The translations under genes were made by a program, and so were the position numbers. From positions 1 to 45,757 of the forward strand of contig NZ_AOJN01000061.1 in the NCBI RefSeq assembly GCF_000337335.1: 45,757 bases of DNA, given 5' to 3'. The notes beneath the pieces are model-generated. The model was not told where the DNA came from. It ran no database searches and saw only the letters and a program-made list of their open reading frames with translations. Below, piece by piece: positions 1 to 45,757 of the stretch. Positions within the stretch are counted from its first letter, which is position 1. Every line of letters begins with the position of its first letter. The DNA comes from Halorubrum distributum JCM 10118 (GTDB lineage: Archaea; Halobacteriota; Halobacteria; Halobacteriales; Haloferacaceae).

Positions 1-33
1 CCTTTTTACGGCGTTCGGGCGAGAATAGAGGTA

Positions 34-594
34 ATGACGGCCGACCCGAAGGAGACGATCACCGTAGAGAACGTCGTCGCTTCCACGGGGATCGGACAGG
101 AGCTCGATCTCCAGAGCGTGGCGATGGACCTCGAGGGCGCCGACTACGACCCCGAGCAGTTCCCCGGGCTCGTCTACCGCACCACCGACCCGAAGTCGGC
201 CGCCCTCATCTTCCGCTCGGGGAAGATCGTCTGCACCGGCGCGAACTCGATCGAGGCGGTCCACGAGAGCCTCGACATCGTCTTCGACGAGCTCCGCGCG
301 CTCCAGATCCCGATCGAAGACCCGGAGATAACGGTCCAGAACATCGTCACCTCGGCCGACCTGGGCGAGAGCCTGAACCTGAACGCGATCGCGATCGGCC
401 TCGGGCTGGAACACATCGAGTACGAGCCGGAGCAGTTCCCCGGGCTCGTCTACCGGCTCGACGAGCCGGAGGTCGTCGCGCTGCTGTTCGGGAGCGGCAA
501 GGTGGTCGTCACCGGCGGCACGAGCCCCGAGGACGCCGCGGCCGCCGTCGACGTGATCGTCGAGGAGCTGAACGGGCTCGGACTGCTGGAGTAA
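34..594 (+). CDS. tbp: TATA-box-binding protein (TBP), general transcription factor
   Basis: TBP recognises the TATA box and, with TFB, recruits archaeal RNA polymerase. The 186-residue product has the usual saddle made of two imperfect direct repeats, about residues 5-93 and 96-184. Each contains the sequence EQFPGLVYR and a following SGK[IV]V[CV]TG strand, as in archaeal TBPs. The protein is strongly acidic (many D/E), as expected for a haloarchaeal cytosolic protein. Length is typical for the family. The ATG at 34 gives a full N-terminus, and a T-rich CTTTTTAC stretch at 2-9 sits about 27 bases upstream, so the transcript may be leaderless. Haloarchaea often carry several tbp paralogues, so this may be one of a set; the sequence does not show which. 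Confidence 0.97.
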   Translation: MTADPKETITVENVVASTGIGQELDLQSVAMDLEGADYDPEQFPGLVYRTTDPKSAALIFRSGKIVCTGANSIEAVHESLDIVFDELRALQIPIEDPEITVQNIVTSADLGESLNLNAIAIGLGLEHIEYEPEQFPGLVYRLDEPEVVALLFGSGKVVVTGGTSPEDAAAAVDVIVEELNGLGLLE

Positions 595-708
595 CGCCGC
601 GGACCGAAACGGACCGCATCGGACGGGAGAACGTCGCGGCCCCGACGCGGACGCGACACCGTCGGCGCGTTCCGCGGCCACTTTTACCCCTCGTCCCGTA
701 GACCGACC

Positions 709-1068
709 ATGCTCTTACAGACGGTGACGCCGGTCTCCGTGCTCGGGACGACCGTCCTGTTGGCGCTGTTCCTCTCTCTCACCGCGCACATCGCGGCCCG
801 GAACGTCCTCGGGGACGTCGACCCGCGGCGCGCCCTCTACATCGGCCCGCTGCCCGCGGTGATAAGCGTCGTCGGAAACGCGTTCGAACTCCCCGGGGCG
901 CTCATCCTCCTCGCCGCGCTCCTCGTCGACGGGACGATGTTCTGGTGGAGCTACGAGCAGCCCCGGCGGGCCGTGGCCGTGATGACGCTGATCCACGTCG
1001 TGGTCACGACGCTGCTCAGCGGGCTCCTGCTCGTGGCCTCGGTCCTGCTCGCGTCGATGCCGGGGTAG
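709..1068 (+). CDS. Small integral membrane protein of unknown function
   Basis: The 119-residue product is very hydrophobic, with about four predicted membrane segments: roughly residues 8-30, 45-62, 63-80 and 92-117. A short charged stretch (GDVDPRRAL) follows the first and SYEQPRRA precedes the last. No catalytic motif is visible. A TTTTAC element at about 681-686 lies some 25 bases before the ATG, giving a plausible leaderless promoter. It stands between tbp and the convergent helicase gene, so it is probably its own transcription unit. I do not recognise a family with certainty; small membrane proteins of this type are common in haloarchaea. It could be a membrane anchor or accessory protein, but nothing in the sequence says so. 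Confidence 0.75.
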   Translation: MLLQTVTPVSVLGTTVLLALFLSLTAHIAARNVLGDVDPRRALYIGPLPAVISVVGNAFELPGALILLAALLVDGTMFWWSYEQPRRAVAVMTLIHVVVTTLLSGLLLVASVLLASMPG

Positions 1069-1137
1069 GGTCGGCGACGGCGGCGGTTCCTGCTCCCGAT
1101 CGCCGCACGACGACGGCGGTCCCCGCGAGCGACTGCC

Positions 1138-3348
1138 TCACGGCGACGGCGGCGGCCCGTCGTACGCGTCGTGATCTTGGTAGAAGTTCAGCATCGCGAA
1201 CTTCAGCTTCTCGGGGTCGACGTCGAGCAGCTCCTCGCGCTCCTCGGGCGGGAAGGCGGAGCGGACCGAGTACTTCCCCATGTCGGCGGTCGTGTAGCGG
1301 CGGTCCGCGAGGATCCGCACGCCGAAGTCGTCGGGGCCGCGGATCACCCGGCCGAGCGCCTGCCGCGTCTTGCGGATCGTCGGGATCTCGACGGCGTAGG
1401 TCCACCCCGGGTCGCGGGAGCGGTCGCGGTCCGCGAACGCCCGGTCGTAGGCGTTCTGGACCGCCTCGGTCCGGTCCGAGAGGTGCGGGTACGGGACGCC
1501 CACGACGACGACCGTGCGGGCGTCGTCGCCGTCGAAGCTCACCCCCTCGCCGAGCGTCCCCCACAGCGAGGTGAACAGCGCGGCGCCGTCGCCCGCGACG
1601 AACTCGGTGCGGAGCCGCTCCTCGTCTTCCCCCGGCCCGTCGAGGTGGATCGGACCGATGTCAGCGTTTTTTCCAGCTCCGGACCCGTCCCTCGTGTCCC
1701 TTCCGCCGCCCGCACCGGTGAGGCGCTCGTGGTAACGCTCGGCCTCCGCGTACGAGGGGAAGAAGGCGAGCGTGTTGCCCGGCGTGAATCGGATCGCGTC
1801 GCGGAGCAGCGACGACACCGCCGCCTGCGTCTCCGGGTCGTTGCGGTCCGAGGCGAACAGCGGCGGCACGTCGGCGGCGAACGTCCGGCGGTTCGCCTCG
1901 GGGTAGCCCATCTCGTAGGCCATCGACGCGACGTCCTCCAGCCCCAGCACGTCCTCGGTCACGTCGAACGGGCGCAGCGTCGCGCTCATCAGGACGGAGG
2001 CGGCCACCTCGTCGAACAGCTCGCTGGTGACGTTCCGCGGGATACAGGTGTACAGCTCCGCCCGGCCGTACACCTCGTCGGTGCCGGCGTCGCGCCGGAC
2101 GGAGACCACCGGGTACTGGCCGAACTCCGCCCCCTCGTCCATCCACGTCGCGACGAACCGGGCGGCCGCGAGCGTCTGTGACTCCGACCGGGTCGTCGCC
2201 TCCCCGTCGCGGTAGCGGCGCTCGTACTCCTCGTCTATGGCCTGGCCGAGCTGCACGGCGAGCTCGGCCTCGGTGTCGATCCCCCGTCCCTCGTAGTTGC
2301 GGAGGAACGCCAGCGTGAGGTCGTCGCGGCGGTCGTCGTTGGCGATGGACACGTCCTCCCAGTTCTCGTCGACCCCGCCGAACCCCAGCCCGTCCTCGTA
2401 CGTCTCGACGAGGGCGTCGCGGAAGGCGCGGAGGACGTTCTCGGCGGGCTCCGCCCGGGAGTCGTCGCTGTCGGCCAGCTCGTCGAGCGCGGCGTCGAGG
2501 GTGTTCTCGGTCAGCGTCCGAGTCGCGTGGTCGCGGGCGGCGTCCTCGATGTTGTGCGCCTCGTCGAAGACGGTGATTATCTCGCTCGGGTCGCGGTCGA
2601 TCCAGCGGAAGAACTGCTCGCGGATGTTCGGGTCGAGCAGGTGGTGGTAGTTGCAGACGACCAGGTCGACGCCCTCCATCCCCTCCTTCAACAGCTCGTA
2701 GCCGCACAGCCCGCGCTCGTCGGCGTACTCGTACACGTCGTCGGGGGTCCGGACGTCATCGAAGAGCCACGAGAAGAACTCGTCGGTGTCGCGGGGGAGG
2801 TTGTTGCGGTAGTGCTCGCAGACGTTGGCGGCCTCGTACTCGTCGACTTCGGCCTCCAGTTCGTCGAGCTCCGCCATGATCGCCTCGCGGGCCTCCGCGG
2901 CGCCCGCGTCGCCCTCGCGGCTCTCCGCCAGCAGCTCGCGCTGGCGCGACTCCAGCTCGCGCACCTCGCTCTCCGTCTCCACCATCTCGCGGGTGGTGTC
3001 CCGGAGGGTCTGACACTCCTGGTAGTCGACGTCGATGTGGCACATCGACGATTTTCCTTTAAATACGACCGCGCGGATCGGCTCCTCGCGGGTGATAGCG
3101 CGCGCGTCCTCGACGAACTGCCGCATCTGCTGGTGGACGTTGGTGGTGATGACGACCGTGCGGTCGTGCTCGCGGGCGTGTTCGAGCGCGGGCACGAGCG
3201 CGGAGAGGGTCTTGCCCGTTCCGGGGGCGCCCTCGAACAGCACGTCCTGACCCCGGTCCAGCGCGTTGGCGACCCTGTCCATCGCCTCGCGCTGGTTCGG
3301 GTAGGGCTCCTCGTACGGGAAGAACCGCAGGTGCGGCGACTCTGACAC
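1138..3348 (-). CDS. XPD/Rad3/DinG-type ATP-dependent DNA helicase (superfamily 2, Fe-S)
   Basis: This is a 5'-3' type helicase of the XPD/Rad3/DinG group, which unwinds DNA in repair or related processes. Numbered from the GTG at 3348, Walker A GAPGTGKT is at about 40-47 and the DEAH box (TVFDEAHN) at about 262-265. Four cysteines at about 103, 112, 177 and 215 match the family's iron-sulfur domain. A long Glu-rich coiled-coil segment lies between the second and third cysteines. The C-terminal helicase domain ends with a VPYPHLSD stretch and a QALGRVIRG motif (motif VI). The open frame also permits a TTG start at 3375, but GTG at 3348 gives the more natural N-terminus (MSESPHLRFFPYEEPYPNQ) about 27 bases behind a weak TTTTGA element. 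It converges with the upstream small membrane gene. Confidence 0.9.
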   Translation of the reverse strand: MSESPHLRFFPYEEPYPNQREAMDRVANALDRGQDVLFEGAPGTGKTLSALVPALEHAREHDRTVVITTNVHQQMRQFVEDARAITREEPIRAVVFKGKSSMCHIDVDYQECQTLRDTTREMVETESEVRELESRQRELLAESREGDAGAAEAREAIMAELDELEAEVDEYEAANVCEHYRNNLPRDTDEFFSWLFDDVRTPDDVYEYADERGLCGYELLKEGMEGVDLVVCNYHHLLDPNIREQFFRWIDRDPSEIITVFDEAHNIEDAARDHATRTLTENTLDAALDELADSDDSRAEPAENVLRAFRDALVETYEDGLGFGGVDENWEDVSIANDDRRDDLTLAFLRNYEGRGIDTEAELAVQLGQAIDEEYERRYRDGEATTRSESQTLAAARFVATWMDEGAEFGQYPVVSVRRDAGTDEVYGRAELYTCIPRNVTSELFDEVAASVLMSATLRPFDVTEDVLGLEDVASMAYEMGYPEANRRTFAADVPPLFASDRNDPETQAAVSSLLRDAIRFTPGNTLAFFPSYAEAERYHERLTGAGGGRDTRDGSGAGKNADIGPIHLDGPGEDEERLRTEFVAGDGAALFTSLWGTLGEGVSFDGDDARTVVVVGVPYPHLSDRTEAVQNAYDRAFADRDRSRDPGWTYAVEIPTIRKTRQALGRVIRGPDDFGVRILADRRYTTADMGKYSVRSAFPPEEREELLDVDPEKLKFAMLNFYQDHDAYDGPPPSP

Positions 3349-3435
3349 GGGATGGGGTTCGGCGCCACCGGTCAAAAGGAGTCGGGTGGCGGGGCGGAAG
3401 TGGTCGAACGGCGCTGAGTGTCGATGATTTGATCC

Positions 3436-3470
3436 GAGGAAATAACCTCAGTTATTATAAATAACTACCG
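3436..3470. promoter_or_regulatory. Nested inverted repeats around a TATA box, probable promoter/operator
   Basis: AT-rich island in GC-rich sequence between divergent genes. AATAAC (3441-3446), GTTATT (3451-3456) and AATAAC (3460-3465) alternate, so the middle arm can pair with either neighbour. The right pair forms the palindrome GTTATTATAAATAAC (3451-3465), which contains the TTATAAAT box. Transcription to the right would begin near 3483, leaving a leader of about 55 bases before the gene at 3538. A dimeric repressor or activator could bind here (inference). Confidence 0.45.
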
Positions 3471-3537
3471 GGCCAGTGCGCCGCGACCGCATTATTCCGG
3501 CATACATTACCGGTTCTCGGGTGACCACTGAACCGAG

Positions 3538-4008
3538 ATGGCGACCGAAACCGTAACTTCGACCGACGTATCGACGGAGACCGGGAACTGGAAGGCGGGC
3601 GTGGCCGGCGGACTGGTCGGCGGCCTCGTCTTCGGTGCGATGATGTCCGCGATGACCCCCGGCGTGCTGCGGATGGCGATCCCGGCGATGTACGGCATCG
3701 AGGGGCCCGCCGGCGCCCTCGGCTGGGCGATCCACATGTCTCACGGCGCAGTCATCGGGCTCGGGTTCGCCGCGGTCGCGGGACTGCGGCCCGACCTCGG
3801 CGGCTCGATCGGAGCGGGCCTCGGCGTCGGGGCGGGCTACGGCCTCCTCGTCTGGGTCGCGCTCGCCGTGGTCGCGATGCCGATCTGGCTCGGCGCCGTC
3901 GGGTTCCCGGGCGCGCCGCCGCTGCCGAACGTCGGCGTCGAGAGCCTCGTCGGCCACGTCGTCTACGGCGCCGTCCTCGGCGGCGTCTACGCGGCGACGA
4001 CGGACTGA
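3538..4008 (+). CDS. Glycine-rich polytopic membrane protein of unknown function
   Basis: The 156-residue product has a short Thr/Ser-rich start followed by about four membrane segments, rich in Gly and Ala (GGLVGGLVFGAMMSAM near 23-38, then segments near 66-85, 90-118 and 133-152). Conserved-looking polar features inside the membrane part are HMSHGAVIGLG and GHVVYGAVLGG. Homologous haloarchaeal proteins are often listed as hypothetical, or loosely as histidine kinases, though no kinase domain is present here. The ATG at 3538 follows a TATA-bearing palindrome at 3451-3465. It is followed 55 bases later by an independently promoted regulator gene. Function is unknown; the repeated small-residue helices suggest tight helix packing in the cytoplasmic membrane. 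Confidence 0.8.
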   Translation: MATETVTSTDVSTETGNWKAGVAGGLVGGLVFGAMMSAMTPGVLRMAIPAMYGIEGPAGALGWAIHMSHGAVIGLGFAAVAGLRPDLGGSIGAGLGVGAGYGLLVWVALAVVAMPIWLGAVGFPGAPPLPNVGVESLVGHVVYGAVLGGVYAATTD

Positions 4009-4063
4009 CGCCGCGGCGGAACCCCGTTTTTTAACCCCTCGCGTCGCGGATCCGTAGCAACGA

Positions 4064-4564
4064 ATGTTCGACGAGATCCTCGAGAAGTTCGAGGGGTCCC
4101 CCAGCCAGCAGGCGGTGATCCGGCTGTTCTTAGAGCGCGGCTTCTCGGTCAACGAGGAGGGGCGGGTCGTCTCCGGCGGGATCGAGATCCCCTACACCGG
4201 CATCGCGCGCGAGCTCGACGTCGACCGCCGCGTCGTGGACTCGACGACGGATGCCATCTTGGCGGACCCCGAACTGAAGCGCATCTTCACCAACATCTCG
4301 TCGATCCCGAGCCTGATGGATCTCGCCCCGGTCTTGGACCTCACGGTCCTCACCATCGAGGTCGCGGCCGCCGACGAGGCCGGGATCGTCGCCGAAGTCA
4401 CGTCCATCCTCGCCGACCGCGACGTCTCGATCCGGCAGGTGCTGAGCGAGGACCCGGAGTTCACCGACGACCCGAAGCTGTACGTGATCACCGACGCCGA
4501 CCTGTCGGGCGACCTGCTCGTGGAGATCCGCGACCTCGACTACGTCCGTCGCGTCGGGTTCTGA
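4064..4564 (+). CDS. ACT-domain regulator of amino acid metabolism with N-terminal winged-helix-like region
   Basis: The 166-residue protein has an N-terminal DNA-binding-like region (about 14-75: SQQAVIRLFLERGFSVNEE, then TGIARELDVDRRVVDSTTDAI) and a C-terminal ACT domain (about 92-166, starting LTVLTIEVAAADEAGIVAEVTSIL). ACT domains bind amino acids and control enzymes or regulators. The arrangement matches the archaeal group described as predicted regulators of amino acid metabolism. The ligand cannot be read from the sequence. A TTTTTTAAC element at about 4026-4034 stands some 30 bases before the ATG. The neighbouring radA gene has its own promoter. The nearby abundance of nitrogen and amino acid genes is consistent with the role but does not prove a target. 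Confidence 0.85.
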   Translation: MFDEILEKFEGSPSQQAVIRLFLERGFSVNEEGRVVSGGIEIPYTGIARELDVDRRVVDSTTDAILADPELKRIFTNISSIPSLMDLAPVLDLTVLTIEVAAADEAGIVAEVTSILADRDVSIRQVLSEDPEFTDDPKLYVITDADLSGDLLVEIRDLDYVRRVGF

Positions 4565-4694
4565 GGGACTGAGATCCGGATTTTCCGGACCGCCGGACCA
4601 GTTTCACCGCGCGGTCCGACGGGCAATTCCGGCGAGGCGTTACGAGAGATGACGAGCCACGACCGAGCGATGGCGCCGCGCGCATTTCACTTTC

Positions 4695-4725
4695 ACTGGG
4701 GTGTAAACCAGTCTTTATACGGGAT
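4695..4725 (+). promoter_or_regulatory. radA promoter
   Basis: TTTATA at 4714-4719 lies 27-32 bases before the radA ATG at 4746, the usual haloarchaeal spacing for a leaderless transcript. Just upstream are TTTCACTTTCACTGG and GTGTAAACC, an imperfect repeat and purine-rich stretch in the position of the BRE. No damage-response operator can be assigned from sequence alone. Confidence 0.55.
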
Positions 4726-4745
4726 GGGGAACAAGCCTCGTGTAC

Positions 4746-5777
4746 ATGCCTGAAGACGAACTCGAGGACCTCCCCGGCGTCGGCCCGGCGACCGCGGACA
4801 AGCTCGTTGACAACGGATTCGAGAGCTACCAGTCGATCGCGGTCGCCAGCCCCGGCGAGATGTCCAACACCGCCGACATCGGCGAGTCGTCCGCCAGCGA
4901 CATCATCAACGCCGCACGCGAGGCCGCCGACGTCGGCGGCTTCGAGACGGGCGCGACCGTGCTCGAACGCCGCCAGGAGATCGGCAAGCTCTCCTGGCAG
5001 ATCGACGAGGTCGACGACCTGCTCGGCGGCGGCATCGAGACGCAGTCGATCACGGAAGTGTACGGCGAGTTCGGCTCCGGGAAGTCGCAGGTCACCCACC
5101 AGATGGCCGTCAACGTCCAGCTCTCGAAGGAGAACGGCGGGCTGGAGGGCGGCTGCATCTTCGTCGACTCCGAGGACACGTTCCGCCCGGAGCGGATCGA
5201 CGATATGGTCCGCGGGCTCGACGACGAGATCCTCGCCGACGAGATGGAGCGCCGCGAGATCGAGGGCACCCCGAACGACGAAGAGGCGCTGGAGGACCTG
5301 GTCGACGCGTTCTTGGACCAGATCCACGTCGCGAAGGCGTTCAACTCCAACCACCAGATCCTGCTCGCCGAGAAGGCGAAGGAGCTGGCCGGCGAACACG
5401 AGGAGACGGAGTGGCCGATCCGGATCGTCTGCGTCGACTCGCTCACCGCGCACTTCCGCGCGGAGTACGTCGGCCGCGGCGAGCTCGCCGAGCGCCAGCA
5501 GAAGCTCAACAAGCACCTCCACGACCTGATGCGGCTCGGCGACCTGTACAACACCGCCATCCTCGTCACCAACCAGGTCGCGTCGAACCCCGACTCCTAC
5601 TTCGGCGACCCGACCCAGGCGATCGGCGGCAACATCCTCGGCCACGCCTCCACCTTCCGGATCTACCTCCGGAAGTCGAAGGGCGACAAGCGGATCGTCC
5701 GCCTCGTCGACGCGCCGAATCTCGCCGACGGCGAGGCCGTGATGCGCGTCCAGAACGAGGGCCTGAAACCGGAGTAA
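4746..5777 (+). CDS. radA: DNA repair and recombination protein RadA
   Basis: RadA is the archaeal RecA/Rad51 recombinase that forms filaments on single-stranded DNA and catalyses strand exchange. The 343-residue product has an N-terminal helix-hairpin-helix region ([17 protein letters not shown], residues 9-25) and an ATPase core with Walker A GEFGSGKS at 107-114. The polymerisation linker (GGFETG, followed by [10 protein letters not shown]) and Walker B ([20 protein letters not shown]) are also present. Loop 2 is recognisable at [21 protein letters not shown]. Length and sequence match haloarchaeal RadA. An in-frame GTG at 4740 would add two residues, but ATG at 4746 gives the standard start [14 protein letters not shown]. 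It has its own promoter and is followed by a long intergenic region. Confidence 0.97.
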
Positions 5778-6215
5778 GCGAGGTTTCGCCGACGTTAGTC
5801 GATCGGTGATCGTGTCGAACGGCTACCGATCGATCGAATCGTCCGTCGAACGGGATATCGGGTTGACGAACGTCAATTTTCATCGAGAAGCCTCCAGCCG
5901 TCCGAATTCGCGGAGGACGCCCCGTACGACGACGAATCGCGAGAGGGCGGCGTGGCAATACTCGCCAGAACCGACCGCGCACGGGCGCAGAGCGGCCGTC
6001 AGCGGGGGATCACGACGGAACGGATAGAAATTTTACACAACGCCCGTCCGCTTCGAGCGCAACGATTGCCGCGAAATCCTCGAAGAAACGACCTTATATT
6101 CCATAGACTTCTCCTTATATCGGACGCACACCGTATTATCAAGTAGATTTTTTGTGAAACTCAACTCTAACGTTTATGTATAGCCGTTCCCGGGAGTCGA
6201 AACGTGATTCAGCAC
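5778..6215. other. Long upstream region of the ammonium transporter, no convincing gene
   Basis: No ORF with haloarchaeal coding character is present. The distal part is AT-rich with several TATA-like boxes: CCTTATATTCC near 6100, TCCTTATATCGG near 6112 and GTTTATGTATAGCC near 6170. The last is best placed to drive the leader ORF and ammonium transporter genes downstream. The first two form a near-direct repeat, CTTATAT, 14 bases apart. This is a likely nitrogen-responsive control region (inference), and an unannotated small RNA cannot be excluded. Confidence 0.4.
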
Positions 6216-6278
6216 ATGAACACGAGCGAAACGAAGCGTGAACCGGACAGTCGTTCAGTAGAGGTGGCGGACGCGTGA
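6216..6278 (+). CDS. Possible 20-residue leader peptide coupled to amt
   Basis: ATG at 6216 opens a 20-codon frame encoding [20 protein letters not shown], ending in TGA at 6276-6278. That stop overlaps the GTG start of the ammonium transporter (GTGA), and the transporter's GAGGTGG ribosome-binding site (6261-6267) lies inside the leader. This geometry is typical of translational coupling. The peptide is hydrophilic with acidic and Ser residues. Its own ribosome-binding site is not evident, and a TATA-like GTTTATG near 6170 is about 40 bases upstream. It may be a chance frame; I regard it as possible rather than established. Confidence 0.35.
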
Positions 6279-7954
6279 CGGGCGGCGTGCTCGCCTCGAT
6301 CGACCCGAGCGTCCTCGCCGAGGGCGTGAACCTGATGTGGGTCGCGGTGGTGTGTTTCCTCATCTTCTTCATGCACGCCGGCTTCGCGATGCTCGAAGCG
6401 GGGCAGGTGCGCGCGAAGAACGTCGCCAACCAGCTCACCAAGAACCTGCTGACGTGGAGCGTCGGCGTCCTCGTCTACTTCCTGATCGGGTTCGGCGTCG
6501 AGGGGATCGCCGGCGGCGCCGGCTTCTCCGCGGCGTCCGCGCTCGGCGACGGCGGCTGGGTCAACAGCTGGCTGTTCGGCGCCGTCTTCGCGATGACGGC
6601 GGCGACCATCGTCTCCGGCGCGGTCGCCGGCCGCGCGAAGCTCCGCGCGTACGTGGCGTACACGTTCGCCATCTCGGCGGTCATCTACCCGGTCGTCGCG
6701 GGGATCACTTGGGGCGGCGGCTTCCTCGGCGGCGCCGGCCTCGGCTTCACCGACTTCGCGGGCGGGATGATCGTCCACGGCATGGGCGGCATCGCCGGCC
6801 TCACGGCTGCGTACGTGCTCGGCCCGCGGATGGACCGCTACGCCGAGGACGGCTCCTCGAACGTCATCCCCGGTCACTCGATGACGTTCGCGGTGCTCGG
6901 CACCCTCATCCTGGCGTTCGGCTGGTACGGCTTCAACGTCGGCACCACCGCGACCGTGTTCTCGGTGACGGAGTCCGGCGAGCTCGCGCTCGGCGGCTAC
7001 GCCGCGGTCGGCCGCGTCTCGCTCACCACGACGCTCGGCATGGCCGCCGGCGGGGTCGGCGCCGCGCTGGCGTCGGTGGCCCTCTCGAAGAAGGTCGACA
7101 CGCTGTACGTCGCGAACGGGCTGCTCGCGGGGCTGGTCGGCGTGACCGGCATCGCGAACCTCGCCACCTGGTGGGGCGCTATCGCGGTCGGGCTCCTCTG
7201 CGGCCTCCAGCTCCCGCTGGTCTTCGAGTTCGTCTCGGACACGATGAAGATCGACGACGTCTGCGCCGTGTTCCCGGTCCACGGCTCTGCCGGGGTTCTC
7301 GGCGTGCTCGCGCTACCGTTCGTTAGCATCAACGGCTTCTCCGTCGACGTGCTCGTCTCGCAGGTCATCGGCGTGGTCGTCATCGCCGGCTGGACCGTGG
7401 TCGCGACGGCGGCCGTCTTCGGCCTGTTCAAGGCGGTCGGGCAGGCACGCGTCACCCCCGAACACGAGCGCGACGGGCTCGACGTCAGCGAACACGGCGT
7501 CGAGACGTACCCCGAGTTCGGCCGCGCGAACGTCGCGACGGACGGCGGCTCCGCCGTCGTCGACACCACGGACGGGTCCCCCCGCGCCGACGGCGGCGAG
7601 GAGGCGGGCGCGGAGATCAAGATGGTCACCGCGGTCGTCCGCCCCGACAAGCTCGGAGCCATCAAGCAGGCGCTCGCGGAGATCAACGCCCCCTCGCTGA
7701 CGGTGACGAACGTCTCCGGGCGCGGCAGCCAGCCCGCGAAGAAGGGTCAGTGGCGCGGCGAGGAGTTCACCGTCGACCTCCACCAGAAGGTGAAAGTCGA
7801 GGTCGTCGTCGCCGACATCCCGGCCGACGAGGTCGCGGAGGCGATCGCCGACGCCGCCGAGACCGGCGAGCCGGGCGACGGCAAGGTGTTCGTCATGCCG
7901 GTCGAGGACGCGCTCCAGGTCCGCACGGGCGTGACCGGCCCGGAGGCGGTGTAG
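6275..7954 (+). CDS. amt: Ammonium transporter fused to a C-terminal P-II (GlnK) domain
   Basis: Residues about 1-400 form an Amt/Mep/Rh ammonium channel of the cytoplasmic membrane, with about eleven membrane segments. The two pore histidines lie in [10 protein letters not shown] and [12 protein letters not shown]. After an acidic Gly/Asp-rich linker (about 415-447), residues 448-559 form a complete P-II signalling domain. It begins [20 protein letters not shown] and ends with the family hallmark [22 protein letters not shown] proteins block Amt channels according to ATP/ADP and 2-oxoglutarate; here regulator and channel are one chain. At the T-loop position equal to Tyr51, the site of uridylylation in enterobacteria, the residue is Phe (RGEEF, residue 498), so that modification is impossible. 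The GTG start at 6275 is preceded by GAGGTGG. Confidence 0.93.
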
Positions 7955-8074
7955 CGACCGGACCGGAGACGGTGGAGGCGCGTAGCGTGCGAACCGACGC
8001 GGTTCCTTTTGAGCGGCCGAATCGGGCCGCCCGGTTCGGCAACTACTTTCAGCCCGCCGACCCAACCGATCGGT

Positions 8075-9412
8075 ATGAACCACGAGCGCTCGCGCGGCCT
8101 GTACGACCGCGCGCTGTCGGTCATGCCGGGCGGCGTCAACTCCTCGGTCCGGGCGACGATGCCGCACCCGTTCTTCATCGAGCGCGGCGACGGCGGCCAC
8201 GTGATCGACGCCGACGGCAACCGATACGTCGACTGGGTGATGGGGTACGGGCCGCTCCTGTACGGCCACGATCTCCCGGACCCGGTCGAGGCCGCCGTCC
8301 AGTCGCACGTCGCGGAGGGGCCGATGTACGGCGCGCCGACCGAGATCGAGGTCGAACACGCGGAGTTCGTGGCGCGGCACGTCCCCAGCGTGGAGTCGAT
8401 CCGGTTCGTCAACTCGGGGACGGAGGCGACCGTCTCGGCGGTCCGGCTGGCGCGCGGTCACACCGACCGCGACAAGATCGTCGTGATGCGGGGCGGCTAC
8501 CACGGCGCGCAGGAGTCGACGCTCGTCGAGGGGTCGCCGGGGGACGCGCACCCCTCCACGAAGGGGATCCCGGACGAGTTCGCCGAGCACACCCTCCCGA
8601 TCCCCTTTAACGACCCCCAAGCGGCCAAGGAGGTGTTCGCGGAACACGGCGACGAGATCGCGGCGGTCCTCGTCGAGCCCATCCTCGCCAACAAGGGGAT
8701 CGTGACGCCGATCGACGGCTACCACGAGACGCTGCGCGACCTCTGTGACGACCACGGTTCGCTCCTGGTCTTCGACGAGGTGATCACCGGGTTCCGGGTG
8801 GGCGGCCTCGGCTGCGCGCAGTCGAAGTTCGGCGTCACCCCCGACGTGACGACGTTCGGCAAGATCATCGGCGGCGGCTTCCCGGTCGGCGCGATCGGCG
8901 GGAAAGCGGAGATAATCGAGGGGTTCACGCCCGCGGGCGACGTGTTCCAGTCCGGCACCTTCTCCGGCCACCCGGTGACGATGGCCGCGGGGAAGGCCGG
9001 ACTGGAGTACGCGGCCGAAAACGACGTGTACGAGCACGTCAACCGCCTCGGGCGGAAGCTCCGCGAGGGGATCGCGGAGATCTGCGCCGAGCGCGCGCCG
9101 GAGTACACCGTCGTCGGCACCGACTCGATGTTCAAGACGATCTTCACCCGCGAGGCGCCCGCCGACGTCGACGACTGCTGTGCGGGCGGCTGCCGACAGG
9201 ACCCCGACTGCGCCCGGTACGACCACTGCCCGAAGACGGGCGCGGACGTCGCCGCGGCCGCGACCGACCGCTGGGAGCGCGTGTTCTGGCAGGAGATGAA
9301 AGAGCAGGGCGTGTTCCTCACTGCGAACCAGTTCGAGTGTCAGTTCACCTCCTACGCGCACACCGAGGAGGACGTCGAGCGGACGCTGGAGGCGTACCGA
9401 GAGGCGATCTGA
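8075..9412 (+). CDS. hemL: Glutamate-1-semialdehyde 2,1-aminomutase
   Basis: HemL is a PLP enzyme converting glutamate-1-semialdehyde to 5-aminolevulinate, the precursor of haem, cobalamin and other tetrapyrroles. The 445-residue product has the family features in order: [11 protein letters not shown] near the start, [13 protein letters not shown] (about 115-127), FDEVITGFR (233-241) and the PLP lysine in [10 protein letters not shown] (K263). The frame opens 22 codons earlier, but ATG at 8075 gives the normal N-terminus. An unusual insertion near 366-386 holds five cysteines (368, 369, 373, 379, 385) in a Gly/Asp-rich loop, which bacterial HemL lacks as far as I recall. Such a cluster may bind metal or form a disulfide (inference). 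The gene is followed by the first copy of a structured repeat element. Confidence 0.95.
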
Positions 9413-9483
9413 CGGCGGCTAAATCCGGCATTCGAGACTGGTTTCGTCGCGGCAGTTTTTAAATACGAGAGCCGTAACAGTGA

Positions 9484-9802
9484 TTGCTTATAAAGAGCGG
9501 AGCGGTGGCGCGTGCCTGCGAGCGGCCGACAGGCCGCGAGCCAGCGCGCGCGAGGGACGCGGTGAGCGACGGGCGACCGAAGGGAGCCCGAGCGAACCGC
9601 GAGGCTGGGGAGGTGTGAGGCGCTGTGCGGAGCGGGGCGGGTGGGACTCAAAGGGGCAGCCGTGAGGGCGCCGTAGGCGACGCAAGCACTGGAAGGAGCG
9701 AGCAACGCGAGCGACTGAAGCGCGCAGCGAGCGTACGGCGCCCTCACGGCTGGGGCTTTGGAAGTGTTCGCCGCCGATCCGCTATCAGCTATTTATAAGC
9801 AA
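9484..9802 (+). repeat. Structured ~320-bp element, copy 1 (putative non-coding RNA)
   Basis: Copy 1 is bounded by a perfect 11-bp inverted repeat, TTGCTTATAAA (9484-9494) and TTTATAAGCAA (9792-9802). Inside are three hairpins. P1 is GCGGCC 9522-9527 with GGCCGC 9532-9537. P2 is CGCGGT 9558-9563 with ACCGCG 9596-9601, and an inner CGGGC 9570-9574 with GCCCG 9586-9590. P3 is a 19-bp stem, 9657-9675 with 9734-9752, extended through a GGG/GGG internal loop by CAAAG 9649-9653 with CTTTG 9756-9760. Conserved blocks are GAGGCTGGGGAGGTGTGAGG (9601-9620), GGGACTCAAAGGGGCAGCCG (9643-9662) and CGGCTGGGGCTTTGGA. The left box is placed to act as a promoter, with transcription starting near P1. No protein is convincing. 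It lies between hemL and argG. Confidence 0.85.
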
Positions 9803-10153
9803 GCGACAGGGAATTTGAATCCGTTCGCCGCCGATCCGCTGCCGGTCACGTATAGCGGAACAGTTTTATAGCGGAGATCGGGTACGTACAGGTGATGACC
9901 GCAGCGGCTCGCCGCGACCTCGTCCGAGGCCGACGAGCCCTGCGACCGCGACGAGACGTCCGACCGCCGCGACCGGCTTCCGGCGCGGCGCGACGACGAG
10001 GCCCCTCGGGCCGATAACTTTCATCCCTCGTCGCGTTCGCGCCGTTCCGTTCCGAAGAGTCTCGACTCCGCGTTCCGCGAGCGGCCGCTCCGCCCTTTTC
10101 TTACAATATTAAAACCGCTGAATTTAAGGGTGTAGGCCGGGTGTACACTGGTA
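9803..10153. other. Region between repeat copy 1 and argG; partial element duplication and promoter
   Basis: The sequence GTTCGCCGCCGATCCGCT, present at 9766-9783 inside the element, recurs exactly at 9823-9840. A TTTTATAGC box (about 9863) precedes an ATG at 9895 that opens a 40-codon Arg-rich frame (14 Arg, 12 of them CGA) ending at 10017; another frame there looks like acidic haloarchaeal coding sequence without a start, so this may be a decayed gene. A GAGCGGCCGCTC palindrome followed by a CCCTTTTCTT tract lies near 10079-10105. The argG promoter is probably AATTTAAGG near 10120, about 30 bases before its ATG. Confidence 0.45.
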
Positions 10154-11395
10154 ATGACGAGCGTTGCACTCGCGTTCAGCGGGGGACTCGACACCACGGT
10201 CTGCGTACCGCTACTGAAAGAGGAGTACGGCTACGACGAGGTCATCGGCGTCAACGTCGACGTCGGCCAGCCGACCGAGGAGTTCGACGAGGCGGAGGAG
10301 ACCGCCGAGGCGCTGGGGCTCGACATCCACGTCGTCGACGCGAAAGACGAGTTCGCGGACCTCTGTTTCGACGCGGTGAAGGCGAACGCCGACTACCAGG
10401 GCTACCCGCTCGGCACCGCCCTCGCGCGTCCGGTCATCGCGGAGGCCATTCTGGGCGTCGCCGAGGAGCAGGGCTGTGACGCCATCGCCCACGGCTGCAC
10501 GGGCAAGGGCAACGACCAGCTCCGGTTCGAGGCCGTCTGGCGCGGCTCCGACCTCGAAGTGATCGCCCCCGTGCGCGAGCTCGGCCTCACCCGCGAGTGG
10601 GAGATCGACTACGCCGCCGAGAAGGACCTGCCCGTCGAGGCCGGCGACGGCGGCGTCTGGTCCATCGACGAGAACATCTGGTCGCGCGCGGTCGAGGGCG
10701 GCAAGCTGGAGAACCCGGACTACGAGCCGCCGGCGGACATCTACGAGTGGACCGCCGAGCCCGAGGGCGAGACCACCATCGAGATCGCCTTCGAGGAGGG
10801 CGTCCCGGTCGCCGTCGACGGCGAAGAAATGGACCCCGTCCCGCTGATCCAGCACCTCAACGAGTACGCCGGCGGCTACGGCGTCGGCCGCACCGACGTG
10901 ATGGAGGACCGCATGCTCGGGCTGAAGGTGCGCGAGAACTACGAGCACCCGGCCGCGACCGTCCTGCTGACCGCTCACCAGGCGCTCGAAGACCTCGTCT
11001 TAACGAAGAACGAGCGCTCGTTCAAGAAGGGGATCGAGCAGGAGTGGTCGGAGAAGGCGTACGAGGGGCTCGTGTTCGCGCCCGTCGTCGACGCGCTCGA
11101 CGCCTTCGTCGACGAGACGCAGGACGTGGTGACCGGCACGGCGACGGTGAAGGTGTCCGGCGGCGACTGCCGCGTCGTCGCGCGCGACTCCGAGTACGCC
11201 GTCTACTCCGAGGAGATGGCCTCGTTCAACACCGAGGACGTCGCCGGCATCGCCCAGTCGGACGCGACGGGCGTCGCGAAGTACCACGGGCTCCAGGAGC
11301 GCCTCGCCAACGACGTGAAGGCGAGCGTCTCGAAGCCCGAACTGGCCACTGACGGCTCCGGTGAAACGGCCGAGACCGACGCCGACCACGAGTAA
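10154..11395 (+). CDS. argG: Argininosuccinate synthase
   Basis: ArgG condenses citrulline and aspartate, using ATP, to argininosuccinate in the cytoplasm. The 413-residue product begins with the P-loop-like nucleotide motif AFSGGLDTTVCV (residues 7-18). It shows the family signatures GCTGKGNDQLRFE, near residue 115, and YEPPADIYEWT. Length fits the family (about 400). The C-terminal tail is acidic and hydrophilic (GSGETAETDADHE). The ATG at 10154 lies about 30 bases behind AATTTAAGG, so leaderless transcription is plausible. The stop TAA abuts the argH ATG directly (11393-11395/11396), so argG and argH form an operon. These two steps complete the pathway supplied by the ornithine genes and argF downstream. 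Confidence 0.97.
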   Translation: MTSVALAFSGGLDTTVCVPLLKEEYGYDEVIGVNVDVGQPTEEFDEAEETAEALGLDIHVVDAKDEFADLCFDAVKANADYQGYPLGTALARPVIAEAILGVAEEQGCDAIAHGCTGKGNDQLRFEAVWRGSDLEVIAPVRELGLTREWEIDYAAEKDLPVEAGDGGVWSIDENIWSRAVEGGKLENPDYEPPADIYEWTAEPEGETTIEIAFEEGVPVAVDGEEMDPVPLIQHLNEYAGGYGVGRTDVMEDRMLGLKVRENYEHPAATVLLTAHQALEDLVLTKNERSFKKGIEQEWSEKAYEGLVFAPVVDALDAFVDETQDVVTGTATVKVSGGDCRVVARDSEYAVYSEEMASFNTEDVAGIAQSDATGVAKYHGLQERLANDVKASVSKPELATDGSGETAETDADHE

Positions 11396-12868
11396 ATGAC
11401 CGACGACGACCCCGGCACGGCCGTCCGCCGCGACCGCTTCAGCGGCGGCCCCGCCCGCGAGTTCTTATCGAGCCTCGCGGCCGACGCGGCCATCTTCGAG
11501 GCGGACCTCGCGGTCGACCGCGCGCACACGGTGATGCTCGCGGAGCAGGGGATCGTCGACGACGCCGTCGCGGGCGAGATCCTCGGGGCGCTCGCCGACG
11601 TCGAGGCCGCCGGCCACGGCGCGCTCCCCGACGGCGAAGACGTCCACGAGGCGATAGAGACGGCCGTCATCGACCGGATCGGGCCCGACGGCGGCCGGAT
11701 GCACACCGCCCGCTCGCGCAACGACGAGGTGGCGACCTGCGTCCGGTACCGCCTGCGCGAGGACCTACTGGACGCGGTCGAGGCGACCGTCGCCGCCCGG
11801 GAGGCGCTCGTCGACGTCGCGGACGAACACGCGGAGACGGTGATGCCGGGCTACACCCACCTCCAGCCGGCCCAGCCGACGACGGTCGCGCACTACCTGC
11901 TGTCGTACGAGGGCGGGCTCGCGCGCGACACGGAGCGCCTGCTCGACGCCTACGACCGTGCGAACCGGTCGCCGCTCGGCGCCGCCGCGTTCGCGGGGAC
12001 GCCGTTCGACGTCGACCGCGACCGCACCGCCGAGCTGCTCGGCTTCGACGGGACGGTCCGCAACTCGATGGACGCCGCCTCCGCGCGCGACTTCCTCGCG
12101 GAGTCGGCGAGCGCGCTCGCGACACTCGCGACGACGCTGTCGGGGCTCGCGGAGGACCTGATCGTCTTCTCGAACAAGGGCGTCGTCGAGCTCGCCGACG
12201 CCTACTCGTCGACCTCCTCGATCATGCCCCAGAAGAAGAACCCCGACACGCTGGAGCTGACCCGCGGCGTCGCGGGCGACGCGATCGGCGAGGCGACCGG
12301 TACGCTGAGCCTGCTGAAGGGACTGCCGCGCGCCTACAACCGCGACCTCCAGCGCGCCCACGCGAGCGTCTTCGAGATCGCCGGGGACGTGCGGGAGGCG
12401 ACGGAAGTCGCCGCGGGCGCGGTCGCGACCGCCGACTGGGACGAGGCCGCGCTCGCGGCCGCCGCGGGCGAGGGGTTCTCGACGGCGACGGGCGTCGCCG
12501 ACCTGCTCGCGATGGGCGGGATGCCCTTCCGGACCGCCCACGAGATCGTCGCGGCGGCCGCGGAGGCGGTCGAGGACCGCGACTCGCCGGACGCGGCGGC
12601 CGCAAAAGTTGACGAGGCCGCTCGAAAGGTCACCGGCGAGCCCCTCTCCGCGTACGTGAGCCGCGAGGACGTGGCGTCGGCGCTCGACCCGGCCGAGAGC
12701 GTCGCGAGCCGCGACTCCCCCGGCGGGCCGGCCCCCGAGGCGGTCGCCGACGAGCTCGCCGCCGCCGAGGACGGAATCGAAGCGGACGACGCCGCGCTGG
12801 CGGCCGAGCGCGACGCGCTCGCCGCCGCGAGCGAGGCGCTGGACGCGGAGGTCGAACGCCATGTCTGA
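11396..12868 (+). CDS. argH: Argininosuccinate lyase
   Basis: ArgH cleaves argininosuccinate to arginine and fumarate. The 490-residue product belongs to the fumarase/aspartase superfamily. The diagnostic flexible loop SSIMPQKKNP is at residues 274-283, TARSRNDE near 104-111 and the catalytic-helix region GYTHLQPAQPTT at about 152-163. The C-terminal 60 residues are unusually rich in Ala, Glu and Asp, a common halophilic extension. It starts directly after the argG stop without a gap and ends 249 bases before argW, where a separate promoter region is visible. A haloarchaeal length slightly above the bacterial 455-470 is explained by this tail and small acidic insertions. Confidence 0.97.
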   Translation: MTDDDPGTAVRRDRFSGGPAREFLSSLAADAAIFEADLAVDRAHTVMLAEQGIVDDAVAGEILGALADVEAAGHGALPDGEDVHEAIETAVIDRIGPDGGRMHTARSRNDEVATCVRYRLREDLLDAVEATVAAREALVDVADEHAETVMPGYTHLQPAQPTTVAHYLLSYEGGLARDTERLLDAYDRANRSPLGAAAFAGTPFDVDRDRTAELLGFDGTVRNSMDAASARDFLAESASALATLATTLSGLAEDLIVFSNKGVVELADAYSSTSSIMPQKKNPDTLELTRGVAGDAIGEATGTLSLLKGLPRAYNRDLQRAHASVFEIAGDVREATEVAAGAVATADWDEAALAAAAGEGFSTATGVADLLAMGGMPFRTAHEIVAAAAEAVEDRDSPDAAAAKVDEAARKVTGEPLSAYVSREDVASALDPAESVASRDSPGGPAPEAVADELAAAEDGIEADDAALAAERDALAAASEALDAEVERHV

Positions 12869-13117
12869 GCCGCGACCGCGCGGCGGTCGTCAGCTCGGTC
12901 GGCGCCGGGCGAACCGCCGTCGCCCCGATCGGCGCCGACCCGATCGACGACGACGACCGTCCCCGTAGGGGGACATATTTACTACCGAGATCTGACATTC
13001 GATCTCGATACGGCGCTATTTCGTCGAACTGCCACCATTAGCGACCGATATATTTTATGTAAACTATCCAATAAGTTCGAAGCCTTTATGCCCGTTCGAG
13101 GACGAGTCTCTGCCACG
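12869..13117 (+). promoter_or_regulatory. Promoter region of the argW-argF operon
   Basis: A 249-base gap with an AT-rich right half holding several TATA-like boxes: GGACATATTTACTACC near 12970, GATATATTTTATGTAAAC near 13050 and CCTTTATGCCC near 13083. The last lies about 30 bases before the argW ATG at 13118 and fits a short-leader transcript. The clustering of boxes suggests regulated or alternative initiation (inference). The left part is GC-rich and holds nothing recognisable. Confidence 0.4.
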
Positions 13118-13306
13118 ATGACGAGCGACACCGACACGCTGACCGCGGAGGACCCGATCACGGGCGAGGAAATCGAGATCCCGGCCGACGTCGAGGTCGG
13201 CGAGATCATCGACAGTCCGGTCACCGGGACCGAGCTGGAGGTCATCTCGCTCGACCCGGTCGTCCTGGAAGAGGCGCCCGAGCTCGAGGAGGACTGGGGC
13301 GAGTAA
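13118..13306 (+). CDS. argW: Amino-group carrier protein ArgW/LysW, cysteine-less form
   Basis: LysW-type proteins carry glutamate (or 2-aminoadipate) on the side chain of their C-terminal Glu, so that ornithine or lysine is built while attached to the carrier. The 62-residue acidic product ends with the defining EDWGE tail, and the middle VEVGEII/ELEVISLDP matches the family. Family members usually have a zinc site of two CxxC pairs. Here the corresponding residues are Asp12, Thr15, Ser33 and Thr36 (DPITG and SPVTG replace CPxCG), so no zinc site is left. The frame could open 10 codons earlier, but ATG at 13118 is the better start. The downstream genes argX, C, B, D, E and F show that it serves arginine synthesis. 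Confidence 0.92.
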   Translation: MTSDTDTLTAEDPITGEEIEIPADVEVGEIIDSPVTGTELEVISLDPVVLEEAPELEEDWGE

Positions 13307-13384
13307 TGGCGACGACCGCCACGGCCGCGACACGCGAGTGGTCGACATGCGCGTGAGCGCCGACGCGAACGGAGGGGAGCCGAC

Positions 13385-14314
13385 GTGCGCGTAGGGATCC
13401 TCTACTCGCGGATCCGGAAGGACGAGAAGCTCCTGCTCAACGAGCTCCGCGAGCGCGGCCACGAGGTCGAGAAGATCGACGTGCGCAAGGAGCGGTTCGG
13501 GCTGGAGTCCACGACGGCGGCGGTCGACGACCTCGACATCGTCGTCGACCGCTGCCTCTCCACGAGCCGGTCGCTGTACGCGACGCGCTTTCTCGACAGC
13601 TACGGCGTCCCGGTGGTGAACGCCCCGGAGACGGGCGACGTCTGCGCCGACAAGGCGAAGAACTCGCTCGCGCTCGCCGAGGCGGACATCCCCACCCCGG
13701 CGACGGAGGTCGCGTTCACGACGGACGCCGCCCTGGAGGCGATCGAGTCGTTCGGCTACCCGTGCGTCCTCAAGCCGGTCACCGGCTCGTGGGGGCGCCT
13801 GATGGCGAAGATCGACTCGCGAAACGCCGCCGAGGCGATCCTGGAACACAAGGAGACGCTCGGCCACTACGAGCACAAGGTGTTCTACGTCCAGGAGTTC
13901 GTCGACAAGCCCGGCCGCGACGTCCGCGTCCTGGCGGTCGACGGCGAGCCGATCGCGGCGATGACGCGCTCGTCGGACCACTGGCTCACGAACGCCGCGA
14001 AGGGCGGCGAGACGGAGTCGTTCGACCTCGACGAGCGGGCGACCGAACTGGTCGAGAAGGCCTCGGACGCCGTCGGCGGCGGCATGCTCGGCGTCGACCT
14101 GATGGAGGTGGGCGTCGGCGCGGACGCGGACGCCGCCGAGGGCGCCGCGGACGACTACACCGTCCACGAGGTGAACCACACCGTCGAGTTCAAGGCGCTC
14201 GACGCGGCCACCGACGTCGACGTCCCGGCGCGGGTCGTCGACTGGCTGGAGGCGAAGGCCGCGGCGCTGGCCGACGGCGGCGACGAAAACGAAACCGAGG
14301 AGGCGAACGCATGA
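13385..14314 (+). CDS. argX: Glutamate--ArgW ligase (ATP-grasp, LysX/ArgX family)
   Basis: ArgX attaches glutamate to the C-terminal Glu of ArgW with ATP, the first step of carrier-bound ornithine synthesis. The 309-residue product is an ATP-grasp protein of the LysX/RimK group. It has the N-terminal ILYSRIRKDEKLLL, the central PCVLKPVTGSWGRL (about 126-139), the YVQEFVDKPGRDVRV core and C-terminal metal ligands in HEVNHTVEFK. The GTG start at 13385 is preceded by GGAGGGGAG (13371-13379). It could in principle use 2-aminoadipate, but the gene sits in a complete arginine operon and haloarchaea are thought to make lysine by the diaminopimelate route, so glutamate is preferred (inference). The stop overlaps the argC start as ATGA. 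Confidence 0.92.
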   Translation: MRVGILYSRIRKDEKLLLNELRERGHEVEKIDVRKERFGLESTTAAVDDLDIVVDRCLSTSRSLYATRFLDSYGVPVVNAPETGDVCADKAKNSLALAEADIPTPATEVAFTTDAALEAIESFGYPCVLKPVTGSWGRLMAKIDSRNAAEAILEHKETLGHYEHKVFYVQEFVDKPGRDVRVLAVDGEPIAAMTRSSDHWLTNAAKGGETESFDLDERATELVEKASDAVGGGMLGVDLMEVGVGADADAAEGAADDYTVHEVNHTVEFKALDAATDVDVPARVVDWLEAKAAALADGGDENETEEANA

Positions 14315-15360
14315 CCGCCGACACCTACACCGCGAGCGTCGTCGGCGGCACCGGCTTCACCGGCGGCGAGCTGCTGCGGATCCTCGCCGGCCACCCGGGC
14401 TTCGAGGTCGTTCAGGCCACCTCGCGGTCGGCCGACAACATGACCGTCGGGCGCTCGCACCCGAACCTGCGCGGGCTGGACCTGCGCTTCTCGGACCCCG
14501 ACGACCTGGAGTCGGTCGACGTGCTGTTCGCGGCGACGCCCCACGGCGTCTCGATGGAGCGGATAGACGAGTTCTTCGAGGCCGCGGACACGGTCGTCGA
14601 CCTCTCGGCCGACTTCCGGCTCCCCGAGGCCGACGCCTACGACGAGTGGTACGACGGCCACGAGTCGCCGGAGTACCTCGAACGCGCCGAGTACGCGCTC
14701 CCGGAGCTGAACCGCGAGAACCTCCCCGGCGCGGACCTGATCGCCGGCGGCGGCTGCAACGCGACCGCGACGATCCTCGGCCTCAAGCCGCTGGTCGACG
14801 CGGGCGCGCTCGGTCCGGACGCCGGAGAGGTCGTCGTCGACGTGAAGGTCGGCTCCTCGGAGGGCGGTGCCGGCGGCGGCGCGGCCTCCTCGCACCCGGA
14901 GCGCTCGGGCGTCGTGCGTCCGTACGCACCCACCGGCCACCGCCACGAGGCGGAGATCGAGGCGTACCTCGGCCTCTCCGTCTCGTTCACCGTCCACGCG
15001 GTCGACATGGTCCGCGGCGCGAGCGCGACCTGCCACGTCTTCCCCGACGAGCCGGTCTCGAAGGGGGACCTGTGGGGCGCGTACCGCGACGCCTACGCCG
15101 ACGAGCCGTTCATGCGGATCGTCTCCGGCGGGGGCGGCGTCTACCGCTACCCCGAGCCGAAGTCGGTCGCCGGCACCAACCACGGCGAGGTCGGCTTCGA
15201 GCTCGACCCCGGGAACCGGCGCGTCGTCGTCTTCTCGGCGATCGACAACATGACCAAGGGCTCGGCGGGGCAGGCCGTCCACGCGGCGAACGTCGCCTTG
15301 GGGCTGCCGGAGACCGCCGGCCTCGAGTTCGACGGGCTCCACCCGGTGGGGTCGCCATGA
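14311..15360 (+). CDS. argC: [ArgW]-glutamyl phosphate reductase (ArgC/LysY)
   Basis: This NADPH-dependent reductase turns the carrier-bound glutamyl phosphate into the semialdehyde. The 349-residue product has the nucleotide-binding VGGTGFTGGELLRIL (11-25) and the catalytic cysteine in GGGCNATATILG (Cys149). A HRHEAEIEAYLG segment near residue 210 provides the conserved His. The Gly/Ser-rich SSEGGAGGGAASSHPERS segment, near residue 190, is the usual flexible loop. The start ATG at 14311 overlaps the argX stop, and its own TGA overlaps the argB ATG (ATGA at 15357-15360), which implies translational coupling. The open frame extends far upstream, but only as out-of-frame overlap with argX. Confidence 0.95.
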   Translation: MTADTYTASVVGGTGFTGGELLRILAGHPGFEVVQATSRSADNMTVGRSHPNLRGLDLRFSDPDDLESVDVLFAATPHGVSMERIDEFFEAADTVVDLSADFRLPEADAYDEWYDGHESPEYLERAEYALPELNRENLPGADLIAGGGCNATATILGLKPLVDAGALGPDAGEVVVDVKVGSSEGGAGGGAASSHPERSGVVRPYAPTGHRHEAEIEAYLGLSVSFTVHAVDMVRGASATCHVFPDEPVSKGDLWGAYRDAYADEPFMRIVSGGGGVYRYPEPKSVAGTNHGEVGFELDPGNRRVVVFSAIDNMTKGSAGQAVHAANVALGLPETAGLEFDGLHPVGSP

Positions 15361-16283
15361 CGGGCGAGAGCGAGGCGGCGTCGGGGGCAGAGCCCCCGGT
15401 CGTCGTCAAGGTCGGCGGGGCGAAGGCGGTCGACCCGGCCGGCGCGGTCGGCGACGTCGCGCACCTCGCGGCCAACGGGCGCGCGGTCGTCGTCGTCCAC
15501 GGCGGCTCGACGGTCGTCGACGAGACGCTCGAACGGCTCGGCATCGAGCCGGAGTACGTCGAGTCCGCCTCCGGCGTCACCGGCCGCTTCACCGACGCGG
15601 AGACGATGGAGGCGTTCGCGATGGCGATGGCGGGCAAGCTCAACACCGAGCTGACGGCACAGTTCCGGTCGGCCGGCGTCGACGCGGTCGGGCTGAGCGG
15701 CGTCGACGGCGGGCTCCTCGCGGGACCCCGCAAGTCGGCCGTCCGCGTCGTCGAGGACGGGAAGAAGAAGATCCGGCGCGGCGACCACTCCGGGACGATC
15801 GAGTCGGTGAACGCCGACCTCCTCGCCGGGCTCCTCGACGACGGCTACACCCCGGTCGTCTCGCCGCCGATGGCGGGCGACGAGGGCGACGGCGAGGTCA
15901 CTCCCGTCAACGCGGACGCCGACCGCGCGGCCGCGGCGGTCGCGGGCGCGCTCGGTGCCGACCTCGTCCTGCTGACGGACGTGTCCGGCGTGTACGCCGA
16001 CCCGGACGACCCCGAGACGCGCATCGATTCGGCCGCGACGCCCGGCGAGCTGGCGGCCGTCGAGGACGCCGCCGAGGGGTTCATGGGCAAGAAGGTGATG
16101 GCCGCGACGGAGGCGCTCGAAGGCGGGTCCGGCCGCGTCGTGATCGCGGACGCCAACGTCCGCGACCCGGTCGTCGCCGCGCTCGGCGGCGAGGGGACGA
16201 CGATCGAACGGTCCGCGCTGGCTGACGACGACGCCGGTGGCGAGACCGGCGACGCGGACGAAACGGAGGGGATCGACGCGTGA
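15357..16283 (+). CDS. argB: [ArgW]-glutamate kinase (ArgB/LysZ)
   Basis: An amino acid kinase that phosphorylates carrier-bound glutamate. The 308-residue product has the family motifs VVVKVGGAKA near residue 15, VVVHGGSTVVDETLERLG near 42 and the ATP-site strand ADLVLLTDVSGVYADPDD near 200, followed by a GFMGKKVMAATEAL helix near 240. The C-terminus is an acidic tail. It is coupled on both sides: the ATG at 15357 overlaps the argC stop and the TGA overlaps the GTG of argD. By context it acts on the ArgW-bound substrate rather than free N-acetylglutamate, because no N-acetylglutamate synthase or argJ is present here while argW and argX are. Confidence 0.95.
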   Translation: MTGESEAASGAEPPVVVKVGGAKAVDPAGAVGDVAHLAANGRAVVVVHGGSTVVDETLERLGIEPEYVESASGVTGRFTDAETMEAFAMAMAGKLNTELTAQFRSAGVDAVGLSGVDGGLLAGPRKSAVRVVEDGKKKIRRGDHSGTIESVNADLLAGLLDDGYTPVVSPPMAGDEGDGEVTPVNADADRAAAAVAGALGADLVLLTDVSGVYADPDDPETRIDSAATPGELAAVEDAAEGFMGKKVMAATEALEGGSGRVVIADANVRDPVVAALGGEGTTIERSALADDDAGGETGDADETEGIDA

Positions 16284-17407
16284 GCGGCTTCGTCTTCTCC
16301 GAGAAGCCGATCGAGATGGCGTCGGGCGACGGCGTGTACCTCACCGCGACCGACGGCACCGAGTACCTCGATTTCGGCGCCAGCTACGCCTGTACGCCCG
16401 TCGGGCACTGTCACCCCGAGGTCGTCGACGCCGCGACGAGTCAGCTGGAGGATCTCATGTACGTCCAGGCGTCGTACCCGCACGCGGCGCGGACGGCGCT
16501 GTACGAGCGGCTCGCCGAGGTCGCCCCGGTCGACGTCGACAACGTCTGGCTCTGTAACTCCGGCACCGAGGCGAACGAGGCCGCGCTGAAGTTCGCCCGG
16601 CACGCGACGGGGCGGCAGAAGATCGTCGCCACCACGCAGGGGTTCCACGGCCGGACCATGGGAACGCTCGCGACCACGTGGAAGGAGAAGTACAAGGAGG
16701 GGTTCGGCCCCCTCGCCGGCGGCGTCGAGTTCGTCGAGTACGGCGACGCCGACGCGATGCGCGAGGCGGTCGACGAGGACACCGCCGCGGTGATCTTAGA
16801 GCCGCTCCAGGGCGAGGGCGGGATCAACCCGGTCTCGACTGAGTACCTCCAGGCCGTCCGCGTCGCGACCGCGACGAGCGGCGCGGCGCTGATCCTCGAC
16901 GAGATCCAGACCGGACTCGGCCGGACGGGCTCGATGTGGGCGGCCGACCGCCACGACGTGGTCCCGGACATCCTCACGACCGCGAAGGGGCTCGGCAGCG
17001 GGCTCCCGATCGGCGCGACGCTGTGCCGCGACTGGATCGCCGAGGACAGCGGCGACCACGGCTCGACGTTCTCCGGCGGCCCGGTCGTCTCCGCGGCCGC
17101 GGGCGCCACCCTCGACGTGATCGAGCGCGAGGAGCTGGCGGCACACGCCGACGAGATAGGGAGCTACCTCCGCGGCGAGCTCCGCGACCGTCTCGGCGAC
17201 GACGTCCGCGACGTGCGCGGCGACGGGCTGATGGTCGGGATCGAGGTCCGCCGCGGCTCGAACCGCCTCCTGCGCGACCTCGCCATCGACCACCAGATCC
17301 TCGCGCTCCCCGCGGGGCGGACCGTGCTGCGGCTGCTACCGCCGCTGACGATCGAGCGCGAACACGCCGACGCCGTCGTCGACGCGATAGCCGAGGTGAT
17401 CGGCTGA
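16280..17407 (+). CDS. argD: [ArgW]-ornithine/acetylornithine aminotransferase (ArgD/LysJ)
   Basis: A class III PLP aminotransferase that converts the carrier-bound semialdehyde to ArgW-bound ornithine, with glutamate as amino donor. The 375-residue product shows NSGTEANEAALKFAR (about 93-107), the FHGRTMGTLATTWKEKY segment, the PLP-ring Asp region LILDEIQTGLGRTG (204-217) and the Schiff-base lysine in TTAKGLGSGLPIGA (K236). GTG at 16280 overlaps the argB TGA (GTGA). The stop overlaps the argE ATG at 17407. Length is typical of ArgD (375-400). Specificity for the carrier-bound form is inferred from the operon. Confidence 0.95.
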   Translation: MSGFVFSEKPIEMASGDGVYLTATDGTEYLDFGASYACTPVGHCHPEVVDAATSQLEDLMYVQASYPHAARTALYERLAEVAPVDVDNVWLCNSGTEANEAALKFARHATGRQKIVATTQGFHGRTMGTLATTWKEKYKEGFGPLAGGVEFVEYGDADAMREAVDEDTAAVILEPLQGEGGINPVSTEYLQAVRVATATSGAALILDEIQTGLGRTGSMWAADRHDVVPDILTTAKGLGSGLPIGATLCRDWIAEDSGDHGSTFSGGPVVSAAAGATLDVIEREELAAHADEIGSYLRGELRDRLGDDVRDVRGDGLMVGIEVRRGSNRLLRDLAIDHQILALPAGRTVLRLLPPLTIEREHADAVVDAIAEVIG

Positions 17408-18570
17408 TGGCGGCCGGCACGGAGCGGGAGGCCGAATCCGATTCCGAGGGCGGCACCGACGTCGTCGCCGGCGGCGGCTACCCCGCGGCCTGCGACACGC
17501 CCGCCCGGAAGCTGCTGTACGACATGGTCTCCATCCCCTCGCCGTCGGGCGAGGAGGAGCGGGCCGCGGAGCGCCTCGTCGACTTCTTCGAGGCGAACGG
17601 CCGCGAGGCGTGGATCGACGAGGTCGGGAACGTCCGCGCGCCGGCGGACGACGCCGTCCTCCTCACCTCCCACGTCGACACCGTCCCCGGCGATATCCCC
17701 GTCGAGGTGCGGCCGGCGCCGCCGGAGGGCGAACTGCCCGAGCCCTCGGACGTCCGCGTCGGCGAGCCCGGCGACCCCGTGTTGTGGGGCCGCGGATCGG
17801 TCGACGCGACGGGCCCGCTCGTCGCGATGGCGGTCGCGGCGGTGAAGACGGGGGTCTCGTTCGCGGGCGTCGTCCGCGAGGAGGTCGACTCCGGCGGCGC
17901 GCGCGCCCTCATCGAGGACCGCGACGCGCCCGAGGCGGTTGTCAACGGCGAGCCCTCGGGCTGGCGGGGGATCACCCTCGGCTACCGCGGCCTGCTGGAG
18001 GGGACGTACGTCAACACGAGCGAGTCGGGCCACTCCTCGCGGCCGGAGCCGAACGCGATCCAGCACGCGATCGACTGGTGGCACGGCGTCGAGGCGGCGT
18101 TCACGCCGGACGACGCCGAGACCGCCGTCTTCGACCAGGTGACGACGAAGCCCATCTCGGTCGACGGCGGCCTGAGCGACGACGGGCTCGCCGTGGAGGC
18201 GACGATGGACGTCCAGCTCCGGATCCCGCCCTCGCGCCCGGTCGACGAGATCCACGAGCTGGCGGAGGCGGAGCTGTCGACCGGGTCGGTCCACTGGGGC
18301 GAGCCGATGCCGCCCGTGATGGAGAGCCCGCGGACCGACCTCGCGCGGGCGTTCCGCGTCGCGATACGGGGCGCCGGCGGCGACGTGCGCCTGCTCCGGA
18401 AGACCGGCACGAGCGACATGAACCTCTTCGCGGCCGCGTGGGACTGCCCGATGGTCACCTACGGCCCCGGGAACTCCGACCTCGACCACGCGCCCGACGA
18501 GCGGCTCCCGCTCCCTGACCTCGACCGCGCCGTGGACGTGCTGACCGAGGTCTGCCGGAAGCGACGCTGA
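17407..18570 (+). CDS. argE: [ArgW]-ornithine hydrolase (ArgE/LysK-type M20 peptidase)
   Basis: This metallopeptidase releases free ornithine from the C-terminus of the carrier. The 387-residue product belongs to the M20 family: metal ligand His89 and nearby Asp91 lie in LLTSHVDTVPG. The second catalytic region is RGSVDATGPLVAM, near 121-133, with REEVDSGGARALI around 158. The C-terminal metal region reads GTSDMNLFAAAWDCP then YGPGNSDLDHAPDE. The first 25 residues are an acidic Gly-rich extension. The ATG at 17407 shares its first base with the argD stop. It is the last of the carrier-dependent enzymes; argF follows after 55 bases. Confidence 0.94.
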   Translation: MAAGTEREAESDSEGGTDVVAGGGYPAACDTPARKLLYDMVSIPSPSGEEERAAERLVDFFEANGREAWIDEVGNVRAPADDAVLLTSHVDTVPGDIPVEVRPAPPEGELPEPSDVRVGEPGDPVLWGRGSVDATGPLVAMAVAAVKTGVSFAGVVREEVDSGGARALIEDRDAPEAVVNGEPSGWRGITLGYRGLLEGTYVNTSESGHSSRPEPNAIQHAIDWWHGVEAAFTPDDAETAVFDQVTTKPISVDGGLSDDGLAVEATMDVQLRIPPSRPVDEIHELAEAELSTGSVHWGEPMPPVMESPRTDLARAFRVAIRGAGGDVRLLRKTGTSDMNLFAAAWDCPMVTYGPGNSDLDHAPDERLPLPDLDRAVDVLTEVCRKRR

Positions 18571-18625
18571 CCGTCCGCGAACCCGACGCACACCGTTTTC
18601 GAACGACACCACACTCAACCCAACG

Positions 18626-19525
18626 ATGCCACTCGCCACCGACGACTTCCTCGACATCGACGACGTGACGCCCGCCGAACTGGACGCCCTGCTCGACCGC
18701 GCCGCCGCGATGAAGGCGGGCGAGACGGACCCCCGACTGGCGGACGCGACGCTCGGGATGATCTTCGAGAAGCCCTCGACGCGCACCCGCGTCTCCTTCG
18801 AGACGGGGATGACCCGACTCGGCGGCCACGCGATGTTCCTCGGGCCCGACGACATCCAGCTGGGCCACGGGGAACCCCTGCGGGACACGGCGCGCGTGCT
18901 CGGGCGGTACGTCGACGGCGTGATGGCGCGCCTCTTCGACCACGAGGACGTCGAGGTCCTCGCCGAGTACGCCGACTGCCCCGTGATCAACGGGCTCACC
19001 GACGAGGCGCACCCCTGCCAGACGCTCGCGGACCTGCTCACGATCCGGGAGACGGTCGGCGAGGACGCCACCGTCGCGTGGGTCGGCGACGGCAACAACG
19101 TCGGGCAGTCGTTCGTCGTCGGCGCCGCGATGGCCGGCATCGACGTGGAGGTGGCCACGCCCGCGGAGTACGGAATGAACCAATCCGTCTTCGACCGGGC
19201 CGCGGAGTTCGGGCTGGACGTGGCGCCGACGACGGACCCCGAGGCGGTCGTCGAGGGCGCCGACGTGGTGTACACCGACGTGTGGATCTCGATGGGACAG
19301 GAGGACGTACGCGGCGAGAAGCTGGCCGCCTTCGACGGGTTCCAGGTGAACCAAGACCTGCTCGCCGGCACCGACGCGAAGGTGATGCACTGCCTGCCCG
19401 CACACCGCGGCGAGGAGATCACGGACGACGTGTTGGAGTCCGACCGCGCCCTCGTCTGGGACCAGGCGGAGAACCGGATGCACGCGCAGAACGCGCTGCT
19501 CGTCGAACTGCTCGGCGGGGAGTGA
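18626..19525 (+). CDS. argF: Ornithine carbamoyltransferase
   Basis: ArgF joins ornithine with carbamoyl phosphate to give citrulline. The 299-residue product has the carbamoyl-phosphate-binding motif STRTR at 51-55 (FEKPSTRTRVSFETG), HPCQTLADLLT near 131, and the ornithine loop HCLPAHRGEEI near 254, as in anabolic OTCases. It lies 55 bases after argE; a GTTTTCG stretch about 30 bases before the ATG may give an additional promoter. With argG and argH upstream the whole ornithine-to-arginine branch is in one block. Some haloarchaea also use OTCase in arginine fermentation (arcB); the neighbours favour the biosynthetic role here. Confidence 0.96.
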   Translation: MPLATDDFLDIDDVTPAELDALLDRAAAMKAGETDPRLADATLGMIFEKPSTRTRVSFETGMTRLGGHAMFLGPDDIQLGHGEPLRDTARVLGRYVDGVMARLFDHEDVEVLAEYADCPVINGLTDEAHPCQTLADLLTIRETVGEDATVAWVGDGNNVGQSFVVGAAMAGIDVEVATPAEYGMNQSVFDRAAEFGLDVAPTTDPEAVVEGADVVYTDVWISMGQEDVRGEKLAAFDGFQVNQDLLAGTDAKVMHCLPAHRGEEITDDVLESDRALVWDQAENRMHAQNALLVELLGGE

Positions 19526-19569
19526 GAGGGCGAGGACGGGTCACCGGCCGCGACGCGGCCGCCGCGGCG

Positions 19570-19725
19570 TCACTGCCGCCGCGGCGGGTCGCGGTCGTCC
19601 ATGAGGAAGACGCTGTCCTGGTTCGGGTCGAAGTAGACCTCCAGCGCGCGGAGGGCACCCACGTACGCCGCGATCGCGGCGAACACGAACGAGACGGCGG
19701 CCGGAACGACGAGACCGAGGACCAT
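19570..19725 (-). CDS. Small single-span membrane protein of unknown function
   Basis: A 51-codon frame starting ATG at 19725 encodes one hydrophobic helix (VLGLVVPAAVSFVFAAIAAY, residues 2-21) followed by a short charged tail (EVYFDPNQDSVFLMDDRDPP). The composition, one clean membrane span plus an acidic cytosolic tail, is what small real haloarchaeal membrane proteins look like, whereas the overlapping frames are Arg/Pro-rich. It is convergent with argF and lies downstream of glutamate dehydrogenase on the same strand. No function is recognisable. Confidence 0.55.
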   Translation of the reverse strand: MVLGLVVPAAVSFVFAAIAAYVGALRALEVYFDPNQDSVFLMDDRDPPRRQ

Positions 19726-19869
19726 ACGGGTCCGATCGCTCCGCAGCGGACAAATGCGTATCGGCGGCGCGGCGACGCGGCGTCGGCCTCTTGAGCGCCG
19801 CGCTGCGACGCTAAACCGCGGGGGAACGTCCGCCGGCGGTGCCGTGCGGGCTGGGAGGAGCCCGATCCG

Positions 19870-21177
19870 CTACGGCCAGAGTCCCCTGGACTCGTGGGCC
19901 TCGGCGATCCGCGTGAGCGCCACGATGTACGCCGCGTCGCGCCACGTGACGTCGCGCGCTTCGAACTCCGTTCTGACGGCCCGCCAGGCGGCCCGCATCT
20001 CCGTTTCGAGCTCGTCGTTCACGCGTTCGAGCGACCAGGACCGACGGTTGATGTCTTGGAGCCACTCGAAGTAGCTCACCGTGACGCCGCCGGCGTTGGC
20101 GAGGATGTCCGGGATCACCGCGACGTCCCGCGCCGCGAGGATCGAGTCGGCCGCCGCGGTCGTCGGCCCGTTCGCGCCCTCGATGACGAGGTCCGCGGCG
20201 ATCGCGTCGGCGTTGGCTTCGGTGATCACGTTCCCCAGCGCCGCCGGAACGAGCACGTCGACGTCGAGCGTGAGCAGCTCGTCGTTCGTGATCACGGTGT
20301 CCGCGTACGTGGTGACGGCCTCCGGCTCCTCGTCGTGCGACGGGACGGACGCCGTGTCGATCCCCGCCGGGTCGTACATCGCCCCGTTCACGTCGCTGAT
20401 CGCGACGACGGTCGCTCCCCAGTCGTCGAGCAGCCGCGCGGCGTTCGCCCCGACGCTCCCGTACCCCTGGACCGCGACCGTCGTCTCCGCGAGCGGACGG
20501 TCGTAGTACTCACAGACCAACTGCGTGATGATCGCGACGCTGCGACCCGGGGCCTCCTCGCGACCCTCACTGCCGCCGACGACCGGCGGTTTCCCGGTGA
20601 CGACACCGGGTATCGTTTCGCCCTCCTGCATCGAGTACGCGTCCATCAACCACGCCATGGTCTGCGGGTCGGTTCCCATGTCGGGGGCGGGTATGTCTCG
20701 GTTGGGACCGATGGCGTCCCGGAGCTCCTGTGCGAACCGACGAGTGAGCCGCTCTTTCTCGTCCGTGCTCAGTTCCTTCGGATCGACGGCGACGCCGCCT
20801 TTGGCGCCGCCGAACGGTAGGTCCATGACCGCGCACTTCCAGGTCATCCACATACCGAGCCCGACGCACTCGTCTCTGGTTACGTGCGGGTGGTACCGGA
20901 GCCCGCCCTTGTACGGGCCTCTGACGCTGTCGTGTTGGGCGCGATACCCCGTGAACACCTCGACGGTCCCGTCGTCTCGCTCGACGGGGATCGTCACCTC
21001 GTGGACCTTCTTCGGGTGTTTGAGGCGTTCGACGACGTTCGGGTCGATGTCGAGGTGGTCGGCGGCGTGGGACAGCTGGCGACGGGCCGTTTCGACCGCG
21101 GACGTCGGCTCAACCGGTTCGTCCGCCTCTTGGGCCGACTCGTCGCCGGCGTTGTCCGATTTGGAGGCCATCGTCAT
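19870..21177 (-). CDS. gdh: Glutamate dehydrogenase (Glu/Leu/Phe/Val family)
   Basis: Catalyses the reversible oxidative deamination of glutamate to 2-oxoglutarate and ammonium with NAD(P). The 435-residue product has the substrate-binding [15 protein letters not shown], the catalytic lysine region [14 protein letters not shown], the conserved [16 protein letters not shown], and the nucleotide fold at [17 protein letters not shown]. The first 50 residues are an acidic extension. Two starts are close: ATG at 21177, which overlaps the stop of the upstream zinc-ribbon gene as ATGA, and ATG at 21171. I chose the former because of that coupling. The direction of use, assimilation or glutamate breakdown, and the cofactor cannot be read from the sequence. 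Confidence 0.94.
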
Positions 21178-21317
21178 TCGAGCGGCATCTGCCGGTTTCG
21201 CATCGGTCCGCCGCAGTCCGGACACTGCCCGGGCTTGCGCTCGCTGATGAGGATGTTTCCGCACTCGAAGCACTCGTACGTGGTTTCGTCGTCCGTTTCG
21301 GGTTCGAGGTCTTTCAT
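21174..21317 (-). CDS. Small rubrerythrin-like zinc-ribbon protein
   Basis: A 47-residue protein with two CxxC pairs, ECFECGN (Cys16, Cys19) and QCPDCGG (Cys32, Cys35), spaced as in rubredoxin/zinc-ribbon folds, preceded by an acidic N-terminus. Small proteins of this rubrerythrin-like type are widespread in haloarchaea; I recall them near glutamate dehydrogenase genes, but cannot confirm that here. Its TGA (21174-21176) overlaps the gdh ATG (21175-21177), so the two are almost certainly cotranscribed and translationally coupled. The start at 21317 has a promoter-like TTATACACT on the same strand at 21380-21372. It may bind zinc or iron; a role alongside glutamate dehydrogenase is inference only. 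Confidence 0.85.
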
Positions 21318-21363
21318 CGTGAGTTCACGAGTGCCAGCAGACGGCGCGGGACACTCTGGGCAG

Positions 21364-21406
21364 ACATAATAAGTGTATAAGGGTATGTGTACAGGTTTAT
21401 TATAGA
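21364..21406 (-). promoter_or_regulatory. Promoter of the zinc-ribbon/gdh operon
   Basis: On the minus strand TTATACACT (21380-21372) lies about 55 bases before the ATG at 21317, with a second AT-rich box TTCTATAATAAAC further upstream (about 21408-21395). The plus strand reads GTGTATAAGGGTATGTGTAC, partly dyad-symmetric, suggestive of an operator. The nine-base TTATACACT also occurs upstream of the neighbouring regulator gene (24418-24410). Confidence 0.45.
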
Positions 21407-21430
21407 ACCATTTCAGAGAGAGGTTGTTCG

Positions 21431-24313
21431 TTATTCAACCGTTTCCGCGGACGCGGCGATCGGGAGGTTGTTCTCCTCGAAGAGCGTCGCGAACAGTTTG
21501 CGCTGGACGGTCCGGGCGTGCGCGTAGAAGGCGGGCGGAGAGATCCCTAACGTCGCCGCGACGTCTTCGCCGGTGTTCTCGCGTGGAGACTCGAAGTACC
21601 CGCTGTAGTACGCGGTCTGGATCACCTCGAGTTGCCGCTCGGTCAGCTTGTCGAGGAACTTCGAGTAGGGGTCGTGCGTGGCGGTCTGGTCGAGCGTTCG
21701 TTTGGCGCTGAGTTCGACGGTGGAGAAAGTCTCCCGGACGAGCCGCGTGATCGTCCGGACCTCGATGCTGTCCGGGATGTCGATCACGAGCGTCGTCGTG
21801 GTCGGATCGGCCGTCGCCTCGCGAAACACGGCGCCGTGATCGGCCAGGTCCAAGGCGAGGAACGGCTGCGTGAGCCTGAGTCGCAAGACCCCGCCGTCCT
21901 CCCCGGCGCTGATCGTCCGCACGTCGTCGATCGCGACGAGCTGCGAGGCGGCCTCGATAACGGCCTCTAAGGCGGTGTCCTCGACGGTGACGAACACGTA
22001 GCTCCCCTCGGTGGACTGTCGGACGCCCCCCTGATACGAGAGGGTACAGCCCGCGTCCCGCGCGAGCCGCGAGAGGACGAACCCCGGATCGTCGACGTCG
22101 AACTCGACGCGCGTCATCGACGTCGTGAGCAGCGCGTTCTTCCGCTCGATCGCGCTGAGGGCGGAGGCGACCGTTTCGCCGAGCTCTGCGAGGACGGCCT
22201 TCGTCGTGTCGTCGAACGCGTCCCGGGCCGGCGCGTACACCGTCAGGACGCCGTGCGAGAGGTCGTTATACACGAGCGGAATACTCAGCACGGAGAGGTA
22301 GTCGCGGGCCAGCGCGTCCTTGCGCCACTGGGCGTCTCGGAGCTCGGCGGCGACGTTCGTCACCAGCGTCACGTCGCCGGTGGCCGCGGTTCGGCCGGCC
22401 GGTTCCGCGTGTTCCACGCCGACCGCGAACGACTGGCTGTCCAGGTACCCCCGCCCGGTGCCCGCCCAGGCCCGCGGTTCGACGGTGTCGGTCGCCGGGT
22501 CGACCGTGCCTATCCAGGCGAACCTGAAGCGGTCGGCCCCGGTCAACAGCTCACAGACCGCGTGGTCGATCTCCTCTCGCGTTTCGGCTTGGACGACCGC
22601 CTGATCGATCTCGCGGATCGTCTCGTTGATTCGGTTCAGGGCGGTGAGCTGTTTGTTTTGGCGCTGGAGCGTGCGGTCCTGTTCGCGGAGTCGCGACTCC
22701 CGGGAAATTCGGTCGAGGGCCGCCTCGGCGGTCGCGGCGAGCAGATCGGCGAGGTCCCGCGTCACGTCGTCGAAGGCGCCCACCCGGTCCGAGCCGGCGA
22801 CGAACACGCCGTGGTCGCCGAGTGGGATGTAGGTCGCGCTCCGAAGGTCCGTCGCCCGGTTTTCGAGGCGGTCGGCTCCGTGGACGTCGTCGAAAAACAG
22901 CGCTTCGTCCTCGACGAAGCTGTAGCTCGGGATCGCTTCCCCGTCGGCGTGAACGACCGGGAGCGGCCCGTTGAGCGACTTCATCGCGGGGGAATACGCC
23001 GCGGGCCGGAGGTCGTTGGTGTCGGCGTCGAAGAGGTACACCGCGCTCGCGTCCAGGTTCAACACGCCCGGCGTGTCGTCGACGACGCGCTGGGCGACCT
23101 CTTGATGCGTCTCCGCGTAGAGGAAATCGCGAGCCGTCTCGTGGAGCGTCGTGAGCGCCTCCTCACGCCGCTTGCGCTTCGTGATGTCCCGACAGCTGAA
23201 GAGGACCGTCCCGTCCTGAATCGAGACTTCGCGGACGTTGACCAAGAGCGTGTGCTCGCGGCCGGCCTTGTCCGTGGCGGTGGTTTCGATGTTCTTGAGA
23301 ACGCCGTCCGCCGCGAGTTCGGCGCGATCGAAGAGGTCCTCGCCCAGGAGGTCGTCGATCGTCCCCTGTTCGCGGATCTCGTCGGCCGTGTAGCCGAAGA
23401 TGAAGTGGACGTTCGGACAGACGTAGGTGTACTCGCCGTCTTCGTCCGTGATGAGGACCGTGTCCGTCATGTTGTTCAGCGTGACGCGGTGGAGCTCCTC
23501 CGACTGACGGAGGTCGCGCTCCAGCTCGACGCGCTCGGTGATATCGACCCCTTCGACGACGACCGAAACGAGCGCTCCGCGCTCGTTCTCGACGGGGCGC
23601 GCGGAGAGGTCGACGACGCGCTGGTCGTCGACGCCCGGGGGCTGCGTGACGACGGCATTGACGAATTCGCCGCCCAGCGCGTCCGTCACGATCTGTCGGA
23701 CGTCCGCGTTCGGGGCGTCGCTCCGCGACCACCACGGGAGCGTCCAGAACGGCTCGCCGAGCGTCGCCTCGACGTCGACGTCGATCATCTCCCGCGCCGT
23801 TTCGTTCGCGCGGGTGAGTGATCCGTCCGGGTCGAGCACCCACGTCGCGGTCCGGGAGTCGTCGAACACCGCGTCGAACTGTCTGGCACGCTCCCGTTGC
23901 GTGACCGAGCGCCTTGCGGACCGGACGGCCCGTTCCGTTCGATCGACGAGCTCGTCTGTCATCCGTGCGTCCGGCTCCGTGAGCGCGACGTAATCGGTGA
24001 CCCCTGCCCCGATCGCCTCGCTGGCGACGGCCTCGCTCCCCGCCGCGGTACACAACAGGACCGGGAGCGTCGCGGTCTCGTCGCGGACCGCTCTGAGGAG
24101 GTCGATCCCGGTCTCGCGTTCCAGCGCGTACTCGCTGACGAGGCAGTCGGGGGATCGTTCCCTGACGGCGTCGAGCGCCTCCGCCTTGGTTCGGACCCGC
24201 GTCACGGTCGCGTCAGTCCGGCCCTCAAGCGTCTCCGCGAGCCGGACGACCCAGTCGTTCGCCCCGACGAGCAAGACCGTCGACGAATCGAGGACCCGTG
24301 TCTCTGGAGTCAT
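21431..24313 (-). CDS. Bacterio-opsin-activator (Bat)-like sensor and HTH transcription regulator
   Basis: The 960-residue cytosolic protein has, in order: a receiver-like domain (about 10-125), two PAS domains (about 145-265 and 268-395, the second NMTDTVLITDEDGEYTYV), two GAF-type domains (about 405-545 and 575-725), the Bat-specific GAF-like region (about 735-885) and a C-terminal helix-turn-helix. The HTH reads LTERQLEVIQTAYYSGYFE then ATLGISPPAFYAHARTVQRK. The receiver has SEY where the phospho-acceptor Asp is expected, so it may not be phosphorylated. This layout matches haloarchaeal Bat-like light/redox regulators, whose targets are mostly unknown. The frame opens 58 codons earlier, but ATG at 24313 gives the natural N-terminus. 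It is transcribed in the same direction as the zinc-ribbon/gdh pair. Confidence 0.88.
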   Translation of the reverse strand: MTPETRVLDSSTVLLVGANDWVVRLAETLEGRTDATVTRVRTKAEALDAVRERSPDCLVSEYALERETGIDLLRAVRDETATLPVLLCTAAGSEAVASEAIGAGVTDYVALTEPDARMTDELVDRTERAVRSARRSVTQRERARQFDAVFDDSRTATWVLDPDGSLTRANETAREMIDVDVEATLGEPFWTLPWWSRSDAPNADVRQIVTDALGGEFVNAVVTQPPGVDDQRVVDLSARPVENERGALVSVVVEGVDITERVELERDLRQSEELHRVTLNNMTDTVLITDEDGEYTYVCPNVHFIFGYTADEIREQGTIDDLLGEDLFDRAELAADGVLKNIETTATDKAGREHTLLVNVREVSIQDGTVLFSCRDITKRKRREEALTTLHETARDFLYAETHQEVAQRVVDDTPGVLNLDASAVYLFDADTNDLRPAAYSPAMKSLNGPLPVVHADGEAIPSYSFVEDEALFFDDVHGADRLENRATDLRSATYIPLGDHGVFVAGSDRVGAFDDVTRDLADLLAATAEAALDRISRESRLREQDRTLQRQNKQLTALNRINETIREIDQAVVQAETREEIDHAVCELLTGADRFRFAWIGTVDPATDTVEPRAWAGTGRGYLDSQSFAVGVEHAEPAGRTAATGDVTLVTNVAAELRDAQWRKDALARDYLSVLSIPLVYNDLSHGVLTVYAPARDAFDDTTKAVLAELGETVASALSAIERKNALLTTSMTRVEFDVDDPGFVLSRLARDAGCTLSYQGGVRQSTEGSYVFVTVEDTALEAVIEAASQLVAIDDVRTISAGEDGGVLRLRLTQPFLALDLADHGAVFREATADPTTTTLVIDIPDSIEVRTITRLVRETFSTVELSAKRTLDQTATHDPYSKFLDKLTERQLEVIQTAYYSGYFESPRENTGEDVAATLGISPPAFYAHARTVQRKLFATLFEENNLPIAASAETVE

Positions 24314-24399
24314 CGTTCGCCGAAGGGAGGAGCCGACGCGGTTCTCGACCGCGAGTCGCGCTCCGTCTCGGCTATGCCACTGGCGTCGGTCCGGGGACA

Positions 24400-24425
24400 C
24401 GCGCACATGAGTGTATAACACCGAA
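24400..24425 (-). promoter_or_regulatory. Promoter of the Bat-like regulator
   Basis: TTATACACT on the minus strand (24418-24410) in an AT-poor setting lies about 97 bases before the ATG at 24313. The same nine bases occur in front of the zinc-ribbon/gdh genes. The leader after a start near 24385 would be about 70 bases. Confidence 0.35.
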
Positions 24426-24504
24426 CCACCGCTTACCAAAGCTGTTTGGTGTCGAACCTCCGGGGACGTGCGGTCGAGACACGCCACCGGAGCCCGACGC
24501 CGGT

Positions 24505-25677
24505 TTAGTTCCCGGTCCAGCGCAGGATGGCGAGCGTCCCCTCGAAGAGGGCGATCATCGTCAGCGTCACGATGATCGGCGCCATGCCGGTCGGGTCGGG
24601 GCTAAAGAGGAACGCGATCCCGAGGAACGACCCCCAGAAGATCAGCCGCTTCGCCTCCAGCCACTGCCGGGTGACGAGGTTCATCATGATCGCGAGCATA
24701 ATGAAAAGCGGGATCTGGAACACGATCGCCATGAACGCGAGCATGATGACGATCAGGTTGAACGTCTCCGCGAGCCCGAAGGCGATCGTCGCCGCGTCGG
24801 CGGTGTAGGTGGTGAAGTACGAGAAGATCGCGGGCAACACGAGGAAGTGTGCGAACGCGATCCCGATGCCACCTAAGACGAGGCTCGTCGGCACCGCGGC
24901 GAGGTAGTAGCGCCGCTCGGTCTGGTACAGCCCCGGCCGCATGAACCGGTACGTCTCGTAGACGAACGCCGGGAGCCCGACCACGACGCCCGCGAGGCCG
25001 GCGACCTTCAGCCGGGTGAGCGGGAGTTCGAGCGGGCCGTACAGCCGCGGGCGGTTCTCCATCGGCGCCGGGATGTGGTAGCTCCAGAAGTAGTTGATCA
25101 GCTCCGTCGACTCGGTGACGACGACGAGGGTGGCGAGGCCGCCGATGAGGAAGACGACCGCCAGCCGGCGCATCATCTCCTCGATGTGGGCCGCCAGCGG
25201 CATCTCCTCGTCCGTCTCGGGGCCCTCGATCCCGTCGAAGGGCTCGTCGTCCTCGGTCGCCGGCACGCCGGCGGTCGCGGGGTCCGCGGCGTCGGCGGTC
25301 GTCGCCGGGGCGCCGCCGTCGCCGGCGGCCTCGGTGCCCGCGCCCGCGGCGTCGTCGACCGACCCCTGGTCGCTCTCGCTCTCGTCGTCGAGGGCGTCCG
25401 ACCGACCGGCGTCCTCGGCCTCGACCACCTCGTCCGGGTCCGAGAGCGTCTCCGGCCGCTCGTCGGCGGACTCGTCCGCGTCGCTCTCGGCCGACCCCAC
25501 CTCGGGCTCGACTTCCGCGGTCACCTCGGACTCGACGCTCTCGGACGCCGGCGAGTCGTCGGGTTCGTCGGCCTCGGACCCCCCGTCGACGGCGCCGTCG
25601 CTTCCGGGTTCGGCCTCGTCGGTCGACCCGTCAGCGGCGGCCGAGTCGTCGTCGCGCGACCGGTCCGAGTCGTCCAT
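24505..25677 (-). CDS. tatC1: Sec-independent translocase protein TatC with long acidic N-terminus
   Basis: TatC is the receptor of the twin-arginine translocase, which exports folded proteins. The 390-residue product has two parts: residues 1-165 are a low-complexity, very acidic Ser/Asp/Glu/Ala domain, and residues about 165-390 are a six-span TatC unit. The TatC part begins MPLAAHIEEMMRRLAVVF, contains the conserved LYGPLELPLTRLKVAGL and RRYYLAAVPTS, and has FLFSPDP before the last span. The acidic domain is far longer than in typical TatC and may be intrinsically disordered on the cytoplasmic side (inference). Transcription diverges from the double TatC gene across a mirrored promoter pair. 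TatC is essential in haloarchaea, where most exported proteins use Tat. Confidence 0.93.
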   Translation of the reverse strand: MDDSDRSRDDDSAAADGSTDEAEPGSDGAVDGGSEADEPDDSPASESVESEVTAEVEPEVGSAESDADESADERPETLSDPDEVVEAEDAGRSDALDDESESDQGSVDDAAGAGTEAAGDGGAPATTADAADPATAGVPATEDDEPFDGIEGPETDEEMPLAAHIEEMMRRLAVVFLIGGLATLVVVTESTELINYFWSYHIPAPMENRPRLYGPLELPLTRLKVAGLAGVVVGLPAFVYETYRFMRPGLYQTERRYYLAAVPTSLVLGGIGIAFAHFLVLPAIFSYFTTYTADAATIAFGLAETFNLIVIMLAFMAIVFQIPLFIMLAIMMNLVTRQWLEAKRLIFWGSFLGIAFLFSPDPTGMAPIIVTLTMIALFEGTLAILRWTGN

Positions 25678-25701
25678 TCAGTTGCCCTACGCGACCGGGC
25701 G

Positions 25702-25836
25702 GTTATCAACCTTTTCGGATAGCGGCGCCGCGCGGGGTCGATCGGCCCCGTTCGCCGGCGTGTCCGGGAGCGTCGTCGGCCGGATCGGCGGGGAGCGTCG
25801 GCGGCGGGAGCGCCCGCGGTCGAAAAGGTTGATAAC
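25702..25836. promoter_or_regulatory. Divergent mirrored promoters of tatC1 and tatC2
   Basis: GTTATCAACCTTTTCG at 25702-25717 and its exact reverse complement CGAAAAGGTTGATAAC at 25821-25836 point outward. Each contains a TTGATAA TATA-like box and an upstream CGAAAAG element in BRE position. The boxes are about 26-29 bases from the two ATGs (25677 and 25859), so both mRNAs should be leaderless. The identity suggests matched expression of the two TatC subunits, or a common activator site. The 103 bases between are GC-rich. Confidence 0.7.
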
Positions 25837-25858
25837 GGCGACGGCCTTCGCCCTCCGT

Positions 25859-28087
25859 ATGGCGAGCGCCCTCGACGAGGACACCCAACGGTCGATCGCG
25901 GAGGGCCAAGAGACGGCGAAGGCGTTCCTTCGGTCGATCCAGAAGGACCTCCAGAAGGTGTTCGTCGTCTTCCTGATCGGTTTCCTCGCGACGTTCTGGG
26001 CGCTCCGGACGTACATCTGGGACCGGCTCCGGGAGGTGACGGAGTCGAACATGAGCGCCGCCGTCGCCGAGGAGGCGGACATCATCGCGACGACCCCGTT
26101 CGAGGTGATCCTCCTCCAGGCGAAGATCGGGCTGATCGTCGGCGCGATCGTCGCGATCCCGCCGCTGATCTACGTCACCCGCGACGAGCTCCGCGCCCGC
26201 GGCATGTGGCCGAAGTCGCCGATCGCCCGCTGGAAGCTCGCGCTGCTCGGGCTGCTCGGCGCCGGCCTGTTCTCCGCCGGCGTCGCCTACGGCGTGTTGG
26301 CCTTCTTCCCGCTGATGTTCGGCTTCCTCGCGGAGTTCGGCCTCGAGGCCGACATCCAGCCGACCTACGGGATCGTGATGTGGACCGAGTTCATCGTCTT
26401 CCTCTCGCTCTCCTTCGGGCTCGCCGGGCAGATGCCGATGGTGATCACCGGCCTCTCGTACGCCGAGATCGTCCCGTACGAGACGTTCCGCGACAAGTGG
26501 CGCTACGCGGTCGTCGCCATCTTCGTGTTTGGCGCCGTCTTCTCCCCGCCGGACCCGTTCACCCAGCTGCTGTGGGCGTTCCCGCTGGTCGCGCTGTACG
26601 GCTTCAGCCTCTACCTCGCGAAGCTCGTCGTCACGGCGAAGCGGAGCTCAGACCGGATCGACGTGCTCGGCGCGGTCCGAAACCACTGGAACGTCGTCGG
26701 GGGCGCGACCGTCCTCGGCGGCGCGGTCGTGTACGGCTTCTACGAGTACGGCGGCCGGACCGCGTTCAACGACCTCCTGCGGCTCGCGGGGAGCACCCGG
26801 CGCTTCCTCGCGCCGGGCGAGGGGCTCGGCCTCGACCCCGCGACCGCGCTCGGGATCTACGCCGCGCTGTGGGCGCTGGCGTTCGCCGCGGTCGCGACGC
26901 TGTGGGCGGTGTACACCGACCTCGACACGGCGAGCGCGGGCTACCAGTACGGCGACCCGACCGCCATCGACGTGGGCGAGCTCGACGCCGCGGGCGTCCG
27001 AGCGGCCCCCGCGGACGCGTTCGCCCAGATGGAGGAGGAGGAGTCGCTCGCGCTGGCGCAGGCCGCGATCGACGACGACGACCCGGAGAAGGCGCAGGCG
27101 ATCCTCGACCGCTTCGACGAGGTGAACGAGGGGAGCGACGGCGAGGGGGGCGACGCGGACGGCGACACGAGCGACGCCGGAAGCGCTGGCGGCGACGGCG
27201 ACGCCGGCGGGGACGGATTGGTCGGCTCCGTCCAGAACCGGACCTCGCGCGCGAGCTCGACGTTCCTCGCCGAGCTCACGGACGGCGAGGAGGAGGCGGC
27301 CGAGGACGACATCGGCGGCTACTACACGGACCTCAAGTTCATCTTCGACTCGCTGCGCACGCGGTCGTTCCGGATCGTCGCGGTGTTCGGCGCCGTGATG
27401 GCGGCCGCGTTCACGTGGCTGTACCTCGGCGGGCTCGGCACCGTCCGCGGCGACCTCGAGCGGCGCGTGCCCGCGGAGATCGAGGGCGGGATCAACATCA
27501 TCACCCTCCACCCGGTCGAGGCGCTCATCTTCATGGTGAAGTTCTCGGTGATGCTCGGGATCTTCGCCGCGTTCCCGGTGGCCCTCTACTACGCGTGGCC
27601 CGCGCTGCGCGAGCGCGGCTTCGTCGCCGGGCGGCTCTACCAGGTGTACCTGTGGGCGGGCGCGCTCGGCGCCGGCATGATCGGCGGCTTCGCGCTCGGC
27701 TACACGACCATCGCGCCGGGGCTCATCGGCTGGCTCGTCACCGACGCCCGCCTCGCCGACATGGTGATCACCTACCAGGTGAGCGACTTCCTCTGGCTCG
27801 TCATCTACACCACGATCGGGATCGGCTTCCTCGCCGACATCCCGATCGCGATGGTGCTGCTGAACAACGCGGGCGTCCCGTACCGCGTGTTCCGCGCACG
27901 CTGGCGCGAGGTGACGATCGGGATCCTGCTCGTCGCGGCCGTGTTCACCCCCGCCGACGTGATCACGATGTTCCTCGCGACGATTCCGCTGATGCTGGCG
28001 TACGGCGTCGGGATTGGCGTCCTCTTCCTCGTCACCTTCGGGGGGCGCCGCGACCTCTCGCCGCCCGCGGAGTTCGTCGGGGAGTGA
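25859..28087 (+). CDS. tatC2: Double TatC fusion protein (TatCt), twin-arginine translocase
   Basis: A haloarchaeal TatCt: two TatC units in one chain, giving about 14 membrane spans. The 742-residue product has unit 1 at about 20-270 (VFVVFLIGFLATFWALRTYI, then FSPPDP), two extra spans near 280-350, and a long acidic linker at about 375-470 (ending QNRTSRASSTFLAEL). Unit 2 is at about 485-735 (FRIVAVFGAVMAAAFTWLYL, then the YQVSDFLWLVIYTTIGIGFL span and FTPADVITMFLATIP). The frame is open far upstream in antisense to tatC1, but ATG at 25859 lies 26 bases behind the TATA-like box and is the family start. A 23-bp tandem duplication spans the stop codon (28081-28126). Confidence 0.94.
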   Translation: MASALDEDTQRSIAEGQETAKAFLRSIQKDLQKVFVVFLIGFLATFWALRTYIWDRLREVTESNMSAAVAEEADIIATTPFEVILLQAKIGLIVGAIVAIPPLIYVTRDELRARGMWPKSPIARWKLALLGLLGAGLFSAGVAYGVLAFFPLMFGFLAEFGLEADIQPTYGIVMWTEFIVFLSLSFGLAGQMPMVITGLSYAEIVPYETFRDKWRYAVVAIFVFGAVFSPPDPFTQLLWAFPLVALYGFSLYLAKLVVTAKRSSDRIDVLGAVRNHWNVVGGATVLGGAVVYGFYEYGGRTAFNDLLRLAGSTRRFLAPGEGLGLDPATALGIYAALWALAFAAVATLWAVYTDLDTASAGYQYGDPTAIDVGELDAAGVRAAPADAFAQMEEEESLALAQAAIDDDDPEKAQAILDRFDEVNEGSDGEGGDADGDTSDAGSAGGDGDAGGDGLVGSVQNRTSRASSTFLAELTDGEEEAAEDDIGGYYTDLKFIFDSLRTRSFRIVAVFGAVMAAAFTWLYLGGLGTVRGDLERRVPAEIEGGINIITLHPVEALIFMVKFSVMLGIFAAFPVALYYAWPALRERGFVAGRLYQVYLWAGALGAGMIGGFALGYTTIAPGLIGWLVTDARLADMVITYQVSDFLWLVIYTTIGIGFLADIPIAMVLLNNAGVPYRVFRARWREVTIGILLVAAVFTPADVITMFLATIPLMLAYGVGIGVLFLVTFGGRRDLSPPAEFVGE

Positions 28088-28126
28088 GCCCCGCGCTCGA
28101 CGCGGAGTGAGCCCCGCGCTCGACGC
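28081..28126. repeat. Perfect 23-bp tandem duplication across the tatC2 stop
   Basis: GGAGTGAGCCCCGCGCTCGA plus CGC occurs twice back to back (28081-28103 and 28104-28126). The first copy contains the TGA stop of tatC2 (28085-28087); the second is intergenic. This looks like a recent slippage or replication duplication. Confidence 0.9.
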
Positions 28127-28204
28127 GGCCGACGGCGGGAACGGCCCCTCGCGGCCCCCGCGACCGACGACTATTCCCGCGCGCGCCCGCAACGGAGGAG
28201 TGAA

Positions 28205-31156
<2,952 letters not shown>

Positions 31157-31227
31157 GGCGGGAGCGCTCCGGTGGGGTTCCGCGCCTCGGATCGAACGGA
31201 GACGAAACTGAGATTTCCCGTCGTCGA

Positions 31228-31250
31228 GCGATACCGAGAGGAGGTATCGC
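31228..31250. terminator. Hairpin after uvrA (possible terminator or processing site)
   Basis: GCGATACC (31228-31235) and GGTATCGC (31243-31250) form a perfect 8-bp stem with a 7-base loop, 72 bases after the uvrA stop. No T-run follows, so terminator function is uncertain. A TATTTAAATAG element follows at about 31272-31282, just before the repeat element. Confidence 0.3.
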
Positions 31251-31304
31251 AGATCGTCGGTCGCGATGTCGTATTTAAATAGCCGTGGACGACGGCGACG
31301 AGCG

Positions 31305-31628
31305 CTTATAAAAAGAAAGTGCGGTGGCGCGCCTGCGAGCGGCCGCCACCGGCGGCCGCGAGCCAGCCCGCGAGGGACGCCGCGAACGCCCGGAGGGCGT
31401 GAGCGGCGAGGCTGGGGAGGCGTGAGGCTGCGGTGCTGTGCGGTGTGGGGAGGGACTTAGAGGGGCAGCCGTCGAGGGCGGTGTAGGCGACGTAAGCACC
31501 GGAATGAGGGAGCGAAGCGAGCGAATGAGGAGCGCAGCGAGCGAATGAGGAGCGCAGCGAGCGTACACCGCCCTCGACGGCTGGGGCTTTGGAAGCCCTC
31601 ACCGCAGTAGCATCGATTACTTATAAAC
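31305..31628 (+). repeat. Structured ~320-bp element, copy 2 (putative non-coding RNA)
   Basis: Left box CTTATAAAA (31305-31313), right box ACTTATAAAC (31619-31628, repeated at 31653-31662). P1 is a 9-bp stem, 31339-31347 with 31351-31359. P2 is CGCCGC 31378-31383 with GCGGCG 31403-31408, an inner ACGCCC 31386-31391 with GGGCGT 31395-31400, and GA/GA between them. P3 is a perfect 20-bp stem, 31466-31485 with 31564-31583. In the outer P3 extension CAAAG of copy 1 has become TAGAG, which still pairs with CTTTG through G-U pairs. The P3 apical part is enlarged by a 20-bp tandem repeat (31511-31563, about 2.6 units of AGCGCAGCGAGCGAATGAGG). The element lies in a 598-base gap between uvrA and a convergent gene. 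Confidence 0.85.
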
Positions 31629-31754
31629 AACCGACGGCAACGTCGAGATTCCACTTATAAACTGCCCACTAAAGATGTACTACACCTACTCCCGCTATCG
31701 ACCGTCGCGATCACTATAAGAAGCGAACGAAGCCGAGAGGTCACCTGCCGAGGG

Positions 31755-32003
31755 TCACCCCGCAGTCGGGCGACGACCGGACGATCCGGTCGCGCTCGCA
31801 ACGACGAGGAGCGCGATCAGGTCGGCCGTGAGCGCCGCGACCGCGCCGAAGCGGAACAGGACCAACAGTCCGAGCACCGCGACCGCGAGCCCGACCGCGG
31901 CGCGACGAGCGCGGTCGGTGGTCGAAAGCAAGCGGGACACCTGAGCGCCGACGCCGACCTGCGCCGCGAAGAGGAGGACGCCGAACGGGGACACGGCTGG
32001 CAT
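31755..32003 (-). CDS. Small membrane protein of unknown function
   Basis: An 82-residue hydrophobic protein with about three membrane segments: roughly 5-23, 33-50 and 53-70. The basic connection STTDRARRA lies between the first and second. The tail is short and polar (GSSGRRPTAG). The composition, with Ala, Val and Leu helices, is that of a real membrane protein, while overlapping frames are Arg/Pro/Ser-rich. The ATG at 32003 has no strong ribosome-binding site. It is divergent from the RidA gene and convergent with the repeat element. I do not recognise a family. Confidence 0.6.
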   Translation of the reverse strand: MPAVSPFGVLLFAAQVGVGAQVSRLLSTTDRARRAAVGLAVAVLGLLVLFRFGAVAALTADLIALLVVASATGSSGRRPTAG

Positions 32004-32120
32004 ACGGCTCGATTCCGACCGAGCCAGTATGAATATGTCGGCGGAACGAAGAGCGCCGGAGCGGCCGGGGCGACCCCCGCGACCCGTATCTTGATACCGC
32101 GGCGCGCCGTCGCCCCGGTC

Positions 32121-32501
32121 ATGCGAGAGATCACGACGGACGACGTGCCGGAGGCCCTCGGCCCGTACTCACAGGGGATCGTCTCCGGCGACACGGTCCA
32201 CGTCTCGGGGAAGACGGGCGTGGACCCCGACACCGGCGAGGCCCCCGAGTCGGTCGCCGAACAGACGACGCAGACGCTCGAGAACGTCGCCGCGATCTTG
32301 GAGGCCGCCGGGACGACCCCGGACGCGATCGTGTCGGCGACCATCTACCTCACGGACATGGACGACTACGACGCGGTGAACGAGGCGTACCGGTCGTTCC
32401 TCTCGGAACCGTACCCGGCGCGGACCTGCGTCGAGGTATCTCGACTTCCGGCGCCGCTCGACGTGGAGATCACAGTCACGGCGGAGCTCGACGGCGACTG
32501 A
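32121..32501 (+). CDS. ridA: RidA-family reactive imine/enamine deaminase
   Basis: RidA proteins hydrolyse reactive 2-aminoacrylate and other enamines released by PLP enzymes, giving keto acids. The 126-residue product has the family length and hallmarks: GPYSQGIVSGDTVHVSGKTG (14-33), the LENVAAILEAAGTTPDAIV helix and the catalytic-arginine segment YPARTCVEVSRLP. The frame opens 10 codons earlier, but ATG at 32121 gives the family N-terminus. A CTTGATACC element about 27 bases upstream, within the small palindrome GTATCTTGATAC, suggests a leaderless transcript. It is a stand-alone gene; the many PLP enzymes in the window (argD, hemL) could supply its substrates, but that is inference. Confidence 0.92.
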   Translation: MREITTDDVPEALGPYSQGIVSGDTVHVSGKTGVDPDTGEAPESVAEQTTQTLENVAAILEAAGTTPDAIVSATIYLTDMDDYDAVNEAYRSFLSEPYPARTCVEVSRLPAPLDVEITVTAELDGD

Positions 32502-32573
32502 GCGGCATCTGCGGGCCGTTTCGGGGCGAAATTGGGAAAAGAATTTTTACTTGTTACTCCTTCCCACACGCTC

Positions 32574-33431
32574 ATGGAACGACGGTCGTTCCTCTCTGCG
32601 GGCGGCGCAGCGGTCCTCGCGCTCGCGGCCGGACGCTCCTCCACCGCCGGCGACGCCGGCAGTCCCGCGACGGCGGTCGAGGCGTACTACCGGCGGGCGA
32701 GCGCGAGCGAAGACGCGGAGGCGTTCGCGGCGGACGTGACGGCCCTCGCACACCCCTTCTCTCCCCTGTCGCGCATCGCCGAGGACGTCCCGATGGCGTT
32801 CGACGCGGTCATCAGGCAGGAGCTCTCGGACGCCGCGGTCGTCGGCGAGGACATCTCGGCCGACGAGATCCGGTCGATTTCGGGGTTCCTCGCGGCCTCG
32901 CTGACGGACGAGGAGATCGAGTCGATCGCGGCGGAGAACGCGGTCGTCTCGGCGACCGTAATCGGCGGCGAGGGCGAGGAGGCCGAGTTCCGCTGGCTCG
33001 TCGCGACCGACGACGGCGAGTGGCGGCTCGTGTGGCCCGGCGAGCCGGAGGGGCCGGTGACGGTCGTCAGGGAGTACTACCGGCGGGCGGGCGCGGCCGA
33101 GAGTGCGGCGGCGTTCGCCGCCGACGTCGAGGCGCTCGCGCACCCCGCCTCCCCCTTGGGCGAGGTCGCGGCGGACGTGCCGGGCCTCTTCGACGGCGCG
33201 CGGGAGCAGGAGCTCGTCGCGGCCGAGGTCGTTGCGCGGGACGTGGACGCCGAGCGCGTCCGCGCAGTCTCCGACTTCTTCGGCGGGGCGGCGGACGGCG
33301 AGACGGTCGAGGCCGTCGCAGCGGAGAACGCTATCGTCTCGGTGACGGTCGCCGCCGACGACGGCGACGAGTTCGAGCTGGAGTGGCTCGTCGCGACCGA
33401 CGACGGCGAGTGGCGGCTCGTCTGGCTCTGA
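32574..33431 (+). CDS. Tat-exported protein with two tandem ~130-residue repeats, lipobox lost
   Basis: The 285-residue product starts with a twin-arginine signal MERRSFLSAGG followed by AAVLALAAG, so it should be exported folded. In haloarchaeal Tat lipoproteins the next residue is usually the lipobox Cys; here it is Arg21 (LAAGRSS), one base from Cys (CGC versus TGC). The mature part consists of two tandem repeats, about residues 34-154 and 164-285. They share YYRRA, AFAADV.ALAHP.SPL and the closing WLVATDDGEWRLVW. The fold resembles neither an enzyme nor a transporter I recognise; small repeats of this kind recall NTF2-like or secreted binding domains (weak inference). ATG at 32574 is preferred because it begins the signal. 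An AATTTTTAC box is about 30 bases upstream. Confidence 0.8.
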   Translation: MERRSFLSAGGAAVLALAAGRSSTAGDAGSPATAVEAYYRRASASEDAEAFAADVTALAHPFSPLSRIAEDVPMAFDAVIRQELSDAAVVGEDISADEIRSISGFLAASLTDEEIESIAAENAVVSATVIGGEGEEAEFRWLVATDDGEWRLVWPGEPEGPVTVVREYYRRAGAAESAAAFAADVEALAHPASPLGEVAADVPGLFDGAREQELVAAEVVARDVDAERVRAVSDFFGGAADGETVEAVAAENAIVSVTVAADDGDEFELEWLVATDDGEWRLVWL

Positions 33432-33455
33432 GACGCGCCGTCGACGAACCGCCGC

Positions 33456-35495
33456 TCAGAACTTCTCCAACAGGTCGCCGTAGAACTCGCCGCCGCGGTC
33501 GTCCGCGAGCTTCTCGACGATGAGCTCCGGCGTCGACCGCGCGAGGTGCCCCTTCTTCGGCGAGCGGTTCACCCGGAGTTCGCCGTCGACGAGCCCCGCG
33601 GCCTCGATGCCGTCGACCGCGACTTCGAAGTCGGCGGCGTCGCGGATCTCGCGGGCGAGGTGGGAGACGAAGACGGCGGTGGCGTCCTGGTCGTCGAGCG
33701 CCTCCAAGATGCCCGCGATGATCTTCGCGGAGGCGCCGGGCTCGGTGATGGATTCGAGCTCGTCGACGAGGACGAGCCGGCCGTCGGCGCCGTCGACGAG
33801 GTCGCCGAAGTCGCGCAGCGTCGCCTCGAACGCGCCCGCGTCGAGGGTCCCCTGCGACTTCGCGTAGTAGTGGATCTCCTCGAACCGCTCGACCGTGGCC
33901 GACTCGGCGGGCACGGGGAGCCCCATCTGCGCGAGGACGACGACGAGGGCGACCAGATCGAGCGTGGAGGTCTTCCCGCCGGAGTTGACCCCCGACAGGA
34001 GCGTCGCGCCGGAGACGGCGTAGTCGACGGGCTCGACCGCCGCGAAGTCGACGTCGAGCAGCGGGGACCGGCCGCCCTCGATGCGGAAGCCCGGATCTGA
34101 CGAGTCGGGGTCGACCACCTCGGGCATCGCGCAGTCGAAGTCGCGTGCGAACCGCGAAATCGCGAGCTCCACGTCGAGTTCCAACGCGTCGCGCACCAAC
34201 TGCTCGACCGGCTCGCGGAGGTCGCCGAGGTCGCTCGCGAGGTTGGCTTTCAGCTTCGCCGCGCGGCGGTCCCGGGCCGCGGAGAGCTCGGTCCGGAGCC
34301 GCGAGACGGCGCTCTCGTCGTGGTCGACCGGGAAGGATGGGTCGCCGCCGAAGACGCGCTCGGCCAGCTCCGCCTCCTCGGGCTCCAGGCGGAGCGCGTC
34401 GGCGAGGTGCTCGCGGGCGGCGTCGACCGCCGCGTCGTACTCGTCGGCCAGCTCGCGGTCCAGGAGGGAGTCGACGCGGGCGCCCTGCTCGACGAGGGAG
34501 AGGAAGTCGGTCCCCTCGATGGTGACGTCGCGCTCGCGGATCGCCTCGCGCAGGCGGTCGTCGGCGACGGACGCGGCGGTCGACACCGCGGCGTCGAGGT
34601 CGTCGACGGCGGCCGTCAGCCGGTCCAGCTCCGCGTCGCCGGCGATGGTGCCGTCGTCGTCGAGCCGCGAGAGCGCGTCGCGCAGGCGGTCGGTCTCGAC
34701 CGGGGGGTCGGTGCCGGCGTCGCTTTCGCCGTCGGGATCACCTCCCGAGACGGGGTCGCCGGCCGCCGCGGCCGCCTCGTGGACCGCCGCGGCCGCCTCC
34801 AGCCGCTCGCGGTTCTCGGCGAAGAACGCGAGCAGGCGCTCGGGGACGGTTTCGGCGGGGTTTTCGAGGGCGTCAGGCCGCACGCTCACGTCGCCCTCCA
34901 CGTCGAGGCCGGCGAACGACTCGTCCAAGACGATGACCGAGGCGTACGACCGGCCGAGCTCGGAGACGTCGCGCGCGTCCTCGACGGTCTCGACGGAGAG
35001 CTCCGGCACCTCGGCCTCGGCGCGAGCGAGCGTCTCGGCGTCGGCGGTGGCGAGGCAGCGGTCGCGGACGCGGACGGTCGGCGGGTCGGAGAGGGGCGCG
35101 CAGTCGGCGAGCGCCTCGCGGACCGCCGGGGCGGGCTCGCGGTCGGTCGCCTCGGCGGCGAACGCCTGCGCCTCCTCGATCCGCGAGGCCGACGCGCTCG
35201 GGTAGAACGTCTCCAGCCGCTTCGCCGCGTAGTCGGTGACGGTGCGCTCGCGCAGCAGGTCGATCGCCTCCCGGTACAGCTCGCGGGCGCGATCGGTGGC
35301 CAGCACGCGCCCGTCGTCGCCGTGGCGGCGGCGGATCGCCCCGCGGGCGATGCGGGCCGCGCGGGCCTCGTTGACGCCCGGCGCGCGGGCGATGGCGGCC
35401 ACGTCGCCGGACTCGACGGTCGCGGCCGGGTCGTCGAGCTCGCGTAAGGCCGCGGCCGTCTTGGCGCCGACGCCGGGGATCGCCTCCAGCTCCAT
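33456..35495 (-). CDS. MutS-family ATPase with N-terminal helix-hairpin-helix domain
   Basis: The 679-residue protein has an N-terminal HhH region (IPGVGAKTAAALRELDDP and ARAPGVNEARAARIA, within about 1-50), a long central helical and acidic part, and a C-terminal MutS-type ABC ATPase. The ATPase has Walker A GVNSGGKT at about 502-509, Walker B region GRLVLVDELESITEPG and a VSHLAREI switch. The mismatch-binding N-terminal domain of MutS1 is absent, so it belongs with archaeal MutS-related/MutS2-like proteins, whose roles probably lie in recombination intermediates rather than mismatch repair (family knowledge, uncertain). No Smr nuclease tail is visible, unlike MutS2. The ATG at 35495 starts with MELEAIPGVGAK. 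It diverges from larE. Confidence 0.85.
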   Translation of the reverse strand: MELEAIPGVGAKTAAALRELDDPAATVESGDVAAIARAPGVNEARAARIARGAIRRRHGDDGRVLATDRARELYREAIDLLRERTVTDYAAKRLETFYPSASASRIEEAQAFAAEATDREPAPAVREALADCAPLSDPPTVRVRDRCLATADAETLARAEAEVPELSVETVEDARDVSELGRSYASVIVLDESFAGLDVEGDVSVRPDALENPAETVPERLLAFFAENRERLEAAAAVHEAAAAAGDPVSGGDPDGESDAGTDPPVETDRLRDALSRLDDDGTIAGDAELDRLTAAVDDLDAAVSTAASVADDRLREAIRERDVTIEGTDFLSLVEQGARVDSLLDRELADEYDAAVDAAREHLADALRLEPEEAELAERVFGGDPSFPVDHDESAVSRLRTELSAARDRRAAKLKANLASDLGDLREPVEQLVRDALELDVELAISRFARDFDCAMPEVVDPDSSDPGFRIEGGRSPLLDVDFAAVEPVDYAVSGATLLSGVNSGGKTSTLDLVALVVVLAQMGLPVPAESATVERFEEIHYYAKSQGTLDAGAFEATLRDFGDLVDGADGRLVLVDELESITEPGASAKIIAGILEALDDQDATAVFVSHLAREIRDAADFEVAVDGIEAAGLVDGELRVNRSPKKGHLARSTPELIVEKLADDRGGEFYGDLLEKF

Positions 35496-35627
35496 CTACC
35501 CGCCGGTATCGCGGCAACGATGTAAAGCGTGCGGGTCGCTCCCGGGGTCCGCCGGTTCGGAAGCGCGGGACGACGGCGTCGGTTCCGCGTGCGACGGGCT
35601 TTTTCACGCCCGCCGCGAACGCCGGCC

Positions 35628-36593
35628 ATGAGCCGAAACGCGCGAGCGGCCGACGACGGGTCGCTCGCACCCGAGACGGCGGCGAAGGCTGCGAGCGCCC
35701 GCGACGCGCTCGGCGAGCGCGACGGGGTCCTCGTCGCGTTCTCGGGCGGCGTCGACTCCGCGGTGGTGGCCGCGCTGGCGCGGGACGCGCTCGGCGACGA
35801 CGCCGTGGCGTGTACCGCCCGCAGCGAGACGCTCCCCGCGGCCGAGCTCGACGACGCGAAGCAGGTCGCCGACGAGATCGGAATCGACCACGAGACGGTG
35901 ACGTTCTCCGAGCTCGACGACCCGAACTTCGTCGCCAACGACGGCGACCGGTGTTACCACTGCCGGACGATGCGGCTCGGCCGGATGTACGAGACGGCCA
36001 AAGGGCTCGGGATCGACACCGTCTGCGACGGGACGAACGCGGACGATCCGGGCGAGGGGCATCGGCCCGGGCTGCGCGCGGTCGAGGAGCTCGACGTGTT
36101 CTCGCCGCTGCTCGACGCCGGGATCTCGAAGGCGGAGGTCCGCGCGATCGCCGACGCCTACGACCTCTCCGTGGCCGACAAGCCCTCGATGGCGTGTCTC
36201 TCCTCGCGGATCCCGACCGGGCTGGAGGTGACTGAGGAGCGGCTGACCCGCGTCGAGAAGGCCGAGCGGGTGCTCCGCGAGTGGGGCTTTTCGGGGTTCC
36301 GCGTCCGCGACCACGACGGCCTCGCCCGCGTCGAGATCGCGCCGGACGAGCTGGAGCGCGCGCTCGACCCCGCCTTCGCCGACGCCGTCCACGAACACCT
36401 CACCGACCTCGGCTTCGAGTACGTCACCCTCGACATGGCCGGCTACCGGACCGGGAGCGTGAGTCCGGGCGGCGAGGAGGAGAGCGGTTCCGACGGCGCT
36501 GACGACGAGGCGAACGACGACGGCGACGACGAGGCGAACGACGACGGCGACGAGTCCGTCGGCGTCGACCTCGGTCGGAGCTATCCGCGCTGA
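35628..36593 (+). CDS. larE: LarE-type ATP-dependent sulfur transferase
   Basis: A PP-loop pyrophosphatase of the LarE family. LarE supplies sulfur to the nickel-pincer cofactor of lactate racemase, sometimes by sacrificing its own cysteine. The 321-residue product has the PP-loop FSGGVDSAVVAAL (about 38-50), a DRCYHCR motif near 104, GTNADDPGEGHRPGL, and the MACLSSRIPTGLEV segment containing the conserved functional cysteine. The last 45 residues are an acidic tail with a perfect 24-bp/8-residue tandem repeat (DDEANDDG, 36501-36548). ATG at 35628 is the sensible start; upstream extension is low complexity. No larA, larB or larC is present here, so the real acceptor may differ. Confidence 0.85.
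   Translation: MSRNARAADDGSLAPETAAKAASARDALGERDGVLVAFSGGVDSAVVAALARDALGDDAVACTARSETLPAAELDDAKQVADEIGIDHETVTFSELDDPNFVANDGDRCYHCRTMRLGRMYETAKGLGIDTVCDGTNADDPGEGHRPGLRAVEELDVFSPLLDAGISKAEVRAIADAYDLSVADKPSMACLSSRIPTGLEVTEERLTRVEKAERVLREWGFSGFRVRDHDGLARVEIAPDELERALDPAFADAVHEHLTDLGFEYVTLDMAGYRTGSVSPGGEEESGSDGADDEANDDGDDEANDDGDESVGVDLGRSYPR
36501..36548. repeat. 24-bp perfect tandem repeat inside larE
   Basis: Two exact adjacent copies of a 24-bp unit (36501-36524 and 36525-36548) encode DDEANDDG twice in the acidic tail. The repeat keeps the reading frame, so it changes only tail length. Confidence 0.9.
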
Positions 36594-36688
36594 AGCGGAT
36601 CCGGACGGACTCGGGCCACCCTCTCAGCGTTATCACCCGAGAGAACCCGGGAGGAACGCTTATAAACCGTGTTACTGAACCGACAGCT

Positions 36689-36892
36689 ATGCGCGAGGCA
36701 CAGACGCTTGCGGTGATCGCCGGCGGCGTCGGCGGGACCGTCGGGGCGTTCGTCGGCGTCGCGGTCGGCGGGTCCGCGGTCTCGGTGACGCTGACGACCC
36801 TCGGGGTCGCGCTCCTCGTCGGCGTCGGGGTCATCGCGAGCGCGGTGATCGCCGGCGACGTGGAGTTCCTCGCCGACGCGGACGGCGAGTGA
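36689..36892 (+). CDS. Small two-span membrane protein
   Basis: A 67-residue protein made of two Gly/Val-rich hydrophobic helices (about 6-27 and 31-54) and a short acidic tail (GDVEFLADADGE). A clear TTATAAA box at 36660-36666 stands 23-29 bases before the ATG, the spacing of a haloarchaeal leaderless promoter, which supports it being a real expressed gene. Glycine-rich paired helices are typical of small membrane proteins of unknown role. It precedes serB by 46 bases on the same strand. No family is recognised. Confidence 0.75.
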   Translation: MREAQTLAVIAGGVGGTVGAFVGVAVGGSAVSVTLTTLGVALLVGVGVIASAVIAGDVEFLADADGE

Positions 36893-36938
36893 CCCGTCGA
36901 CCGCGCGCTTCAAGGCCCCGCCGGGACGAACGGGTGCC

Positions 36939-37589
36939 ATGAGCCTCATCGCGTTCGACTTCGACGGAACGCTCTCCGACTCCGAGATGACCGTCTTACT
37001 CGCCGAGCGGGCCGGCGTCGCCGACGAGGTCGCCGAGATCACCGAGCGGGCGATGAACGACGAGCTCAGCTACGCCGAGAGCCTCTACCAGCGCGCGGAG
37101 CTACTGGAGGGCCTCTCGGCTGCCGACGTCGAGGACGCGTTCGACGCCGTCCGGATCCGTCCCGGCGCCGCGCGCCTCATCGAGCGCTTACGCGACGAGG
37201 GGCACCACGTCGCCGTGCTCACCGGGGGGTTCGAGCGCGGCGTCGAGGCGGCGCTCGCCCGCGAGGGCGTCTCGGTGGACACGATAGTCGCCAACCGGCT
37301 GCCGACCGACGCAGACGGCGCGCTCACCGGCGAGGCGGAGGGGCCGCTCATCGAGGGGACGAAGGACGACGCGCTCGCCGACCTCGCGGCCGAGGCCGGC
37401 GTGCCGATGGCGGAGACGGTGGCGGTCGGCGACGGCGCGAACGACCTCCCGATGCTGGAGGTCGCGGGACTCGCCGTCGGCTTCGTCCCCAAGTCCGCGG
37501 TGCGCCCGGTCTGCGACTCGGTCGTCGCATCCATGTACCGGCTCGGAAAGGTGTTGGAGTCGCACGGCGTGCTCGCCGCCGAAGCGTGA
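36939..37589 (+). CDS. serB: Phosphoserine phosphatase (HAD family)
   Basis: SerB removes phosphate from O-phosphoserine, the last step of serine synthesis. The 216-residue HAD protein has the nucleophile motif FDFDGTLSDSE (Asp7 and Asp9), motif II VLTGGFERG, the conserved lysine region GTKDDALADLAAEAG and motif IV VAVGDGANDLPML. The helical cap lies between about 15 and 75. Length fits the family. It starts with ATG at 36939; a G-rich region precedes it and the previous gene ends 46 bases upstream, so cotranscription is possible. The CCCGAACCGGTTCGGG palindrome at 37592-37607 immediately follows the stop. Other small-molecule HAD phosphatases are possible, but the match to SerB is good. Confidence 0.92.
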   Translation: MSLIAFDFDGTLSDSEMTVLLAERAGVADEVAEITERAMNDELSYAESLYQRAELLEGLSAADVEDAFDAVRIRPGAARLIERLRDEGHHVAVLTGGFERGVEAALAREGVSVDTIVANRLPTDADGALTGEAEGPLIEGTKDDALADLAAEAGVPMAETVAVGDGANDLPMLEVAGLAVGFVPKSAVRPVCDSVVASMYRLGKVLESHGVLAAEA

Positions 37590-37591
37590 CC

Positions 37592-37607
37592 CCCGAACCG
37601 GTTCGGG
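37592..37607. terminator. 16-bp palindrome after serB
   Basis: CCCGAACCGGTTCGGG is a perfect palindrome three bases after the serB stop. It could fold as a short hairpin or bind a dimeric regulator of the crtY gene downstream. No T-run follows at once, so the role is open. Confidence 0.3.
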
Positions 37608-37694
37608 CCGGAGATACCTGACCACGTTCGGCTGAAGGGTTAAAGAGAACTAGAGAGTACACGTAGACATGAGCGTCCTCGTTGGGGTGGTCCG

Positions 37695-38525
37695 ATGCTG
37701 CCGACGCTGACGTATCTCCAGTTTCATCTCGTCTTCAGTCTCCCCGTCCTGGCGCTGCTGTGGTACGTCGCCCCGCGGTACGAGCCGGAGCGCCAGCGCC
37801 GGGCGGTCGCCGGGATCGCGATCCTCGTCGCTATCGCGTACGCCTACACCACGCCGTGGATCAGCTACATGATCCGACGGGGGGCGTGGGGATACGCCGA
37901 CGGTGCCGTCGTCGCGCGGGCGCTGTCGATCCCGCTGGGGGAGTACCTCTTCTTCACGGTACAGACGGTCGTCGTCGCGTTCGCGCTCCACCGGATCGGC
38001 TTCGACCCGACGTTCCGGGAGGGAGACTTCGACCGCGCGCCGCGGGCCGCCGGGGTCGCCGTCGGCCTCGCGATGGTGCCGGTCGGGCTGGGGCTCGTTC
38101 GGCTCGACCCCTCGTTCCTGTACCTCGGCGGGCTGATCGCGTGGGTCGGGCCGGTCCTCGCGCTCCAGTGGAGCGTGGGCGGGGGGTACCTCGCGCGCAC
38201 GCCTCGGCTGTGGGTCACGGCGACGCTGGTCCCGGCAGCGTACTTCTGGGTCGCGGACCGGATCGCGATCGGGATGGGGACCTGGTACCTGTCGCCGGAG
38301 CTGACGACCGGGATCGCGGTCCTCGGACTTCCGATAGAGGAGATGCTGTTCTTCGTCGCCGCGGGAGCGATGACGATCAACGGCCTCGTCTTGTTCGAGT
38401 GGGTGCTCGACTGGAACGACCGCCGGAGATCGGTCGCCGGGCCGTCGCCGTCCGGCGGAACCGAGCGCGACGTCCCCAGCCCGGAGGCGCCGGCCGACCC
38501 GGACCCAGACGTGGTCGATGACTGA
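37695..38525 (+). CDS. crtY: Lycopene cyclase (CrtYcd-type membrane enzyme)
   Basis: Converts lycopene to beta-carotene in the membrane. The 276-residue product has two homologous halves, corresponding to CrtYc and CrtYd of bacteria joined in one chain. Both have short polytopic units with the conserved PWISYMI, then GAWGY, in the first, and DRIAIGMGTWYLSPE, then GLPIEEMLFFV, in the second. About seven membrane segments are predicted. The acidic tail is hydrophilic. The start at 37695 is preceded by a short ATG frame (37670, 13 codons) that overlaps it; a TTAAAG box near 37640 is about 30 bases before that ATG. The stop overlaps the blh start by eight bases, so the two act together toward retinal. 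Confidence 0.9.
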   Translation: MLPTLTYLQFHLVFSLPVLALLWYVAPRYEPERQRRAVAGIAILVAIAYAYTTPWISYMIRRGAWGYADGAVVARALSIPLGEYLFFTVQTVVVAFALHRIGFDPTFREGDFDRAPRAAGVAVGLAMVPVGLGLVRLDPSFLYLGGLIAWVGPVLALQWSVGGGYLARTPRLWVTATLVPAAYFWVADRIAIGMGTWYLSPELTTGIAVLGLPIEEMLFFVAAGAMTINGLVLFEWVLDWNDRRRSVAGPSPSGGTERDVPSPEAPADPDPDVVDD

Positions 38526-39690
38526 GGCGTCCTCGGCGTCGACGGGCGCGGCCGACGCCCCTCCGGCCGAGGCTCGCGAGCGCGACGCCGGGGAGGCGTC
38601 CCCGGGCGAGCGAGCCGGGGCCGGAACGGCCGCCGCGAGCGAGCGCGTCGACCGGTGGTTCGCGCGCCGCCCGGCGCTGGCGCTGGCCGCGCTGCTGCCG
38701 ATCGGCGCCGTGACCCCTCTGTTTCCGGTCGAAGTCGGCGTCGCGACGTTCGCGCTCGGCACCCTCGCCGTCGGGATGGCCCACGGCGCGGTCGACCACC
38801 TCGTTCCCCTCCGGGGCGCGCCGGGCGTGTCGCTTCGGCGGTCGATCGCGGTCGTCTCGGTCGTCTACGCGGTCCTCGGCGGCGCGGTCGTCGCCGCGTT
38901 CTTCGCCGCGCCCGTCGCGGCGTTCGTCGGGTTCATCGCGCTCACCTGGCTCCACTGGGGGCAGGGCGACGTGGCGACGCTCGCGATCGCCGGGGTCGAC
39001 CACCTGCCCACCTCCGGGGAGCGGTGGCTCGCGCTCGTCGTCCGCGGCGGCCTGCCGATGGGCGTCCCCCTCCTCGCACACCCCGAGGAGTACCGGCTGG
39101 TGGCCGAGTGGATCGTCGGGCTGTTCCTCGTCGACCCCGGTGCGGCCGCGACCGCGGTCGACCCCCTCTTTGCGCCCGCGGTCCGGATCGGGGTCGGCGT
39201 CGGGATGGCGACGGCGACGCTGGCGTCGGTCGGACTGGGATACCGTCGGGTCCGGGACGGGCGCGACGCGGACGGCTCGCGGCGTGACCCGGGCGGCTGG
39301 CGGCGCGACGTCGGCGAGCTCGCGGTGCTGTGGGCGTGGTTCCTGCTCGCCGCGCCCGTGTTCGCGATCGGCGTGTACTTCGCGCTGTGGCACGCGCTCC
39401 GGCACGTCGGGCGGCTCGTCCTCGTGGACCCCGAGGCGGCGGGCGCGGCGTCCGCCGGCGACGCTTTCGGGGCGCTCGCCCGCTTCGGCCGCGACGCCGC
39501 GCCGCTCACGCTCGGCGGGTTTCTCGTCGTGGCCGCGGTCGGCGCGAGCGTCCCCGCGGGCGTCGCGGCGCCCGGCGACCTGCTGGCCGTGTCGCTGGTC
39601 GCCATCGCGGCGATGACGCTGCCGCACGTGGTCGTCGTCGCGTGGCTCGACCGGCGGCAGGGCGTCTGGCGGCCGGGTGCCGACGCGTGA
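38518..39690 (+). CDS. blh: Brp/Blh-type beta-carotene 15,15'-dioxygenase
   Basis: Cleaves beta-carotene into two retinal molecules, the chromophore of bacteriorhodopsin-like pumps. The 390-residue polytopic membrane protein has an acidic Ala/Glu-rich N-terminus (1-45) and then about eight to ten helices. The iron-ligand histidine motifs are GMAHGAVDHL (86-95), LTWLHWGQGD (about 141-150), WHALRHVGRL and TLPHVVVVAWLDRR. It starts with ATG at 38518 inside the last codons of crtY, so translation is coupled. The pair supplies retinal from lycopene; no opsin gene or phytoene synthase is in this window. The C-terminus is short. It could be the paralogue called brp; sequence alone does not separate brp from blh. 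Confidence 0.9.
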   Translation: MTEASSASTGAADAPPAEARERDAGEASPGERAGAGTAAASERVDRWFARRPALALAALLPIGAVTPLFPVEVGVATFALGTLAVGMAHGAVDHLVPLRGAPGVSLRRSIAVVSVVYAVLGGAVVAAFFAAPVAAFVGFIALTWLHWGQGDVATLAIAGVDHLPTSGERWLALVVRGGLPMGVPLLAHPEEYRLVAEWIVGLFLVDPGAAATAVDPLFAPAVRIGVGVGMATATLASVGLGYRRVRDGRDADGSRRDPGGWRRDVGELAVLWAWFLLAAPVFAIGVYFALWHALRHVGRLVLVDPEAAGAASAGDAFGALARFGRDAAPLTLGGFLVVAAVGASVPAGVAAPGDLLAVSLVAIAAMTLPHVVVVAWLDRRQGVWRPGADA

Positions 39691-39755
39691 GGCGAGCGGA
39701 ACGCGCGGTGCCGACACCGCACCGTTCTTTGTCGGCGGCGGCGTCTCTCCGATAG

Positions 39756-40376
39756 ATGGACGATATCGCGATCCGCGACCCCCGGCCGGCGGACGCCGAG
39801 CCGCTGGAGGCGCTCATCACCTCGCACTTCAGCGAGGGGAGCTCCTACGGCGTCGACCTCGGGATCGGCGACCCGACGTACCACGTGCTGGTCGCGGTCG
39901 AGGGCGGCGCCGCGGATGCGGAAGCGACCCGGGGCGAGAGCGACCGCGACGACGCGATCCTCGGCGTCATGGCGCTCCGCGAGTTCGACGACCCGACCGA
40001 CGTGGCCGAGGAGATGTACTTCTTCGACGACCCCGACCTGCTCCCCGACGCGGGGCTGTACGGCCACTTGGAGATGGGGTACGTCCGCGACGGCGCGACC
40101 GGCCGAGGGATCGGGAGCCGACTGCTCGAACGCCTCCACGCGGTGGGCGCGGCGCGCGGCGTCGACCTGTTCCTCGCGGACTCGTGGTACCACGGCGGCG
40201 ACGACTCGCCGGAGCGGCTGTTCGACGCGCACGGCTACGAGACGGTCCACCGCGAGCCGATCGAGCGCCCCGCGGCGGAGTGTCCGAAGTGCGAGGGGGA
40301 GTGCGTCTGCGAGGGCGCGCTCGCGGTGCGGCGGGTCGCAGGCGAGGAGAGTGACGCGGAGGCGACCCGGTCGTGA
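39756..40376 (+). CDS. GNAT-family N-acetyltransferase with C-terminal CxxC-CxC motif
   Basis: The 206-residue product has the GNAT acetyl-CoA motif at 113-124 (GATGRGIGSRLL) and a following FLADSWYHGG strand; substrate unknown. The C-terminus carries ECPKCEGECVCEG (Cys176, 179, 183, 185), four cysteines in 10 residues, which could bind zinc or iron; this is not part of the usual GNAT fold. The N-terminal part has a long acidic insertion (about 55-67). The ATG at 39756 starts cleanly, and the TGA overlaps the GTG start of the next small gene (GTGA at 40373-40376), so the two are coupled and perhaps work together. Substrate prediction is not possible from sequence. Confidence 0.88.
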   Translation: MDDIAIRDPRPADAEPLEALITSHFSEGSSYGVDLGIGDPTYHVLVAVEGGAADAEATRGESDRDDAILGVMALREFDDPTDVAEEMYFFDDPDLLPDAGLYGHLEMGYVRDGATGRGIGSRLLERLHAVGAARGVDLFLADSWYHGGDDSPERLFDAHGYETVHREPIERPAAECPKCEGECVCEGALAVRRVAGEESDAEATRS

Positions 40377-40663
40377 ACCACGACCGCGTCCACGCCCGGG
40401 AGCCGTCGCACCACGTCGACCGGTGGACGGTCGGTGTCGTCGAGTCGATCGGCGAGCGCGACGGCCACTACGTCGTGACGGTCCGACCGGTCGCGCCGGA
40501 GGGTGAAGAGGGAGACGAGCCAGCGGAGGACGCGGACCGCGGAGAGCCGGTCGAGCTGACGCTCACGCTCGCCGTGCGGGACCTGTTCGTGAGCCGGCTC
40601 CCGATCGACGACGGCGAGTCGCCGGTCGGCGAGCGCGTCTGGTATCGGAAGCGGGGCGGGTGA
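40373..40663 (+). CDS. Conserved-looking small soluble protein
   Basis: A 96-residue protein with GTG start overlapping the stop of the acetyltransferase gene. It is made of beta-strand-like stretches (DRWTVGVVESIG, HYVVTVRPV, VELTLTLAVRDLFVSRLP, GERVWYRKRGG) around an acidic loop (EGEEGDEPAEDADRGE). The pattern suggests a small beta-barrel or OB/SH3-like domain (inference). Composition agrees with coding for a halophilic cytosolic protein. It ends 53 bases before the convergent flavoprotein gene. No function recognised; the coupling suggests a link to the acetyltransferase. Confidence 0.75.
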   Translation: MNHDRVHAREPSHHVDRWTVGVVESIGERDGHYVVTVRPVAPEGEEGDEPAEDADRGEPVELTLTLAVRDLFVSRLPIDDGESPVGERVWYRKRGG

Positions 40664-40715
40664 GCGGGCTGGGTAGGTGAGCGGATAAAGCGAGTCCCCG
40701 CCGGCGTCGACGCCG

Positions 40716-42503
40716 CTACTCCAGCTGGTGGTAGTCCAGCTCGTGGCCTTCGTCGAGGGCGGCCTGAACGGCCTCGCTCGGCTCGTCGACCGGCTCGGTG
40801 CGGAGTCGCATGCCGCCCACGTCGGCGGCGTCGAAGTGGACGTTGCGCCGCCAGTCGCCGTCGACGTCGGGGTAGTCGGTGCGGAAGTGGGCGCCGCGGG
40901 ACTCCTCGCGTTCGAGCGCGCCGCGGAGGACCGCCTCGGCGGCGACGGTCATGAATCCGAGATCGACCGCGAACTCAAACGTCTCGCTCGTGACGGGTCC
41001 GACGTCGAGATCGGTCGCGCGGTCGCGGACGGCGGCGAGGCGGTCGAGCCCCTCCCGGAGCGACGCCTCGTCGCGGAGGATGCCCGCGTGCTCCCACATC
41101 AGCTCGCGCAGGTCGGCGAGCACCGCGCCCACGTCGTGTTCGCCGTCGTTGTTCGCCATCGCGCGCAGCTCGCGGAAGTGCGGCTCGACGAGCGACTCGC
41201 GGAGGTCGTCCGGGACCGTCCCGGGGCCGTCCGCGCGGTCGGCGATCCGCTCGCCGGCGACGACGCCGTACGCGACGGTCTCGGCCAGTGAGTTCCCGCC
41301 GAGGCGGTTGGCGCCGTGGACGCCGGCCATCGTCTCACCGATCGCGAACAGGCCGTCGACGTCGGTCTCGCCGTGATCGTCGACGGCGACGCCGCCCATC
41401 CCGTAGTGGGAGGTCGGCGCCACCTCGACGGGTTCCTCGGCCATGTCCACCCCGAGGTCGTCGAACCGCTCGTACATCCGGGGGAGCCGCTCCTCGATGA
41501 ACTCGGCGTCGCGGTGGGAGATGTCGAGGTAGACGCCGCCGTTCTCGGTGCCGCGCCCCTCGGCGACCTCTTGCGCGATGGCCCGGGCGACAACGTCGCG
41601 GGCGTCGAGCTCCATCTGATCCGGCGAGTAGCGCTCCATAAACCGCTCGCCCTCGGCGTTGAACAGGCGGCCGCCCTCGCCGCGGACCGCCTCGGTCACG
41701 AGGCGGCCGCTCCACGGCTCCCACTCGGGGTCGTCCTCGTCGACGGCCATCCCCGTGGGGTGAAACTGTATGAACTCCATGTCCATCAGCGACGCCCCGG
41801 CGTCGTACGCCAGCGCCGCGCCGTCGCCGTTGTTCTCGTCGTCTCTGGAGGTGTGCCGGTTGTAGATCGCCGCGTGACCGCCGGCGGCGAGGACGACCGT
41901 CCCCGCGTTGAACAGGACGAACTCGCCCGTGTCCATGTCGAAGCCGACGGCGCCGTGGACCGCGTCGCCGTCCGAGACGAGCTTCGTGATCATCACGTTC
42001 TCGCGGTACGGGACCGACAGCTCCTGCGCGCGATCGACGAGCGCGTTCAGCATCGACTCCCCGGTGTGGTCGCCGGCGAACGCCGTCCGCCGGAACGACT
42101 GCGCGCCGAAGAAGCGCTGGTCGATCTCGCCGTCCTCGGTGCGGGAGTACGCCATGCCCCACTCGTCGAGTTCGCGGAGCCGCTCCGGCATCTGTTCGGT
42201 CACGGTCTCGACCTTCGCCGGGTCGTTGACGAAGTGACCCTCGTTGAGGGTGTCGGCCGCGTGGATCGCCGGCGAGTCCTCGGGGTCGTGCGTCCCGAGC
42301 GCGCCGTTGATCCCGCCGCGGGCCCACGTCGTGTGCGCGTCGCCGTGGCCGCGCTTGCCGAGGACGAGCACGTCGTCGACGCCCCGCTGGGCGAGTTCGA
42401 TCGCGGCGCGGGCGCCCGCTGCGCCGGCGCCGACGACGAGGACGGAGACGTCCTCGCAGTCGTATTCGACCGGCTCGGCGTCGATCGGTTGGCGTTCGCT
42501 CAT
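40716..42503 (-). CDS. SDH/FRD/aspartate-oxidase-family flavoprotein
   Basis: The 595-residue product is a flavoprotein of the succinate dehydrogenase/fumarate reductase/L-aspartate oxidase family. It has the FAD motif VVGAGAAGARAA (23-34), DAHTTWARGGINGALG with His57 at the position of the covalent FAD histidine of SdhA/FrdA (NadB enzymes have another residue there, as I recall), and EFIQFHPTG. The substrate arginine region GRLVTEAVRGEGG and HYGMGGVAVDD also fit. The frame is open 103 codons further upstream but that stretch is Arg-rich non-coding; ATG at 42503 begins MSERQPIDAEPVEYDCEDVSV. No sdhB/C/D or nadA/C is next to it, so it stands alone. Succinate/fumarate or L-aspartate chemistry is possible; I cannot choose firmly. 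Confidence 0.85.
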   Translation of the reverse strand: MSERQPIDAEPVEYDCEDVSVLVVGAGAAGARAAIELAQRGVDDVLVLGKRGHGDAHTTWARGGINGALGTHDPEDSPAIHAADTLNEGHFVNDPAKVETVTEQMPERLRELDEWGMAYSRTEDGEIDQRFFGAQSFRRTAFAGDHTGESMLNALVDRAQELSVPYRENVMITKLVSDGDAVHGAVGFDMDTGEFVLFNAGTVVLAAGGHAAIYNRHTSRDDENNGDGAALAYDAGASLMDMEFIQFHPTGMAVDEDDPEWEPWSGRLVTEAVRGEGGRLFNAEGERFMERYSPDQMELDARDVVARAIAQEVAEGRGTENGGVYLDISHRDAEFIEERLPRMYERFDDLGVDMAEEPVEVAPTSHYGMGGVAVDDHGETDVDGLFAIGETMAGVHGANRLGGNSLAETVAYGVVAGERIADRADGPGTVPDDLRESLVEPHFRELRAMANNDGEHDVGAVLADLRELMWEHAGILRDEASLREGLDRLAAVRDRATDLDVGPVTSETFEFAVDLGFMTVAAEAVLRGALEREESRGAHFRTDYPDVDGDWRRNVHFDAADVGGMRLRTEPVDEPSEAVQAALDEGHELDYHQLE

Positions 42504-42667
42504 ACCGTACGGGAGGGGCCGGACACGGGTAAGCCTCACGCGCGTGTGCGCGCACGCGAGGCAGACGGAGACCGAGTCGCCGGCGACCTGCGAGAGAGGC
42601 GATGCGCGCTGCTGACGGCCCGTGAGAGACGCGTCTGAGGCTCCGATCCGGCGACCGCGCGGCCGCG

Positions 42668-43555
42668 TCAGTCCCAGCCCGGCGTCCCGGGCGCGCCGGC
42701 GTCGTCCTCCGTCTCGCGGACGAGTCGGTCGCGGGCCTCGCGGTCGAGGGCGACGCGCTCGCCGTCGTCGCCGGCGCGCTCGGTCCACGCCCCGATCGCT
42801 CGGCCGACCCACGAGTCGGCCTCGCGGGCGCGCTCTCGGGCCTCAGTCATGCGCTCGCGGTTCACCGACAGCGACCCCGGGCGGGAGCCGACGGCGGCGC
42901 CGGCGAAGCGCGCGCGGTCGTCGGCGGTCCCGGCGCCGTCGCGGAGGCGGACGACGGCGCCGTCGAGGCCGTCCGGATCCGGGTAGGCGAACACCGTCGC
43001 GCCGAGGGCCTGCGGACCGAACGCGGGCGCCGGGAGGTCCTCGGGCGGCTCGTCGTCGAGGAGGCGCTCGCCGCCGCCCGCGGCCTCGACGCGCTCGCAC
43101 TCCGTCTCGGCGCCGAGGTCGAGGTTCTGTCCCGGGTACGTCGAACAGGTCCGCGGGTAGCGGTCGGTGTCGTGGATCCGGCACTGGAGCGTCGTCGGGT
43201 CGAGGAAGGCGCACGCGTCGAGCCAGCGCGGCTCGTCGGTCCCGATCGGCGCGACCGGCTTGGGGGGCTTCCGGAGGCCGACGACGAAAACGGGCCGGTC
43301 GTCGACGGCGGCGAGCTCGACCCCGTCGATCCGGACGCTGTCGTCCCGTTCGGCAGGTTCGAACAGCCGGGGGATCAGGGCGTCGCCGAGGCCGTCGTCG
43401 ACGAACCGGGCGACCTCGTCGCGGGTGAGCGGGACGAGGTCGTAGGCGTCGTCGAGCGGGGGACGCGGGCCGGTGCGGTCCGAGCCCGCGGCGGCCGGGT
43501 CGAGCGGGCGCCAGTCGACGCAGCAGCCGGCACAGCCCTCGCAGTCGAGTTCCAT
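42668..43555 (-). CDS. YkgJ-type CxxCxxCC metal-cluster protein
   Basis: The 295-residue product begins MELDCEGCAGCC (Cys5, 8, 11, 12), the hallmark of the YkgJ/Fe-S or zinc cluster family. The second cysteine set follows at about 113-140 (CAFLDPTTLQC, then DRYPRTCSTYP). The family is predicted to chelate iron or zinc and is sometimes an accessory for flagellar or protein-modification enzymes; its activity is unclear. The C-terminal half (about 150-295) is Arg/Glu/Ala-rich and soluble. ATG at 43555 is the natural start. It is transcribed in the same direction as the flavoprotein gene, separated by 164 bases, and downstream of hisB. Confidence 0.85.
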   Translation of the reverse strand: MELDCEGCAGCCVDWRPLDPAAAGSDRTGPRPPLDDAYDLVPLTRDEVARFVDDGLGDALIPRLFEPAERDDSVRIDGVELAAVDDRPVFVVGLRKPPKPVAPIGTDEPRWLDACAFLDPTTLQCRIHDTDRYPRTCSTYPGQNLDLGAETECERVEAAGGGERLLDDEPPEDLPAPAFGPQALGATVFAYPDPDGLDGAVVRLRDGAGTADDRARFAGAAVGSRPGSLSVNRERMTEARERAREADSWVGRAIGAWTERAGDDGERVALDREARDRLVRETEDDAGAPGTPGWD

Positions 43556-43659
43556 ACGTCCGTGCTAACGGTTCGCGCGGGGATAAGCGATCGGCGGCCG
43601 CGGGGGACAGAGCGGTGAAAAGGGCGGTCGGCGTCGGCGGCTCGCCGGCCGGCGGTCGC

Positions 43660-44256
43660 TCAGAGCTCGCCCTTCGTGCTCGGCGTGTCGCTGCGGCGCT
43701 CGTCGAGGCGGGTGGCGTCGTCGAGCGCGCGCGCCAGCGCCTTGAACAGCGCCTCGACCTCGTGGTGGGCGTTGTCGCCCTTCTCGACCGTCGCGTGGAG
43801 CGTCAGCCCGGCGTTGTGGGCCAGAGAGAGCGCGAAGTGGTCGGCCATGACGCTGGTGAACTCGCCGACCGACTCTTGGGAGAAGGCGCCCTCGAACTCG
43901 TAGTAGGGGCGCCCCGCGACGTCGACGACGACGCTCGCGACCGCCTCGTCGAGGGGCACGCGGCGGTCGGCGTACCGCCGAATTCCCCGCTTGTCGCCGA
44001 GCGCCTCGTCGAACGCCTCCCCGAGGCAGATCGCCACGTCCTCGACCGTGTGGTGGTCGTCGATGTCAAGGTCGCCGTCGCAGCGGACCGTGAGGTCGAA
44101 AAGGCCGTGCTTGGCGAAGGATTCGAGCATGTGGTCGTAGAAGCCGATCCCCGTCGAGACCTCGCTGTCGCCGTCGCCGTCGAGCGCGAGGGTGAGTTCG
44201 ATCGTCGTCTCGCTCGTCTCGCGGGTGACGGCCGCGGTCCGGTCGTGCTCGCTCAT
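43660..44256 (-). CDS. hisB: Imidazoleglycerol-phosphate dehydratase
   Basis: HisB catalyses the sixth step of histidine biosynthesis, dehydrating imidazoleglycerol phosphate in a manganese-dependent 24-mer. The 198-residue product has the expected motifs: [36 protein letters not shown] and [14 protein letters not shown]. It also has the C-terminal [20 protein letters not shown]. Both histidine pairs ([12 protein letters not shown]) that bind metal are intact. The frame opens 33 codons earlier, inside the promoter area of a structured repeat; ATG at 44256 is the proper start. It is monofunctional (no phosphatase domain), as is usual in archaea. The gene lies 441 bases from hisA on the same strand with a repeat element in opposite orientation between them. 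Confidence 0.96.
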
Positions 44257-44354
44257 ACCGGCCCGTCGCGGGGGATTCGTAAGTCGGTTGCGGGTGGGGC
44301 GGGGGTCTGGGTCCGTGACAGAAGAGCGGACGCGATGCGGGAGTCGAAGAAGCA

Positions 44355-44671
44355 TTTATAAAAGAGGTGCGGTGGCGCGTGTCTGCGAGCGGCCGGAGCG
44401 AAGCGGAGGCCGCGAGTCGCACGCGCGAGGGAGTCGGTGGTCCGGAGCGAAGCGGAGGACCACCGACGAGGCTGGGGAGGTGTGAGGCAGCGGTGCGGTC
44501 GCGGTCGGGTGGGACTCAAAGGGGCAGCCGGGAGGACGAAGCCCGGCGCAGTAAGCACCGCAGGGAGCGAGTGAAACGAGCGACCGAGGAGCGCAGCAAG
44601 CCGCGCGAGTCCTCCCGGCTGGGGCTTTGGAGGTGTTCGCCGACGATCCGATGTCATTTATTTATAAGTAA
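44355..44671 (+). repeat. Structured ~320-bp element, copy 3 (putative non-coding RNA)
   Basis: Left box TTTATAAAA (44355-44363), right box TTTATAAGTAA (44661-44671). P1 is GCGGCC 44389-44394 with GGCCGC 44408-44413. P2 is an 11-bp stem, GTCGGTGGTCC 44433-44443 with GGACCACCGAC 44457-44467; the loops of P1 and P2 are the same 13 bases, GGAGCGAAGCGGA. P3 is a 13-bp stem, 44525-44537 with 44609-44621, extended by CAAAG with CTTTG across GGG/GGG. All conserved blocks are present (for example GGGACTCAAAGGGGCAGCCG at 44511-44530). The left box also lies about 100 bases upstream of hisB on the other strand and might serve both directions. The element is antisense to the his genes. Confidence 0.85.
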
Positions 44672-44697
44672 TCAACGACACGTCCGGCGCTTACTAT

Positions 44698-45450
44698 TTA
44701 AACCTCGTCAGCCGTGTTCTGCGCCTCTCGGAGCGTGAACTCGCCCTCGTACAGGGCGGTGCCGACGACGACGGCGGCCGCGCCGGCCTTTTTTAAATCA
44801 ACGACGTCCTCGACCGTCGCCACCCCGCCGGACGCGATGACCGGAATATCCACGGCCTCGACCACGCTCGCCACCGCCTCGCGGTCGATCCCCTCTAACT
44901 GCCCCTCCACGTCGACGTTCGTGAAGAGGATCGCGCCGGCGCCCAGCTCCTCGTAGCGCGCCGCGGCCTCCGCCGGGTCCAGTCCGGTCCCCTCGGTCCA
45001 GCCCGAGACGACGACCTCGCCGTCCTTCGCGTCGAGGCTGACGACGACGCTCCCCGGGTGCGTCTCGTCGATCTCGGCGACGATCTCGGGCGTCTCGACC
45101 GCCGCGGTGCCGAGGATGACGCTGTCGAGTCCCAAGTCCAAGAGGTCGCGCGCGCCGTCAGCGGTCCGGATGCCGCCGCCCAGTTGGAGGCCGACGCCGT
45201 CCTCGTCGTCGCCGCCGACGGCCTCGACGACTGACTCGATCGCCGTCGCGTTGACGCGCTCGCCCTCGAACGCGCCGTCGAGGTCGACGAGGTGGAGCGT
45301 GCCGGCGCCCGCCTCGATCCACCGCTCGGCGGCCGCGACGGGGTCGCCGTAGCGCTTGCCCGTCCCGCGCTCGCCGCCGACCAACTGGACGACCTCGCCG
45401 TCCTGGACGTCGACGGCGGGGATCACCTCGAACTCGGGGAACTGGCTCAT
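44698..45450 (-). CDS. hisA: Phosphoribosylformimino-5-aminoimidazole carboxamide ribotide isomerase
   Basis: HisA is the TIM-barrel isomerase of the fourth step of histidine biosynthesis. The 250-residue product has the catalytic Asp in VIPAVDVQDGEVVQLVGG near residue 13, the GGIRTADGARDLLDLG phosphate region and VVSLDAKDGEVVVSGWTEGT. The second catalytic strand is near NVDVEGQLEGID, and the C-terminal phosphate loop is IPVIASGGVATVEDV. Length is typical. ATG at 45450 is the only good start. It is bracketed by two copies of the structured element in inverted orientation. It is HisA rather than HisF, because the PAVDVQDG start and the substrate loops fit HisA. Confidence 0.96.
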   Translation of the reverse strand: MSQFPEFEVIPAVDVQDGEVVQLVGGERGTGKRYGDPVAAAERWIEAGAGTLHLVDLDGAFEGERVNATAIESVVEAVGGDDEDGVGLQLGGGIRTADGARDLLDLGLDSVILGTAAVETPEIVAEIDETHPGSVVVSLDAKDGEVVVSGWTEGTGLDPAEAAARYEELGAGAILFTNVDVEGQLEGIDREAVASVVEAVDIPVIASGGVATVEDVVDLKKAGAAAVVVGTALYEGEFTLREAQNTADEV

Positions 45451-45549
45451 ACGGGAGGGGAGTCGCGGCCGGTGATTAAACTGGTCGATTCGAGATGAAA
45501 CAGAGGGCGAACCAGTGAACTGATCGTCTCCAAATCCTCAGTCAATTGG

Positions 45550-45757
45550 TTATAAATGGCCAGCTGTGGATCGACGGCGAATGCCTCCAAAGCCCCAGTC
45601 GCTCGGCGATACGTGATTGACCGGAGAACGACGGCGAACACCTCCAAAGCCCCAGTCGCGAGGACGCCGTACGGTCGCTGCGCTCCTCAGTCGCTCGTTT
45701 CACTCGCTCCCTGCGGTGCTTACGTCGCCTACGGCGTCCTCGCGACTGCCCCTTTGA
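45550..45757 (-). repeat. Structured element, copy 4 (truncated by window end)
   Basis: Copy 4 lies on the minus strand, its 3' boundary at TTATAAAT (45550-45557). Its P3 arms are 45653-45671 and 45730-45748 (19 bp, perfect), with the P3 extension CAAAGCCCC at the boundary and CCCCTTTGA at the window end. Its apical sequence from GTAAGCACCGCAGGGAGCGA onward matches copy 3 almost base for base. The terminal block is duplicated: bases from 45631 (ACGGCGAACACCTCCAAAGC) recur from 45574 (ACGGCGAATGCCTCCAAAGC) with a 57-bp offset. P1, P2 and the promoter-side end are outside the window. Orientation is toward hisA. Confidence 0.8.

Follow-up and report, generated by a model that had tools for sequence, protein, structure and literature searches.

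The window analyzed here, 45,757 nucleotides in all, lies on one contig (C61) of the genome of Halorubrum distributum JCM 10118 (3.3 Mb in 68 contigs). Between hemL and argG, two genes named from sequence and synteny, positions 9502 to 9761 of the plus strand hold one copy of a folded intergenic repeat of about 260 bases found in haloarchaeal chromosomes. The core runs from GCGGTGGCGCG to CTGGGGCTTTGG; the original prediction, which placed the element at 9522 to 9760, was nearly right in its extent but slightly too short. The window contains four copies. Copy 2, with a TAGAG variant, lies at 31321 to 31592 (plus strand), copy 3, with GTCGGTGGTCC in its second stem, at 44369 to 44630 (plus strand), and copy 4, on the minus strand at 45644 to 45757, is cut by the window edge. 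A separate feature, an arginine-rich open reading frame of 38 to 42 amino acids (MTAAAR...RGRRALRPRRDVRPPRPASGAARRRG...; 9895 to 10017, plus strand), lies upstream of argG (10154). It was found there in all 30 genomes of the genus that were examined, with its stop about 133 to 141 nucleotides before argG. A TATA-like box precedes its ATG by about 30 bp, and the frame resembles an archaeal instance of an arginine leader peptide that would control argininosuccinate synthase.

The copy between hemL and argG (fold z = -5.9) has three stems, all read on the plus strand. P1 (9508 to 9551) consists of an outer stem (9508 to 9515 with 9544 to 9551) around an inner hairpin (9522 to 9527 with 9532 to 9537). 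P2 (9558 to 9601) is a module of variable sequence and is followed by the conserved, mostly unpaired GAGGCTGGGGAGG (9601 to 9613). Next comes GGGTGGGACT (9639 to 9648), made of two invariant GGG runs separated by one free base, then ACT. The third stem has two parts: in P3a, CAAAG (9649 to 9653) pairs with CTTTG (9756 to 9760), and in P3b the arms at 9657 to 9675 and 9734 to 9752 form 19 bp. An internal loop of GGG (9654 to 9656) opposite GGG (9753 to 9755) separates the two parts. Among 67 stems with a GACTGAAAG variant of the core from other genera, the upstream GGCTGGGGAGG block was present in only 11, which indicates that P3 is the minimal unit; the search that found these stems fixed part of the motif, and the invariance of the motif there is partly imposed.

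On the 5' side, an AT box is found about 8 to 15 bp before the core. In the hemL-argG copy it is TTATAAA (9488 to 9494), 8 bases before the core, and a TATA-like box was present in 94 of 138 copies. A TTTTTAAATA box lies further 5' (9456 to 9465), where 46 of 138 copies have a box like TTTAAA. If the AT box acted as a TATA box, the transcript would begin within P1, and thus the box is not obviously a promoter for the entire fold. On the 3' side, a semi-conserved tail (9762 to 9798) ends in the TATTTATAA box; in other copies it is the start of a tandem unit of 57 to 58 bp. After the core there are about 30 semi-conserved bases and TATTTATAA, and then zero to four or more such units, which repeat the 3' end of P3 and the TATTTATAA box. 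At least one extra unit was present in 92 of 140 copies. Examples of tandem tail units are copies 7233 and 84747 of a one-contig relative (G152) and L004, L015, L023, and L027 of the H. distributum genome.

The family has roughly 150 to 190 intergenic copies per genome, with a density of about one per 16 kb. When as many as two mismatches were allowed, GGGRCTCRAAGGGGCAGYC matched 144 times in the H. distributum genome (G000), versus 1 match for the reversed pattern; in the window the motif had 3 matches versus 0.01 expected. A profile search of G152, with 2.4 of its 3.02 Mb covered by the element counts, found 148 elements, 142 of them full-length (96%). None of the 148 lay more than half within a called gene, the calls coming from a simple purpose-made open reading frame scorer. 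Other copies were mostly 75 to 85% identical to the window copy. The window had no match in Rfam (release 15) at the gathering cutoff, the single match in the element region being an irrelevant one of 13 bases (E = 8.5), and a known Rfam RNA was rejected as an identity on this basis. A literature search, with most subscription journals outside its reach, found no description of the family.

The original prediction was that the stems stay paired through base changes, and all of the changes that it quoted were found in the window sequence. P2 differs between copies and still pairs: CGCGGT (9558) with ACCGCG (9596), CGCCGC (31378) with GCGGCG (31403), and GTCGGTGGTCC (44433) with GGACCACCGAC (44457). 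The P3 arms beyond the internal loop differ in length among the three whole copies (19, 20, and 13 bp), and in copy 2 TAGAG (31458) stands opposite CTTTG with two G-U pairs, adjoining GGG/GGG. The same pattern extended through the genome. In an alignment of 23 copies from H. distributum, 97.9% of the cells formed standard pairs and both partners had changed in 25 of the 50 pairs; all 500 shuffles fell short of this, and structures slid along the alignment were at most 49% paired. Loss of the covariation with many homologues would have refuted the prediction, and no such loss was seen: for P3 in G152 (140 stems, 129 distinct rows), the seven column pairs that covaried most strongly were all true base pairs. 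Covariation at the proposed pairs exceeded that in the controls, as expected of a structured element under selection.

P2 behaved as a module. Its 5' arm took 42 distinct forms in a set of 128 copies, and the median P2 stem was 9 bp in real copies versus 4 bp in chimeras made from two copies. P2 types were common to paralogues but different between orthologues. The hairpins are often swapped as whole modules, so that one exchange may mimic several compensatory changes, and whole-module exchange does add to the apparent compensation in P2. In P3 stems the compensation was stepwise, in single pairs.

Comparison of orthologous copies was consistent with selection on the fold. In P3, 35 orthologue pairs had 42 double Watson-Crick changes, 10 changes involving G-U, and 4 broken pairs. 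Divergence rose from 1.0% in the G-runs to 8.4% in the stems and 19.4% in the P3 loop, and it was highest in the tail (27.5%) and in the DNA further downstream (25.4%). In the closest orthologues there were no changes at 142 G-run positions. This order, from G-runs through stems and loop to downstream DNA, demonstrates that selection acts on the copies in place, and the constraint at orthologous sites is that of a structured element. Intermediates one step from a Watson-Crick pair were G-U rather than A-C by 17 to 6 in G152 and by 32 to 7 in other genera (summed over stem positions 8 to 20). The much greater frequency of G-U intermediates indicates that folding takes place in the strand given here, and because G-U pairs are tolerated, RNA is likelier than single-stranded DNA to be the acting form, as far as can be judged from the sequence. 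Covariation, constraint on orthologues, and the wobble asymmetry together support the proposal of selection on an RNA or single-strand structure: the repeat is a chromosomal element that folds in a strand-specific manner and that selection maintains at fixed positions.

Repair of palindromes by template switching could likewise produce covarying arms. It is unlikely to be the whole answer, since purely mutational repair would erase the GGG/GGG mismatch, and the excess of G-U intermediates and the orthologue pattern also argue against it. Gene conversion between copies may contribute to the conservation. However, simple homogenization is an unlikely account because the loops are too different between copies.

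The internal loop was also predicted to be invariant, and both of its GGG strands were unchanged in 140 of 140 copies in G152. GGGNGGG was kept in 134 of 140 copies, its runs consisting almost entirely of G. The middle base of GGG-N-GGG-ACT was free (C in 79, T in 58, G in 2, and A in 1 of 140 copies). A 15-base sequence that is repeated in the tails served as an internal control and was looser, with the loop G's conserved at 81 to 94% versus 100% in the core. The GGG-N-GGG on the 5' side of P3 and the GGG/GGG loop make four GGG runs. These are conserved around a spacer base that is variable, and together they are the signature of a G-quadruplex with an internal duplex arm. Four local G-runs were present in only 20 of 140 copies, and thus a quadruplex would need the distant 3' strand of the loop. 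The four invariant runs would then form a three-tier G-quadruplex held between P3a and P3b.

We give a probability of about one-half to the reading that these copies are a dispersed, chromosomal, intergenic family of about 260 nucleotides that acts by way of its folded sense strand, most probably in the form of RNA, with a quadruplex and a shared trans-acting protein. Each copy would be transcribed, and the folded RNA would be recognized by one protein common to all copies. Sharing of the protein could explain why many different-looking copies keep one scaffold while the loops and the sequence of P2 are free. The family may serve at gene 3' ends or close to them, since its copies favor convergent gaps, but an element that occurs in either orientation is seemingly independent of its neighbor's transcript.

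The main rival, which we consider possible though on balance unlikely, is a nonautonomous mobile repeat of the BOX, RUP, or MITE-like kind, moving slowly or only in the past, with a fold that serves its own spread and no function for the host. Such repeats have a precedent in the pneumococcal BOX, RUP, and SPRITE elements, which were judged to be parasitic and slow moving (PMC3049150), and the variable tandem tails and the avoidance of promoter-bearing gaps are consistent with this history. So is the distribution within the genus. Copy number ranges from the background level (0) to about 190, and the hemL-argG site, compared over longer range, carries an element in some species and a degraded one in two, with none at all in others. 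Three genomes (G369, G347, and G310) were at background level, in contrast to G152, G226, and G027 of the same genus, and three further genomes had about ten copies. The existence of genomes without the element within one genus indicates that it is not essential.

However, the positions of the copies over short range argue against a mobile repeat. The element was present at 37 of the 38 loci that could be placed in both H. distributum and G152, in the same orientation at 36, within flanks that were 92% identical; the insertion differences between close relatives that would mark a MITE were thus not found in this comparison of two species. The high proportion of full-length copies also counts against this rival, as does the purifying selection on individual copies after species divergence, of which dead insertions would show none. 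Over short range the positions hold, and across the genus copies have been gained and lost. The in-place constraint argues against a parasitic repeat as the whole story, and the range from 0 to 190 copies argues for some such history. The two readings can both be true in sequence if the repeat spread first and was then put to use.

No clean element boundary could be recovered from sites that differ, because the flanks of hemL-argG in occupied and empty species are too diverged to mark insertion ends and the difference between the window and G152 is a complex indel of 4.7 kb. In that indel, a gene block of the window (19779 to 24506) is replaced in G152 by two inverted elements about 218 bp apart (C1, 377972 to 378987). 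Elements may mark sites of indels or recombination.

Across the class, 287 of 391 genomes carried the core GGGNGGGACTSRAAGGGGC (one mismatch allowed), in up to 188 copies. These genomes represent 66 of 86 genera, and the reversed pattern was near zero. Carriers of a GACTGAAAG variant include Halorussus, Haloarcula, Haladaptatus, Haloglomus, Natronococcus, and Salinarchaeum. Copies were almost absent from viruses and plasmids, a further point against a mobile repeat. The phage search gave no match, plasmids gave 5 partial matches, and the exact core motif was on just two viral contigs, L337 (IMGVR_UViG_3300031251_000107) and L338 (IMGVR_UViG_3300042010_000231). A phage or plasmid origin was rejected on these results. 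Reverse transcriptase (PF00078) was found in 0 of 8 genomes, which likewise counts against mobility and led us to reject a SINE-like retroelement or retrotransposition.

It is improbable that the element acts as DNA, with the hairpin and G-quadruplex forming on the DNA and serving as the target of a protein of the nucleoid, of replication, or of recombination. Several features fit such a site: the element is chromosomal, at its density of one per 16 kb it occurs in both orientations with balanced strands (70:78), and all 72 exact matches in one genome (G009) are on a single contig (C1). Outward-pointing, head-to-head pairs of the core motif 35 to 43 bp apart, which recur in several genomes (L089; G294, G384, and G336 of genus g29), would fit as well. 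However, fixed spacing was not found, the coefficient of variation being 0.88 versus 0.96 ± 0.08 expected, which is near random. There was also no clustering of strands along the chromosome that would give a replication-strand signal, and the fact that G-U is tolerated more than A-C is more in keeping with RNA.

A cis-acting mRNA element of the upstream gene, such as a terminator, 3' stabilizer, or attenuator, is less probable still. Copies are enriched in convergent gaps, of which they occupy 11.5%; the share is 5.6% for tandem gaps and 4.1% for divergent ones. The upstream gene was on the same strand as the element in 87 of 148 cases, an excess that is a by-product of the convergent gaps. 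In tandem gaps the numbers in sense and antisense were equal (36 versus 43), which argues against a link to neighboring transcripts, and the mRNA element was rejected for this lack of orientation preference.

A stand-alone omega RNA of a TnpB/IS605 element, or a palindrome-associated transposable element (PATE), is barely credible. Haloarchaea commonly carry IS605-type elements and PATEs (PMC3119063), and the repeat does end in a hairpin. However, TnpB counts did not track copy number, with 23 TnpB matches in G347, a genome with zero copies, and in 17 TnpB genes the 900 bp that follow the TNB domain had no similarity to the element; a TnpB guide RNA was rejected accordingly. Homogeneous PATEs are more than 90% identical to one another, unlike the identities of mostly 75 to 85% to the window copy found here. 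An anti-Shine-Dalgarno decoy formed by GGAGG in the unpaired block was rejected because, on inspection of the alignment, the following base is a free T or C and extended pairing is thus not conserved.

If the preferred reading of a family acting through its folded sense strand is taken further, the element might be a class-wide archaeal RNA family with up to about 190 genes per genome, in which two covarying helices lock the G-quadruplex core in place and a dedicated protein binds it. We hold this fuller version only tentatively. Were it true, a major part of the RNA G-quadruplex signal that has been reported in cells of haloarchaea would come from this family, which would also represent a new type of multicopy ribonucleoprotein or chromosome system. 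About 1 to 1.5% of these chromosomes would consist of a folded element absent from Rfam and selected copy by copy, and many of the high-GC intergenic palindromes of haloarchaea would be one old family and not noise. The family offers specific, testable sequences for the G-quadruplexes of haloarchaeal cells, and its hundreds of natural variants can be used for probing the fold.

BOX repeats are modular, with variable numbers of internal units, as is the haloarchaeal element. BOX, RUP, and SPRITE of Streptococcus pneumoniae further resemble it in their many dispersed intergenic copies, extensive secondary structure, and slow or no current movement (PMC3049150). However, the hosts and sequences are unrelated, and the haloarchaeal family is class-wide, with selection in place on each copy and invariant G-runs. 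The REP and BIME sequences of bacteria are also intergenic palindromic repeats, present in hundreds of copies and often at the ends of genes, but REPs are 20 to 40 nucleotides long, in contrast to an element of about 260 nucleotides with three stems and G-runs. Closer to hand, the PATEs and SMRs of Haloquadratum are transposase-free haloarchaeal repeats with many copies and palindromes (PMC3119063). Homogeneous PATEs differ between strains of one species (PMC3119063), whereas orthologues of the element described here are 74 to 97% identical and positionally stable. With regard to G-quadruplexes in archaea (PMC12873603, PMC7565180), the passages of these papers that matched our search terms do not describe a conserved element family; those of the former report staining of RNA and DNA G-quadruplexes in Haloferax volcanii cells (PMC12873603). 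The element shares with those structures its four GGG runs and a high-potassium host, and it differs from what those passages describe in that its four runs are tied to covarying stems.
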